DNA of 64,000 nt, from NCBI GenBank assembly GCA_001599295.1, contig BCGN01000008.1, positions 868,001-932,000 on the forward strand, in the 5' to 3' direction. The position numbers and the translations under genes are program-made. Each line of letters opens with the position of its first letter. Position 1 is the first letter of the stretch. Below the pieces are notes generated by a model. The model had not been told where the DNA came from. It searched no databases and was given only the letters and a program-made list of their open reading frames with translations. The DNA comes from Sporopachydermia quercuum. Its lineage: Eukaryota > Ascomycota > Sporopachydermiomycetes > Sporopachydermiales > Sporopachydermiaceae. Shown here piece after piece: positions 1 through 64,000 of this stretch.

Positions 1-120
1 ATTCCGTCTTTGAAGTTGAGGAATGCTGGACGTATGAATGTTAGAACAGAGCGAGAAGAGGCTATTGAAAGAACACGAATAAACACGGAAGCCTCCGGCT
101 TGCTGAAAATAATCAATTAA
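1..120 (+). CDS. C-terminal end of an unidentified protein (cut by the window edge)
   Basis: Frame 1 is open from the first base to a TAA at 118-120, giving 39 residues rich in Arg and Glu (it contains RTEREEAIERTRINTEASG). The charged, helix-like composition looks like a real protein tail rather than chance, but 40 codons is short and I recognise no family. The stop lies about 300 bp before the end of the oppositely oriented transporter gene, a normal convergent spacing. The start and most of the gene are outside the window. Confidence 0.35.
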   Translation: MPSLKLRNAGRMNVRTEREEAIERTRINTEASGLLKIIN

Positions 121-416
121 CAACTTCACTATTCTTCCACTTGAAAGGCATTTCAAAATGGACGCAAAACAGTTCCGGTGCATTAGTGTAATGCCGTTCA
201 TACCTCCTCATTACATAACGAAATATATATAAGAGTAAAGAGCATAGTATATTATATGGTTAAGTTATGGATAATTGATGATCTAGGTAAGACAATAAGA
301 AACAAAACGCACTATTCACATTTGTCAACAAAACATAATTACAAAATATAGAGAAATAGATAAACAATCAGCTCGTCATTTGTTCCGAAATACCATCAAA
401 TACGTTTAACCTCAAC

Positions 417-2164
417 TTATCGGTATCGCCTAAGTAACAATTGATACAGCCAGCTTTTCAAGTTACCTGACCGTATTATATTCTCAGCAATAAATCCAAG
501 TGCTAGAACAGAGCATCCTAAACTCATTGTAAACACTAATGAATAACAATTATGGCCAATGATACACGCGTGAATCTCCTTGCCATCTTCTTTTGTTATG
601 GTTTGAATATGTGAATCAAAAACTACGCCAAACAGGATATTAAAACTATATGAAGTTAAAATAGGTGCCATTGCAGTGAAACCATACGTTTGAGCAAAAT
701 TCTTCAGTCCAAATGTATCAGCTATAATTGATGGGAACAATCCATAACAGAACCCATAAGCTAAACCTGTTGCTGACGATAGTATCCATAAACTATCAAT
801 ATGGCTTATTAACATACCGAACATTTGATTTAGAACTGTTAAAACCCCTGGAACTAACAGAATATAATTCCTTGATAGTTTCAGTTTTGCATCAACATAA
901 TCAGATAAAACACCAGCAGCAATTCTCCCTGAAAAACTTGCTATTGATATAAGTGCAACGTGATACTGTTGAATTTGCTGCACCTTTGGCTCATCCAGAT
1001 TCAAGCTGAATGTCAATGCCCTTATTATATATCCACAAGAGTAAATATATAATTGGCCAACACCAGAAAGAAGTCCCAATATAATAAAACAAGACCAGAA
1101 GGCAAAATGTTTCAATAATCTAATTCCTGCTGCTTCATGTAATTCATTGCTTAGTTTTTCCATTATCAGTTTAGGAGATGTAACCACTGGAGATAAAACA
1201 TCATTAGTCCGGCCAATACCAGGTTCAGCAACAAAGGGTGCAACTTCATTCAACATAGCACTTCCAAGTTTTGGACTGAAATATGCGTTACTACTTCTTG
1301 GGTCTGAAATATCATCATCTGCTTTCAATTTAGGTGTAGATACTCCAGAGCCTAATAAATGTAATTCAATATCTGATCCTCTGGAATTAAGAGCTGTATC
1401 TAATCTAAGATTTGCAGACCCTAATCTTTCCTTCAATTCGTCTTCTAATGATTCTCTATTCTTACCAGCTTGTGGTAAAGGATTATAAGCGATACTAGAA
1501 ACTGTGGCTGATGTTGTCATGAAAGGCAATGACAAAACACTGAAAATAATTGATGAAACTATCAGTAAAACTAATAAGTGTTCAGTACTGCCTGGAAAAG
1601 CCAAAGATGCAATAAACGAGTAAAACGAAGCTGAAAGGCCAAATGCCGACACTGGCATAGCAGAAGCTAATGCTTTTTGTCTTGGGAAATTAACGGTACA
1701 GCATTTGATAGCTGCAGTGACTCCTAATTGACTACCAATCCCAACCAGTGATAAAGACAATGCAACAACCAAAAAATGACCCGTGGCCTTAACGTATGCC
1801 AACCATATAAAATAATATCCTAACGCNTTGATTAACCCACAAAATAATACTGGTAAGAAAAATCCTTTCTTATCAACAAAGTAGCCAGCAATAGGTCCAA
1901 CCAGCGACATTCCTAATGAGCCAATTAATATAATTGATGATGTTTCTGTAGTTGTAAAATTCAATCTAGTAGCTAATTGAGTACTATAAGCTGAAAACAT
2001 ATACATAGTTCCGCTTATAAGGCCTGATTTACTGTTAGTATTGTGTTAGGCCATATTTTTCTTATTTAGGAATCGATCCAATATTATGAACACATACCTA
2101 TTCCAAAGCATGAAGCTAATAAAAACGCTTTACGGACGTTTGGTGATAGAAAAATGACCGTCAT
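417..2164 (-). CDS. MFS transporter, nodulin-like / YMR155W-MCH1-like, two exons
   Basis: Major facilitator of the fungal nodulin-like group; substrate unknown (relatives are called monocarboxylate-like, not proven). Exons: 2164-2098 and 2023-417 on the minus strand, 557 residues. The large open frame alone starts inside the first membrane helix; an upstream ATG at 2164, preceded by an in-frame stop, is joined through a 74-nt intron (donor GTATGT at 2097, branch TACTAAC at 2040-2034, acceptor CAG at 2024). The splice gives AFLLASCFGIGLISGTMYMF, a proper first helix. About 12 hydrophobic segments are split by a long polar loop (roughly residues 190-320) with three TPKL/SPKL motifs, likely cytoplasmic phosphosites. 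GYFVDKKG after helix 2 matches the MFS loop 2-3 motif. Length is close to S. cerevisiae YMR155W. Family sure, substrate not. Confidence 0.88.
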
Positions 2165-3892
2165 TATTATAATCAGTTAGGTGATATTTGTAATCTTAGC
2201 CTTTTGCTGTGTGTTTTCTTTAACAGTAACTGCGTTGAATCCTTATCTGGTTCACCCAATTCATAGTACGTCTTATCGTTTCAAATATCATATCAGCTCA
2301 AACGAGTGACTATTAATAGAATGCATAATAATATGACACGATATGATAGAAGAGAGTCAGGAAAAAAATGTAAAGATTATTCTCTAAACTTGTGCTGCAT
2401 ATACATAAGTTTTCCTGGGCTTTAATGCTCTCTTCAACTCTTCAGAGTAACAAATACACCACTGCTGACTTGGTCCACCTAGCATGTATTTCAATGCAAT
2501 CAGAAGCAAAGCCAACAAATAATAAACAGTAGCTACTTTTTCTTGTTCCTCTGTATCCAAATCCAATTTCCTGTTCTATCAAATTGAAACTGAATACAAA
2601 CTTGCCCCTATTTCTGTCGATATATCTTATGTTTATAACCCATTCACGTATATGTTCTCAATCTCTTACACGGTACGGAGCAGTGGTCAATTAAGTAACT
2701 AAACGTCAGTTAACTAGATCAAAAACTGCAGTTACTTACAAACAATGGAGAACCAGAATAGAATAAAAACAATAAAAATTATTTTCTTCAGACGTTATGA
2801 TTGATCCAACAGGCCTCTTGTCTTCATTGATGTTACATTCAGTCCTCAGATAGTTGATCAACATTGAGTTCTCTTTTATCGAAAACTCTGACTTCAGGAT
2901 GAATATCAGACTTGAAAGAAATAACGTTTGGCGTTTAAGTTACGACTAGATGCATAAATATGTATAATATATGCCAGGGCACAAAGTTAAATAACGTGCA
3001 TGATTGTACATGGATGATGAAAAGTCGAATGCTCGTGGCTGTAACTCAATAGTAAAAGAAAGAATAATGTTGAATAACGATAACAGAACTCGTGAATTAA
3101 ATAAGGTGCAAACATCGTTCTTGAGAATTTTAATCTCATACACTTTATAAAGAGCTTGCATTGTAACCAATGCTAAGACAGAACTTCTTCCTGGTATTAA
3201 AATGCGTACAAGCAGCTGAGCTGGGAAAGTGGTTGAAGGCAAAGTCCAGCAGAAAAATTGTTACCTATCAACTAAACAACTAATATCCCCAGAGTTTAGT
3301 CCCTAAAAGGTATAAAACTCATTTTCCCTAACAAAAGCTCCATACTATACTATTCACCAATGAATCGAATTTACTAGCTTCAATTCAATTGAAGTTATAG
3401 TTATTCCTCTGCATATGCCTCACATGGAAGTAAACTCTATTTCAATACCCAATGAGTATCTTATCGTATGACTGGATCTACTGTATTCTTACAGATCGAT
3501 CTTTCAAGGCCAAACAACGACACTTCAGTCACTCTTTCTAAGTACAGCATTGCTCATTAATTTTCTTTCTATTGCTCAATTGGATATCTTTCTCTCGAAT
3601 TGAACGTTTTACCTTCTTATTCAGNTGNTCAGCCATCTAAATTGATAAGATAGGTAATTTAAGTTGGGCTACACCTTAACTTAAATGTACATCTTAACCT
3701 AAAACACTTAACGTCTCCTCTTGGAGATTTTTCGCATTTTTAGCCGATAAATCTAATGATTTGTATTTGTGTTTCCTGTCACAATTTAACTACAACTCTT
3801 CCGTCCCTGTCTCGGCTGTTTACTAAAAAAGTAGATATGTTAACATTTTGTAACCCACTATATTCCGATTTAATTACTATACACAGCTTGAC
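2165..3892. other. Intergenic stretch between the transporter and FMT1 promoters
   Basis: I find no convincing gene in these 1.7 kb. A minus-strand open frame at 2566-2384 (hydrophobic YYLLALLLIALKYML, then a basic tail) lacks an ATG. It could be the last exon of a small spliced gene, with an upstream frame near 2850-2738 ending at a GTAAGT donor and an acceptor CAG near 2571, but no clear branch site is seen and I recognise no family. Two Ns lie at 3625 and 3628. CpG-containing words start to rise from about 3740, next to FMT1. Confidence 0.4.
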
Positions 3893-5230
3893 ATGTCATT
3901 AGTTCGGCGCTGGGCTGTTCCGAAATTTGAAATACATCGGAATCTTGTTCCGCTGCTAAGATATTCAACTTCAAGATCGTTCAGCTCTTCCGAAGCTCCC
4001 AATCCTGCCGAATTGCCTGAAAGTTTGAGAATTGCTTTTTTTGGTTCCGACAATTTCAGTATCACAAACCTTGAGGCACTAGCGAACCTTAAGGCTGACA
4101 ATCCCTCTCTGATTTCCCAACTAGACGTAATAACCCGACCTGCTAAGTATGGTGGAAGGTATCGGCAATATCTAATTGAACCGCCAATAGCGGAGGCGGC
4201 CCAAGAGCTCAACCTTAATCTGATTAGAGCCGATACTACAGAGGAAATAGTCAATCTTGGATCTCTCGGTTATAATATGGTCATTGCCGTTTCCTATGGT
4301 AACCTGATCCCTCAGGAACTACTTCTAGCCACAAAATTCGGAGGTCTGAATGTTCATCCGTCCTTGCTTCCGAAACATTCAGGGGCGGCTCCTTTGCAAC
4401 ATGCGATTCTCTCTGGTGATGAGTTTTCGGGTGTTACGGTACAAACTTTACATCCGACAAAATTCGACCGAGGAGAGATCATTCTGCAGTCGGAAGAAGT
4501 TCCAATAGCAACCGACGAAACATTCGTTTCACTACGAGCCAAATTAGCCGACGTCGGAAGCAAACTACTCAAAAGGGTAATCTCGGAACGATTATTTCTC
4601 CCGGAAACCTACCATGATCTGCACCGGAAGAAAACCTATCCTTTTACAAAGGCTAATAAAATAACAACTGAAATGAGAGAGCTACTTTGGGACACGGAAT
4701 CATCGGAAATGATCGATCGAAGATTTAGAACCCTCGGCCCGCTTTACACCTTCATTGACACTACTAACCCGAAGGCAAAACGGAAACATGTGAGATATTT
4801 ACAGTCACTGGATGCAACTGGTTCCGCTTCTGACTCCAGCTACAGCTCCGGTTCCGATTCCGATTCCGACTCAAAGACGAGAGAAATCCACACCTCTAAA
4901 CGGCAGCATCCGGCTGATTTAGTTAAAATACCGATTTTGCCTATCGAGAAGAAGAGGGTGATTATAGAAGAGTTATCGCTTACTCCGCCGAATGGGAAAG
5001 CTGATACATTGCCTAACCCAGAAATTGGTTCCGGCGCTTTCCGATATTCGGAAGCTTCAGGATCATTTGTTCTCACATGTGGTGGAGATGGAAAACCTAT
5101 TTATATAACCTCGATTAAGCTACAAGGATTTTCTTCAGAATCACCGCAAAAATTTCTCAATTCGTTTAACAAGCGAGGTGTTGTAGCCGCGAAGTTCACC
5201 CGAGCCGATGACCCATCTGCTTCTAAATAA
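3893..5230 (+). CDS. FMT1: Mitochondrial methionyl-tRNA formyltransferase
   Basis: Transfers a formyl group from 10-formyl-THF to Met-tRNA for initiation of mitochondrial translation. 445 residues, single exon, ATG at 3893. The first ~35 residues (Arg/Ser-rich, few acids) look like a mitochondrial presequence. The formyltransferase domain follows (about 44-260): RIAFFGSDNFS, then GGLNVHPSLLPKHSGAAP with catalytic Asn153 and His155, and FDRGEI with catalytic Asp192, matching N108/H110/D146 of the E. coli enzyme. The C-terminal tRNA-binding part is interrupted around residues 312-330 by a Ser/Asp-rich insert (SYSSGSDSDSDS) absent from bacterial FMT. Codons are rich in CCG, CGG and TCG, like VPS13 and unlike other genes here. 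It converges with VPS13 across a 968-bp spacer. Confidence 0.93.
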   Translation: MSLVRRWAVPKFEIHRNLVPLLRYSTSRSFSSSEAPNPAELPESLRIAFFGSDNFSITNLEALANLKADNPSLISQLDVITRPAKYGGRYRQYLIEPPIAEAAQELNLNLIRADTTEEIVNLGSLGYNMVIAVSYGNLIPQELLLATKFGGLNVHPSLLPKHSGAAPLQHAILSGDEFSGVTVQTLHPTKFDRGEIILQSEEVPIATDETFVSLRAKLADVGSKLLKRVISERLFLPETYHDLHRKKTYPFTKANKITTEMRELLWDTESSEMIDRRFRTLGPLYTFIDTTNPKAKRKHVRYLQSLDATGSASDSSYSSGSDSDSDSKTREIHTSKRQHPADLVKIPILPIEKKRVIIEELSLTPPNGKADTLPNPEIGSGAFRYSEASGSFVLTCGGDGKPIYITSIKLQGFSSESPQKFLNSFNKRGVVAAKFTRADDPSASK

Positions 5231-6198
5231 AGACGATCATACACCATTTACTGTACATAGTGATTAAATTTACAAAATAGGATGATTTATACTTAAATTC
5301 GGTAGACCAATGGACCAGTGGCCGCTAAGTGTGCAAAAAATGATATACTTAAGTCTGAACTGGGCAATAGAATCTCTACTTTGGGACATTGTTTAGTTAT
5401 CTGTCCGAAGGTGGTCCTCAGATCTAAATCCCTTTTTTTGTAACTCAACTCGGTTTTATTTCCTTTCCTAGTAGTATTTGTCCGGTCAGTCCAATATATT
5501 AACCCCACTCAGCACAAATATTGGTAAGCATCAATTAATCAATAGACTGTTAATCCTTCGTTTTGGTTCTGAAATTTTCCATTTCCAAGTTCCAGATCCT
5601 AATTGTGACTTCCGAACAAGTAGGGCGGTACCTCGTTTGTAACCACGTTGGTAACAATTGGGAAATTGGTCCCAAATCAAAGACAGAATTACGTTAATAG
5701 TCCAGAACCGGAAATCATACCTCCCGGGGAACAGCAAAAACTGGAAATTATATGTTGCAGTCAGTTCCGAAAATTTTATTTTCTATTAGATTTACCGAAA
5801 TATCGGTCTAATTTCCTACCAAGTTCTTTGTGTGCTAAATATAATAAATAAATTCATCTATTAAACATTAAATCTCATTTTAATCAGAGTTTTGCTAACT
5901 ATTCGCTTTTTCCGTATTAAGTGGATATTAATTACTTCCGAAATGTATGAGTTTTCAAAAACACACTAACGAAGCTACCGAGATCTTCCGAAAATGCAAA
6001 ATGATCCGAAAAAATCATAAATTTTATAGTATAGTTATGTCCCGTTTCTAGACAACCTTCTTGGTTTTGGTTGTCATTCGGGAAATATTGGAAGCTAATT
6101 GTGGGCAGAAAATCAAAGGTACAGAACAACCGACTCTTTTAAGCTACTTGGAATCCTTTTGGTACATTTCGGAACACTTTGCAGCATCAGACGCTTCT
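5231..6198. other. Convergent spacer between FMT1 and VPS13
   Basis: Shared 3' region of two converging genes. Frames of 60-90 codons exist on both strands but none resembles a known protein. The words TTCCGA/TCGGAA and CCGAAA recur in this non-coding DNA just as in the flanking genes, so the composition is regional and not only a codon effect. Confidence 0.6.
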
Positions 6199-9100
6199 CT
6201 ATACTACTGGCAACTGGAACTTCCGATTGTACTCCCGAACAGCTACTCCAATCTTATTGTACAAAAACAATCTTCCCGAAACATCGGGAATCGGAATGAA
6301 AGGTCCCGCTTTACCTCCCTTCAACTTTAATCCTATTCCGGTAGCTTCCTGACTGATTTCGGCAATAGAATCAAACTTTATAATCCATCTAGTCTCCAAT
6401 TTGTAAATACTAATCAACATTATGCCCGTAAAGGTAACTATAACCGCTAGTTCATCTCCGGGTAAATTAATATGCGCTAAATATTTCTCTTTAAAGTAAA
6501 AGCCTTCATCTACCGATTTAAGCCAAAACTGTCCTTGTGCTTCTCGTACCGAATATGGTTTTAGTAGTCCNTCCACGGGAATATATCTGGGCAATCTTAC
6601 CTTTTCGATCATATTCGGATCAAATACCGAGGTTGTGTTCCGAAGTCCAGCACTAATGTTCCCAGCAAGGTCAAATACGCCAATTGCCGTTTTAGTAGGC
6701 AACCCAACTAGGCCTTTTCCTAACCCTTTAAAGAACCCGGCTGCTCCTTCCTGCTTAGCTCCTTTAAGCGGGGCCATCGCTAATCCGTTAATTCCGCTGG
6801 AAATTCCGTCGAAAAAGGAAGTGGCCCCAACAGTAAATCCGTAAATGGCATGACTCGGCTTATTTCGGTTCATATTTAACCTTCTTTTGTCCTGAAAATC
6901 TTTATCCATAGTTGCCACGGTTAAGCCTTTGGACATGCTTCCGCTGAATCGAGCAAAACTGTCCGAGAAGCCGAAAACCGACTTCTTTAAGAAACTAATT
7001 CCACCTTTGGCTAATAATAAACCTACTTCTTGAGGTCGGTCATTTAGTATGTAACCTTGGTAAGGTTGGTAGAACAAATCCATAACTCCGGATGAAATGT
7101 TGTTGATAAGACCAATGGGATTGCCTAAAATGTCGGCCGAACCGAGGATTTTATGCGTTTGGTAAATAATGTCTTGCATATAGCGTTGTTTCATAGCCGC
7201 AAGTAGTAAAGGAAGCGAGGCTTTAAGGTTTCGGCGATAGAAACAGTTTAGCCTTATTGGAGCATTATTAACGTTTCCGATCGCCATTGTTAAGATATTG
7301 AACACGAACATGCTGGCGGACTGTTTAGGAGACTTAGCAGAGGTTTCGGTATCGATTCGTTCCGTGCGGACAAACGTTAAATTGAATTGAGCGGGATGTA
7401 AATATAGTGTCTCAAAATAAACTTCCGAACCTTCTCCAACATTGCCCGGTTCGGGAACTTTGACCATGTCTTCGCACAACTCTATTTCGCCATCGGGGAC
7501 CTCACTTGNCAACCCAAGTAACTCCACAAACTCCATTAACCCAAACAGGAAATCCTCATCCAACTCTATCGACACCTCCTGCAATAGCAGCGTGGCTAAT
7601 TGTACTACCGTCACATCATTCGCCACATCCTTCACCATAGTAACCATTGCCGAGATTGTCGGATGCGCCTCCATTTCTCGGCTTGTTTTCGGAACAACCG
7701 AAGGGTACAAAAGAATAGGACAAACGCCACCGAATAATTGATTGTCGATTTGCATCCATTTAAGCTTCAAGGTTAGCTTTTGATAGAGCTCCGAGTCTCG
7801 GAAGTGAAACTCTAATCCTCGGAAGGTGAAATAGCACAATTCCTGTTGTCTCTGTGTCACAACAGAAATGCCGATTCCTTCAAACCGAACGTTTAAAGTT
7901 AAGTTTGCTTTGTCGTCATTGTTGTTGGTTACTGCCACAGAAGCGGATATCATATCGGGAGTCCCCGTTCCCGTGCCGGATCCATTATAATCTCCGGAAT
8001 TTAAGCTTGTGGTTGATGAGCCCACTTGTGATTGTGTAAGCCTGAACAAGCTTCCTATTCCGGGCTCTGATTCGTCCGCTTCGGTAATTACAAGCGATTG
8101 CGTTGGTCCGTCTGCAACTACGGCTATTTCTATAGTAACTGCGGGAGAGTCGGGTGTTCCCGGAAGCAATAGGGGCCTCACTGTTCCGATTCTTTCTAAG
8201 AAGACTCTTCTGGCTCTACCCCGCGCTACAATTGTGATTTCTTTCTGCTCGACTGCTGGGTAATCCCAGGCATACTGCATAGTAGAACGGCTATTCAGTC
8301 GGAAGTAAACTGGTTTCATCCGGGCTTTTCCGAGCCTCTCCGCTTCGGCTTCTGCTTCGGACCCAATTTCAACTTCTGTTTCCGTTTCAGGAATTGATTG
8401 GTAAAACGTGAAATCAACGTTTGTGAAGTTTCTTACTGCAAACGGCCATTTACCAGCAGCATCGTCAACATGTAGAAATAAAGTTGGCCCTTCGGAGAAA
8501 ACCGTTAACTTTAACAACGTATAACCCTTCCGTTGCCGCAATAACTTTAAGTAGGTCACTCCTTCTTCCGAAATAGGAAATCCTGCCGACCATACTCCGT
8601 CTGAACCGGGTAATTTAGCCGAAATCAATTTCCGGATTCCCCTAGTTAGGAAATATATCGGAAGTAAACCTCCCGGAGCTAATTCAACCGCTTGTCCCGA
8701 ACCTGATTCCATTATTAGCAATGATTCTCTTATATTACTCTTTATAGCATATCTCGGCGTGATTCTAACCAAGCGAACCTTCCCGTATTTACCCAAGCCG
8801 TCTTCGGCTTGGATACCCAAATAAAGTGCACGGTCTCGGGTCTTTTCGGGCAACGCAATTTCAAACGAGTTACCCGTCATTTCAAAGGTAATTTCGCGGG
8901 ATGAACAACCAGGGATTTGCAACAACAAGGGGCGAGGATTCCCTTCTGGGAAGGAAAACAACAATGGTTTGGATTCTGTACCCGCTACAGTCGAAATTGC
9001 TGAGTTATTCCCGTCATGTATCCGCAATAATTTCCCTGTTTGGTTAAGAATCACGTAATCGGACCGGATAGAGATTTTTGTGCCCTTTTCGGCATAACTT

Positions 9101-12100
9101 AAGCTTAGCCGGAGCTTTTGTCCGTCTTCTCGGCGTACAAATAAAGAATTGGCTCTATTCTCGGAACCGGGGCGGCCTGGAGTGTGAATTAAAGCCGGTT
9201 CCGACTGCCGAGAATAGCCTTCCGCCTGGATTTCGGCTATAATGCCTAATGAGGTTGATCTATCAGCAGCATATACGGCGCTAGTCTCCCCTTTAGGTAA
9301 GAAATGCCGGGTGATCTCGGAGCCGTTCTTCCCAACTAGGCTATATGCTATTGCATATGGTAATAAATTTTCTATTTGTAACGGAGGGCGAATTTCTAGA
9401 CTGCAGTGCGGATAAATCCGTGCCAAGGGATCCTCAGTATTAACAATAGCAAGCGCTTGGAAAAACACTGAATTTTGATCCGCAAAACTCCGACACCGGA
9501 TAGAATAAGACTTGTCCATAACCTCCCGCCATCGAATAATATCTCGCGACCATTCATACCCGGTTTGTCCCGGAGGTTTAACCACAATGCCATGGTTATA
9601 TGTGTATTGAATCGGAATAGCTCGGAATCCTCCCACCGGAACTTCCCAACTCCATTCCGGCTTCCATGTGTGGTCCCGGATTTCTGTCCCGTCAACTGCT
9701 CCGATTTCTACCGCCATATCCGTTCGATTCTCGACCTTAATTGCCCCTCGTAGAAGAATCCGTTTCACACTATGCTGTAACAGCTCCGTTTCGGCAATCA
9801 ACCGCTGGAAAACCCCGGAAGTCTTTGGCATCAAAACATACACCTCTTCCCCCTCCAAAGTTACGGAAATTCCGAGCACAGGTTCAAAAGGGGAATTCAA
9901 TAGCCGAAGCCCTAACACCCCACCTTGAGTATCAACGGATAAGTTCTCCCGCACTGTCCGCCAATCCTCAAAAGCCCACGGAATGGATTCTCCGTCTTGA
10001 AGGACCTTTTTTCGAGGTTTCAAATAAGGTTCTGACCCAATATGCCCACTCCTGTCCCTTCCGGAGCTTTCGTCAACCCAAATCTCAATTGGGTAGCCTG
10101 TTTGGTTCACAACTTCATAAGGAGCCATTTCTCCTCGGTCTTTTCCGAAAACATCCGAATCCGACTGCAGAAACTCCGAAACATGTGAAAATAGGGCGAT
10201 ACTCTGGTCAGTGACGGATACTTCCACTAGTTTACCGGAGATGATGTCCACAACCAGATTTCTTCCGTTTTTCCCTCCCGCGGGACGAGTCACGTGGATT
10301 CCAAGATCCCAGGGCTCCACCATCGGCTCCCATCCTGATTTGGAGTAGTTAAACACGTTAATATACGACGTGATTGTGGTGTCGGCATCTAGGTCCGCGG
10401 ACCAGTTTTTGGTCGAGATCGTGAATGGCTCTATGCCGAAATCTAATACGGGTAACTCATGCACGGCTCCAATGAAAACTATGCGGAGGCCTTCAATATC
10501 GGCGTTTAAAGTTTCGCCTCGGATAATAACGGGATTGTTTTCTGCTGCAGCAAGAACTCCCGATGCCTTGGTGGAGCTTGTGGACATTGTAGAGATTGAG
10601 TTTGCGTATTGTTTGAGTCGAGATTTGAACTCCTTAGAGAAATCAGCCACAAGACCGGCGGCTTCCGCTGGGTCGTCTCCAGAACCTGACCTATTGCCTC
10701 CCGATTGTGAATATTTACCCTGACCCGCAGTAATCGCCGAACTTGTAGTATTTACCGTTTTCGATGCTTGGGAGAATACAGTTAACGCTAAATGGATGTC
10801 CCGCAATGAAACTCGGAACAACATCGGCTCAACAGAGATCTGGATCCGTGTTAAAAGCTTATTTGGGTCTGGAGACCGTTCATCGACAGAAACACTTAAA
10901 GAAAAGTCGTCTAAAAACCTAAGGCGAGCCTCTTCTCGGTTCATCCGAAGTAAATACATGCCGAGGTTATTCGCTTGTAAGGTTAAAGTTTCGTGGTAGG
11001 ACAAAAGCAGTTGTTCTAGTTTCAGGACAACGGCTTCTGATTCGGAATTCGTCGGGTCGGCAATAAGAAACACCGAAGATTCCACGATATTTACTGAAAA
11101 TGACGTTTTAGGTCCGGGATTGCCCGAGTTTTCTTCCGGATTGTAATTAGCCGTGACAATACCCATTGAATCTTTGGTATTATTTCCTGTTTCCCGATTA
11201 CTATCTTCTCCGAAATCATCTTTTCCAGTTCCGTAATCCTCCTCTCCTTCGTCTTCATCCATCTCTTCCGNTATCACTAGCCGCTCTCCGGCATGAATGC
11301 CGTTGTCGTAGAACTTCTGCAACAAAAACAAATAATCTAATGACATGATTACTTCCGGACTATCAACCGAAATCATATAAACGGTATGACGAGTTTCCGG
11401 TTCTCCCGAAGAGAAACCGGAAACGATAAACTGGTATTCGTCTTGACTACTTGATGGGATGATTTCTGTAAATTGGCTTTCAGTGTTTTTTCGAACGTCT
11501 TTAACAGTGAATGATTTTGTATGGATATCTGCTTTGAAGTTGCCGTCGGATGTTTGTTTGAACCGAGCTCCGATTCCGTTCAATGAGAAAGTTGTTAATT
11601 GGCAACCTTCAACCGAAATTTTATCGGCAGTGTCAATAAGCAGGGTAAGGGCGAGTTTCTGAAGAGTGAACTGTAGCTCGAATGCCGAGGGAGACGGGGA
11701 GGGAGGGGTCGAAACTGGAACCGGAACCGAAGTGGAAGTGGAAGTGGAATTAATGGGATCTGAATTCGATATTGTTTGCGATTGGTCTTTAACAATCAAT
11801 TCCATATTCCCTCCGTTAGTGTTTCTCCTTTCGGCTCCAGTTTCCACACTATCTCCTATGCTCGAAACATCTTCAGTTTCACCTCCTATTCCGGAAAACA
11901 CCTCGGGAATATGTTTCACAATCTCCATAATCAGCGCCAGTTGTAAATCAGATAGCCGAACTTCAACATCCGCCATTCGGCTAATCACCACAATCGCAGG
12001 GCGATCTTTGGCATTGTCCACTATGGAAATATCAAAGCCGAGATCCAATCGGTCTAGAATTTCCAGCTTTTGCACCTCAAAGTTACCGAGATGGAAAACG

Positions 12101-15100
12101 GATCGAATACTCGTAGATTTAATTCCCGCGGATATGAAGTTTTCTGGTCTAATGAGTTTCGGGACGTCACAATTACTGCTTTCACTTCCATCGTCTTCTC
12201 TGCTTTCGTAATCCCGAAATTCATTCCGAGCATAAAATTCACCTAATCTCACAGTAATCATGTTGTATTTGCCGTCTGAGAAGGGAACGATTCTTGGGAA
12301 GACTATAATCGGGGTTTCCACTCGGACGTCGAATTTCATCTTTTGTACTTCTTCTGTTTGTACCTGATCTAAAGCCGCCATCCGAGCCGAGTCATAAAAC
12401 TCTTTCATCTGTTGGAACCGAGATAAAAAGCTTAGTAGTTTACCGATAGGTTCTTCTATGAAGTTGATCCGGATACTTGACACATTAAGGTTCAATACCG
12501 AAGTATGGGCTTCTGCTTCCGATAGTGCTATTACTCCTTCCTCTTCCCCTTGCACTTCNACTGCCGGCTCTGCTTCAGGGACCAAAGGTTGTACGCCGAG
12601 AGTTTCATAGTTAAACGTCAAAAGATTGGATCCGTCGATAGAAACGAGTTTCCGCATTACTGAGTTCCGAGCTGATCCGATGTTCACGTCATCATGAACA
12701 GTTAAAGCTCCGACAGATCCCGAGACTTTCATCCGATCGGCAATAAGATCTACCGAAATTCCCGCTTCAGATAACCCAATAGTTGCCAATTTGACTCCGT
12801 CGTCATTCAGTATCAGTACAATATTCTGAAGGCCAATTCTAACGGTAATTAACCCTGGTGTCTGTGGTTCCGAAGAAGCTGAATTTTGGCTTGCAATGTT
12901 TTCTTGGTTAGGTGATAATGCAGAAGACTCAGTATTCAAATAAGGTTCGGGGACCTCTGGATTTGTAAATGTCATTAGTGCAAAGTTTAATAAAGTTAAC
13001 CAGCTAGATCGGTTGACAACTATTTGTAACGATTGCAGGTCTAATTTTATAGTCTGGTCACAAATAGGCTCGTCGGCATTATTGCCTGCTTGAGAACTAA
13101 GGTTATTATTGGGCCGAGCCGTTCGGGTATAATCTAAACAAAATAATGGAGAAGACACAATGGAATCTTCCGAGATTTCGGATATCTTATCAGCCGTTTT
13201 AGGTTCCAAAGTATTTCCAAAACTGGTAATGAGCCGAGAGAACTCAGCAATTGAACTCTTCTCAATGAAATCATCAACTGCTAATGAACCGAGAATTACA
13301 TTCACAAACATCTCATCGATTGTTCGGGAGAACCGGAGACGGAATTTACTCCCAATTAGGTCAATCAGCTTAGTTTCCTTGGCGACATCGTCAGAGTCGC
13401 ATCTGTACAAGGAAAGTATGATTTCATGTACGCTAAACTCTAGTTCTAAGGTCTTCTGTTTAACGGGTTCTTCCGAAAGGACGGAAGAGTCGTCGGAAGA
13501 TGAGACTTCCTGTTTAGGCAATTTCTCAGAGATTTTCACCTGGTTGTCCGCCGGTTTTAACGCTATCTCCGATTCAACCTCNGAGGTTGAATCGGACTCA
13601 GATGTATCAACTTCTGAAGCTGCGTCGGAAAAGATATCAATATCGCCTTCATTATCTCTTCCGCTTTCTGCTTCTGGCTCCGTTTCCGGTTCTGATGACT
13701 CCAAGCCTAATTCATCTATTAACGGAACAATCGACTCCCGTTTCCCGAGGAATTCCCGGACAAACTTTTCTCCATCGTCAAATGAATTTGCGTCTTCGTT
13801 CTTATTTCCATTCTTTTTAATACTATTGCCGCTATCACTATCTTTTCCGAAATCAGGAATACATGTATCTAATAACTTCATTAAGGTCTTGTACTGGAAA
13901 TCGGATAAAGCGGCTCGGAATCTCGGCAATGTGCCGGAAACCCGGATCCGTGACATGTTTTCAACTCTTGGTAGAATTGAAAGCTCCACAAGCATTGTAA
14001 TATCAAACTGGTCTAAAATTGAATAGGTTGTTGAACTTTCCGACATTTCTTCTAAGCTGCTTTCCGCTATGCCTTCCGATTTTTCAGGAAACTGTATCTT
14101 CTCCGGTGTCTTGTTGCCTTTATGTAACTCTTGGAAAGTATCGGCCAATGTCGGACCAATTAAAACTTGAGTGTTCTCTAACCGAAGGTTGAACCTATCG
14201 TACAACAGCATCCGTAGGGTTTCCCAATCGCCTTCCGAATATACCCGATCGATCCGTTCTGTGAGATCTGTGAACTGTTTCCGGTCTTGTAAATCGGAAG
14301 TAATACTAATATGGCCCGCGTCGATGATTCCGCATGGAGCATTGCCGTTTGTGTAGTCTAAGGGAATAATTATAAGTGGGGCTTGTAAATCCAATCTAAC
14401 TTTTATGGTTTTGTGGCCTTCTAAGGCATATTCAAGACCCATCCGTGTTTGTTTCGTAACCGTCTCAACGGTAGCTTCCGCTGCCGAGATTATTGCTCCG
14501 ATTGTATCTAAATGAGCCGAAGGCGGCCTGAAAAAGCCGAAAATACGTTCTAAAAATGTAGCGTGGTAATAAATTGTGAGCGAGTCGGAACGCATACTTA
14601 AGGCCGAGTCGGCCGATCCGTCGAGCGGATTGGATTCGAATGACATTTCAAAGAATGGCCTGACAGGTTCGGAAACGATAACACTAGAGGCGGAAGAAAT
14701 TGCGGAATCAATGGCCAAATCAGAATTGATACCGGAAGGCGTTTCGGAATTGATACCGGAAGGCGTTTCGGAATTGATACCTAAATTGGCACCAACAGCG
14801 GTTTCCGGAATTCGAAACTTACCGGAATGGATATCGGAATGTACCGATTTAACGGAAATGATATTCTTATAAAGAGTATTTCTACTTCCATCTTCAACCC
14901 GAAACTCCCGAAGTTTTACATCCGTTCGGAATGAATCTGGCCGTTTCAGTACAGCAGCGGAAAATTCTTCGAAGACTAGACCAGCTATTGTGTTCTGATT
15001 CTCCCCATGAGGATCCTGAATGATCCGAAGACTTCCCCGGGTCAAACTTAAAGCCAAAGCGGAAACTATCCGATCTTTCGGATAGTTTATTGCTTCCGTT

Positions 15101-16813
15101 ATCTCTTTAGCTTCGTCATTATATCCGATAGTCTCATACAATTCTTTCCGTTGTTCATCCGTTATTTCCATGGTTTCCATTGCGTCCATCGTTTTCTCAT
15201 TATCACCATCACCAGCATTACTTTCGGTATCACTAATGGTCTCGGGTTTCTTCTCATTTTTAGTAGAACCACCCCACCAGCTACCCCACCAGCTTGTGGA
15301 CTCCCCACTTCCTTTTTTAGGTATTTCTTTCCGTTCTTTCCGAAGCTCAGATTTAGCTAGCGCTCGGTAAAATCTTATATCCTCAACCGAGATTTCATCC
15401 TCAATTGCCGTAATTTCCGCTTTTTCTTCGGGTGAAAGCGTCTCGGTTAAAATCTGCTGCTTATATAACTTCAAGTACCGTTTCCGAACATCTCGTCGAT
15501 GTTTGAAATATTCCCAGCTCCATTCATAATGCTGCCGGTGGACTTCGGAATGAACTGCTTTAGCAGCATACACAAACCAGGCTTTCGGATCATCCCGAAC
15601 CGAGGTTTTCGGTCGAAACTGTTTGTACGCTCTGGTTTTGAAATACCAGTGGAATTTGGACGCTGTCCAAAGAGCATCTCGGTATTGGTCGGAATCTAAG
15701 TTGAAAGCTATTTCCTCAAACAGTAATTCTACCGAAGTTTTAGGCTGCGTCTCTGTGGCACCGGCTTTATTCATTGTGATCCGACCCGTACCCGAAATAG
15801 GGCTCATTATNTATTGGAAGTCAATTTTTGAGTTACTATTGGACTCTGAAACCATATCGGTATCCTGTCGGGTTTTTGGTTCCGTGATACTCCGAAACTC
15901 GGCTAGTAATTTCTCGGGATCGGATTTCACTTCTGCTGCCGAGACCTTATGCAGGTACTTGCCATCGGATCCAGTATTGAAATACATTGCTAATGAATCC
16001 AATGTTATAAGTTTATGTGTAATGGCTTGGGACACGGAAATGAAATCCGGTTTCCAATCCGAGGTTGCTGAAACAGCCGAGAGTTCGGTCAAGGTTATAC
16101 CTACCGAATAGGGAAATAAGGTAACGTCCAAAGAGGAATCTTCGTACCTAATATGGATATTTTGGATGGTTATTTGTAGATTGTCTACAATTTTAGTAAT
16201 CAAGCTTTCATTGAAGCTTTCGTTTTTGGCAACTTCTTCCGAGGTGAGTTCCTTATTAGGTTTGTTTTTCTCAATAAGATTAAGGTCTTTGATTTCTTCC
16301 CGTTTCCGAAGTAATGCCTTTTCCGCCTCCGCCTTTGCATCATACTCATTGGAAAAAGCAGGAATAGCTAAAAGGTACAAATCTTGCACCACGATTTTCA
16401 CCGGTTTGGACTTAAGGTTCGACCACGGAATTTGTAATGTGAGTTCTCCGAGATGTCCCGCAAGCACTTGTAGCGGGATTTCCAGTTTATCCAAGGCTTC
16501 CGGCCGAAGTTTCAGATTTCGGAGCTTCACATCTCCAGACCAAATGCCGATATTTAACTGTTTTGGGTCGAAATTTTCAACCTAGAAGAATGAAAAACGT
16601 TAGGGGGGTAAAGGGGAGTAATGTGAGGTAGTGTAGGATTAACTTTTGGAACAATTGTGGGTATTTGTGGGAGGTACTTACATAGGATCCCTAAATAACG
16701 TTAGTATGTTTCTCGGATAACTTTACCAAAAGCAGTAAAGCGAAAACAGGTACACAAGACTCAAAACTTACGATTATTCGGTTCAAAATGCCGGCGGCTA
16801 AAGATTCAAGCAT
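6199..16813 (-). CDS. VPS13: VPS13 bridge-like lipid transfer protein, three exons with a 9-nt microexon
   Basis: Rod-shaped protein that moves phospholipids at membrane contact sites (vacuole, mitochondria, ER, endosome, prospore membrane). Exons on the minus strand: 16813-16772 (MLESLAAGILNRII), 16690-16682 (GSY) and 16581-6199; 3477 residues against 3144 in S. cerevisiae. Introns are 81 nt (16771-16691, branch TACTAAC) and 100 nt (16681-16582, CCTAAC). The join rebuilds the family start, MLESLAA...GSYVENFDP...GIWSGDVKLRNL. Chorein N-terminal domain: about 1-120. The adaptor-binding VAB/SHR-BD region starts near residue 2165 (NQTGYPIEIWVDE). The VPS13/ATG2-type C-terminal region lies near 3120-3200 (IGLINNISSGVMDLFYQP) and a PH-like end near 3384-3477. 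Acidic linkers and a GINSETPS repeat explain the extra length. CpG-rich codon use sets it apart from most genes here. Confidence 0.95.
13568..13596. repeat. Perfect 14-bp-arm palindrome centred on an ambiguous base inside VPS13
   Basis: TCCGATTCAACCTC, one N (13582), then GAGGTTGAATCGGA. It lies inside the VPS13 reading frame in an acidic linker encoding SDST-(S)-EVESE, so the frame is kept. Confidence 0.85.
14723..14781. repeat. 24-nt in-frame tandem repeat in VPS13
   Basis: Two identical 24-nt units (14723-14746 and 14747-14770) plus the first part of a third. On the coding strand each unit adds the octapeptide GINSETPS to a linker. A recent in-frame duplication is the simplest reading. 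Confidence 0.9.
16682..16690 (-). other. VPS13: VPS13 microexon (9 nt, encodes Gly-Ser-Tyr)
   Basis: Read on the minus strand: intron 1 ends CATACTAACGTTATTTAG, then GGATCCTAT, then donor GTAAGT of intron 2. The nine bases supply exactly the GSY that precedes VENFDP in VPS13 proteins; without them the conserved motif is missing. Both flanking introns have full consensus signals and the exon is in phase 0. Confidence 0.93.
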
Positions 16814-19800
16814 TGTGGCTATTGCTGTTCCGTTCCGTTCACTCCGTTTGTTCCGAAGTGCGAATGATTTCGAGCCACCAGAAACACAGACACAGAGGAA
16901 TTTAAGTTATATGTTGGCAGCTGAAATTCGGCTTTCAATACNAAGTCTTTTTTTTTGGTAATTAACGTTCCGTAAGTGTTCTTGGATACTTTTCTAACTA
17001 GGAATTGACGGAGAAGCTCGGATGTACTGCTTTAAACCAGTTTACAAATGTCAAGTCCAAAACTCAATGATCAATCCAGACAAGCCAAATCCTTCTTCAG
17101 AAACAACGGTTAGAAACACAGTGAAAACTCAGCTTGAAAAAGCAAATCACAATTATGGTTATTATGACACTTTTAATGATAGAAATTGTAAATGTTGTGC
17201 TGATTTGATGGTGTTTTATGAATTGATACTATACAAACAATAAGTGATAAGAAGGAAGAAAGGCAATGATTATGTCATGCAGGGAGTTGAAACTGTGATT
17301 GGGAGGTGTGACACAAGAGATAGGAGATGGGACAATGTCAGTAACTTTTACTGACAGAAAGGCAATTTCGAGAGAGAGATAGCAGGAAAAGATGAGCCTA
17401 ATAATAAGCATTCAATTAATAAGACTTCTGAAATCAGACAATTTCTGAGGGTCCAATTATATCTTATATGAATTTCTATAGAAATAATTATACATTATGT
17501 CACAGTGTGTGATGATTTGCCTCAAATACCCAACGTGACATTATTGATACAATAGTATATGCATTTCTATGTATGATATGCATTAAACNTTTACATCATA
17601 CATTTACTATGCAGAACTTGCGTGACATCATATTGATGACAACATGAAAGAAGCTCAAAGTAGCTATTATTCAGATTTGTGTGGATTTAAGAAATGATTC
17701 AATTAAAAATGACCATTTTCTCACTCTTGTAAAGTTTATAAAACTTTGAAATTCAGCATGCGAGCCTTTGTTGTTTGAAAGTACGAAGAGTACTGAGGAG
17801 GGAATCTGAAGCTATTAGAAGTTACGCTATTTTAACACTTAATCCGTATGAAGATATTAGCTTTTAAGTACAGTTCTGGGAGTAATCTTTTCCATTGTTT
17901 TAATGTCATTTTGCGTAAATCTGAACCAAGTATAAATGTATAATCAATAAGCTCTGCTGGATCATTTGGTTATTTGATTGCCATTTAAGATTTGCATGAT
18001 ACAGTAGTAATGTATATTTCTTTAAACTCTAATCATTGAAAATCTTCTTGTTATCAAAAATAAATAAAAAAATAAAAAATAACTGAATAGCAGTGAGATA
18101 ACGGAAGTATTGTAGTTTAAATCTTATTTTATATGCTAACTATCTTCTTTTTACAGGGACCCTCTTAGATGCATTTTCTTCAGTTAACAACAAGTATTGT
18201 TTCCCCACAATCAGATATCAATAATTATCTTTGCAGATACTAAGCATTGTACATATGCAAGGAAAAAATGGCAAAAGCTTGTTCATCAATATCAGANTTC
18301 GGCTGTACAAAACTTATTTGCAATATGAATGGTTGTGATTCGTTTATTAATCATTACAATTTACAATAAATCAATGATCAAATATCAGTCAGTTTATACA
18401 ATTGCTTTAACATTGCTAAATTAACTAAAACTACCATTTCCAAAATTATGCGAAATTATATAAATATGCCGATTGAAGTTAGGAAGATTAAGGTTACATA
18501 TTGTATGCAGGTTTTGGCATCAAAAACTCAATTGTTGGAATTCTTGCTCGATCTGAAGGTAATAATCAAACAAAACCTCGCGGATAATGGAGGCTAACAT
18601 TTCAATGCAATTGTATGATAATTTCAAACCAGTAGGATAACGTCTACACAGTGGTTTTGATAGATTCGCTTTACACCTAGGGTATAAGGAAAGGTACCAA
18701 TGAAGTCCAAAAGGCGGTTCGATATATTACTGACATGATCCCGTTATACATTTAAGTGCATAAGAGGTTTAACTTTAATGACATCTAAGGAGGGTCTATC
18801 AGTTTCTTCTTTTGTTATCTACACAATTCTACGAATATTATTTTGGTAACAAATTCGTGTCATCTAAACTCAACAANGATTTATTGTATAACTTCTATAA
18901 AATCATTCTATCATATACTACATATTTTGGTTGCATTTAATCGTTCGAAATTTCATCGTGAGAAACTCTAATTATGCAATAGACCAGACCCTATTTCCAG
19001 TTCCAGATTAGCCACGGCTAACAGCACATATTAATCTTCTCTATCAATACTAGTTTCACAACTATACTTCCATTTACTCAACGACAAAAAGACCAAGTAA
19101 ATAATGGCTATTAAATAATAAGACACCATTTTCTCTTCATACATGTCCTATACTGTTCATAGATTAGAAATAATCTCCTGAATAGTTTTTCCGAGGAGTT
19201 AACCAAAGACTCCTTTCCATCTATAAAGACCCCTTGTATTCTAGACCTTCAGCTCGGTTATACTCCCCATTTAATCCTTGTAACAAAGGCTAACTTCTCC
19301 ATTTTTTGTTCCCTTTTCCATATTTACCTTCTGGAGATATACTACAGAATAGAGGCCTCATGGCACGCACATCCCGTCTGAAACTGGAGAGTACTGGAGA
19401 AAATAGACCATTCTGTTAGGTAGTGTTCCACCTTAAGTGGTAAAATTCTACTTAAATGCTTGACTCCTCTAGGAGTGCTAACCCGATTGTGGGATAACCA
19501 CTGATATGCATGACTACCTTAAGCAGGAACTCAACGACAACAGTTTGAATGTTTGTCATTGTTTTTTTGCTATTAATTGCTTAACTCTTCTATATTGAAT
19601 TAGTTTATTGATCGCTTTTTGATAGATTAACCAGAAACTATCTACAATTAGTTCAAAAAGGACATTTACAAAAGGATAAGAACAATTACAATAGGGTCAA
19701 TTGAACCTTCACAAAAGAACACCAATAGCAATCACAACACACTTTTATCTCGTGCTTGTTATTCATCGTTCTAACGGCTATTTACTATCATTAACATCAT

Positions 19801-19959
19801 TGATCGTCTTAGTATTAATTCAATAACTGAAAGAAACCTCCTCTTCTTATCTGTTATTGTTAATCCAGAGAGAATCACACACAGATACAAGTTATTTATA
19901 TATAATTAGATCAACTTCCACTACATAAAGTGTATCTAATTTCCAAGATCGATTTGAAA
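16814..19959. other. 3.1-kb gene-free region, VPS13 promoter to FGGY kinase promoter
   Basis: Divergent promoter region, unusually long for a yeast. The first ~200 bp still carry many TTCCG words; from about 17.0 kb on, CpG falls and AT rises. A 73-codon frame at 17022-17243 has an ATG but no recognisable features and I do not call it. An A-rich run lies at 18056-18080. A cluster of three short hairpins is at 19428-19501 (separate entry). Confidence 0.5.
19428..19501. repeat. Run of three short inverted repeats upstream of the FGGY kinase
   Basis: CCAC-cttaa-GTGG (19428-19440), ACTCCT-ct-AGGAGT (19463-19476) and GTGG-gataa-CCAC (19489-19501) follow one another within 74 nt. The outer arms of the first and third are also complementary to each other. 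This could be a structured RNA, a leader element or protein sites; I do not recognise a known RNA family. Confidence 0.35.
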
Positions 19960-21660
19960 ATGTCGGAAAAATACTTTATTGGTGTGGACGTGGGAACTGG
20001 CTCTGCAAGAGCTGCTATTGTTTCTTCAACTGGTGAAATCCTATCATTGAGAACTAAACCAATCTCAAGAGAAGAGCTGAAAGAGAACTTTATCACTCAG
20101 TCAAGTAATGAAATCTGGTCGGCAATTTGCTACTGTGTTAAAGAATCAATCAAGGAGTCATCAATTGATCCAAATTTAATAAAAGGCATTGGCTTCGATG
20201 CTACTTGTTCGCTGGTTGCAATTTCTGCCAAAGATGACACCCCTTTACCAGTTGGACCTGATTTCAATGATTCCAATAGAAACATTATCTTATGGATGGA
20301 TCATAGAGCTGATAGTGAAACTAATACTATTAATGGAACTGGAGCAGATTTGCTTAAATATGTTGGTGGTAAAGTGTCTATTGAAATGGAGATACCTAAG
20401 ATGAAGTGGTTAAAGGACCATTTACCAAAGGATAGACATTTCAGTGAATATAAACTATATGATTTGACCGATTTTCTTACGCATAAAGTAACAGGAACCG
20501 AAATTCGTTCCTACAATTCTACAGTTTGTAAGCAAAATAATGTGCCAGGAAAAGGATTTGACGAGCCATTTTTTGAGCAAATTGGTTTGAAAGGTAATAT
20601 TGAACAGTTAGCCCCAAAATCCCAGTTTTCAATAGCAGGTCATTTCATGGGCAACCTAACTGAAATCGCTGCTAAAGATTTAGGCTTGAATATTGACTGC
20701 AAAGTTGGTTCTGGTGTGATTGATGCTTATGCAGGATGGATTGGCACTATTGCTGCTAAATTACCTAACGAAGAAGCTCCCAGCTTAGAATTAGCGGCTA
20801 ATAGACTTGCGGCTATTGCTGGTACATCTACGTGTCATATTGTGTTGAATAAGGAGCCAGTTTTTGTACCAGGGGTTTGGGGACCTTATTTAGACGTTTT
20901 ATTGCCAGGATTTTGGGCTGCTGAAGGTGGCCAATCAGCTACTGGAGAATTGCTACATCATGTTTTAATATCACATCCTGCGTATAATGAATTGAAAGAA
21001 GAAGCTGATAAGCAAAAAACGTCGCCATTCGTTATTTTGGATAGGTTATTAACAGAACTAGCCGAAAGGAAAGGTAAGCCTGTTTCATATCTTGCTAGAA
21101 ATTTGTTTTACTATGCAGATGTTCACGGCAATCGATCACCTTTGGCTGACCCTAATATGAGAGGATCGTTTATTGGGGAGTCCTTGGACGTTTCTATTAC
21201 ATCATTGGCTCTGAAATATTATGCGGCAGTTGAATTCATTGCTTTGCAAACCAGGCATATTATTGATGTAATGAATAAATCAGGACATAATATTACTAGT
21301 GTTTTCTTATCTGGAGGCCAATGCAGGAACAAGATTTTGGTTCAATGTATGGCAAATGCATGTGGTATTAAAGTAGTGGGTCCAAGATACATCGATGCTG
21401 CTGTTGTGTTTGGAGCAGCTGTTTTAGGTGCCGCAGCTGATACTCATGGCGAATTAGTTAAAGTGAATAAGCACCCAGACGAGAAGTTATTGTGGAATGA
21501 AATGGTGAAGCTTACAGGAGAAACAGGACTAGTAGTGGAACCTCAGGATAGCTCTACCTATGATAGAAGACTTCTTGAAGTGAAGTACGAGATATTCTTG
21601 GATATGTTGGAAGCTCAAAGAAGGTATAGAAGAGAAGTTGCTGATATTCAATCAATGTGA
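19960..21660 (+). CDS. FGGY-family carbohydrate kinase (D-ribulokinase type, YDR109C-like)
   Basis: ATP-dependent sugar kinase; the eukaryotic FGGY/YDR109C group phosphorylates D-ribulose. 567 residues from the ATG at 19960, chosen because MSEKYFIGVDVGTGSARAA starts directly at the FGGY N-terminal phosphate motif; the frame extends 30 nt upstream without an ATG. Visible blocks: GVDVGTGSARAAIV (phosphate 1), LWMDHRAD (sugar-binding loop, near residue 109), GTSTCHIV and FWAAEGGQSATG (centre), and FLSGGQCRNKILVQ (phosphate 2/adenosine) near the end. S. cerevisiae YDR109C is longer at its N-terminus. Codon use is AT-rich, like most of the window. Family sure; substrate inferred from the family. 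Confidence 0.9.
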   Translation: MSEKYFIGVDVGTGSARAAIVSSTGEILSLRTKPISREELKENFITQSSNEIWSAICYCVKESIKESSIDPNLIKGIGFDATCSLVAISAKDDTPLPVGPDFNDSNRNIILWMDHRADSETNTINGTGADLLKYVGGKVSIEMEIPKMKWLKDHLPKDRHFSEYKLYDLTDFLTHKVTGTEIRSYNSTVCKQNNVPGKGFDEPFFEQIGLKGNIEQLAPKSQFSIAGHFMGNLTEIAAKDLGLNIDCKVGSGVIDAYAGWIGTIAAKLPNEEAPSLELAANRLAAIAGTSTCHIVLNKEPVFVPGVWGPYLDVLLPGFWAAEGGQSATGELLHHVLISHPAYNELKEEADKQKTSPFVILDRLLTELAERKGKPVSYLARNLFYYADVHGNRSPLADPNMRGSFIGESLDVSITSLALKYYAAVEFIALQTRHIIDVMNKSGHNITSVFLSGGQCRNKILVQCMANACGIKVVGPRYIDAAVVFGAAVLGAAADTHGELVKVNKHPDEKLLWNEMVKLTGETGLVVEPQDSSTYDRRLLEVKYEIFLDMLEAQRRYRREVADIQSM

Positions 21661-23308
21661 TTATCAGTGGAAATGACGACTGATCAAATAATTAATGGGA
21701 AATTTGGTGTAAAAACAATGAGCTGGATGAATATTTATGATGATTATAATAGGATAAAATAACTTGTTTCCTACAACTTTCAAATATAATGAGTTAGTTG
21801 ATTCTTAATGTTAGTTTTCGGAGAGGATGTAGAGTATTTCGAAGAATATGTCAGTACTCTGGAAATAATATTGTAATAATCCAAATATAGGAGATAATAA
21901 TTGATAAGGTCCCAATCTTCCGAACCTGATAGTAAAAAATTCAAATTCCGGATACGATGAAAATTGAAGAACGTCCATATGCTTAATACATTATTTATTC
22001 AACTTTCAATACATCAAAGAATATCATTTTTACAGCAAAAAGCTTTATTTTCGAATTGGATTTAAGCATTATATTTGAAATACCATCACTCCTCGTCTTT
22101 TCCAGTCTTCTTCCTATTCCGGAGACCTTAACCAGTCTTAACCTTACTCCACCAGCCATTTCTTCCTATGAATGATGTTTTTTCCTGTCTCCCTCCTGTG
22201 ACCATCATATCTCCCCACAATCACTCAAAATCATCTCTCACTCTTCTATACTTTTTCTGCCTATTCTATGTAGCAGTCTCTCACGTCAAACGATTCGATA
22301 CAATAAATGTTTTTGAACCTCGATCTCGTTCAGGTTATTTGTTTACGCTTTTCCACAACAAGATTTACTATTGCTAAAACTGGTAGTTGTGGTGCCAAAC
22401 CTTAATATACACCCATACACCATGAATCTTTACTATGTAAAGCACGTACTTGAAAATGAAAAAAATTCCACAGTAAACCCGTTTTTGTATGCTCGACTTG
22501 CCATCATCGTTCTCTGTCATGTGACATGACTACTGTTCTCGAGACTTTCAACTCTTTTTGTAGTTACCAACCGTGTCCCAAACAAAGTTTAATTCCACAA
22601 ACCGCAAACAGTAGCACAACAAGCAACCTAGCAAGCAAGCAAGCAAGCAATAGAAACAATAGCAACATTATCAAACACTCTTTTTACTGTATAATCACTG
22701 ATAAAGGGTACATACAGAGAAAAGCCTCCAATTTTCTGCTGGCAACATAATTTTTTCTTTTTCTCTTTCTAATTGACGTTTAACTGCCAACATTACGGCA
22801 AAACAATTCACATTGATTTGAATCTGAGGTGTCAAATTGTCTGTTGTGAATCAAAGGTGTACATTCGTTTCGTTTTGGCAGAGCAGTGGTACAAATTCTG
22901 TTTGCAGTGGAAACTACTTCGTTAGCATAGCATAGATAGCAGTTATAACTGAATACCATCTAGTGGTTTCTATGAATTATTATTTAAAGATCATCCTAAG
23001 TGTTCGCATACTGATTTGATATTTTCCGTGTGGATAGTCAGTGTCTCAAGTTCTTGGATCGAACATCAGAAGTTACAAACAGCATCGTCAGCAACTTAGA
23101 AGCAATTAAGGAAAACCAATATTTTCAGCGGGGGAAGAAGCAACTCTCTTTTAATTCACAATAGATTTTCAAACTAACTGGTATTCGTGCATTTTACTTA
23201 GCACACTTCCACGCGAGCTTTGCAACACAATTACAACAAATCAATTGATAGTCCAAGTAACAATTGGTATAGTCAACTAATCAATTCGGGCAAAACATAA
23301 TTCACAAA
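21661..23308. other. Intergenic region upstream of RAX2
   Basis: Tandem-oriented spacer of 1.65 kb. It holds a CAAG/AAGC tetranucleotide repeat at about 22630-22650 and pyrimidine-rich stretches. Frames of about 70 codons at 22168 and 22526 are low-complexity or hydrophobic with no family signal, and I read them as chance. Confidence 0.55.
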
Positions 23309-26300
23309 ATGCATGGCCTACGATCATCAAGCCGGCAGAGGAATCACTCCGGAACAAAATGTATGGCAAAATTAGGATTTCTATCGTGCGTATCGATGCT
23401 CCTTTCACAAGCTGCCGGCCAGCTAAACTCTTCCAACCTCGTTTCAATAAAGGAGATCAGCCAACCACAACTGAACTTTGATGTACTACAATCAGTGACA
23501 TTTCTCGGTGATTTTGACTCTGGTGAGCTACTGTCGTACCAAGGACAAAACAATTTCACATTTGCTGCATCAACCCCAGATTTCGACGCCTTGTCGGATG
23601 ATCAATCAGCGCTTCCGCTTCTGTACGCAGATCTTGGCTCGAACAACCCGTTTCTATCGTACTTGAGTTCCGTATCAGTGGTGAACGGTTCTATAGACAC
23701 CATGTGCTCATTTACATCCGAAAACTCTTCGTCCGACCTGCTATATCTCGGAGGCCAATTTGCCTTACAATCAGAGTCTGTTCATGCCGAGAACTTTACA
23801 GCTCTTAATACTAGCTCAGGCGAAATAATAGAACTGTTCGACCAGACATCGGATAACCTCACAATAGATGGAACAGTGAGCGTCTTATATTGTAATCCTT
23901 ATGATAATAACGTGTATCTAGGGGGAAACTTTAATTTCAACAATACCGTTGGTGCCGCCATATTCAATACAACGTCCCACAGATTACAAGCACTACCATT
24001 CCAAGGTTTCGGCTCTGGAGCAGAAGTAAACACCATCACAGCATATAAACCCTACCCAGGAAACAATCAGAATGTCATTTTTGGTGGAAAATTCAATAGT
24101 CTAGGTAACGATACTCTGCTAGAACTAGTGTCCTACGCCAATAGTACTAGTAATGGCAGCACGAGCAGCATCAACAGCAAGGAAAACCTAACACTGGCTG
24201 ATTTCGAACCAATAGTGAACTTCAATCTGGCTAACATCTGGGCAGAAGGTACTACATCACAAATTAATGGACTTTCAGAACCGAGAAATATAATTTGTCC
24301 GTCAGAAAGCACGCCCGCTGACAGTACATGGCTTCTGGAACCAGGCCGCGGAGGTACGTGGTCTTCTAGTTTACCATATGTTGTGAATCCACGTACCCTT
24401 AGACTGTATAACGTGGATAACGACGCTATTTCTCAGCTAACAGGAGGGGAAACATACGGAACTAAAACCTTCCGCGTGATTTCATTCCCAGAGAATGGTA
24501 TAATGAATCTCACATATATTGATCCTCAAACAGGAGAAACAGAGCATTGTGATGCTTGGTGTCCTTTGTACCAACGAAGTGAGCTAGCCACAGCTGCATC
24601 AGAAACAACGGATGATGAAATGATTGAACAAGGATGGTCAGCTGAGTATCAGGAATTCAAATATGTTAACGATATACCCGTGACAGGTATTCAAATTCTG
24701 ATATTAGATTACTATGGGCAAGGTGCTGGTCTTTCAGGATTGAGCCTTACAAAGCAGGATTCCAGCACATTTGCCAATCAATCTCTCAACGAACCATCTA
24801 CGTGTAGAGCAGGAAATGCAGATAACTCCGAAGGTGAAGCAGCTTATGCCATAGCGGCGGATACTGTGTCTTGGAGTACTGGAGACCTCATCACAGGCCA
24901 AACAGCTTCCTATATATCTGCTGAAGTCCCCATGAGCAATGGATCACCTACTGAACAAGCTTGGGTCGAATTTTACCCTGAAATATCAGTGGCAGGCAAT
25001 TACACGATTCAGCTTTGGACACCCGGTTGTATAGACGATAACTCCTGTGCCGATAGAGGTATTTCCAACGTGACATTCGTCACAGGAGATCCTCAATATG
25101 ACAGAAGCATGTATATATATCAGACCAACAATTATGACAAATACGACATTGTTTATGACGGCTATATTCCTTATGACAACAGTACAAATGGCACAGTACC
25201 TTATGTTCGAGTAGCGCTTATCTCCAGCTTGGACTCAACTACAGAAAGCGTGACGTTTGTGGCCGACAGAATTGTGACAATCTTACAAGCTATCGATGTG
25301 AATCTCAAACGAACAGATGTGATCAATATTAATGGTATATTTGAATACTCACCAGCAAATTTCACTTCTAATGTTGATTTCCCAGTGGGTAACTCCAGCG
25401 TTAATCAGCTTGGGAATTTTTTAGAAGGNCCTGGTGACTCTACTGATGCTATAATCAACGCTATAGTAGTAGATTCTAGTGAAGAGCAAAATCAAACTGT
25501 TCTTATTGCAGGAGAATTTTCGACAGGTGAATACGGTGATAATATCATTACGTTGAAGCAATCTAACAGCAGCAGCAGCAATAGCAGTATTGATGCATTT
25601 GCAATCGAACCTTTGAGTTCCTATGGGCTCAATGGTTCAGTTGCTGGGATTGTTTCTCTGTCAGACAGCGACAGTGGCGGTCAGTATGCTCTATGGGGTG
25701 AATTCACAGGTCAGACAACTAATAGGTCCTCTCGAACAGTTGCAGGACTAAACTATGTTGCACTTTATGATATCAACAACAACACACTCAGCAGTCTAAA
25801 CGGTGGCATCAACACTGCTCCAACATTAGCTGCACTNATTGATCTTGGTTCTAGAAGCCCATTGTTGATGTTCACTAATCAACACAATGCTTTGTATGCA
25901 TCAGGATACAAACAAAGCCATTTCAACACTTTAGTCTACAATACAACAAGTAGGGAATTTGAGGACTACACGGTGATCAATGCTTCTATTAAAGCTATTG
26001 CCAATGTAGTTCCAGGATCAGGTATATCATTAATCAGTGGAACACTACGATACGCTAATCAATCAAAGGTATCAGGTGCTCTTCTTTCTTCAGGCAATGG
26101 GCTTTTGGAACCAGTGACCACACAAATCACGTTCAATGACCCAGAGAACTCAACCAACATTCTAACTACTGGTTTGTATGTCAATAAATCGTTTTCAGTA
26201 ATTGCCGGGCAGTTTCAAGGGCAAATCGAAGGTGTCAATGGAAGCTCAGCAGCTATAGAGAATATTTATTTTATGAAAGAAGGACAACCAAGAGCCGTTG

Positions 26301-27505
26301 AAGGTATTTCCTGGGAAGACACAGCAGAAGTAGGATCGTTGCTAAATTTCAAAAACTGGTTATTTGTTGGAGGATCTTACGAAGCAGAAATCACAGACGA
26401 CGCAAACAATACTGTTTCTTGTCTTTCATTCTACGATTTAGCTGCAGATAAGTTTTCCAGCTCCCAACCTTCGCCTATCAGTGGATCATCAGCTCTTCAT
26501 GATAATGACACGTCAGTCAGAGCTATGGCAGTCCGACCAAGCTCTAATGATCTTGTTGTAGCTGGATCATTTAATAGAGTTGGTAGTTTATATTGTCCAT
26601 CGTTCTGCTTATACAATTTAGAAAACATGCGATGGACTCAACCAGAAAACACGGCGTCGTCAATTTCGGGCACTGTGAACAAGATTGGTTTTCTTAACGA
26701 AGCAGAATTAATTCTAGCTGGTGATCTAGTGATCAATGACACAGCAGCAGCTTTTGTATCATACAATTTTGACACGTTCGACTTCAAAACGCTCCCCGAA
26801 TGGTCTGACAGTAGTTCAGAAGGTGAAGTACTGGACTTCGTGATTACAGAACAAGGCTCAAATTCATATATATTTGCCTCAGGTATAACAACGGAGGAAA
26901 GTGAATCACGATTAGCAGAAAGGCAGGAAAATAGCAACGGTACCAACATCTTTCTCACGTTGTACAATCAAACACAATGGGATTCGCTACTGAATGGATT
27001 AAGTCCAAAATCAAATATTGAATCAATTCAATTGCTGCCGTTACAGGACAAAACCAATGCTCCAGTTCCATTTGATGAATATATTTTATTAGCATCAGGC
27101 TCATTGATATTCGAAGATTTATCGGTAGTGTGTTCATCAGCTTTCTACGATGGTACAAAATGGACACCATATGTCGCTACCAGCAGATTTACGTCTGATG
27201 GAGCTAGACCTGGTACTATATTCTATGTCTCAACGCAGGATTCAGAGTCAATTACTCCAGTTGTCTCCCATCGGAAATCTGTTATGAAAACCGGATTTGT
27301 TGTGCTGGTATCTCTGGCTATTGCAATTTTGATCATGTTAATATTAATTGGTTTGTTCTTACTTATTAGTTGGTGGAGACGAAGAAGCTCGGGATACCGG
27401 CCAATGCCAAGCCGTATATCTGAACAAGAGATGGCGGAGACTATTCCTCCTGCGAATTTATTAGAAGAGATTGAAATTATGAGAGCAAGAAAAGAGAGGT
27501 CATGA
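23309..27505 (+). CDS. RAX2: Rax2 bipolar bud-site landmark glycoprotein
   Basis: Type I membrane protein that, with Rax1, marks old division sites and guides bud or hyphal polarity. 1398 residues (S. cerevisiae 1220), ATG at 23309. A hydrophobic segment at about 19-38 (MAKLGFLSCVSMLLSQAAG) acts as signal peptide. The long Ser/Thr/Asn-rich ectodomain has many N-x-S/T sequons and repeated beta-strand units of the type NVYLGGNFNF and VIFGGKFNS. Near residues 1327-1352 is one membrane helix followed by WWRRR. The cytoplasmic tail contains ISEQEMAETIPPANLLEEI, the conserved Rax2 C-terminal block. Ns at 25429 and 25837 are both third codon positions. Confidence 0.93.
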   Translation: MHGLRSSSRQRNHSGTKCMAKLGFLSCVSMLLSQAAGQLNSSNLVSIKEISQPQLNFDVLQSVTFLGDFDSGELLSYQGQNNFTFAASTPDFDALSDDQSALPLLYADLGSNNPFLSYLSSVSVVNGSIDTMCSFTSENSSSDLLYLGGQFALQSESVHAENFTALNTSSGEIIELFDQTSDNLTIDGTVSVLYCNPYDNNVYLGGNFNFNNTVGAAIFNTTSHRLQALPFQGFGSGAEVNTITAYKPYPGNNQNVIFGGKFNSLGNDTLLELVSYANSTSNGSTSSINSKENLTLADFEPIVNFNLANIWAEGTTSQINGLSEPRNIICPSESTPADSTWLLEPGRGGTWSSSLPYVVNPRTLRLYNVDNDAISQLTGGETYGTKTFRVISFPENGIMNLTYIDPQTGETEHCDAWCPLYQRSELATAASETTDDEMIEQGWSAEYQEFKYVNDIPVTGIQILILDYYGQGAGLSGLSLTKQDSSTFANQSLNEPSTCRAGNADNSEGEAAYAIAADTVSWSTGDLITGQTASYISAEVPMSNGSPTEQAWVEFYPEISVAGNYTIQLWTPGCIDDNSCADRGISNVTFVTGDPQYDRSMYIYQTNNYDKYDIVYDGYIPYDNSTNGTVPYVRVALISSLDSTTESVTFVADRIVTILQAIDVNLKRTDVININGIFEYSPANFTSNVDFPVGNSSVNQLGNFLEXPGDSTDAIINAIVVDSSEEQNQTVLIAGEFSTGEYGDNIITLKQSNSSSSNSSIDAFAIEPLSSYGLNGSVAGIVSLSDSDSGGQYALWGEFTGQTTNRSSRTVAGLNYVALYDINNNTLSSLNGGINTAPTLAAXIDLGSRSPLLMFTNQHNALYASGYKQSHFNTLVYNTTSREFEDYTVINASIKAIANVVPGSGISLISGTLRYANQSKVSGALLSSGNGLLEPVTTQITFNDPENSTNILTTGLYVNKSFSVIAGQFQGQIEGVNGSSAAIENIYFMKEGQPRAVEGISWEDTAEVGSLLNFKNWLFVGGSYEAEITDDANNTVSCLSFYDLAADKFSSSQPSPISGSSALHDNDTSVRAMAVRPSSNDLVVAGSFNRVGSLYCPSFCLYNLENMRWTQPENTASSISGTVNKIGFLNEAELILAGDLVINDTAAAFVSYNFDTFDFKTLPEWSDSSSEGEVLDFVITEQGSNSYIFASGITTEESESRLAERQENSNGTNIFLTLYNQTQWDSLLNGLSPKSNIESIQLLPLQDKTNAPVPFDEYILLASGSLIFEDLSVVCSSAFYDGTKWTPYVATSRFTSDGARPGTIFYVSTQDSESITPVVSHRKSVMKTGFVVLVSLAIAILIMLILIGLFLLISWWRRRSSGYRPMPSRISEQEMAETIPPANLLEEIEIMRARKERS

Positions 27506-28108
27506 ATGCATTGTTGATAGAAGTAGGAGAAACAATACAGATATTAATGATGAATAGGAAAGAGAATAATGGGAGAGATATGAGAGAAAGATGCAAGGAA
27601 AGAAAGAGAACTATTGTATTATAGAAGCAGGTAAATAATACTAGCATTTACATAAATAAAACTAATATAATAATAATGATAACGTATATTGATAGCATGT
27701 ACAGGATATGATGATATGAAATGATATCTAAGCTGTATTTTCACCCGATCCAGGTCTAATTTTAGTTGCCTTAGTCTGATCTATCAAATAATAATATATC
27801 TTAATCCCCTAAGCCTAGTAGGGAGAACAACGATGATTATATGAGAAAGACTAGCTACTTATGTAAACGGTCTTTACTATTTTCTTAAAGAATATGAATA
27901 CAGAATATCCATATATTCAGCTGAGTGTTAAGATTTAATACACCACTAATCTACAGCACCAAATTACTGCTACTCCTTAAAACAGTCCATTCTATTCTAT
28001 TCTATTATCATTTCTCCTAATAACTAACCATAATATCCACTACCAACTGCTAGCAACTACTAACCTAACAACTAATCACTTATCACCAGCATCCTTTGTT
28101 CGCTAATA
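27506..28108. other. Convergent spacer between RAX2 and ARX1
   Basis: AT-rich shared 3' region with a TTCTA pentanucleotide repeat near 27990-28005. No gene seen. Confidence 0.6.
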
Positions 28109-29911
28109 TCAAGAAATCTCCATTCTAGCAACATCAGATTTAACAATCTTCATTGGTTGCAGTTCCCTCACTCGAACACCAAATCGCTTATCGCGTCCAA
28201 TGGCAATTATCTGCTCAATCAATGCTAATTCATAACTTACTCTTCCCTTCTTCTCAACTTCAAGCTTAGCAAATGATTCAAAACTAAATTCAGAATACAC
28301 CCATGACGGTTTGCTGACATTCTCTCCACCAGTGAGTCTCAAAGCTTCTGATTCTAATAACAGCACAGTAGTGGTCTCGCCAGCGGTTGCAATTGGTTCT
28401 GCTTGTTTGAAAGCTGATTCCAGCGACTTTTCACTGATTCCTAACGATGGGAATATAAGACTGTCATCCGTAATACTTCCTGACGTTATAGACTTCTTAG
28501 ATTCACTTTGCCTGAATAGCTCTTTCATTGGAACATAAAGGGCCACTTTTATAGGTTTGGAAGCGACCAAGAAATGATTCACCAGTTCTGACATCCCCAA
28601 CCTTGAAGTAGTTATATCCTTCCTGATCTTAGGAATATCAGCAAGTAGCATATCGTCAGCTGAGCCAGGGAAGAAATCAGAAAGGTAGGATAACTTGAAA
28701 GTATAAACAGACCGCTCTGAGTTGATTTTACCTAAAACTGCCTTAGAAGTTCTCAGCTTCAATTGATAATGTTGAGAGAAATCTCTAATAAAGACTGAAG
28801 GTTTATGATTAGCAATCAGATTCTTTGCATTCTCTTTAGCTCCAGTGTAATGATCAACATCTCGAACAGAGACAAAACCAGGATTTTCTGCAAGTAAAGC
28901 TGCTATTCCAGCAAATTGTAAATCAACAACATATGCTTCGCCTGGTAAAACAATAAAGTCTTCTGCTTCGTTAACGTCAGAAGTAATATTGCCATCTTCT
29001 TTCTTCAATAGAGCTCCCGTTTCCTCATTGACAGAAACAGAAAGTCTCTCTAAAAACCAAGTTTCTTGATCTCTTTCGGACCATTTCACGCCTTTATATT
29101 CTTTTTCCTCGATTATGTTTTCTGCTTGACCAGCCAGGAAACGTCTTATTCTTCGAACTTTAGACTCAGGAACAACGACACAGTTGAATGATTCAGCTAC
29201 TTTGTTAACAAGACTTTTGATTAAAGAGCCAGTGACCTTTTCTGGCACGGCAACTCCATACTGCTCTATATTGATTTTCCGTAGTAACTGTTTAAACAGG
29301 GCTGGATTGGTGGATAATGTAATTAATGATACAACTAGTTCAGTAGCGATATGAGAAGCACAGATAGCGTCAGCCTTTGGACCTAAAAGAGGACCAGGAG
29401 GAACCAATTTTCCAGATTCGTTTGCTACTAAATCAGGATAAATCACCATTGTATGAGTGACTTGAGCTGTGTAACCATCGATATGAGCTCCAAGATTGAG
29501 TTTTACAATGTCTCCTTGTTTAAGGAATTTACGGGAAGCTTCATCGATTTCTGGAGCATAGTTTTCAACAAAATAGTCAACAGAAATTGAAGTTGGCTCA
29601 GAAATCCCCTTTTCATATTTCACGTTGTTGAATTCCTCATTGTCGTTTGCGGATCCTGCCTTCTTCTTCCTCTTGTATACGTTATCAATAGCTCTGGTGA
29701 TGTACGCATCAGTCAGAAAGCATAGCTCTGAGATGCTCAGCACAGATTCCTGGGGAACCGATTTATAATGATAGCTTTGATTAATCAGATCAATTAAATA
29801 TGCCAAAGCAGTCTGAGATATTTGGCCTGCTAATCTGTATTTATCTACAGTGCTTTGAACCAATTGGTTTCTCTCATCTAGTAGATACCCTTGATGAACT
29901 GTGAGATCCAT
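28109..29911 (-). CDS. ARX1: Arx1, 60S ribosomal subunit export factor
   Basis: Methionine-aminopeptidase-fold protein without peptidase activity; it sits over the exit tunnel of pre-60S particles and helps their nuclear export. 600 residues (S. cerevisiae 593), ATG at 29911. Conserved blocks: KYRLAGQISQTALAYLIDLI at the start, LNLGAHIDGYTAQVTHTMVI (about 135-155), VVPESKVRRIRRFLAGQAEN (about 246-265), AYVVDLQFAG, and near the end KDKRFGVRVRELQPMK-like GRDKRFGVRVRELQPMK. The divergent upstream region holds an RRPE-like ribosome-biogenesis element. The fold is shared with Ebp1/PA2G4, but length and motifs fit Arx1. Confidence 0.93.
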   Translation of the reverse strand: MDLTVHQGYLLDERNQLVQSTVDKYRLAGQISQTALAYLIDLINQSYHYKSVPQESVLSISELCFLTDAYITRAIDNVYKRKKKAGSANDNEEFNNVKYEKGISEPTSISVDYFVENYAPEIDEASRKFLKQGDIVKLNLGAHIDGYTAQVTHTMVIYPDLVANESGKLVPPGPLLGPKADAICASHIATELVVSLITLSTNPALFKQLLRKINIEQYGVAVPEKVTGSLIKSLVNKVAESFNCVVVPESKVRRIRRFLAGQAENIIEEKEYKGVKWSERDQETWFLERLSVSVNEETGALLKKEDGNITSDVNEAEDFIVLPGEAYVVDLQFAGIAALLAENPGFVSVRDVDHYTGAKENAKNLIANHKPSVFIRDFSQHYQLKLRTSKAVLGKINSERSVYTFKLSYLSDFFPGSADDMLLADIPKIRKDITTSRLGMSELVNHFLVASKPIKVALYVPMKELFRQSESKKSITSGSITDDSLIFPSLGISEKSLESAFKQAEPIATAGETTTVLLLESEALRLTGGENVSKPSWVYSEFSFESFAKLEVEKKGRVSYELALIEQIIAIGRDKRFGVRVRELQPMKIVKSDVARMEIS

Positions 29912-30762
29912 TATGAGAGAGTGTGTGTGAGTGAGAGCGTTGATTGAACGTCTTCAGGGTATTCTGTAAAGTAAAAATTGAAGCTGTGGATGGTGAAGGT
30001 GGCTTATGAATGAAATGCAAGATTTTCAATAGCTCATAGATGATAATAGGTATATTGATAATTGTTATTTCATAGTTGATAATTGTATGTGAGGGTGAAA
30101 AATTTCTGCTAGGAAATAATAAAAAAATTTTTACTATGGAGAAGTAAGATTAGAGGTTTGCAAGGTTTATGCAAGAATCTTGCGGACTGCCCATGGATAA
30201 ATATCGGAGAGGATGTAACAGGAATCGGAAATAATTGTACCTAAGAGTGGAGGTTGGTNCATAGAGAATAGGTAAATATTCAGAAAGTGAGAATTATGAA
30301 CAATAAGTATGATAATGAACAATAGGACAATGGCTTATGTGTAAGAACTTTAAATTGAAATTATTGACTTTCACTATTCAGACATATTACAGTACATCTT
30401 ATATTCATTCTGCTCTAAAATGAAAGCCCAGTTATTCAGTAATTGTTCTCTTTTGTTGATAAGGTAAAATTACCTATTTAGGAAATCATATATCAGATGA
30501 CTGAACTATATCTAATCGGGAAATTTATTTGTTAGTGATAAACAAAAGGGATTTGTGGAATTTCGCACTTTTGTTTTTCCATCTATAACAACAACGGTGT
30601 TTACTGACGAAAATTGAATACAAATATCCCTAAAAAGATCTGTTCGTCATGGGGTTTCAGACTGTTTTATTGCGTATTTGAACCGCTCTATCTCAGTAGA
30701 ATCGCGACTAAAGCGAAGGGATCAAAAGAAAAAATTAGATATCCAACAGGCTATTCTTCACA
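29912..30762. other. Divergent promoter region, ARX1 and the 691-aa gene
   Basis: 851 bp shared by two diverging genes. An RRPE-like site lies at 30096-30105 and a second A5T5 tract near 30120-30132. A GT/GA-rich tract (gagagtgtgtgtgagtgag) directly precedes the ARX1 ATG. No gene seen. Confidence 0.55.
30096..30105 (+). promoter_or_regulatory. RRPE-like element (TGAAAAATTT)
   Basis: Matches the ribosomal RNA processing element core known from yeast ribosome-biogenesis promoters, 185 bp upstream of the ARX1 start. No PAC element (GATGAG) was seen with it, so confidence is modest. Confidence 0.35.
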
Positions 30763-32838
30763 ATGACATTACACTCTCTACCAACTTCCATGCAGGAGAA
30801 ACGAACTATAGGTAGACCGATTTCTGGTCAGAAGAGAAGCTCGTTTACCAGAGATGATGAGAATGAGAACAATGTAGAGTATAGTTCCGATAGGAATCAT
30901 AGCATCGACTCAAATGGGCTCAACAAAGATACGGAAAGGACCAGTATCAATCATGAAAGTAAAAGAATGTTTAAGGTGAAGGAGATACCAAAGTTTGGCC
31001 TTGGTATTGGTAAAAGCAAAGCTATGAAAAGCGATCGTGATTCTGAAGGAGTATCAAAAGTTGGGATAACTATTGAATCGTTGAATGAGAATTTGTTGAT
31101 TGATAGCGAGATGGATTTTATGAAGGAAGAAGAAGCCGATGATAGTGATGTGGTAAGAGGATCCAGGACCGGCAATATTATAACTGACTGTAATAACAAT
31201 TCAGAGGAATCAGAGTTTTACAGAGCTGGTAAGATTTTAGAAACTGTTGAAGAGTTCAAGTTCGGGATTCTGGAGGAAGAAGTAGAAAGGGAACTAGAAG
31301 AATACCAAAGAAAATATCAGGATGAATACCTGAAGGAATACCCAAACCAGGAGGAAAAAAAGATGCCGAGCTTGAAAAAAGAACAATTGAATACAGAAGG
31401 ATCCTTGAGCAAGACAGAGAATTCCCAGGACCATGTTAATTTTGATCGTAGTATATCTCAGGTTAAAGATTCATCTGTTGAGTTTATAGGGCAAAGTGCT
31501 CTGAATGTTTTGACAGATAAAGTCAATATGCCACAACAACAGAAGGCGAGTTATGGTAAAGAAATAGTGTTTGGCTTGAGTATACCAGAAGGTATTGTTA
31601 TTAATGATGGCGATGAAGGTGAACAGCAGGAGCATAGCATTGGGAAAGAAGATTATTATGTTCAAGAAGAAGATGAAGAAGATGAGGATTTCAGTGATTA
31701 CGATTATAGTGATTCGCAAGATAAACAAAGCGAAGTCTATGAGTGCCATTCTGGTAATGAGTTTGAAGAAACAGACAAGATAGATCAAGAAAATCTTTAT
31801 GGGTTTTCTAAACATTTGGAGAAATCGGAAGAGAATCGAATGGGTGATCTATCTTTATTTGATTTATTACATGATGCGTCTAGCGATAACCACACCAAAA
31901 TCCACAACAAAAGTACTCGTACTACAAAGATCACAACTCATTCTACTTCTAGAAATGCTATGAATACATCTCTTGATACCCCAGGTGATACCCCAGGTGA
32001 TACCCCAGGTGATACCCCAGGTGATACTCCAGGTGATACTCCAGTTGATACCCCAGTTGATGCTCCTGCTATCCTAGCTAATACCCCTTTCAATTTTATA
32101 GATCCAAATCTAGATTTCTCTTCACTTGGCAAGAAAGCTCAATTAAACATATTATCAACACGTTCTACAATTTCTGAGCTTACGAGTCAACTAGGTAAAC
32201 TATCAATTGCCTTTAATGACGATTTCTTACCGATTAATACCATCAATTATAGAAAGGCATTGGGCATTATTCGCTCTGAATACGAAGGGTCCGGGGATGT
32301 ATCAACAGATGTTTCGTTCCAAGAGAAAGACAATACAAAAATAGTAGAAGAACAGAGCGTAGTACTGGATGAAGAGGAAGAAAAAGAAATTGCAATATCT
32401 GAAGTACCCAATGATGCGTATGAAGCTAAGCAAACAAATAGTAAACCCTTGCTAAAAGATATAGATCCTAAAACTCCTTTTGAGAGTGATATCTTGTTCA
32501 ATCACGAACCAGAAGCTATACAAACCGATTATATGGATATACCCAATAGGTACAACATCAAATCNCTACTCAATGATGACTTGCCTTATAATATTAAGGC
32601 ATCACCATTTTTTGATGAAAACGAAGATTACCAAGACAGAATTGCCCTATTTACAATATTACAGGATGCTATCGGTTCTGAATCGATTACTGAATCATCT
32701 GGTGAAAATGAATCAAATGACGTCAATCCTGAAGTGGATTCTGAATATGAAGTTTCTCCTATCCGTCAGTTTTTCAATGACCAAAAGTATAAGATGTCAC
32801 AATTTGTCTATAGAAAGAAAAAACATCCTACTTGTTGA
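30763..32838 (+). CDS. Unrecognised acidic 691-aa protein with a DTPG minisatellite
   Basis: A 691-residue frame with ATG at 30763; no family recognised. The N-terminal ~110 residues are polar and basic (KEIPKFGLGIGKSK). Next come strongly acidic stretches (DEEDEDFSDYDYSDSQD near 305-320) and a charged, probably coiled segment (EEEVERELEEYQRKYQDEY near 173-191). A 12-nt repeat encodes DTPG/DTPV at about residues 405-436. Two blocks look more conserved in character: QLNILSTRSTISELTSQLGK (about 461-480) and LPYNIKASPFFDENEDYQDR (about 607-626). The end is basic (YRKKKHPTC). No signal peptide or membrane segment. It diverges from ARX1 and converges with ARP10. The composition suggests a nuclear or cytoskeletal scaffold, but this is only a guess. 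Confidence 0.85.
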   Translation: MTLHSLPTSMQEKRTIGRPISGQKRSSFTRDDENENNVEYSSDRNHSIDSNGLNKDTERTSINHESKRMFKVKEIPKFGLGIGKSKAMKSDRDSEGVSKVGITIESLNENLLIDSEMDFMKEEEADDSDVVRGSRTGNIITDCNNNSEESEFYRAGKILETVEEFKFGILEEEVERELEEYQRKYQDEYLKEYPNQEEKKMPSLKKEQLNTEGSLSKTENSQDHVNFDRSISQVKDSSVEFIGQSALNVLTDKVNMPQQQKASYGKEIVFGLSIPEGIVINDGDEGEQQEHSIGKEDYYVQEEDEEDEDFSDYDYSDSQDKQSEVYECHSGNEFEETDKIDQENLYGFSKHLEKSEENRMGDLSLFDLLHDASSDNHTKIHNKSTRTTKITTHSTSRNAMNTSLDTPGDTPGDTPGDTPGDTPGDTPVDTPVDAPAILANTPFNFIDPNLDFSSLGKKAQLNILSTRSTISELTSQLGKLSIAFNDDFLPINTINYRKALGIIRSEYEGSGDVSTDVSFQEKDNTKIVEEQSVVLDEEEEKEIAISEVPNDAYEAKQTNSKPLLKDIDPKTPFESDILFNHEPEAIQTDYMDIPNRYNIKXLLNDDLPYNIKASPFFDENEDYQDRIALFTILQDAIGSESITESSGENESNDVNPEVDSEYEVSPIRQFFNDQKYKMSQFVYRKKKHPTC
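31975..32070 (+). repeat. 12-nt coding minisatellite (eight units)
   Basis: Eight 12-nt units, GATACCCCAGGT and variants: five DTPG, two DTPV and one DAPA. The first units are nearly identical at DNA level and later ones carry single changes, so the array is young and probably length-variable. Confidence 0.93.
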
Positions 32839-33151
32839 TCTACAACTGCTATTTGAGATTCTACTAAAAGTAGAAAACAGCAACAGAGTTAATACCACTA
32901 ATAATGACATCGTCAGTGAACTTTATCGCCAGGACAATTTTATTACAAATACTGAAATTGTCATCACTTTCTACAGCATTCATTGATAATTGAAGCTATT
33001 AGGTATGCAAAATTAACCATATTACCATTGAAACCCTGAAGCTTATGCTGAACCCCAAAAAATTCATTCTTCTCACTCTATTTTATGTTACTAATAATAC
33101 ATTAAACAGTTAACTAGAATTATCTCATTTCCTTTCTTTCCGACCCTTAAT
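32839..33151. other. Short convergent spacer
   Basis: 313 bp between the stops of the 691-aa gene and ARP10. AT-rich; nothing recognised. Confidence 0.6.
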
Positions 33152-34381
33152 TTAACTTGCTAGATTATAATGCTGTGCCAGAAACCTGTTGCGATTTGTC
33201 GTAGGACCAAGGTTAGTGATCTGTCGTATGTTTGTTGCTTTATATCCATTAGATAAACAGTACAAACTACAACCAACGAAGGGCCCCAGATTTTCTAAAG
33301 CAGCAAACTGGAAATTGTAACATTTATACTTATCCACAGTTCTTGATTCATATAACTTTCTAAGCACTCTTAGTTTTAGTCCTGGTATATTATTTAATCC
33401 ACCCGTGAAAATAAATTGCATCGATAGAACCCTTCTCAGATCAATATCAAGTCGAACTAGCACTTTCAATATCATTTCGCATACCGTATCATCATTGTCT
33501 GAAAAGATTATTGATTCCATTGGATCATCGCCTTCATTGAAAAATGATACTAATGCTGGTTTGTATCTAAGATGATTTGGTACTGATAGGTTATACTGTT
33601 TATAATGAAACTGATAGGTTCCATCAGCTAACTCATCACTTGAATCAGTAGGAATGTAAACAGCTTGAGCAATAAACTCTTGAACTAAATCAAAGAGGTC
33701 TTCTTTATCAACGTTTCGTAAATATGGTAGTAGATACTTTAACATAGTATAGTGAAGATGGAACCCAGAACGAACGGTTGTTGCTACTTCCTGTTGAACT
33801 ATTCTCAGGTCAAAAACAGGGAACACTCTTAACTCATCCCAACCAAGATCAATCACCAATCCATTCATTACACCAGCAGAAATACAAGCACATAAAGGTG
33901 AAGAAACAAATGTTACACTGGGAGCATGTAAATGGAAAAACAGCACTTTCATGACAACCGTCTTCAACTCACTAGACATCAAAGGTGTCTCTAGCACAAC
34001 AACACAATGATCTTGAGGACTTATCAAGAGTTCTCTATGATAAATATGTCTAATGCAACGTTCTAATTGACTTTCTAAAGTATCTTTGTCTTCAGATAAT
34101 AGATTTCCTATTGCTCTATCAAACGCTACCATTTTCTCGAATTGTTGGAACTGCCAACTAAATTCTTCATCATCAACAAGAAGCATTGAACTGTCAGCTA
34201 TAATTGTCTTTAAAAGATCATTTTCATTTTCAGGAGTTGTGAAAGGTAAAAAAGCTCTTGTTTTCCTTGTTAGTTTATTATTTGTTCTTATTTTACATAC
34301 TGGAGATATACTGGGGGATGCGAACCCTGCTTGTACNATTCTGGACCCAATCTCCAGTATTACTACAGCTTTATCATCCAT
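33152..34381 (-). CDS. ARP10: Actin-related protein Arp10 (dynactin pointed-end subunit)
   Basis: Divergent actin relative; Arp10/Arp11 caps the pointed end of the Arp1 filament of dynactin and supports dynein-driven spindle positioning. 409 residues, ATG at 34381, with a normal actin-type start (VVILEIGSR.VQAGFASPS). Actin-like blocks: CVVVLETPLMS (about 125-135), LVIDLGWDELRVFPVFD (phosphate 2 region), QFIFTGGLNNIPGLKLRVLR (adenosine motif) and GPFVGCSLYC near the end. The actin DNase loop and nucleotide residues are poorly kept, as expected for Arp10. Longer than the 284-residue S. cerevisiae protein, nearer to other fungal Arp10/Arp11. Arp4-Arp9 fit less well. Divergent from NUC1. Confidence 0.75.
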   Translation of the reverse strand: MDDKAVVILEIGSRXVQAGFASPSISPVCKIRTNNKLTRKTRAFLPFTTPENENDLLKTIIADSSMLLVDDEEFSWQFQQFEKMVAFDRAIGNLLSEDKDTLESQLERCIRHIYHRELLISPQDHCVVVLETPLMSSELKTVVMKVLFFHLHAPSVTFVSSPLCACISAGVMNGLVIDLGWDELRVFPVFDLRIVQQEVATTVRSGFHLHYTMLKYLLPYLRNVDKEDLFDLVQEFIAQAVYIPTDSSDELADGTYQFHYKQYNLSVPNHLRYKPALVSFFNEGDDPMESIIFSDNDDTVCEMILKVLVRLDIDLRRVLSMQFIFTGGLNNIPGLKLRVLRKLYESRTVDKYKCYNFQFAALENLGPFVGCSLYCLSNGYKATNIRQITNLGPTTNRNRFLAQHYNLAS

Positions 34382-35027
34382 GACCAGGTCACTCTAGTGA
34401 GCTGAATTCTAATATATTGTTAATATAGATGTGATGATAAAGATAGTTGATCTAATGTTGAAAACAGCATGAAAATGATCTGCTTAATTGTTAATTGTTG
34501 ATTCAATTAAGTAGATAGATCAATGATAAATTGGATAATTCTGAAATAAATATCAACAGTCTCATTACAGGGCATGCAGTTGTAATTATGAAATGTCCAG
34601 AAATATTTCACTTCTTCCCGGACAGACCCGATAATAGGCCAGGTCCTGGTAATCAGGACCCGAAGACGACCCAGGTAATTGTCCACTGTCCGGGGTAAGA
34701 CTATTGAGTCTCGACTCCACTGGGTTTTGGGACAAGCAAATCAAATCAAATCAAATAGGGCATTTAATGAAGTTATGGCTTTTTACCGTTCTACTAATTG
34801 CTAGATTATCATGTTGGCAGAATGTTGTCGTAAGAGTTACACCTTGCTCTCTGACTAAGTGGGTTTCTAGTCACACGATTGGTATTGTTTGAGCGCTGTA
34901 ACATAGTCGTTTCATAGCCGATAGTTGTTTAACAATTCACCGTTGGTACACCTTGGACCTTTGCTATCGAAAGAGCTCTTTTAATTTCTATTTTAACATC
35001 TGTTGATATCATTTGTCATTTCCTACG
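34382..35027. other. Divergent ARP10-NUC1 promoter region
   Basis: 646 bp. It contains a GC-rich nested inverted repeat (34617-34694, separate entry), then four CAAAT-type pentamers at about 34737-34757. A 62-codon frame at 34704 is not protein-like. No gene seen. Confidence 0.55.
34617..34694. repeat. GC-rich nested inverted repeat in the ARP10-NUC1 promoter
   Basis: Outer arms CCCGGACA (34617-34624) and TGTCCGGG (34687-34694) enclose a perfect inner hairpin GGTCCTG-gtaat-CAGGACC (34642-34660). The 78-bp patch is much richer in GC than its flanks. Paired CGG/CCG half-sites could suit zinc-cluster regulators; a hairpin RNA is also possible. Confidence 0.6.
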
Positions 35028-36707
35028 ATGTTCAAATACTCTTTGCCTTTAGCTAGTGCAGGAATTGCGAACTTCTTCTTGGGATTCGGAAGGTCCCATC
35101 CAAGTCATCCAACAGGATCAGAAGTCTCACCGGGTGCCGGTGGGTTCCCTGGTAACAATAATAACAACGATGATGACAAAAAGAAGGATTCAATTAAAAA
35201 TGGCAATTTAGCGGTTGTAGATGAAAACGCACCATCAGTTCCTGCAGTACCTGATGCTTTAGTTAATCCCTCAGGGTTTTTCAAGTATGGATTTCCTGGT
35301 CCCACACATGACTTAGAAATGAAGACAGAGTTTGTTAGTTGTTACGATAGAAGCACTAGAAATCCAAGCTGGGTAAGTTATTCCTTTGCATTTTTGCTGA
35401 TTTTACTGTACGAACTATGTGAAATTGAAGGACGGACTGTTTGTTCAAGATGACAAATGGATGCATCAAAAGAAGTAATGAAAAGATAGTTTGGTGTTGA
35501 TTGAACTCAGTACGCCACTGATATCAATGTGAAAACCAAGAAGAGAGTATGAATTTACATAAGAATTCAAATNCAATGCATTAGAGATGGTAGTATTTAG
35601 AGAATGAGGAAAACAGCTAGAGTGGCACTCTTTTCCATAGGAAAGATATACTAGAACATGTTATGATCCAAATGATTGGGTGAACAACAGTTTGTCTTAA
35701 GCTGAGGGTTATTAAGATTCCTGTACTTTATTCCTTGTGAGTACCATAAGGACAGTATACTATAATAATACTGCTTTGATCTACTTGTGTACTTCCATTT
35801 AATCCTGAATTTCGAATACCTTAGAAATGAAAACTCGATTGATCTGTTTTACTTCTTTCTCAACAACGGTGCACATTGTACCATTTCCTATTCTCTTTTA
35901 ATACTCTTACTAACATACCATAGGTAGTTGAACATATAACACCACAATCCTTGGAGAAAAAGGATTCAGGTGTTGATAGGAAGAAATCCACGTTCTTTGA
36001 AGACGAAGTGATTCCCCAAAAGTTCCGCGCACGTTTAGCTGATTATTTCAGATCGGGTTATGACAGAGGACATCAAGCACCAGCTGCTGATGCTAAGTTC
36101 TCTCAAAAGGCAATGGATGAAACATTTGCATTAACGAATATGTGTCCCCAAGTTGGGGAAGGCTTCAACAGGGATTATTGGTCACATTTTGAGATATTCT
36201 GTAGAGATTTGACCAAAAGTTATAACTCTATCCGCATTGTTACTGGCCCTTTATATTTACCAAGAAAATATCCTGATGGTAAATGGAGGGTATCCTATGA
36301 GTTAATAGGTAATCCACCTAACATTGCAGTTCCCACGTAAGTTTTATCGTTACGGAAATTGAGAATTATATGGGGAATTTGATAAAAAGACATATATCGG
36401 CAAACTAACAATTCATAGGCACTTCTTCAAAGTAATTGTTGCTGAGAGTCCCAAAACCAATCCTAGTTCTGATGCAGTAGCAGTTGGAGCATTTGTTTTA
36501 CCTAATGCACCAATACCAAATGATGTTCCATTGACGGAATTCGCAGTTCCTTTGGATTCAATTGAGAGATCTGCTGGACTTGAATTACTGACCAAATTGC
36601 CTGTGCAGAAAAGGAAGGAATTATGTAAAGAAGTTGACTGCCTGTTAGTTATTAGACAGTTCAACAAAAACAAGGATTTATTAGCATTACCAGCAGCAAA
36701 GAAATAA
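35028..36707 (+). CDS. NUC1: Mitochondrial DNA/RNA nuclease Nuc1 (EndoG family), three exons
   Basis: Sugar-nonspecific beta-beta-alpha-metal nuclease of the mitochondrial inner membrane, homologue of EndoG, linked to mitochondrial recombination and cell death. Exons 35028-35372, 35924-36336 and 36419-36707; 348 residues. The start is the ATG at 35028; the frame runs 15 nt further up without an ATG. Intron 1 is 551 nt (GTAAGT, branch TACTAAC-like near 35908, TAG) and intron 2 is 82 nt (GTAAGT, ACTAACAATTCATAG). The joins restore NPSW-VVEHITPQSL and AVPT-HFFKVIVAE, as in S. cerevisiae Nuc1. The catalytic motif DRGHQAPAADAKFSQ (about residues 161-175) includes the His general base. The N-terminus is a mitochondrial signal/anchor, then a Gly/Asn/Asp-rich linker. 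Confidence 0.95.
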
Positions 36708-38624
36708 ACTGAGGACTACATGAAGGTAACAGAAAGTGATCCTGTTGTGATAATGAAAAAAAAATAATTTTTTGTTCTTCATTATGTTGATCATAACTTA
36801 TATTTGCATTTGCATAAACGTATAACCCAGTGCATAAGATTAGATGCTTCAATCAATAGCAGTTGGTTTCATCTGGATCTTATATTCATTGAATGAATTA
36901 GATACATCCTTTTTCAAAGTATTTTCATTCTGTATTATATTGAGTTGGTACTATTTTCTATGAGCTGTAATGTAAATTCAAATCATTCACTGTAGATCAT
37001 ATTTATTTGAGTCGAAAATTCGATCTCCAAATAGAGTTATAGTGATACCGAATAAAGTTATTTTCTGAAATTGAGTTTCATCGAATCTGGACAAATCAAG
37101 AAGATAGTTTAACTTCGTTAGACTATACGAATTGTGAATACACAGAAAATTATTTCTATGACTCAATTGATAGTAATTTCTATATTGAAGAAGAGTTGAT
37201 GTATTAGATTTGGGAACTTTGAGAGTGGACTGATATCAGTGCAATCCACTTTAATCGGTTTCCTATGAAATCAAGGTAGGTTTTCCAGTGCATAAAGTTA
37301 TAACCTTATTAGCATGTACGTAATTCACTCTTTTTGAATCGCTAATCGCTTTTCCTACATACTAATTAAACTGAAAGAGCTGATCCTAGTTGCAGAACTA
37401 AAAAGATTAAATTCTCAATGCTTGACATGAAGTACTGATCTTCTTCAGCTAANTTTACGTACCAATTTCTTGACCGAGTACTCCCACCAGTATTCAAGCA
37501 TTAGTGCTTTGACGTTTAAGGCTACACGAATCTTATGCAATAATCCTAAGCGAATTGAAACTCTAATGAGAATATTCAGATGCAGTTTTCAAATGACTCA
37601 CTCGCTTGCTGCCTTAACATAAATAAGAATTTATGTGAATGAAACGGTTCAAACAATTACCTTGTTTTGAGTATTGACTGCCATTGTATTTAGTTGACCC
37701 AGCCAATCTTTGTAAGATCTTTTATAATCAACCGTTCAGATTTATCTTGACTGACTGTGATCTACTTAGTTTCCGATTGAAATATTGTGAAATATGAAAA
37801 CACAGTGTATGCTTTGATAAGTCTAAAATCCTATAAAACTTCACAGAGTACAAGGCAAAAAGAAAGAAAAAGCAAAAGAAAACATGAANCTCAGTGTGTT
37901 TAATGTATATCTATGATGAAACTAGAAATTTTACTAGAAATTTTCAATCATCTTTCTGATTGACTGCTGTCGTAGTATTTCAGTAGATTCCCCGAGAGGG
38001 ATATAGTTGAGGATAAACTTCCATTGTCATGATATAATAGCATCTATAGGCAAACCTTGTTTTATTTAAAGCGATACACATAGGCCTTCTCTGAAGCTAC
38101 ANATTTGACAACTAACAAGAATTATGGCTATATTATGTAATTTATTCAACCCACTCAGAGCTTGCTGGTTTTCACCGGTTTCTACTATTTTTTCTATCAT
38201 CTTTCCCGTCATAGCCGATCCTCCCAGGTCCTATATTAGACTCGTAATTTTATTCTAACTTGACCCAGTGCAAATTAGCTTAAATTATTTTGAGTTAAGA
38301 CGTGAGATTTAAGCTTTGGACCTTTACTTTTAATATCAAACCTTAAGTTGCCTAACAGAATNTGTTATTTTTTTCTTTCATCACCTGTCTCATATCATTC
38401 TACTACACCTTGCCTTGCCTTCTTTCTCTTTATACTATAAATCTACTCCCTGATCCTTCTTTTGAACTGTACTTACTTGAATTAAACGTATTACCGAATT
38501 CTTTAATGGTTTGTCGTTTGTAATTTATTTAGTCCTTGTATCTCATCAGAATTATTTCCGATTTAGATCCCAGCAATCAAATGGTTTCTATTTGACCTGC
38601 TCCAATTGAATAACCAATTAAGAG
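36708..38624. other. Intergenic region upstream of PYC1
   Basis: 1.9 kb with no supportable gene; open frames are short. Ns at 37453, 37889, 38102 and 38362. Pyrimidine-rich tracts near 38375-38450 may belong to the PYC1 promoter. Confidence 0.55.
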
Positions 38625-41600
38625 ATGTCCAAAGTCAAGATGGAATCAGAGGATGCTATTATGTCTAATATTAGACATAGTAGCATTATTCTAGATTCAA
38701 TGAATAAAATACTTGGTAAGTAATTCGAATTCTTACTGTTGTTTTTCTAAATGATCATAGTAGTATTCTAATAAATATCTTCATTTATCTAGTTGCCAAT
38801 CGTGGTGAGATCCGTATGTCATGAAAGGTTTAGTTTGGCTTAACTTTGAGTGCTGATTTTCACAGCATTTGAATAGTTAAGATAACCATTATAAGTAAAC
38901 AACATATAAATAGAGATGCTAACCACATGGTTGAAATCGATTGATCATTTGGTGTGCTTACCAACTGATTGATTTATCCTTTGGTTCATTCTTAACAGCT
39001 ATCAGAGTAAGTAATTTCTTGGTGATTTGGTGTGTTAGTAAGTGAACAGCAGAGAAAGAAACAAGGCTCGATTTCATTGGTATAGGAATAAGCTAGATAT
39101 CCATTCAGTAACATCAATGATGATATTATCAATTATGACATTCTAACATATGATGTTCAAATAGATTTTTAGGACTGCTCATGAATTGTCGATGCAAACA
39201 GTTGCAATTTATTCTCATGAGGATAGATTATCAATGCATAGGCTGAGTAAGTATATGTTTGATTGGACAGACCAAAAGTAAGAAAAGGCTAGAATCTGAT
39301 GATGTTAAGAATTTTGCTTGGATTATAATTCAGTGCTGTCGTCATTTCTTTAGGTTTTATTTTTTCCGCTGATTCATCCCTGTTAATGAAGGTTGGAGCA
39401 TGCAGGAGTAGTATCAAGCTTTTTGTATTGCTAGACCATCTGCACCTAAGCGATCAAATCATAAAATATTCAATCGACAAACAGTAACTTTTTAACTTTT
39501 TACACTCACAATGAGCTCTCACGACGAGCGAATTCATTCTAATTATAACATGTTCTTGTTCTTGCCTTGCCTTTCTTGATCTCTAAATGTAACCTTGTCA
39601 AACTGTTACTAACTATTAATAATTTACAGAAGCTGATGAAGCGTATGGATAACTTTGAACCTACATGGCTTGTATTATACCCCGGAAATTTGTATCCATA
39701 TCTAAATAAAACTCAATCTAACATTATTACCAGTTATGTCATTGGAAAGAAAGGCCAGTTCTCTCCTGTTCAAGCTTATCTTCAAATCGATGAGATCATA
39801 AAAATTGCCAAAGCTCATAACGTTAATATGATCCATCCTGGTTATGGATTCTTATCAGAGAATTCTCAATTTGCTAAAAAGGTAGAAGAGGCTGGTATTA
39901 CTTGGATTGGCCCTTCTTATGATATTATTGATGCTGTTGGTGACAAAGTGTCAGCCAGGTGCTTAGCGATTGCTAATGATGTTCCAGTAGTACCAGGAAC
40001 CCCTGGACCAATAGAAACCTTGCAGGAAGCTGAAGAGTTTGTCTCTAAATACGGTTATCCTATTATCATCAAAGCAGCATTTGGCGGTGGTGGCCGAGGC
40101 ATGAGAGTTGTTAATGAACATGAAAATCTGAAAGACTCTTTTCTTAGAGCCTCATCAGAAGCTAAAGCTGCTTTTGGTGATGGTACAGTTTTCATTGAAC
40201 GATTCTTACATAAACCAAAACATATCGAAGTCCAATTGCTAGCAGATAACCATGGTAATGTTATCCACCTGTTTGAAAGAGATTGTTCTGTCCAACGACG
40301 ACATCAGAAAGTTGTTGAAATAGCACCGGCTAAAGATCTACCGATTGAACTACGAAATTCTATTTTATCAGATGCAGTTAAATTAGCGAAGTCTGTCAAT
40401 TATCGTAATGCTGGTACAGCAGAATTTCTTGTTGATACTACAACAAATAAACATTATTTCATTGAAATCAATCCAAGAATTCAAGTAGAACATACAATCA
40501 CTGAGGAAATCACCGGAATTGATATTGTCGCTGCTCAGATTCAAATAGCTGCTGGGGCAACATTATCTCAACTCGGTTTAAATCAAGATAGAATATCTAC
40601 TAGAGGATTCTCTATTCAATGTAGAATCACAACTGAAGATCCATCAAAAGGATTCCAACCAGATACCGGTAAGATTGAGGTTTATAGGTCTGCTGGTGGA
40701 AATGGAGTTCGATTAGATGGCGGGAATGGATTTGCTGGTTCAATCATTTCACCACATTATGATTCAATGCTTGTGAAATGTTCATGTTCTGGTTCCACGT
40801 TTGAAATAACAAGGAGGAAAATGCTTAGATCTTTAGTTGAGTTTCGTATTCGTGGGGTTAAAACTAATATCCCTTTCCTATTAGCTCTATTAACTCATCC
40901 AGTATTCAAATCTGGTAAATGTTGGACCACTTTTATTGATGATACGCCATCATTATTTGAAATGGTGTCATCTAAAAACAGAGCTCAGAAACTGTTGAGT
41001 TATTTGAGTGATTTATGCGTCAATGGCTCATCAATCAAAGGTCAAATTGGCTATCCACAATTAAAGACTGAAGCAGTTCTTCCTCAATTGAATGATCCTA
41101 TCACCAATAAAGAAATCGATGTCAGTATTCCTTGCACTAAAGGTTGGAGGTCATTACTCCTTGAAAAAGGTCCTTCTGAATTTGCTAAAGCAGTTAGAAA
41201 CTATAATGGTTGTCTTATCATGGATACCACTTGGAGAGATGCCCATCAATCACTATTAGCAACGAGAGTTAGAACTATTGACCTTCTAGCAATAGCACCA
41301 ACCACTTCCTATGCTTTATCAAATGCGTTTGCTTTGGAATGCTGGGGTGGTGCTACTTTTGACGTTTCAATGAGATTTTTGCATGAGGATCCGTGGGATC
41401 GACTAAGGAGACTACGTAAACTAGTACCTAATATTCCTTTCCAGATGCTGCTTAGAGGTGCTAATGGTGTGGCTTATTCTTCCTTACCGGATAATGTAAT
41501 TGATCATTTTGTTAGACAGGCAAAGGAAAATGGTATTGATATCTTTAGAGTGTTTGATGCTTTGAACGATATTGAGCAGTTAAAAGTAGGTATCGAAGCA

Positions 41601-43058
41601 GTCAGAAAAGTCGGTGGTGTGATTGAAGCTACCCTTTGTTACTCTGGTGATATTCTGAACCCCCATAAAAAATACAATCTGGAATATTATATTAAGATGG
41701 TTGATAAAATCGTGTCTATTGGTACTCATTTTTTAGGTATCAAAGATATGGCAGGTACTTTAAAACCCGGTGCTGCTAAGCTTCTTATTTCTACAATTAG
41801 AAAGAAGTATCCTGATTTACCTATTCATGTTCATACTCACGATTCTGCTGGAACTGGCGTTGCATCAATGTGTTCAGCAGCTTTCTCTGGAGCTGATATT
41901 GTGGACGCTGCATCGAATTCAATGTCAGGATTAACGTCCCAACCATCAATATCAGCTATAATTGCTTCCTTACAAGGAACTATTGAAACAGGATTATCTC
42001 CACTTTACTTGCAATCAACTGATTCCTATTGGAGCCAAATTAGATTATTATATTCCTGTTTTGAAGCTGATTTGAAAGGCCCTGATCCTGATGTTTATGA
42101 ACATGAAATCCCTGGTGGTCAATTAACCAATTTGATATTCCAAGCCCAACAACTTGGCTTAGGAGATTTGTGGAAGGAAACNAAAAACGCATACAAAGAG
42201 GCCAATGCAATTTTGGGAGACATCATAAAAGTCACACCAACCTCAAAAGTTGTTGGGGACTTGGCCCAATTTATGGTTAGTAATAAATTGAGTGTTGATG
42301 ATGTTATTCGTGGGGCAAATCAATTGGATTTCCCTCAGTCTGTTTTGGATTATCTACAAGGATTAATGGGTAGACCTTATGGTGGATTCCCTGAGCCATT
42401 TAGAACAGAAGTCTTAAACGGCAAAAGAAGACGACTGAATGCCCGTCCTGGATTATCTTTGAAATCATATGATTTCAAGTCGATAAGGTTATCTCTTGAA
42501 AGCAGGTTTAATACAATCACTGAATGTGATATTGCTTCTTATAATATGTATCCGAAAGTTTATGAAGAATATAAGAAGATTGTAGAGAAGTACGGTGATT
42601 TAAGTGTACTTCCTACGAGGTATTTTCTTGCTCCCTTGGAAATTAATGAGGAGATTCAAGTTGAGATTGAACAAGGTAAAACATTGATTATAAAGCTAAT
42701 NGCTATCGGAGAGTTATCAAAGCAAACAGGGAAAAGAGAAGTGTATTTTGAATTGAATGGTGAAATGAGAAAAGTTACAGTTGAAGATAAAAGATCATCA
42801 ATTGAAAACGTTAGCAGAGTTAAAGCTGATATTCATAATCCAAATGAGATTGGAGCACCAATGGCAGGTGTTGTTGTTGAAGTTAGGGTCCATGAGGGTA
42901 GTGAAGTAAAGAAAGGTGATCCCGTCGCAGTTTTAAGTGCAATGAAAATGGAAATGATAATTTCTGCTCCAGTTTCTGGTTTTGTCAACACGTTATCTGT
43001 TAAAGAAGGTGATTCTGTTGATTCGATGGATTTGGTTTGTAAAATTGTTAATGGGTAG
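38625..43058 (+). CDS. PYC1: Pyruvate carboxylase, six exons with three tiny ones
   Basis: Biotin enzyme that makes oxaloacetate from pyruvate, bicarbonate and ATP; cytosolic in yeasts, feeding gluconeogenesis, aspartate and lipid precursors. Exons: 38625-38715, 38793-38813 (21 nt), 38999-39006 (8 nt), 39165-39246, 39630-39642 (13 nt), 39734-43058. Total 1179 residues (S. cerevisiae Pyc1 1178). The joins rebuild NKILVANRGEIPIRIFRTAH and RLKADEAYVIGKKGQF, invariant in the family. Domains: biotin carboxylase (GGGGRGMRVV, HPGYGFLSEN, EINPRIQVEHTITEEITG), carboxyltransferase from about residue 560 (MDTTWRDAHQSLLATRVRT, HVHTHDSAGT metal site), and a C-terminal biotinyl domain with AMKMEM, biotin on Lys1143. 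A second Met at codon 6 could also start translation. Introns are 77, 185, 158, 383 and 91 nt; the last has a weak GTATGG donor. Confidence 0.95.
38793..38813 (+). other. PYC1: PYC1 exon 2 (21 nt)
   Basis: TTGCCAATCGTGGTGAGATCC plus one base on each side encodes V-A-N-R-G-E-I-(P). It lies between acceptor TTTATCTAG and donor GTATGT. (Twenty-one bases: the first 20 are TTGCCAATCGTGGTGAGATC.). Confidence 0.92.
38999..39006 (+). other. PYC1: PYC1 exon 3 (8-nt microexon)
   Basis: CTATCAGA sits between acceptor TTCTTAACAG and donor GTAAGT. Joined to the C ending exon 2 it reads CCT-ATC-AGA, Pro-Ile-Arg, filling exactly the gap between GEI and IFRTAH in the invariant GEIPIRIFRTA. Eight bases is not a multiple of three, so skipping would shift the frame. 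Confidence 0.9.
39630..39642 (+). other. PYC1: PYC1 exon 5 (13-nt microexon)
   Basis: AAGCTGATGAAGC follows TTACTAAC...TTACAG and precedes a GTATGG donor. With the A ending exon 4 and the T opening exon 6 it encodes K-A-D-E-A, the ADEAY motif of biotin carboxylases. Confidence 0.9.
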
Positions 43059-44652
43059 AAGAATCTAAATTCGTCTATGTGAGTGTGATGTAATTAGGCT
43101 GGATATTTTGATTGACTTGAGTTTTTGGANTCTACCAACTTGTTAATTATAAATGAATTGATTAGATGATGATTACATATGAACAATTGTCTAAGAAACC
43201 TTCTTTTTTGTCATCTTCCTTTGATTAGTTTGGCGAAGTGTATATGCAGAAATCAGCATAGATAGAGTTAGATGCACAGCATATTGATGTTTCTGTTTGT
43301 TGTTCTTGTTATTAATATATTTGACTCATATATAACTATATTCTTATTTCTTGACATCGATTACGTCTATTGACCATGATTCTCGTACTAAAAACAAAGC
43401 AGTTTATACATATATATATATATGTATAGAAACATCAGTCCGTCGCTTTTCCTTTGTTACCATCATCCCCCTTACCAGAACCAAATTAAGTCCATTATCA
43501 GTTGTCGATGAACGGTACGCAAGGTACACTTGCAACTGACATATGCTTCATTGCTAATGTCCCTTTGCCGGAAGGAATAAATCTTATTAGCACGTTGAAC
43601 AAGATAATAGGAGAGGAAAAAGTGATAGCGTATTAGCAGATAAGAAACTGTTCGTTAATGTTGGTGTTGTGTTGGAGCTGGGCTATTTCAACAGAGACTC
43701 CAATCATCAGGAACAGTCTATTGTTTGGTCCATTAATAAAGAAAGAAACAATATGCCATATAGGAGACGTCATTAGGCAGCCCGTTCCAGGAGTATTATT
43801 CAGATTAAGTCCAAATAATAATCAGCCCAAATTCCCTATCGATAAAAGACAAATGACATATAATTGATTTTGTATTGATAATCAGTCTTAGATTCTAAAT
43901 GATCAAATAGCTGATTTTTGCAAAATAAGTTCAGGAGCTTGGACCAACAGCTATATCGATAGAAGGTTGTCACACAGAAGCAGATATGATAATAGTAAAA
44001 CGATCCTCAAGTTCTTTTATACTATTAGATCAGTTTTAAATATAGCAGTTGCCTAGATATTTCAATGCACGGCAATATTGGGTGTGCCTTTATGATATAC
44101 AGTCAACTAAACGATAGTTTTTCTTCCTAATAATACTGTTCTGTTGCTCACTTTTCATGACTAGACAATATTGCTGCCAAGGTTTTTTCATTAATCTTTC
44201 AAGAGCGCAAATGGTAACAACTACCAGCTTTAATACAAAATTATGATCTCGTATAAATGTCGAAACTTAGTAAAAGAATGATAGATGTCGGCATATATAA
44301 ATACAACATTATCGCAGCTATCATCGACAGGAATCCCAATACTAGCTTTTATCCAATGCTCAGAACAAACCAGCAGACCATATAGGTAAAATCGTCCTAT
44401 CAGTTGATTCTCTCAAATATAGAACTTTCACAAAAGTCTTACTGAAAGATGTGAGCAGTTCGTTCAATAATTGTTCATGCGTACCGAAAAGTAGTAATGG
44501 GTTTTTCCTCAGTTAAGCTAATGATTGCTCAAATCATTAAGCCGTAAACCAATAAATAGTCTTGAGTTTCAAAGATCATTATTCACAGGACTTTTTGTTC
44601 TGCATAATTGAATTGCTTTCTTGGCCTCACTCGTTATAAATTTCATCCTAAT
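43059..44652. other. Convergent spacer between PYC1 and DUO1
   Basis: 1.6 kb, long for convergent yeast genes. A perfect 24-bp AT palindrome with an inner (AT)n run lies at 43405-43428. No frame here resembles a protein (a 69-codon frame at 43658 was examined and left out). Confidence 0.5.
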
Positions 44653-45381
44653 TTAACTACCATACATCTTTCTTGGCTTGGGAATTCCACTAGGAGGTCC
44701 CATACTTCCTGCACTACTGGGTTTTGTCCTTCCTTTCGTAACAGCTCTTCCATTTGCAACGGTACGTTTTTGGGTAGGACCTACGACACCTGTGGTTCTA
44801 CCAGTAGAGCTGACATCATTCCCACTAGAACTAAGAGCTTTTCGTCCATAGACTCTNCTCTGCAGGACCTCCTCACGAGCCTTTTTCCGTTCTGAAATCT
44901 CTTGTTGTTTTTGTCGTTTCAACGCTTCTTCAGCTTCTTTCTTCTGTCGCTCTTGTTGTGCAATTGCTTCAATCCGTTGTAGCTCAGCTAAACGTACTTC
45001 ATAGTTCTCATCATCCTTTGTTGCCCCTTGCCAATGGGAATTAGATAATAATTGAGATGTATGCGCAGATTGAGACAAAATCAGAATCCACTGATTCAAA
45101 AGCGTATCAGTGGTTTGAGCTGCCTGCAACATATCTTGTAGATTACCATGCGATTTAGTTATGGCATCCAATACGTTTTCTGTTATGTTATTGACGTCTT
45201 GAAGTTCAAGTAATTCTTTCTCTAATGCCGAATTTCTTGCTTGAGAACAATCATGCGTATTGTCAGGAGCATTTTCAGGTATTCTGCTTGGGGTACCAAT
45301 GGTCAAAGGTATGGAATTTTTCATTGATTCTTTCAATTGAAGTAGAGCTGGTTCAAGCTCTTTCAGTTTATCAGATGACAT
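44653..45381 (-). CDS. DUO1: DASH/Dam1 complex subunit Duo1
   Basis: Subunit of the DASH ring that couples kinetochores to microtubule plus ends. 242 residues (S. cerevisiae 247), ATG at 45381. Central helices contain the Duo1 core TDTLLNQWILILSQSAHTSQ (about 91-110), comparable to ILDSWINIHSQAGYIHKLM of S. cerevisiae. A long charged coiled coil follows (about 127-176, RLAELQRIEAIAQQERQKK). The tail is basic and Ser/Gly-rich and ends SGIPKPRKMYGS, like the SGIP and RKMF features of the Duo1 tail. An MluI cell-cycle box lies 27 bp upstream. An N at 44857 is a third codon position. Overall identity is low, as usual for DASH subunits, but the motif order fits. Confidence 0.82.
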   Translation of the reverse strand: MSSDKLKELEPALLQLKESMKNSIPLTIGTPSRIPENAPDNTHDCSQARNSALEKELLELQDVNNITENVLDAITKSHGNLQDMLQAAQTTDTLLNQWILILSQSAHTSQLLSNSHWQGATKDDENYEVRLAELQRIEAIAQQERQKKEAEEALKRQKQQEISERKKAREEVLQXRVYGRKALSSSGNDVSSTGRTTGVVGPTQKRTVANGRAVTKGRTKPSSAGSMGPPSGIPKPRKMYGS

Positions 45382-46507
45382 TATGACAGAGGGTAGTATT
45401 ATATCTGACGCGTGGAACTACCCATAGAGAGCTCTAATAATACAGNTAGTTTGATGAGCAAAATTCAATAGTCATTAACATAAATACTTCCTATCGTACA
45501 TTATCAAGAACTAAATAGCCAAGTTTAATTGTTGAGNCAGTAAAAACCATTTTAGATCAATTATACTATCAACTTCACTTAAAATTTTCATATCTCAGAT
45601 CATCTGCAAAAGAAAACATTCAATTAACGCGCCGTTAGAAAAGGAGATGTTAAATTGTGTCACTGACATTTCCATACCTACAAATCTTACATTTGTGTCA
45701 TGATATTCTTCTGGNACAGTACAAAACCCAAAGAGTGTTCTGATTAGGAAGGACACCTTTAATCTCTGTCCATTATCGTTCCGATAATAACCGAAATAGT
45801 NATGAAATATTTATACTAAACTCACTTTAGGGATGGAAAACCATAGAATGTTGCTTTATTAGTATAATATACCAAACCTGATAATAAAGAAGGAAGAGTT
45901 GAAATATTGCATAAGAGTCTTATTATATACAGGATTTTCATGGAATAGTAAAGATAATAGTATAATAAGAGGTTAAATCAAGAAAAAAAAGATAAGTAGT
46001 AGTAAAACATTAGAGAGGGAAAAAAGAAGAGAAGCTATTAAGAGTCATTAAGCCTGATATGATTGTGTTTTTTTGTCAATGAACGTAGAGTCTGTCAACG
46101 GCGAAGGAAGGGCGGAACGTTGGTAGGTCTTAATATTTCCTTTGATGCAATGTGTTCTTTGATTGTATATGTAGAAGACCGTTGACTTCGACAAAAGGAT
46201 ATTGGTAACCTACTGCTGATTCACTGATAATCATTTGATATAACCATATCAATGTAATTCATTCAAGATAAAACAAATAATNGTATCATAGATATGACTG
46301 GTGATATAGCTCTCTATAATTTTAAACTATAGTACAGTAAGATAAATTCATGATCAAGAACTATTCCGTGCCGTGTTTCGTTGTGATTGATGTGAAGTGT
46401 TGTGTTGATGTTGTACTGTAAATAAACGTCATTGAAAGAATTGGGTATTTAGTTAAATCCTAATAGCGTTGGTCAGAATCGAGTGTGTAGTTGGTAAATT
46501 ATTATCA
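45382..46507. other. Intergenic region between HAP3 and DUO1
   Basis: 1.1 kb, DUO1 promoter side plus HAP3 3' side (both genes on the minus strand). Dense in Ns (45446, 45538, 45715, 45801, 46282). No gene seen. Confidence 0.55.
45408..45413. promoter_or_regulatory. MluI cell-cycle box (ACGCGT) upstream of DUO1
   Basis: A single ACGCGT 27 bp before the DUO1 ATG. In yeasts this is the core of the MBF (Mbp1-Swi6) site driving G1/S genes. Very close to the start codon, so it may lie in the 5' leader; use not proven. Confidence 0.4.
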
Positions 46508-47692
46508 CTACCTGTATTCATCGTTAATTACCTGTTGGAAACTATCTTCGTATTGATAAAAAGAGCTGGGTTCGTTATGATGTTGACCATTGAGCACATT
46601 TGTGGTGCTATAGTTAAGATCTTCGGCATAGTTACCTATTGGGTTCGTTGATAAATCAATACCATTCAATACAGCCGCTACGCCAACTTCAGGTTCTACT
46701 TCAACTTTGACTTCATTACTGTTAGTTGATGTGTTTAATAATTCATTTGTAAGATTGTCATTCGATACAGATTCTTCTTTCTCGGTGTTATGATCTAGAT
46801 CATGCAATAAATTCTCATGGGTGGCGTTATTGAAATGTACCATTTCTGATACACTATCAGCTAAGTGCAAGTCGTTCAAATCATCACCATTATTGTTTCC
46901 ATTCCCATTATTATTATCAACAACATCATTGCTTCCACTCTCATGCGAATGTCCATTGCCATTGCCCAAAGTATTCTCATCATCTAATCCATTTTCTTTA
47001 CCAGTGAAATCAACAATTTCCTCTGATTTTTCATCCCTCCTAACACGTCGTTTCTGATATTCTCCTTTTTCCTGCCTTACTGCTTGCTGCTGTCTATATT
47101 TAGCTAGATATATCTTCAGCACTTCTGAATAGTTCTCAAATCCTAAATTTGTCATGGCAAATAGAATGTCTTCACCATTAATAGTTTTCCGCTTCTCTGA
47201 TATACATTTGTCTGAAGATTCACTAGTAACAAAACTAATAAACTCTGAAACACACTCTTGCATACATTCTTTAGCATCTTTGCTAACTTTCGCATTAGTT
47301 GGCAATGTTTTCTTCATAATTCTTGCCACATTAGCAATTGGTAACCATCGATCTTGTTCGCGAAGTTCAGTCTCAAAATTAACCAAATTCATCGAACTAT
47401 TGCTATCAACTGTCCCTGGGGTTGGTGTTGATGTAGTAGTGATATTACTATTCTCTTGCAGTAATGAATTATTAGTTGATCCTGATGTTGAAGTCATTTC
47501 CATGACTGCTGAGTGTAACAAAGATGAATGGTCACCATTATTAGCCGAGAAATACTGTGGGATATCCGACGATAATGATTTAAACATCACATCTTGGTTG
47601 CTTATCTCATCGACAGATGTTTCTGACTGGTGGTATAAACGATTCATTGTACAGATATGAGATTGACCGTTGTGGGAGAATAAATATATCAT
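46508..47692 (-). CDS. HAP3: Hap3 / NF-YB subunit of the CCAAT-binding complex
   Basis: Histone-fold subunit that with Hap2 and Hap5 binds CCAAT and, with an activator such as Hap4/HapX, controls respiration and iron genes. 394 residues from ATG 47692; an in-frame ATG at 47647 ([11 protein letters not shown]) would give 379 and is as plausible. The core at about 111-200 is nearly invariant: [59 protein letters not shown], and it ends [11 protein letters not shown]. cerevisiae Hap3 has 144 residues. Here a ~110-residue Ser/Thr/Asn-rich N-terminal arm and a ~190-residue acidic, Asn-rich C-terminal arm are added, ending in [15 protein letters not shown]. Such arms could carry activation functions; that is inference. 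Confidence 0.95.
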
Positions 47693-49001
47693 ACAATATA
47701 TTTATTTATTGATGTTCTCTTGATTTCCAACTAAATTTCGTACCTGACTATTTATCTTTGTATGGACTCAGGCGTTATTACTGTATAGCCAATGGTGAAC
47801 GAGCAAATATAATATAAGAATTACAATACTGATGTTACTATTTGTTGATCTTGTTATGTACTGCTAGATCTCCACAAAATAACTTCCATTGAACTCCAGT
47901 TGATAATAGTTATGATTCCAACAATGGTTCAAGTTTGTTTACAATATACTTCAATATAATCAAAATAATGAATCAGCTATTGCCATAAATATTATGAGAG
48001 CATATAACCAGCTTCCCATATTAATTCGTAGTACACTACTACCTTGATTGTAAAGCAAACTGCTTATCAGCTCAATACAAGTCCAACGACTAGAAGAGCA
48101 GTGACCACAAAGCAAAGATTTTATATATATTGGTAATAATAAAATAATACTTAAGATATCAGAACCTGTTATTAACGTCGCACTTTCGACAGATTTTCTG
48201 TGATTATTGTCATATTTCAGTAAAATTTTACAAGACGCATAGAAAGCAACGAGGAAACCGAGAAACATGGAGCAGAATCGGGATGGTATGAAAAATGTAA
48301 AGCCATGTGATTTCTGCCTAACTCAAAATGGATTCCTTGTCCGTTGTTTTAAATGGGACATTTACGGAAAATGGGACGATGAAATTGTCATATGTGAGAG
48401 GAATGGATGGTACGTAGAAAAGGGAGGACATAATAATACAGATTAGGACTTGACGCGGTAAGATAAAATATTTCAATTTCTTAATTATAGCTTTCAACTA
48501 GACAGTAATGGGGTATGCTCTTGGACAAAATCTTTGTTTATTGCGTCCAATAGTTTTGTCTGTAAACGAATGTCAATGCAATTACCAGTCCAGCAAGATA
48601 GAAGAAGGGTACCTGAATGTCTTGCCTTGAGGATTCTATTCTAATCGAAGGAGTTAATGTACATATTTATCAAAGGAGCAACTAAGTTCAATTTGATAGT
48701 AGCGGAAGTAACTCACTTCTCCCGTATATAATTCATTAATTTCATCTTCAATTCATCTAATAATCATAAATTTTCCCCCAGAATGCTTATAATGAATATT
48801 GAATTTCAAATGTACTAATATGCTTGATCTGACTATCTACAGAAACTTAATTTGTCTTGGCACTTCTTCTCCAAATTCAATCAACTACAACATATCAACC
48901 GAACCACACCTCACGATCGATTAATCTTCGAATCTATACCAAAATCATACTCTACCCATTGTTTATCTAATTGACGCATACATATTTAGTTGGAGTGTAT
49001 C
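47693..49001. other. Divergent HAP3-RFT1 region
   Basis: 1.3 kb. A minus-strand frame of 102 codons at 48268-47960 starts with ATG and has three hydrophobic stretches, but no family is recognised; AT-rich DNA produces such frames by chance. Otherwise AT-rich, nothing recognised. Confidence 0.45.
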
Positions 49002-50750
49002 ATGTCGGAAAAACACGTGGTAGCAAATACTCCTAATCATGATGTGGCATCTTCAGCAAGAGGTGTGACATATCTAATACTGTCACAAGCATTTGCAAAA
49101 CTATCCACCTTCGCTATCAATCAATTACTTGTTAGGCTCGTGAGTCCTCAGTCTTATGGTGTTAATGCTTTTTTGGAGTTCTTAGTATCTTCAGTTGTTT
49201 TTTTCAGTAGGGAAGCTGAGCGGTTATCATGTCAAAGAATCCCAGTTCCGGCAAAGGATAATGAGAAAAGTGACGAAAGTAGCAAAGAAAGCAACAATGA
49301 ACTCTCTACTGTGATTATTGATGGCACAACTCAAGCTTCTATGCAAGGGGTAATCAATTTTGCATATATTGTATTTCTAACTGGGAACATCATTCTTGTT
49401 GCAGTGTTTGGATACTATTGGCGTAATGTTTCTCAAGAGTACCTGACAACTCCTTTTTTTCTATACGCTCTATTTATTATGGCGTTGGCAGTAGAAACAG
49501 AATTTATTATGGAGCCATTATTCAGTCTTTATCAATACAATCTGAAGTTTAAAGAACGGGCAAAGCTTGAGTCGTTTGGGATCACGTTAAGGTATATTGT
49601 AAATTTGGCAATAATGTATCAATTCAAAGGATCTACGTTAAACGTGGCTGTAATTGCATTTGCAATTGGTCAATTGGTATACTCGCTTATCTTGCTAATA
49701 GGTTACAATACTGATTATAGATTAAATGGCAACTTCGAAAATGTTTCTTTGATTCCTAAGAAGATATATATGGATGCTTCTCGAAATGATTATTACTATT
49801 TCCAGCACGATGTCTTCACGCATTGGAAAAAAGTCTGGCTTCAGATTGGTCTTAAGCATTTATTGACCGAAGGTGATAGACTATTAACAGCTACTTTTAG
49901 TACAATTGAGGATCAAGGAGTTTACTCTTTAGTTCTAAACTATGGCTCATTAGCAGCAAGAATCATTTTTCTACCTATAGAAGATGCAACAAGATCTATC
50001 ATTTCTAAACTTTTAAGAGATAAGAGTAATTTAAGGAGTAATCAAGAAACTGCTCGAAAATCTATACTGATTTTACTGAAGCTTTATACATATTTCTTAG
50101 CACTCCTGGTAATTTTTGTGCCCAAAGTAATACCGTTCGTTTTATCCTATTTAGTAGGAAAGAATTGGAGTGATACCGAAGTTCCACGTATATTGCAAAT
50201 ATATGTATACTATCTTCCTTTTCTTGCTTTCAACGGTGTCTTAGAAGCATTTGTTCAATCAGCCGCAACTGGAAGTCAATTGTTACAACAGTCTCGCTGG
50301 ATGATACTGTTCACAGTTATCTATATATCATTGGCGTATGCTTTCTTGGTTCCATTACAGATTGGAATCTCTGGGTTAATAATATCTAATATGGTCAACA
50401 TGTCCCTTAGAATTACGTGGTGTTATAGTTTTGTTTCCGCTTATTTCAAAGCACATGGGTTACATGGTATATCAATAGTCGATTCATTACCTGAGAGCAA
50501 AATGTTGACTATAATCACTGCTTTTATAGCATTAGAACTCTTTCGTAAAGAGAATATACTGTCATTAGTACAATTCGCATTTGTAGCCCTTAGAGCCATT
50601 TCGCTGCTTGGACTTATGTAAGTATGATTGTTTTTTTGAGTCATTTCACTCTAACTTCAGTTGTCACTCACTATACTAACCTCACATGTTCATAGCTGCT
50701 TTTATGAAAGAAACAAACTGTTCAGAGAATGTCGGTCGATATTTGGATGA
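49002..50750 (+). CDS. RFT1: Rft1, ER membrane protein of lipid-linked oligosaccharide assembly, two exons
   Basis: Polytopic ER protein needed for Man5GlcNAc2-PP-dolichol to be used in the lumen (its flippase role is debated). Exons 49002-50617 and 50696-50750; 556 residues (S. cerevisiae 574). The ATG at 49002 (MSEKHVVANTP) is used; the frame extends 12 nt upstream without ATG. Signature blocks: NQLLVRLVSPQSYGVNAFLE, VVFFSREAERLSCQR, and GLKHLLTEGDRLLTATFSTI near the centre. The 78-nt intron (GTAAGT, TACTAACC, CATAG) lies only 17 codons before the stop. Splicing replaces an early TAA with the tail CFYERNKLFRECRSIFG, and the ER..K-type charged tail fits the family end. Confidence 0.94.
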
Positions 50751-51275
50751 TTTAGATGATTAGCAAAGAATGCTTAACTGTATTATATTTATAGAATCGA
50801 GTTTCTCTTGTAGTTTAAATCATAAATAATGTTGAAACGTTTCTTCTAAACCGAGATATATGNCAGTCACGTGATTAGNTGTATATAGTGAGACTTCAAA
50901 TGCTTACCACATGCAGATTCCAATTTCCTATCATCTAGAGTAAAACCACAAAGATTTCATGCCGTGTTTGTATTACTTTCTTTGCTTTATTTGTGTATAT
51001 TGAATCAACAGCTGCGACGCTTTTGTAGAGCAGCACGTTAATCTCTACCTAAGCCATTATCTTTATTATTTCTATCAATACACATTTTTCAATTGGTTAT
51101 ACGGTGACGTTGAACATATCAATTTGCCCATCAGACCAGTACACCTCCATGCATGTTGATAACGCCATTAGGGATTGATTATCTGCGATACCTTAATAAT
51201 CCGCAGTATTGTATCAGTGGAGNCTGGGTTTACTTTTAAAGTTCTGAAAGAAAGTCTCAGTAGAAATTTCATACA
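50751..51275. other. Intergenic region, RFT1 to PPH3
   Basis: 525 bp between tandem genes; serves as PPH3 promoter. Contains CACGTGA near 50871 (ncagtCACGTGattagn), an E-box type site, flanked by Ns at 50863 and 50879. No gene seen. Confidence 0.5.
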
Positions 51276-52281
51276 ATGATTGATATAGAACAGTAAGTGT
51301 GTTGTTTTTTAATAGTTGCAGGTCATCGATTTGTTGCGATGCTTTAGATCACATTTTGACAATGAATTTTTGAACAGATCAATTGCCCTCCTGAAAGAGA
51401 ACAAGTACATTCCAGAGCAAGATGTGATAGAACTCTGTATCAAAGCACAAGAACTTTTGATGGAAGAAGCAAATATCCAACTTGTTGACACGCCTGTAAC
51501 GATATGTGGTGATATTCACGGACAGTTTCATGATCTAATGACTCTCTTTGAACAAGGTGGAGAATGTCCAGAAGTCAACTATCTGTTTCTAGGAGATTTT
51601 GTTGACAGAGGGTTTTATTCACTAGAATCATTTCTATATTTATTATGCCTGAAAGTAAGGTATCCGGATCGAATAACGTTGATACGGGGTAATCATGAAT
51701 CAAGACAAATAACAACAGTTTATGGGTTCTACGATGAATGTGTNAGGAAGTATTCATCAGCTAATGTATGGAGATACTGCTGTGAAGTATTTGATTATCT
51801 ATCACTAGGAGCATTAGTTGGAGGTCCAGAAGGTGTATTTTGTGTACATGGAGGATTATCACCGAGTATAGTGACAATGGATCAAATCAGGATGATCGAT
51901 CGGAAACAAGAGGTTCCTCATGAAGGTGCAATGTGTGACTTGTTATGGTCAGATCCTGATTTAATCGAGACTTGGGCTATATCTCCGAGAGGAGCAGGCT
52001 ACTTATTTGGAGGTTCCCGTGTTGAAAGGTTCAATTATACTAATAATATCTCGTTGATTGCCAGGGCACATCAATTGGTAATGGAAGGTTATAAAGAAAT
52101 GTTCAATGGCGGATTGGTGACAGTATGGAGCGCACCAAATTATTGTTATAGGTGTGGAAATGTAGCTGCGATCTTGAAGATTGATGATGATCTATCAAGA
52201 TCTTATACAGTTTTTGAAGCTGCTGTTCAAGATGTAAGGTCCCTTCCATCAAAGAAGCCAGCTGCTGATTANTTCCTGTGA
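51276..52281 (+). CDS. PPH3: Pph3, catalytic subunit of protein phosphatase 4, two exons
   Basis: Ser/Thr phosphatase that with Psy2/Psy4 removes phosphate from gamma-H2A and Rad53 during checkpoint recovery. The long open frame has no proper ATG; a 17-nt first exon (51276-51292, ATGATTGATATAGAACA) is joined over an 85-nt intron (51293-51377, GTAAGT...GAACAG) to 51378-52281. The result is [20 protein letters not shown], the PP4 N-terminus, 306 residues (S. cerevisiae 308). Metal-site motifs: GDIHGQ (50-55), GDFVDRG (78-84), RGNHES (109-114) and [25 protein letters not shown] and [20 protein letters not shown] are PP4-like, so I prefer PPH3 over PPG1, SIT4 or PPH21. The end is DYFL (one ambiguous base in the Tyr codon), the methylated PP2A-type tail; its Leu is CTG. 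Confidence 0.92.
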
Positions 52282-58018
<5,737 letters not shown>

Positions 58019-58541
58019 ATTTTACGTCCCATGATATGTACTTATTAGCTTCTTTTATAGCGGAATAACTGTTTAATGATCTTATATAGAAGATGCGCTT
58101 CAATCGTAGTTGAAATAGTATGATGTTACTTAGAGTATTCGTGATTGTATAGCGACTATGAATAACCATTAGTAGAGGCTACTTAAGCAACAATCGCAAG
58201 GGCGGTTAAGATTAGATAGTTAACCCAGAATGATATGGCTTAACTTGCCTTGTGATATAGAAGTGATAACATCTGGAAGAACAGCAACAGTAACAGCAAC
58301 AAGAACATAAATGTTGATTGCTAATGAATACCCTTTCCCGTCCTAATAACAGTCGGATGGGCAATTGGTCCATCGTCATTTGCATATAAGATATTCAAAG
58401 ACGTCTCAACTCATTAACTGAAAACCAAAGTAGAATTGAAGGAAATGCTTCATTTAAAAGATCAAACTCTCTAAGTAGCAAATACAACTATCACTTCTAC
58501 AGCTCAACAAAAGACGACCCTAAATAAGATAAGAAAAAAAT
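58019..58541. other. Spacer between GDH1 and tRNA-Gly
   Basis: About 520 bp of AT-rich DNA; GDH1 3' end and the Pol III terminator of the tRNA (T run on the minus strand, plus-strand As at 58534-58540). Nothing else recognised. Confidence 0.6.
58534..58540 (-). terminator. Pol III terminator of tRNA-Gly
   Basis: Seven Ts on the minus strand, directly after the 3' end of the tRNA gene. Confidence 0.85.
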
Positions 58542-58612
58542 TGCGTCAGCCCGGAGTCGAACCGGGGGCTCTTCGATGGCAACGAAGAATTTTACCGCTA
58601 AACCACTAACGC
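58542..58612 (-). tRNA. tRNA-Gly (anticodon GCC)
   Basis: 71 nt, no intron. The minus strand starts GCGTTAGTGGTTTAGCGG (A box) and has the B box GGTTCGACTCC. Acceptor arms GCGTTAG/CTGACGC pair (one wobble). Anticodon arm TTCG-TTGCCAT-CGAA with GCC in the loop. Very similar to S. cerevisiae tRNA-Gly(GCC). CCA is not encoded. Confidence 0.97.
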
Positions 58613-58976
58613 CTGTCGAGTGTGTTTCCTNCTATTCATCGACAAGACGTCATATGAATATTAACTCATGCAAATCAATTGCTAGTGAANAATCTAAACA
58701 ATAGTGAGCCACAAATACATAATTATATAAACATCAACTATTCCCTAATCCTCAAGTGTAATCTATTCTTCCTTCTTGTTATATAGCGGAAGTATATATA
58801 CGAGAGGAGCAGGCAAGTGAATAAAGACTTATAGTAACAGATGGAGAGACAAATAAGTGGGAAGGGCAACAGTGGTAGCGATGCGTAGTTCCGATTACGT
58901 ATTGAAAGAGACTAAGAAGGATAACNCATTGTTATACTATAAACATATATACTATAAGAGTAATAACAAGGAACAA
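58613..58976. other. Upstream flank of tRNA-Gly, left flank of the retroelement fossil
   Basis: 364 bp of AT-rich DNA with three Ns (58631, 58690, 58926). This is where Ty3-type elements insert, next to a tRNA start. I could not identify an LTR. Confidence 0.4.
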
Positions 58977-60440
58977 ATGAGCACTGCTAGAAGAGTGAAA
59001 GGGAGCACAAAGAGAGCTTTTGAACACGTCAAAGAAGACATGGATAGTGAGAGAGAACCCCTTAGGATTGAATACCCACAAATTGAACCAAACGCAAGAT
59101 ACCTTAGAAACTAACTATATGGACAATGCAGCAAAGGTAATGAGAATTACGGTGAAACAGCCTGACGTTTTTATTGGTAGTGATAAGGACTGTAATCGTG
59201 CTATATAGTGGTTAGATAAGTTAGAACTGTATTATCAAATGAATGAAGTTCCAGATACCAAATGGATCATGACTACAATTGGATATGTATCCGANAGAGC
59301 TTATCAGTAGGCTGCAAGATATAGAAGTACAATGGATACGAAAACGGCAAATGACTAGAAGCTTTTTCTGAAGTCTTTCTAATTTCAATTCCAATCTCAA
59401 GAGTTATTAAAAAAATATGAACACGAATATATGCATTTGAAGCAAGATGAGAATGTGCAAGACTACACTAGGAAGTTTAATGAATTGCTTTTGTTGATTG
59501 ATCCTATGTGGGTCGCAAGTGAAGCCATGGTCTTAGAAAGATTTATTGATGGTCTAAGTAGAAGGAATGCTGCCCATGTTCGTTCCAACAATCCTACTAG
59601 TTTGAATAAAGCAATGGGATTAGCTGTGCATGCACAAGAGCTGAACGGATTGAATTATTCACGCAGATACCCAACAACAACTAGAAATGAGTATACATAT
59701 AATAATAAGAACTGGAAGACAAATCAATACAACCGTAACACTAATTATGCAACTTACCCAGAATCAAGATCCAACGATAATAGTAAACCTATCAACGACG
59801 ATAACAAGAGACATAGTGTATTCAGCAACCAAAAACCACGGGCAAGTTCTGCGATATTTGTTGGAACTGTGGAAAAGCCGGGCATAAAACGTATGCATGC
59901 CCTAAACCAAAAAGCTTAAGAAGTCAACAATAGAAACCGGTGTTGACGACAAACGCAAAGGTTTCAACAATACTTTTCACAAGGGAGAAATCAATATTAT
60001 TGAGACTTGGGGTGAAAAATATCGCTTAAACATAAATAAAAAAGAAAACAAATTGAAAAAATGCAGAAGAATTTGACCTACAGCTGGATCACACATTGAT
60101 TTGAGGAGTGAAACATTTTTGAATGTCCAAGAAGAATGTTATTATAATAAACCAGAATCACATGATCTTCTGACAATGAATGGCATAATCAACGATATTC
60201 AGATTGATGTATTGATTGACACTGGCTCAACACGAACTTTATCCTAAAGAATTAGCAGACACTTGGACCTCAAATCCAGGAAAACTCAAATAATGGAGAT
60301 TCGTTCTATATTAGGAGTCAACACAATTTGTAGTGGCCCTGTGACATTCATGATTAAGATGGGACACATTAAAGAAGAAATTGCTGCATATGTTTTATCT
60401 GATTCCAGAAGAATACTTTATACTTAAGAATTAGGGTATA
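58977..60440 (+). mobile_element. Fossil Ty3/gypsy (Metaviridae-type) retroelement, gag and protease remnants
   Basis: Broken element lying between two tRNA genes. Visible parts in order: gag capsid-like sequence (about 59120-59700, including DYTRKFNELLLLIDP), a nucleocapsid CCHC zinc knuckle CWNCGKAGHKTYAC (59859-59900), and a retropepsin-like protease with DTGS at 60218-60229 followed by typical strand spacing. No reverse transcriptase, RNase H, integrase or LTR was recognised, so most of pol is gone. Several breaks are present, pointing to an old, inactive copy. The order gag-knuckle-DTGS and the tRNA neighbourhood favour Ty3/gypsy over Ty1/copia. Edges are approximate. Confidence 0.8.
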
Positions 60441-61343
60441 ATTGATGTTTATATAATTGTTGTCTAGCCATTATTGTTTTTTGATTATGTCCTAGCAGTT
60501 GATTTGCACGCGTTAATATCTATTTCTGATCACTTCAATATTCAAATGACGTCTTGTCATTAAAAAGCTAGCAAAAGAGTATTTCAATGCAATTTCATTA
60601 TCCCAGTAATATAAAAGTTAACCCTTTTCTTCATCTTGATGATGTATGGTAATAGTTACTAATATATATCAGCATTTGTAACTGATCTTTAAAAAGTGTC
60701 TTCTTGAATTTATTCGAATCTACTAGTTACTTAGAGTTAATTGACAGTCATCAGTTAGTGAGAATAACAGAAGCAGCATATGATATGATTCTCCATCGTC
60801 GTACACCAGTCTACTTCCTAGTTGATTTGATAGAAATGGGTTGAATGACTTGTCGTTATTGCGCTGAAGCGAGTTAATTTAAATTGAAAATGGTTTTCAA
60901 AGAAGGTAAGGAAACATAATCACAACGCTATGCTGAAGGGCTAATCAATTGGTTCAATGCTTCCTACGAAATGGCATGGAAATTAAATTTCTAGGGAAGA
61001 CATGAGAGAACCCAAATTGGAGCCTGAATACAGGCTCAGACCATTATAAAATTATACTGTTTGTCATGATGGTTAAGGTACAAGACAATTACATTTTGAA
61101 CATGCAGATATGAAAGTAGCAAAATTGTAGATGATATCGTCCCGACACATAATGATATCTAGACTATAAACTTGAAACAAATCTAATAGAGTCATCAATG
61201 TACGAATTTCACCGATCTGCGGATTCTGCTCCTCGCTTTTCAATCTAGACATGATGATTCTGGNTCTGGTCGAAAAAACTTGAACTATATAAACAAGATG
61301 ACTCGTAACTAAATAATTATTATATTTCATGAGGNACAACTAA
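60441..61343. other. Spacer between the retroelement fossil and tRNA-Lys
   Basis: AT-rich, no gene. The stretch around 60900-60980 has gag-like flavour (YAEGLINWFNASYEMA) and may be a scrap of a second, unrelated retroelement; this is weak. Ns at 61264 and 61335. Confidence 0.35.
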
Positions 61344-61439
61344 GCCTTGCTAGCTCAATCGGTAGAGCGTGTGACTCTTAATGTCTTCTAAAGAATAAAA
61401 GTCATCACAAGGTTGGGGGTTCGAGCCCCCCGTAGGGCT
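61344..61439 (+). tRNA. tRNA-Lys (anticodon CTT) with a 23-nt intron
   Basis: 96 nt; 73 nt after removal of the intron at 61381-61403. Acceptor GCCTTGC pairs with GTAGGGC (two wobbles), A box TAGCTCAATCGG, B box GGTTCGAGCCC. Anticodon stem TGTGA/TCACA, loop CTCTTA-A with CTT at 34-36; the intron follows base 37, the canonical site. The intron contains AAAAG, able to pair with the anticodon as in other yeast pre-tRNAs. S. cerevisiae tRNA-Lys(CUU) has no intron; its Lys(UUU) does. Confidence 0.95.
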
Positions 61440-61446
61440 TTTTTTT
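61440..61446 (+). terminator. Pol III terminator of tRNA-Lys
   Basis: Seven Ts directly follow the discriminator base of the tRNA. Confidence 0.9.
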
Positions 61447-62344
61447 CCGCTTACTTTTATGAAACTGTGAATTTGTTTTCTTCCTTTCACATAGTATCGC
61501 TATCACCTCTTATCTGTTTATTAATTAAGAAAAATAACATTCTGTTTATTGTTATTTCATTAAGTAGGGGACTTATACTTACAGTTCTCAGTACACGGTG
61601 GAGTATCAGAATGCTCCTGTCTCCTGTAAGTTCAATCATAGAAGTTCAACGAAATCATTCATCATTTGTGAACAAAACATGCGGACATCCTTACCCCACT
61701 CGGCTTCCCCTACTATCTATCTCCTTTTCATTCATTACATCAACGCCTATATCTCTCGCCTCTTGCTCATCACCGTCATAAACGACTAGACCCTCTCACC
61801 ACATCTCATCGTAAAGGAACAAACGCGTCAAAATAAGCTTTCTACTTAAACGCGTTGAGTTTCTCCAAGTTTGGTCCTAATTAGGTAATTTTCATTAATA
61901 CACCAAACTCCAGTGAATTTTCATTTCTTTTCTATTTACCTATCTTTACTCTCTCTCCTTCAAAATGACAACTTTCACCAAGATCAACATAACATAAATG
62001 TAAAACAACAATCTAATATCATGATTAAGTGATTGACTTTGGAACTCAATCTTGCTTTTTGTAAAGGTTCAAGCAAATGTCAGTAGAACATTCTACTTCG
62101 CTGTTGATCACCATTACTTTATATAGGTCTAGTTAAGGGTGAATAAACCAATCTTTAACAACCAAGTCAATAGATTGTCAACTACTGAAAGCAATTCGTC
62201 ACAACCAAGCTTTGCAAACTAGGCACCATCAATTAATTAAACTCGATATTTGTTGGTTAATTTAGAGTACCTAGAATAGTCTACAGTTGATCTAATCAAT
62301 CATCAGTTATATAGGCCAAATCTCTATCCAAAGCGCATATCAAA
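61447..62344. other. MCM5 promoter region
   Basis: About 900 bp. Two MluI cell-cycle boxes at 61823 and 61850; nothing else recognised. A 122-codon frame overlapping the tRNA-Lys end is not protein-like. Confidence 0.6.
61823..61855. promoter_or_regulatory. Pair of MluI cell-cycle boxes upstream of MCM5
   Basis: AAACGCGTC (ACGCGT at 61823-61828) and AAACGCGTT (ACGCGT at 61850-61855), 21 bp between them, about 490-520 bp upstream of the MCM5 ATG. ACGCGT is the MBF site that drives G1/S replication genes in yeasts. Two copies with the same flanking AA are unlikely by chance in CpG-poor DNA. The distance to the ATG is somewhat long, which a long leader could explain. Confidence 0.75.

Positions 62345-64000
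<1,656 letters not shown>

Follow-up and report, generated by a model that had tools for sequence, protein, structure and literature searches.

A 5′ set of introns and microexons in a budding yeast pyruvate carboxylase gene, partly shared with a diverged paralog

The first 72 codons of a pyruvate carboxylase (PYC) gene from a budding yeast are split by five introns, leaving internal exons of 21, 8, 82 and 13 nt, and a second, diverged PYC gene of the same genome has introns at the first three of these positions and lacks introns 4 and 5. We consider it very probable (roughly 0.88) that this is a Saccharomycotina PYC with an old, inherited 5′ intron set, in which the microexons would be constitutive, the introns would be recognised by intron definition, and crowding at the 5′ end would reflect 3′-biased intron loss. 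The stretch of DNA that we analysed, referred to here as the window, is 64000 nucleotides long and lies on contig 8 of a genome of 16.39 Mb in 12 contigs.

Structure and coding content of the window PYC gene

When joined, the six exons span 38625-43058 on the plus strand and give a coding sequence of 3540 nt for a protein of 1179 residues; their positions, and those of the five introns, all of which are GT-AG, are listed in Table 1. A first-pass annotation had proposed this identity, together with the coordinates, exon sizes, introns and protein length, and re-reading of the exons, spliced alignment and domain searches bore it out. The exons of 21, 8 and 13 nt, with their canonical flanks, fall within the size bound for microexons that we adopted, an internal coding exon of at most 30 nt, as used in published abstracts. 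Branch-type sequences vary from intron to intron: intron 1 has TTCTAAT and intron 2 has CTAAC, just 77 nt before its acceptor. This variation, and the GTATGG donor of intron 5, we counted against the explanation that we prefer. The window (37.5% G+C) contains 52 N, two of them in PYC codons (e.g. 42182, 42701), and these isolated bases are possibly unresolved heterozygous sites.

Table 1. Coordinates of the exons and introns of the window PYC gene and of the 5′ end of VPS13
Feature	Position	Strand	Sequence features or coding content	Support and comparison
PYC exon 1, 91 nt	38625..38715	+	ATG at 38625; MSKVKMESEDAIMSNIRHSSIILDSMNKIL, then base 1 of a Val codon	Spliced alignment; same-site paralog intron
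Intron 1, 77 nt, phase 1	38716..38792	+	GTAAGT...TAG	Shared by paralog (96 nt)
PYC microexon 2, 21 nt	38793..38813	+	Remainder of Val, ANRGEI, base 1 of a Pro codon	21-nt exon in paralog too
Intron 2, 185 nt, phase 1	38814..38998	+	GTATGT...CAG	Shared by paralog (95 nt); inserts here in two Lipomycetaceae proteins
PYC microexon 3, 8 nt	38999..39006	+	CTATCAGA; remainder of Pro, Ile, Arg	8-nt paralog exon, CTATTAGA
Intron 3, 158 nt, phase 0	39007..39164	+	GTAAGT...TAG	Shared by paralog (324 nt)
PYC exon 4, 82 nt	39165..39246	+	IFRTAHEL...HRL, then base 1 of a Lys codon	
Intron 4, 383 nt, phase 1	39247..39629	+	GTAAGT...CAG, branch-type motif TACTAAC	Absent from paralog
PYC microexon 5, 13 nt	39630..39642	+	Remainder of Lys, Ala, Asp, Glu, bases 1-2 of an Ala codon	
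Intron 5, 91 nt, phase 2	39643..39733	+	GTATGG...CAG	Absent from paralog; site inferred in some Geotrichum-like proteins
PYC exon 6, 3325 nt including TAG	39734..43058	+	Remaining biotin carboxylase, PYC_OADA and biotin carrier domains	
VPS13 start, 42-nt exon	16813-16772	-		Introns of 81 and 100 nt in this 5′ region
VPS13 start, 9-nt exon	16690-16682	-	GGATCCTAT	
VPS13 start, long exon	from 16581	-		

The spliced protein matched PF00289, PF02786, PF02785, PF02436 and PF00364, all with E ≤ 1e-10, so that a single polypeptide carries the biotin carboxylase domain together with PYC_OADA and a biotin carrier domain; the HMGL-like domain was above the 1e-10 cut-off in the window copy and passed it in the paralog. 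The best PDB matches for exon 6 also carry the name pyruvate carboxylase. Once the small exons are joined the N-terminal biotin carboxylase domain is complete: against the 110-position Biotin_carb_N profile the spliced protein covers positions 2-109 (139.6 bits), whereas exon 6 alone covers 55-109 (72.1 bits), a loss of half the domain. The expectation that a gene finder which misses the tiny exons drops the N-terminus was therefore confirmed, the mechanically called ORF beginning at a TTG at 39567.

There are eight CTG codons in the gene, and six of these fall at columns where, of 264 aligned proteins, 224 to 264 have Leu, while at the other two Leu is one of two common residues (beside Gln or Ile). 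Ser was absent from the four commonest residues at every one of the eight columns, and this predominance of Leu is evidence against a CTG-Ser code.

Comparison of the small exons with random and shuffled sequence

For spliced alignment we used a dynamic programme over 38560-40000 that allowed any GT-AG intron of 40-500 nt and permitted simple introns only. The profile was ungapped, with 85 columns, and was made from fetched proteins only, without window or paralog sequence (245 of 270 proteins matched the anchor motif, giving 133 distinct rows). The best parse consisted of exactly the five introns in Table 1, with a score of 293.4, and the top score for 40 random sequences generated from the dinucleotides of the region was only -147. 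When one splice site was forbidden, the score dropped by 29.7 to 67.5 for introns 2-5 and by 6.9 for intron 1, where the loss is small because the profile has four residues ahead of that intron. The first-pass claim that only this splice pattern would serve consequently stands for introns 2-5 and is weaker for intron 1 when judged from the window alone.

In a further test, the sequence lying between the flanking exons was dinucleotide-shuffled 20000 times. Exons of 8 nt that encode PIR, AIR or a close variant turned up in 2/20000 when a consensus-type donor was demanded and in 56/20000 with a bare GT; a 13-nt exon giving KADEA or its Ser variant was never seen (0/20000, or 17/20000 if the match was relaxed to three of five residues), and a 21-nt exon with at least five of eight residues matching was found in three shuffles of 20000. 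By sequence alone exon 1 is the least well supported of the exons: its 15 residues ahead of KILV resemble other yeasts weakly (11.0 bits), a score reached by 6 of 53530 stop-free 15-mers from the six frames of the window, exon 1's own included. Because of that weak likeness the case for exon 1 comes in part from the paralog, in which an intron at the intron-1 position provides independent support.

It is very hard to believe that the small exons match by accident, and that the gene is a 5′-truncated pseudogene or one that starts in exon 6. The window copy is the faster evolving of the two PYC genes (branch length 0.35 versus 0.16), as might be expected of a pseudogene; however, exon 6 is open for 1107 residues with the downstream domains present, the shuffle and spliced-alignment tests argue against chance, and the same microexons are found in the paralog.

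The paralog on contig C1

A search of the genome showed two PYC genes, the weaker remaining matches being other biotin carboxylases as far as they were read. In the paralog (L003, on the minus strand of contig C1) the exons measure 82, 21, 8 and 3420 nt, and the three introns have the same positions and phases as introns 1-3 of the window gene. It can be seen from Table 1 that both the 21- and the 8-nt exon are retained, with Ala in place of Pro at the split codon, while the coding sequence of the paralog is continuous where introns 4 and 5 lie in the window gene. The DNA of the two genes matches at about 75% of positions over 1.25 kb, and their proteins are 77% identical. This sharing is the strongest evidence that the exon structure, as predicted from sequence, is real and inherited.

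A protein tree of 33 rows, comprising the two copies and 31 others chosen among at least 120 listed, placed the genome between Yarrowia/Geotrichum-type yeasts and a group with Pichia-, Candida- and Wickerhamomyces-type yeasts, a position that would suit Alloascoidea or Sporopachydermia. The two PYC copies were not sisters and grouped together in 1% of 200 bootstrap trees. Since they are non-sister and the window copy is long-branched, the tree leaves the age of the duplication unsettled. In the same tree the paralog pairs with protein P0050 (99/98) and not with the window PYC.

The positions of the PYC introns were not seen in two biotin-carboxylase family genes of the same genome. The gene on C5, which we take to encode a biotin carboxylase, has one 5′ intron at a different site, and that on C6, presumably a urea amidolyase-like gene, has no intron at the corresponding motif.

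Signs of the same introns in other yeasts

The wider comparison rests on the 270 fetched proteins, with intron sites read from protein records. Eight of them open with unrelated residues just before the Y(A/V)IG of exon 6, following R (six) or S (two), which fits a gene caller reading through an AG acceptor and a split Ala codon, that is, a phase-2 site for intron 5. As YAIGPKGKYTPVQAY is common to six of the eight and to P0122 (Geotrichum reessii), and several starts are near-identical, these rows amount to a small number of independent cases. The records P0121 and P0122 (Geotrichum reessii) are continuous across the site and were counted against. Inserts between GEI and IR, at the site of intron 2, occur in two of the 270, namely P0046 from Limtongia smithiae and P0130, from a Lipomyces cluster of 24 members, with net sizes of nine and three residues, respectively. 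They fit misannotation that omits tiny exons. A further six rows from Lipomycetaceae are uninterrupted at this site, an appearance that correct splicing would also give. Such protein records give a hint that Geotrichum-like yeasts have intron 5 and that Lipomycetaceae have intron 2. With a Verticillium PYC region as query there were at least 120 filamentous-type rows, the query included, from contigs that may be cDNA; a scan of viral contigs for DNA of relatives gave no match.

These observations bear on the idea that the introns were gained within the lineage, with duplication or gene conversion alone accounting for the sharing of introns 1-3, and introns 4 and 5 being new in the window copy. 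One genome does hold two PYC copies, introns 4 and 5 have been seen in DNA of the window copy only, and 246 of the 270 proteins are intact at GEI(P/A)IR, although records that were spliced correctly, or that come from cDNA, would have the same appearance. Nevertheless we regard gain as unlikely, as the copies, 77% identical and unpaired in the tree, are not recent duplicates, and signs of the intron-5 and intron-2 sites appear in other early yeast lineages.

Other genes in the window and genome-wide scans

The VPS13 gene also begins with small exons (Table 1), including one of 9 nt that encodes GSY, so that a tiny 5′ exon is not peculiar to PYC in this genome. The VPS13 ORF as called, 6199-16530, is without these 5′ exons. 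Elsewhere in the window, an MFS/Nodulin-like gene (417-2006, minus strand; presumably MCH1-like) has an extra 5′ exon and one intron with TACTAAC at about 2000-2164, RFT1 (48990-50621, plus strand) seems to extend past a 3′-end intron to about 50618-50750 (GLI|CFYERNKL), and the ORF at 59431-59919 has a Ty3 capsid-like domain (PF19259).

A scan for microexons with strict consensus signals gave one match in the window, namely the 9-nt exon of VPS13, and one in 200 kb of C8, in addition to the paralog 8-nt exon, with control means of 0.15, 0.15 and 0 and a maximum of 1 in 20 resampled sequences each. The C8 match proved false and sits inside an exon of a gene that we assume to be LSM4-like. The window PYC microexons escape the strict scan because their branch-type motifs vary. 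Scans for consensus introns under strict settings found 18 in 200 kb versus 6-10 in resampled sequence, and five in the window versus 0-3; relaxed settings gave 156 versus 131-140, and 44 versus 45-62. As relaxed signals are close to the resampled level, we draw no intron count from the scans.

Discussion

In the explanation that we favour, the 21-, 8- and 13-nt exons would be constitutive coding exons of the predicted PYC mRNA, and each intron would be recognised across itself, making exon size nearly irrelevant. Introns 1-3, common to both copies, would be inherited, and at least introns 2 and 5 are probably older than the duplication. The crowding at the 5′ end may be what is left after 3′-biased, reverse-transcript-mediated loss, which would have gone two introns further in the paralog. 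In fungi introns are reported to be lost preferentially at 3′ ends, and this has been taken as support for loss mediated by reverse transcriptase (PMC8476143). The paralog lacks exactly the two 3′-most introns, which fits such a bias, though a gain of introns 4 and 5 by the window copy could give the same picture.

We also considered a regulatory switch, by which PYC transcripts with incompletely spliced 5′ introns, or without the 8-nt exon, would enter nonsense-mediated decay (NMD), with enzyme level set by carbon source. By computation, a stop is reached by codon 90 if any single intron is retained or if exon 3, 4 or 5 is left out, and in-frame skipping is possible for exon 2 only. The title of the Yarrowia study discussed below mentions structural constraints facilitating NMD, and a glucose-dependent microexon switch is reported for Xlr2 of Trichoderma virens (PMC11121469). 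However, the same effect is expected from most introns whose length is not divisible by three, and two of the five introns are missing from the paralog. We judge a switch to be slightly less probable even than intron gain.

Exons this small are already known from another budding yeast. In Yarrowia lipolytica 109 genes have several introns, and their internal exons are for the most part short, down to one of 4 nt that was validated by cDNA (PMC2911113); together with the VPS13 9-nt exon, this makes the first-pass description of the arrangement as unusual in a budding yeast an overstatement. The Yarrowia exons are in other genes, whereas here two paralogs share one microexon pair, and the word 'pyruvate' has no occurrence in the main text of that paper. 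Plant microexons of ≤15 nt (PMC8831610) are similarly tiny, conserved and missed by annotation, but are supported by RNA, while those of the window PYC are deduced from DNA and protein. The intron-rich genes of Lipomyces (PMC7138796) likewise show an early Saccharomycotina lineage keeping introns at conserved positions. The case described there is a reticulon-like gene with complex (twin) introns, in which an intron lies within an intron and removal proceeds by consecutive reactions; for the window PYC coding sequence simple introns suffice. We found no report of PYC microexons in the literature searched, PYC introns are not described in the available parts of PMC5366165, PMC3866509 and PMC3073912, and neither the PYC microexon pair nor its sharing between paralogs was found in print.

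A bolder proposal is that PYC of the ancestral Saccharomycotina already had the 21- and 8-nt pair, which would have been constitutive since early in the subphylum and would persist, wrongly annotated, in some Lipomycetaceae and some Dipodascales-type yeasts. Early Saccharomycotina date back hundreds of millions of years, and the pair would then be among the oldest conserved microexon pairs in fungi; we hold this to be doubtful, if less so than intron gain or a regulatory switch.

The gene is an annotation trap, in that a central metabolic enzyme is prone to be annotated without its N-terminus. The same 8-nt exon in two diverged copies offers a compact natural system for studying how a yeast spliceosome deals with an exon of 8 nt, and the window PYC also allows one to ask why introns persist only at the 5′ end of the gene.
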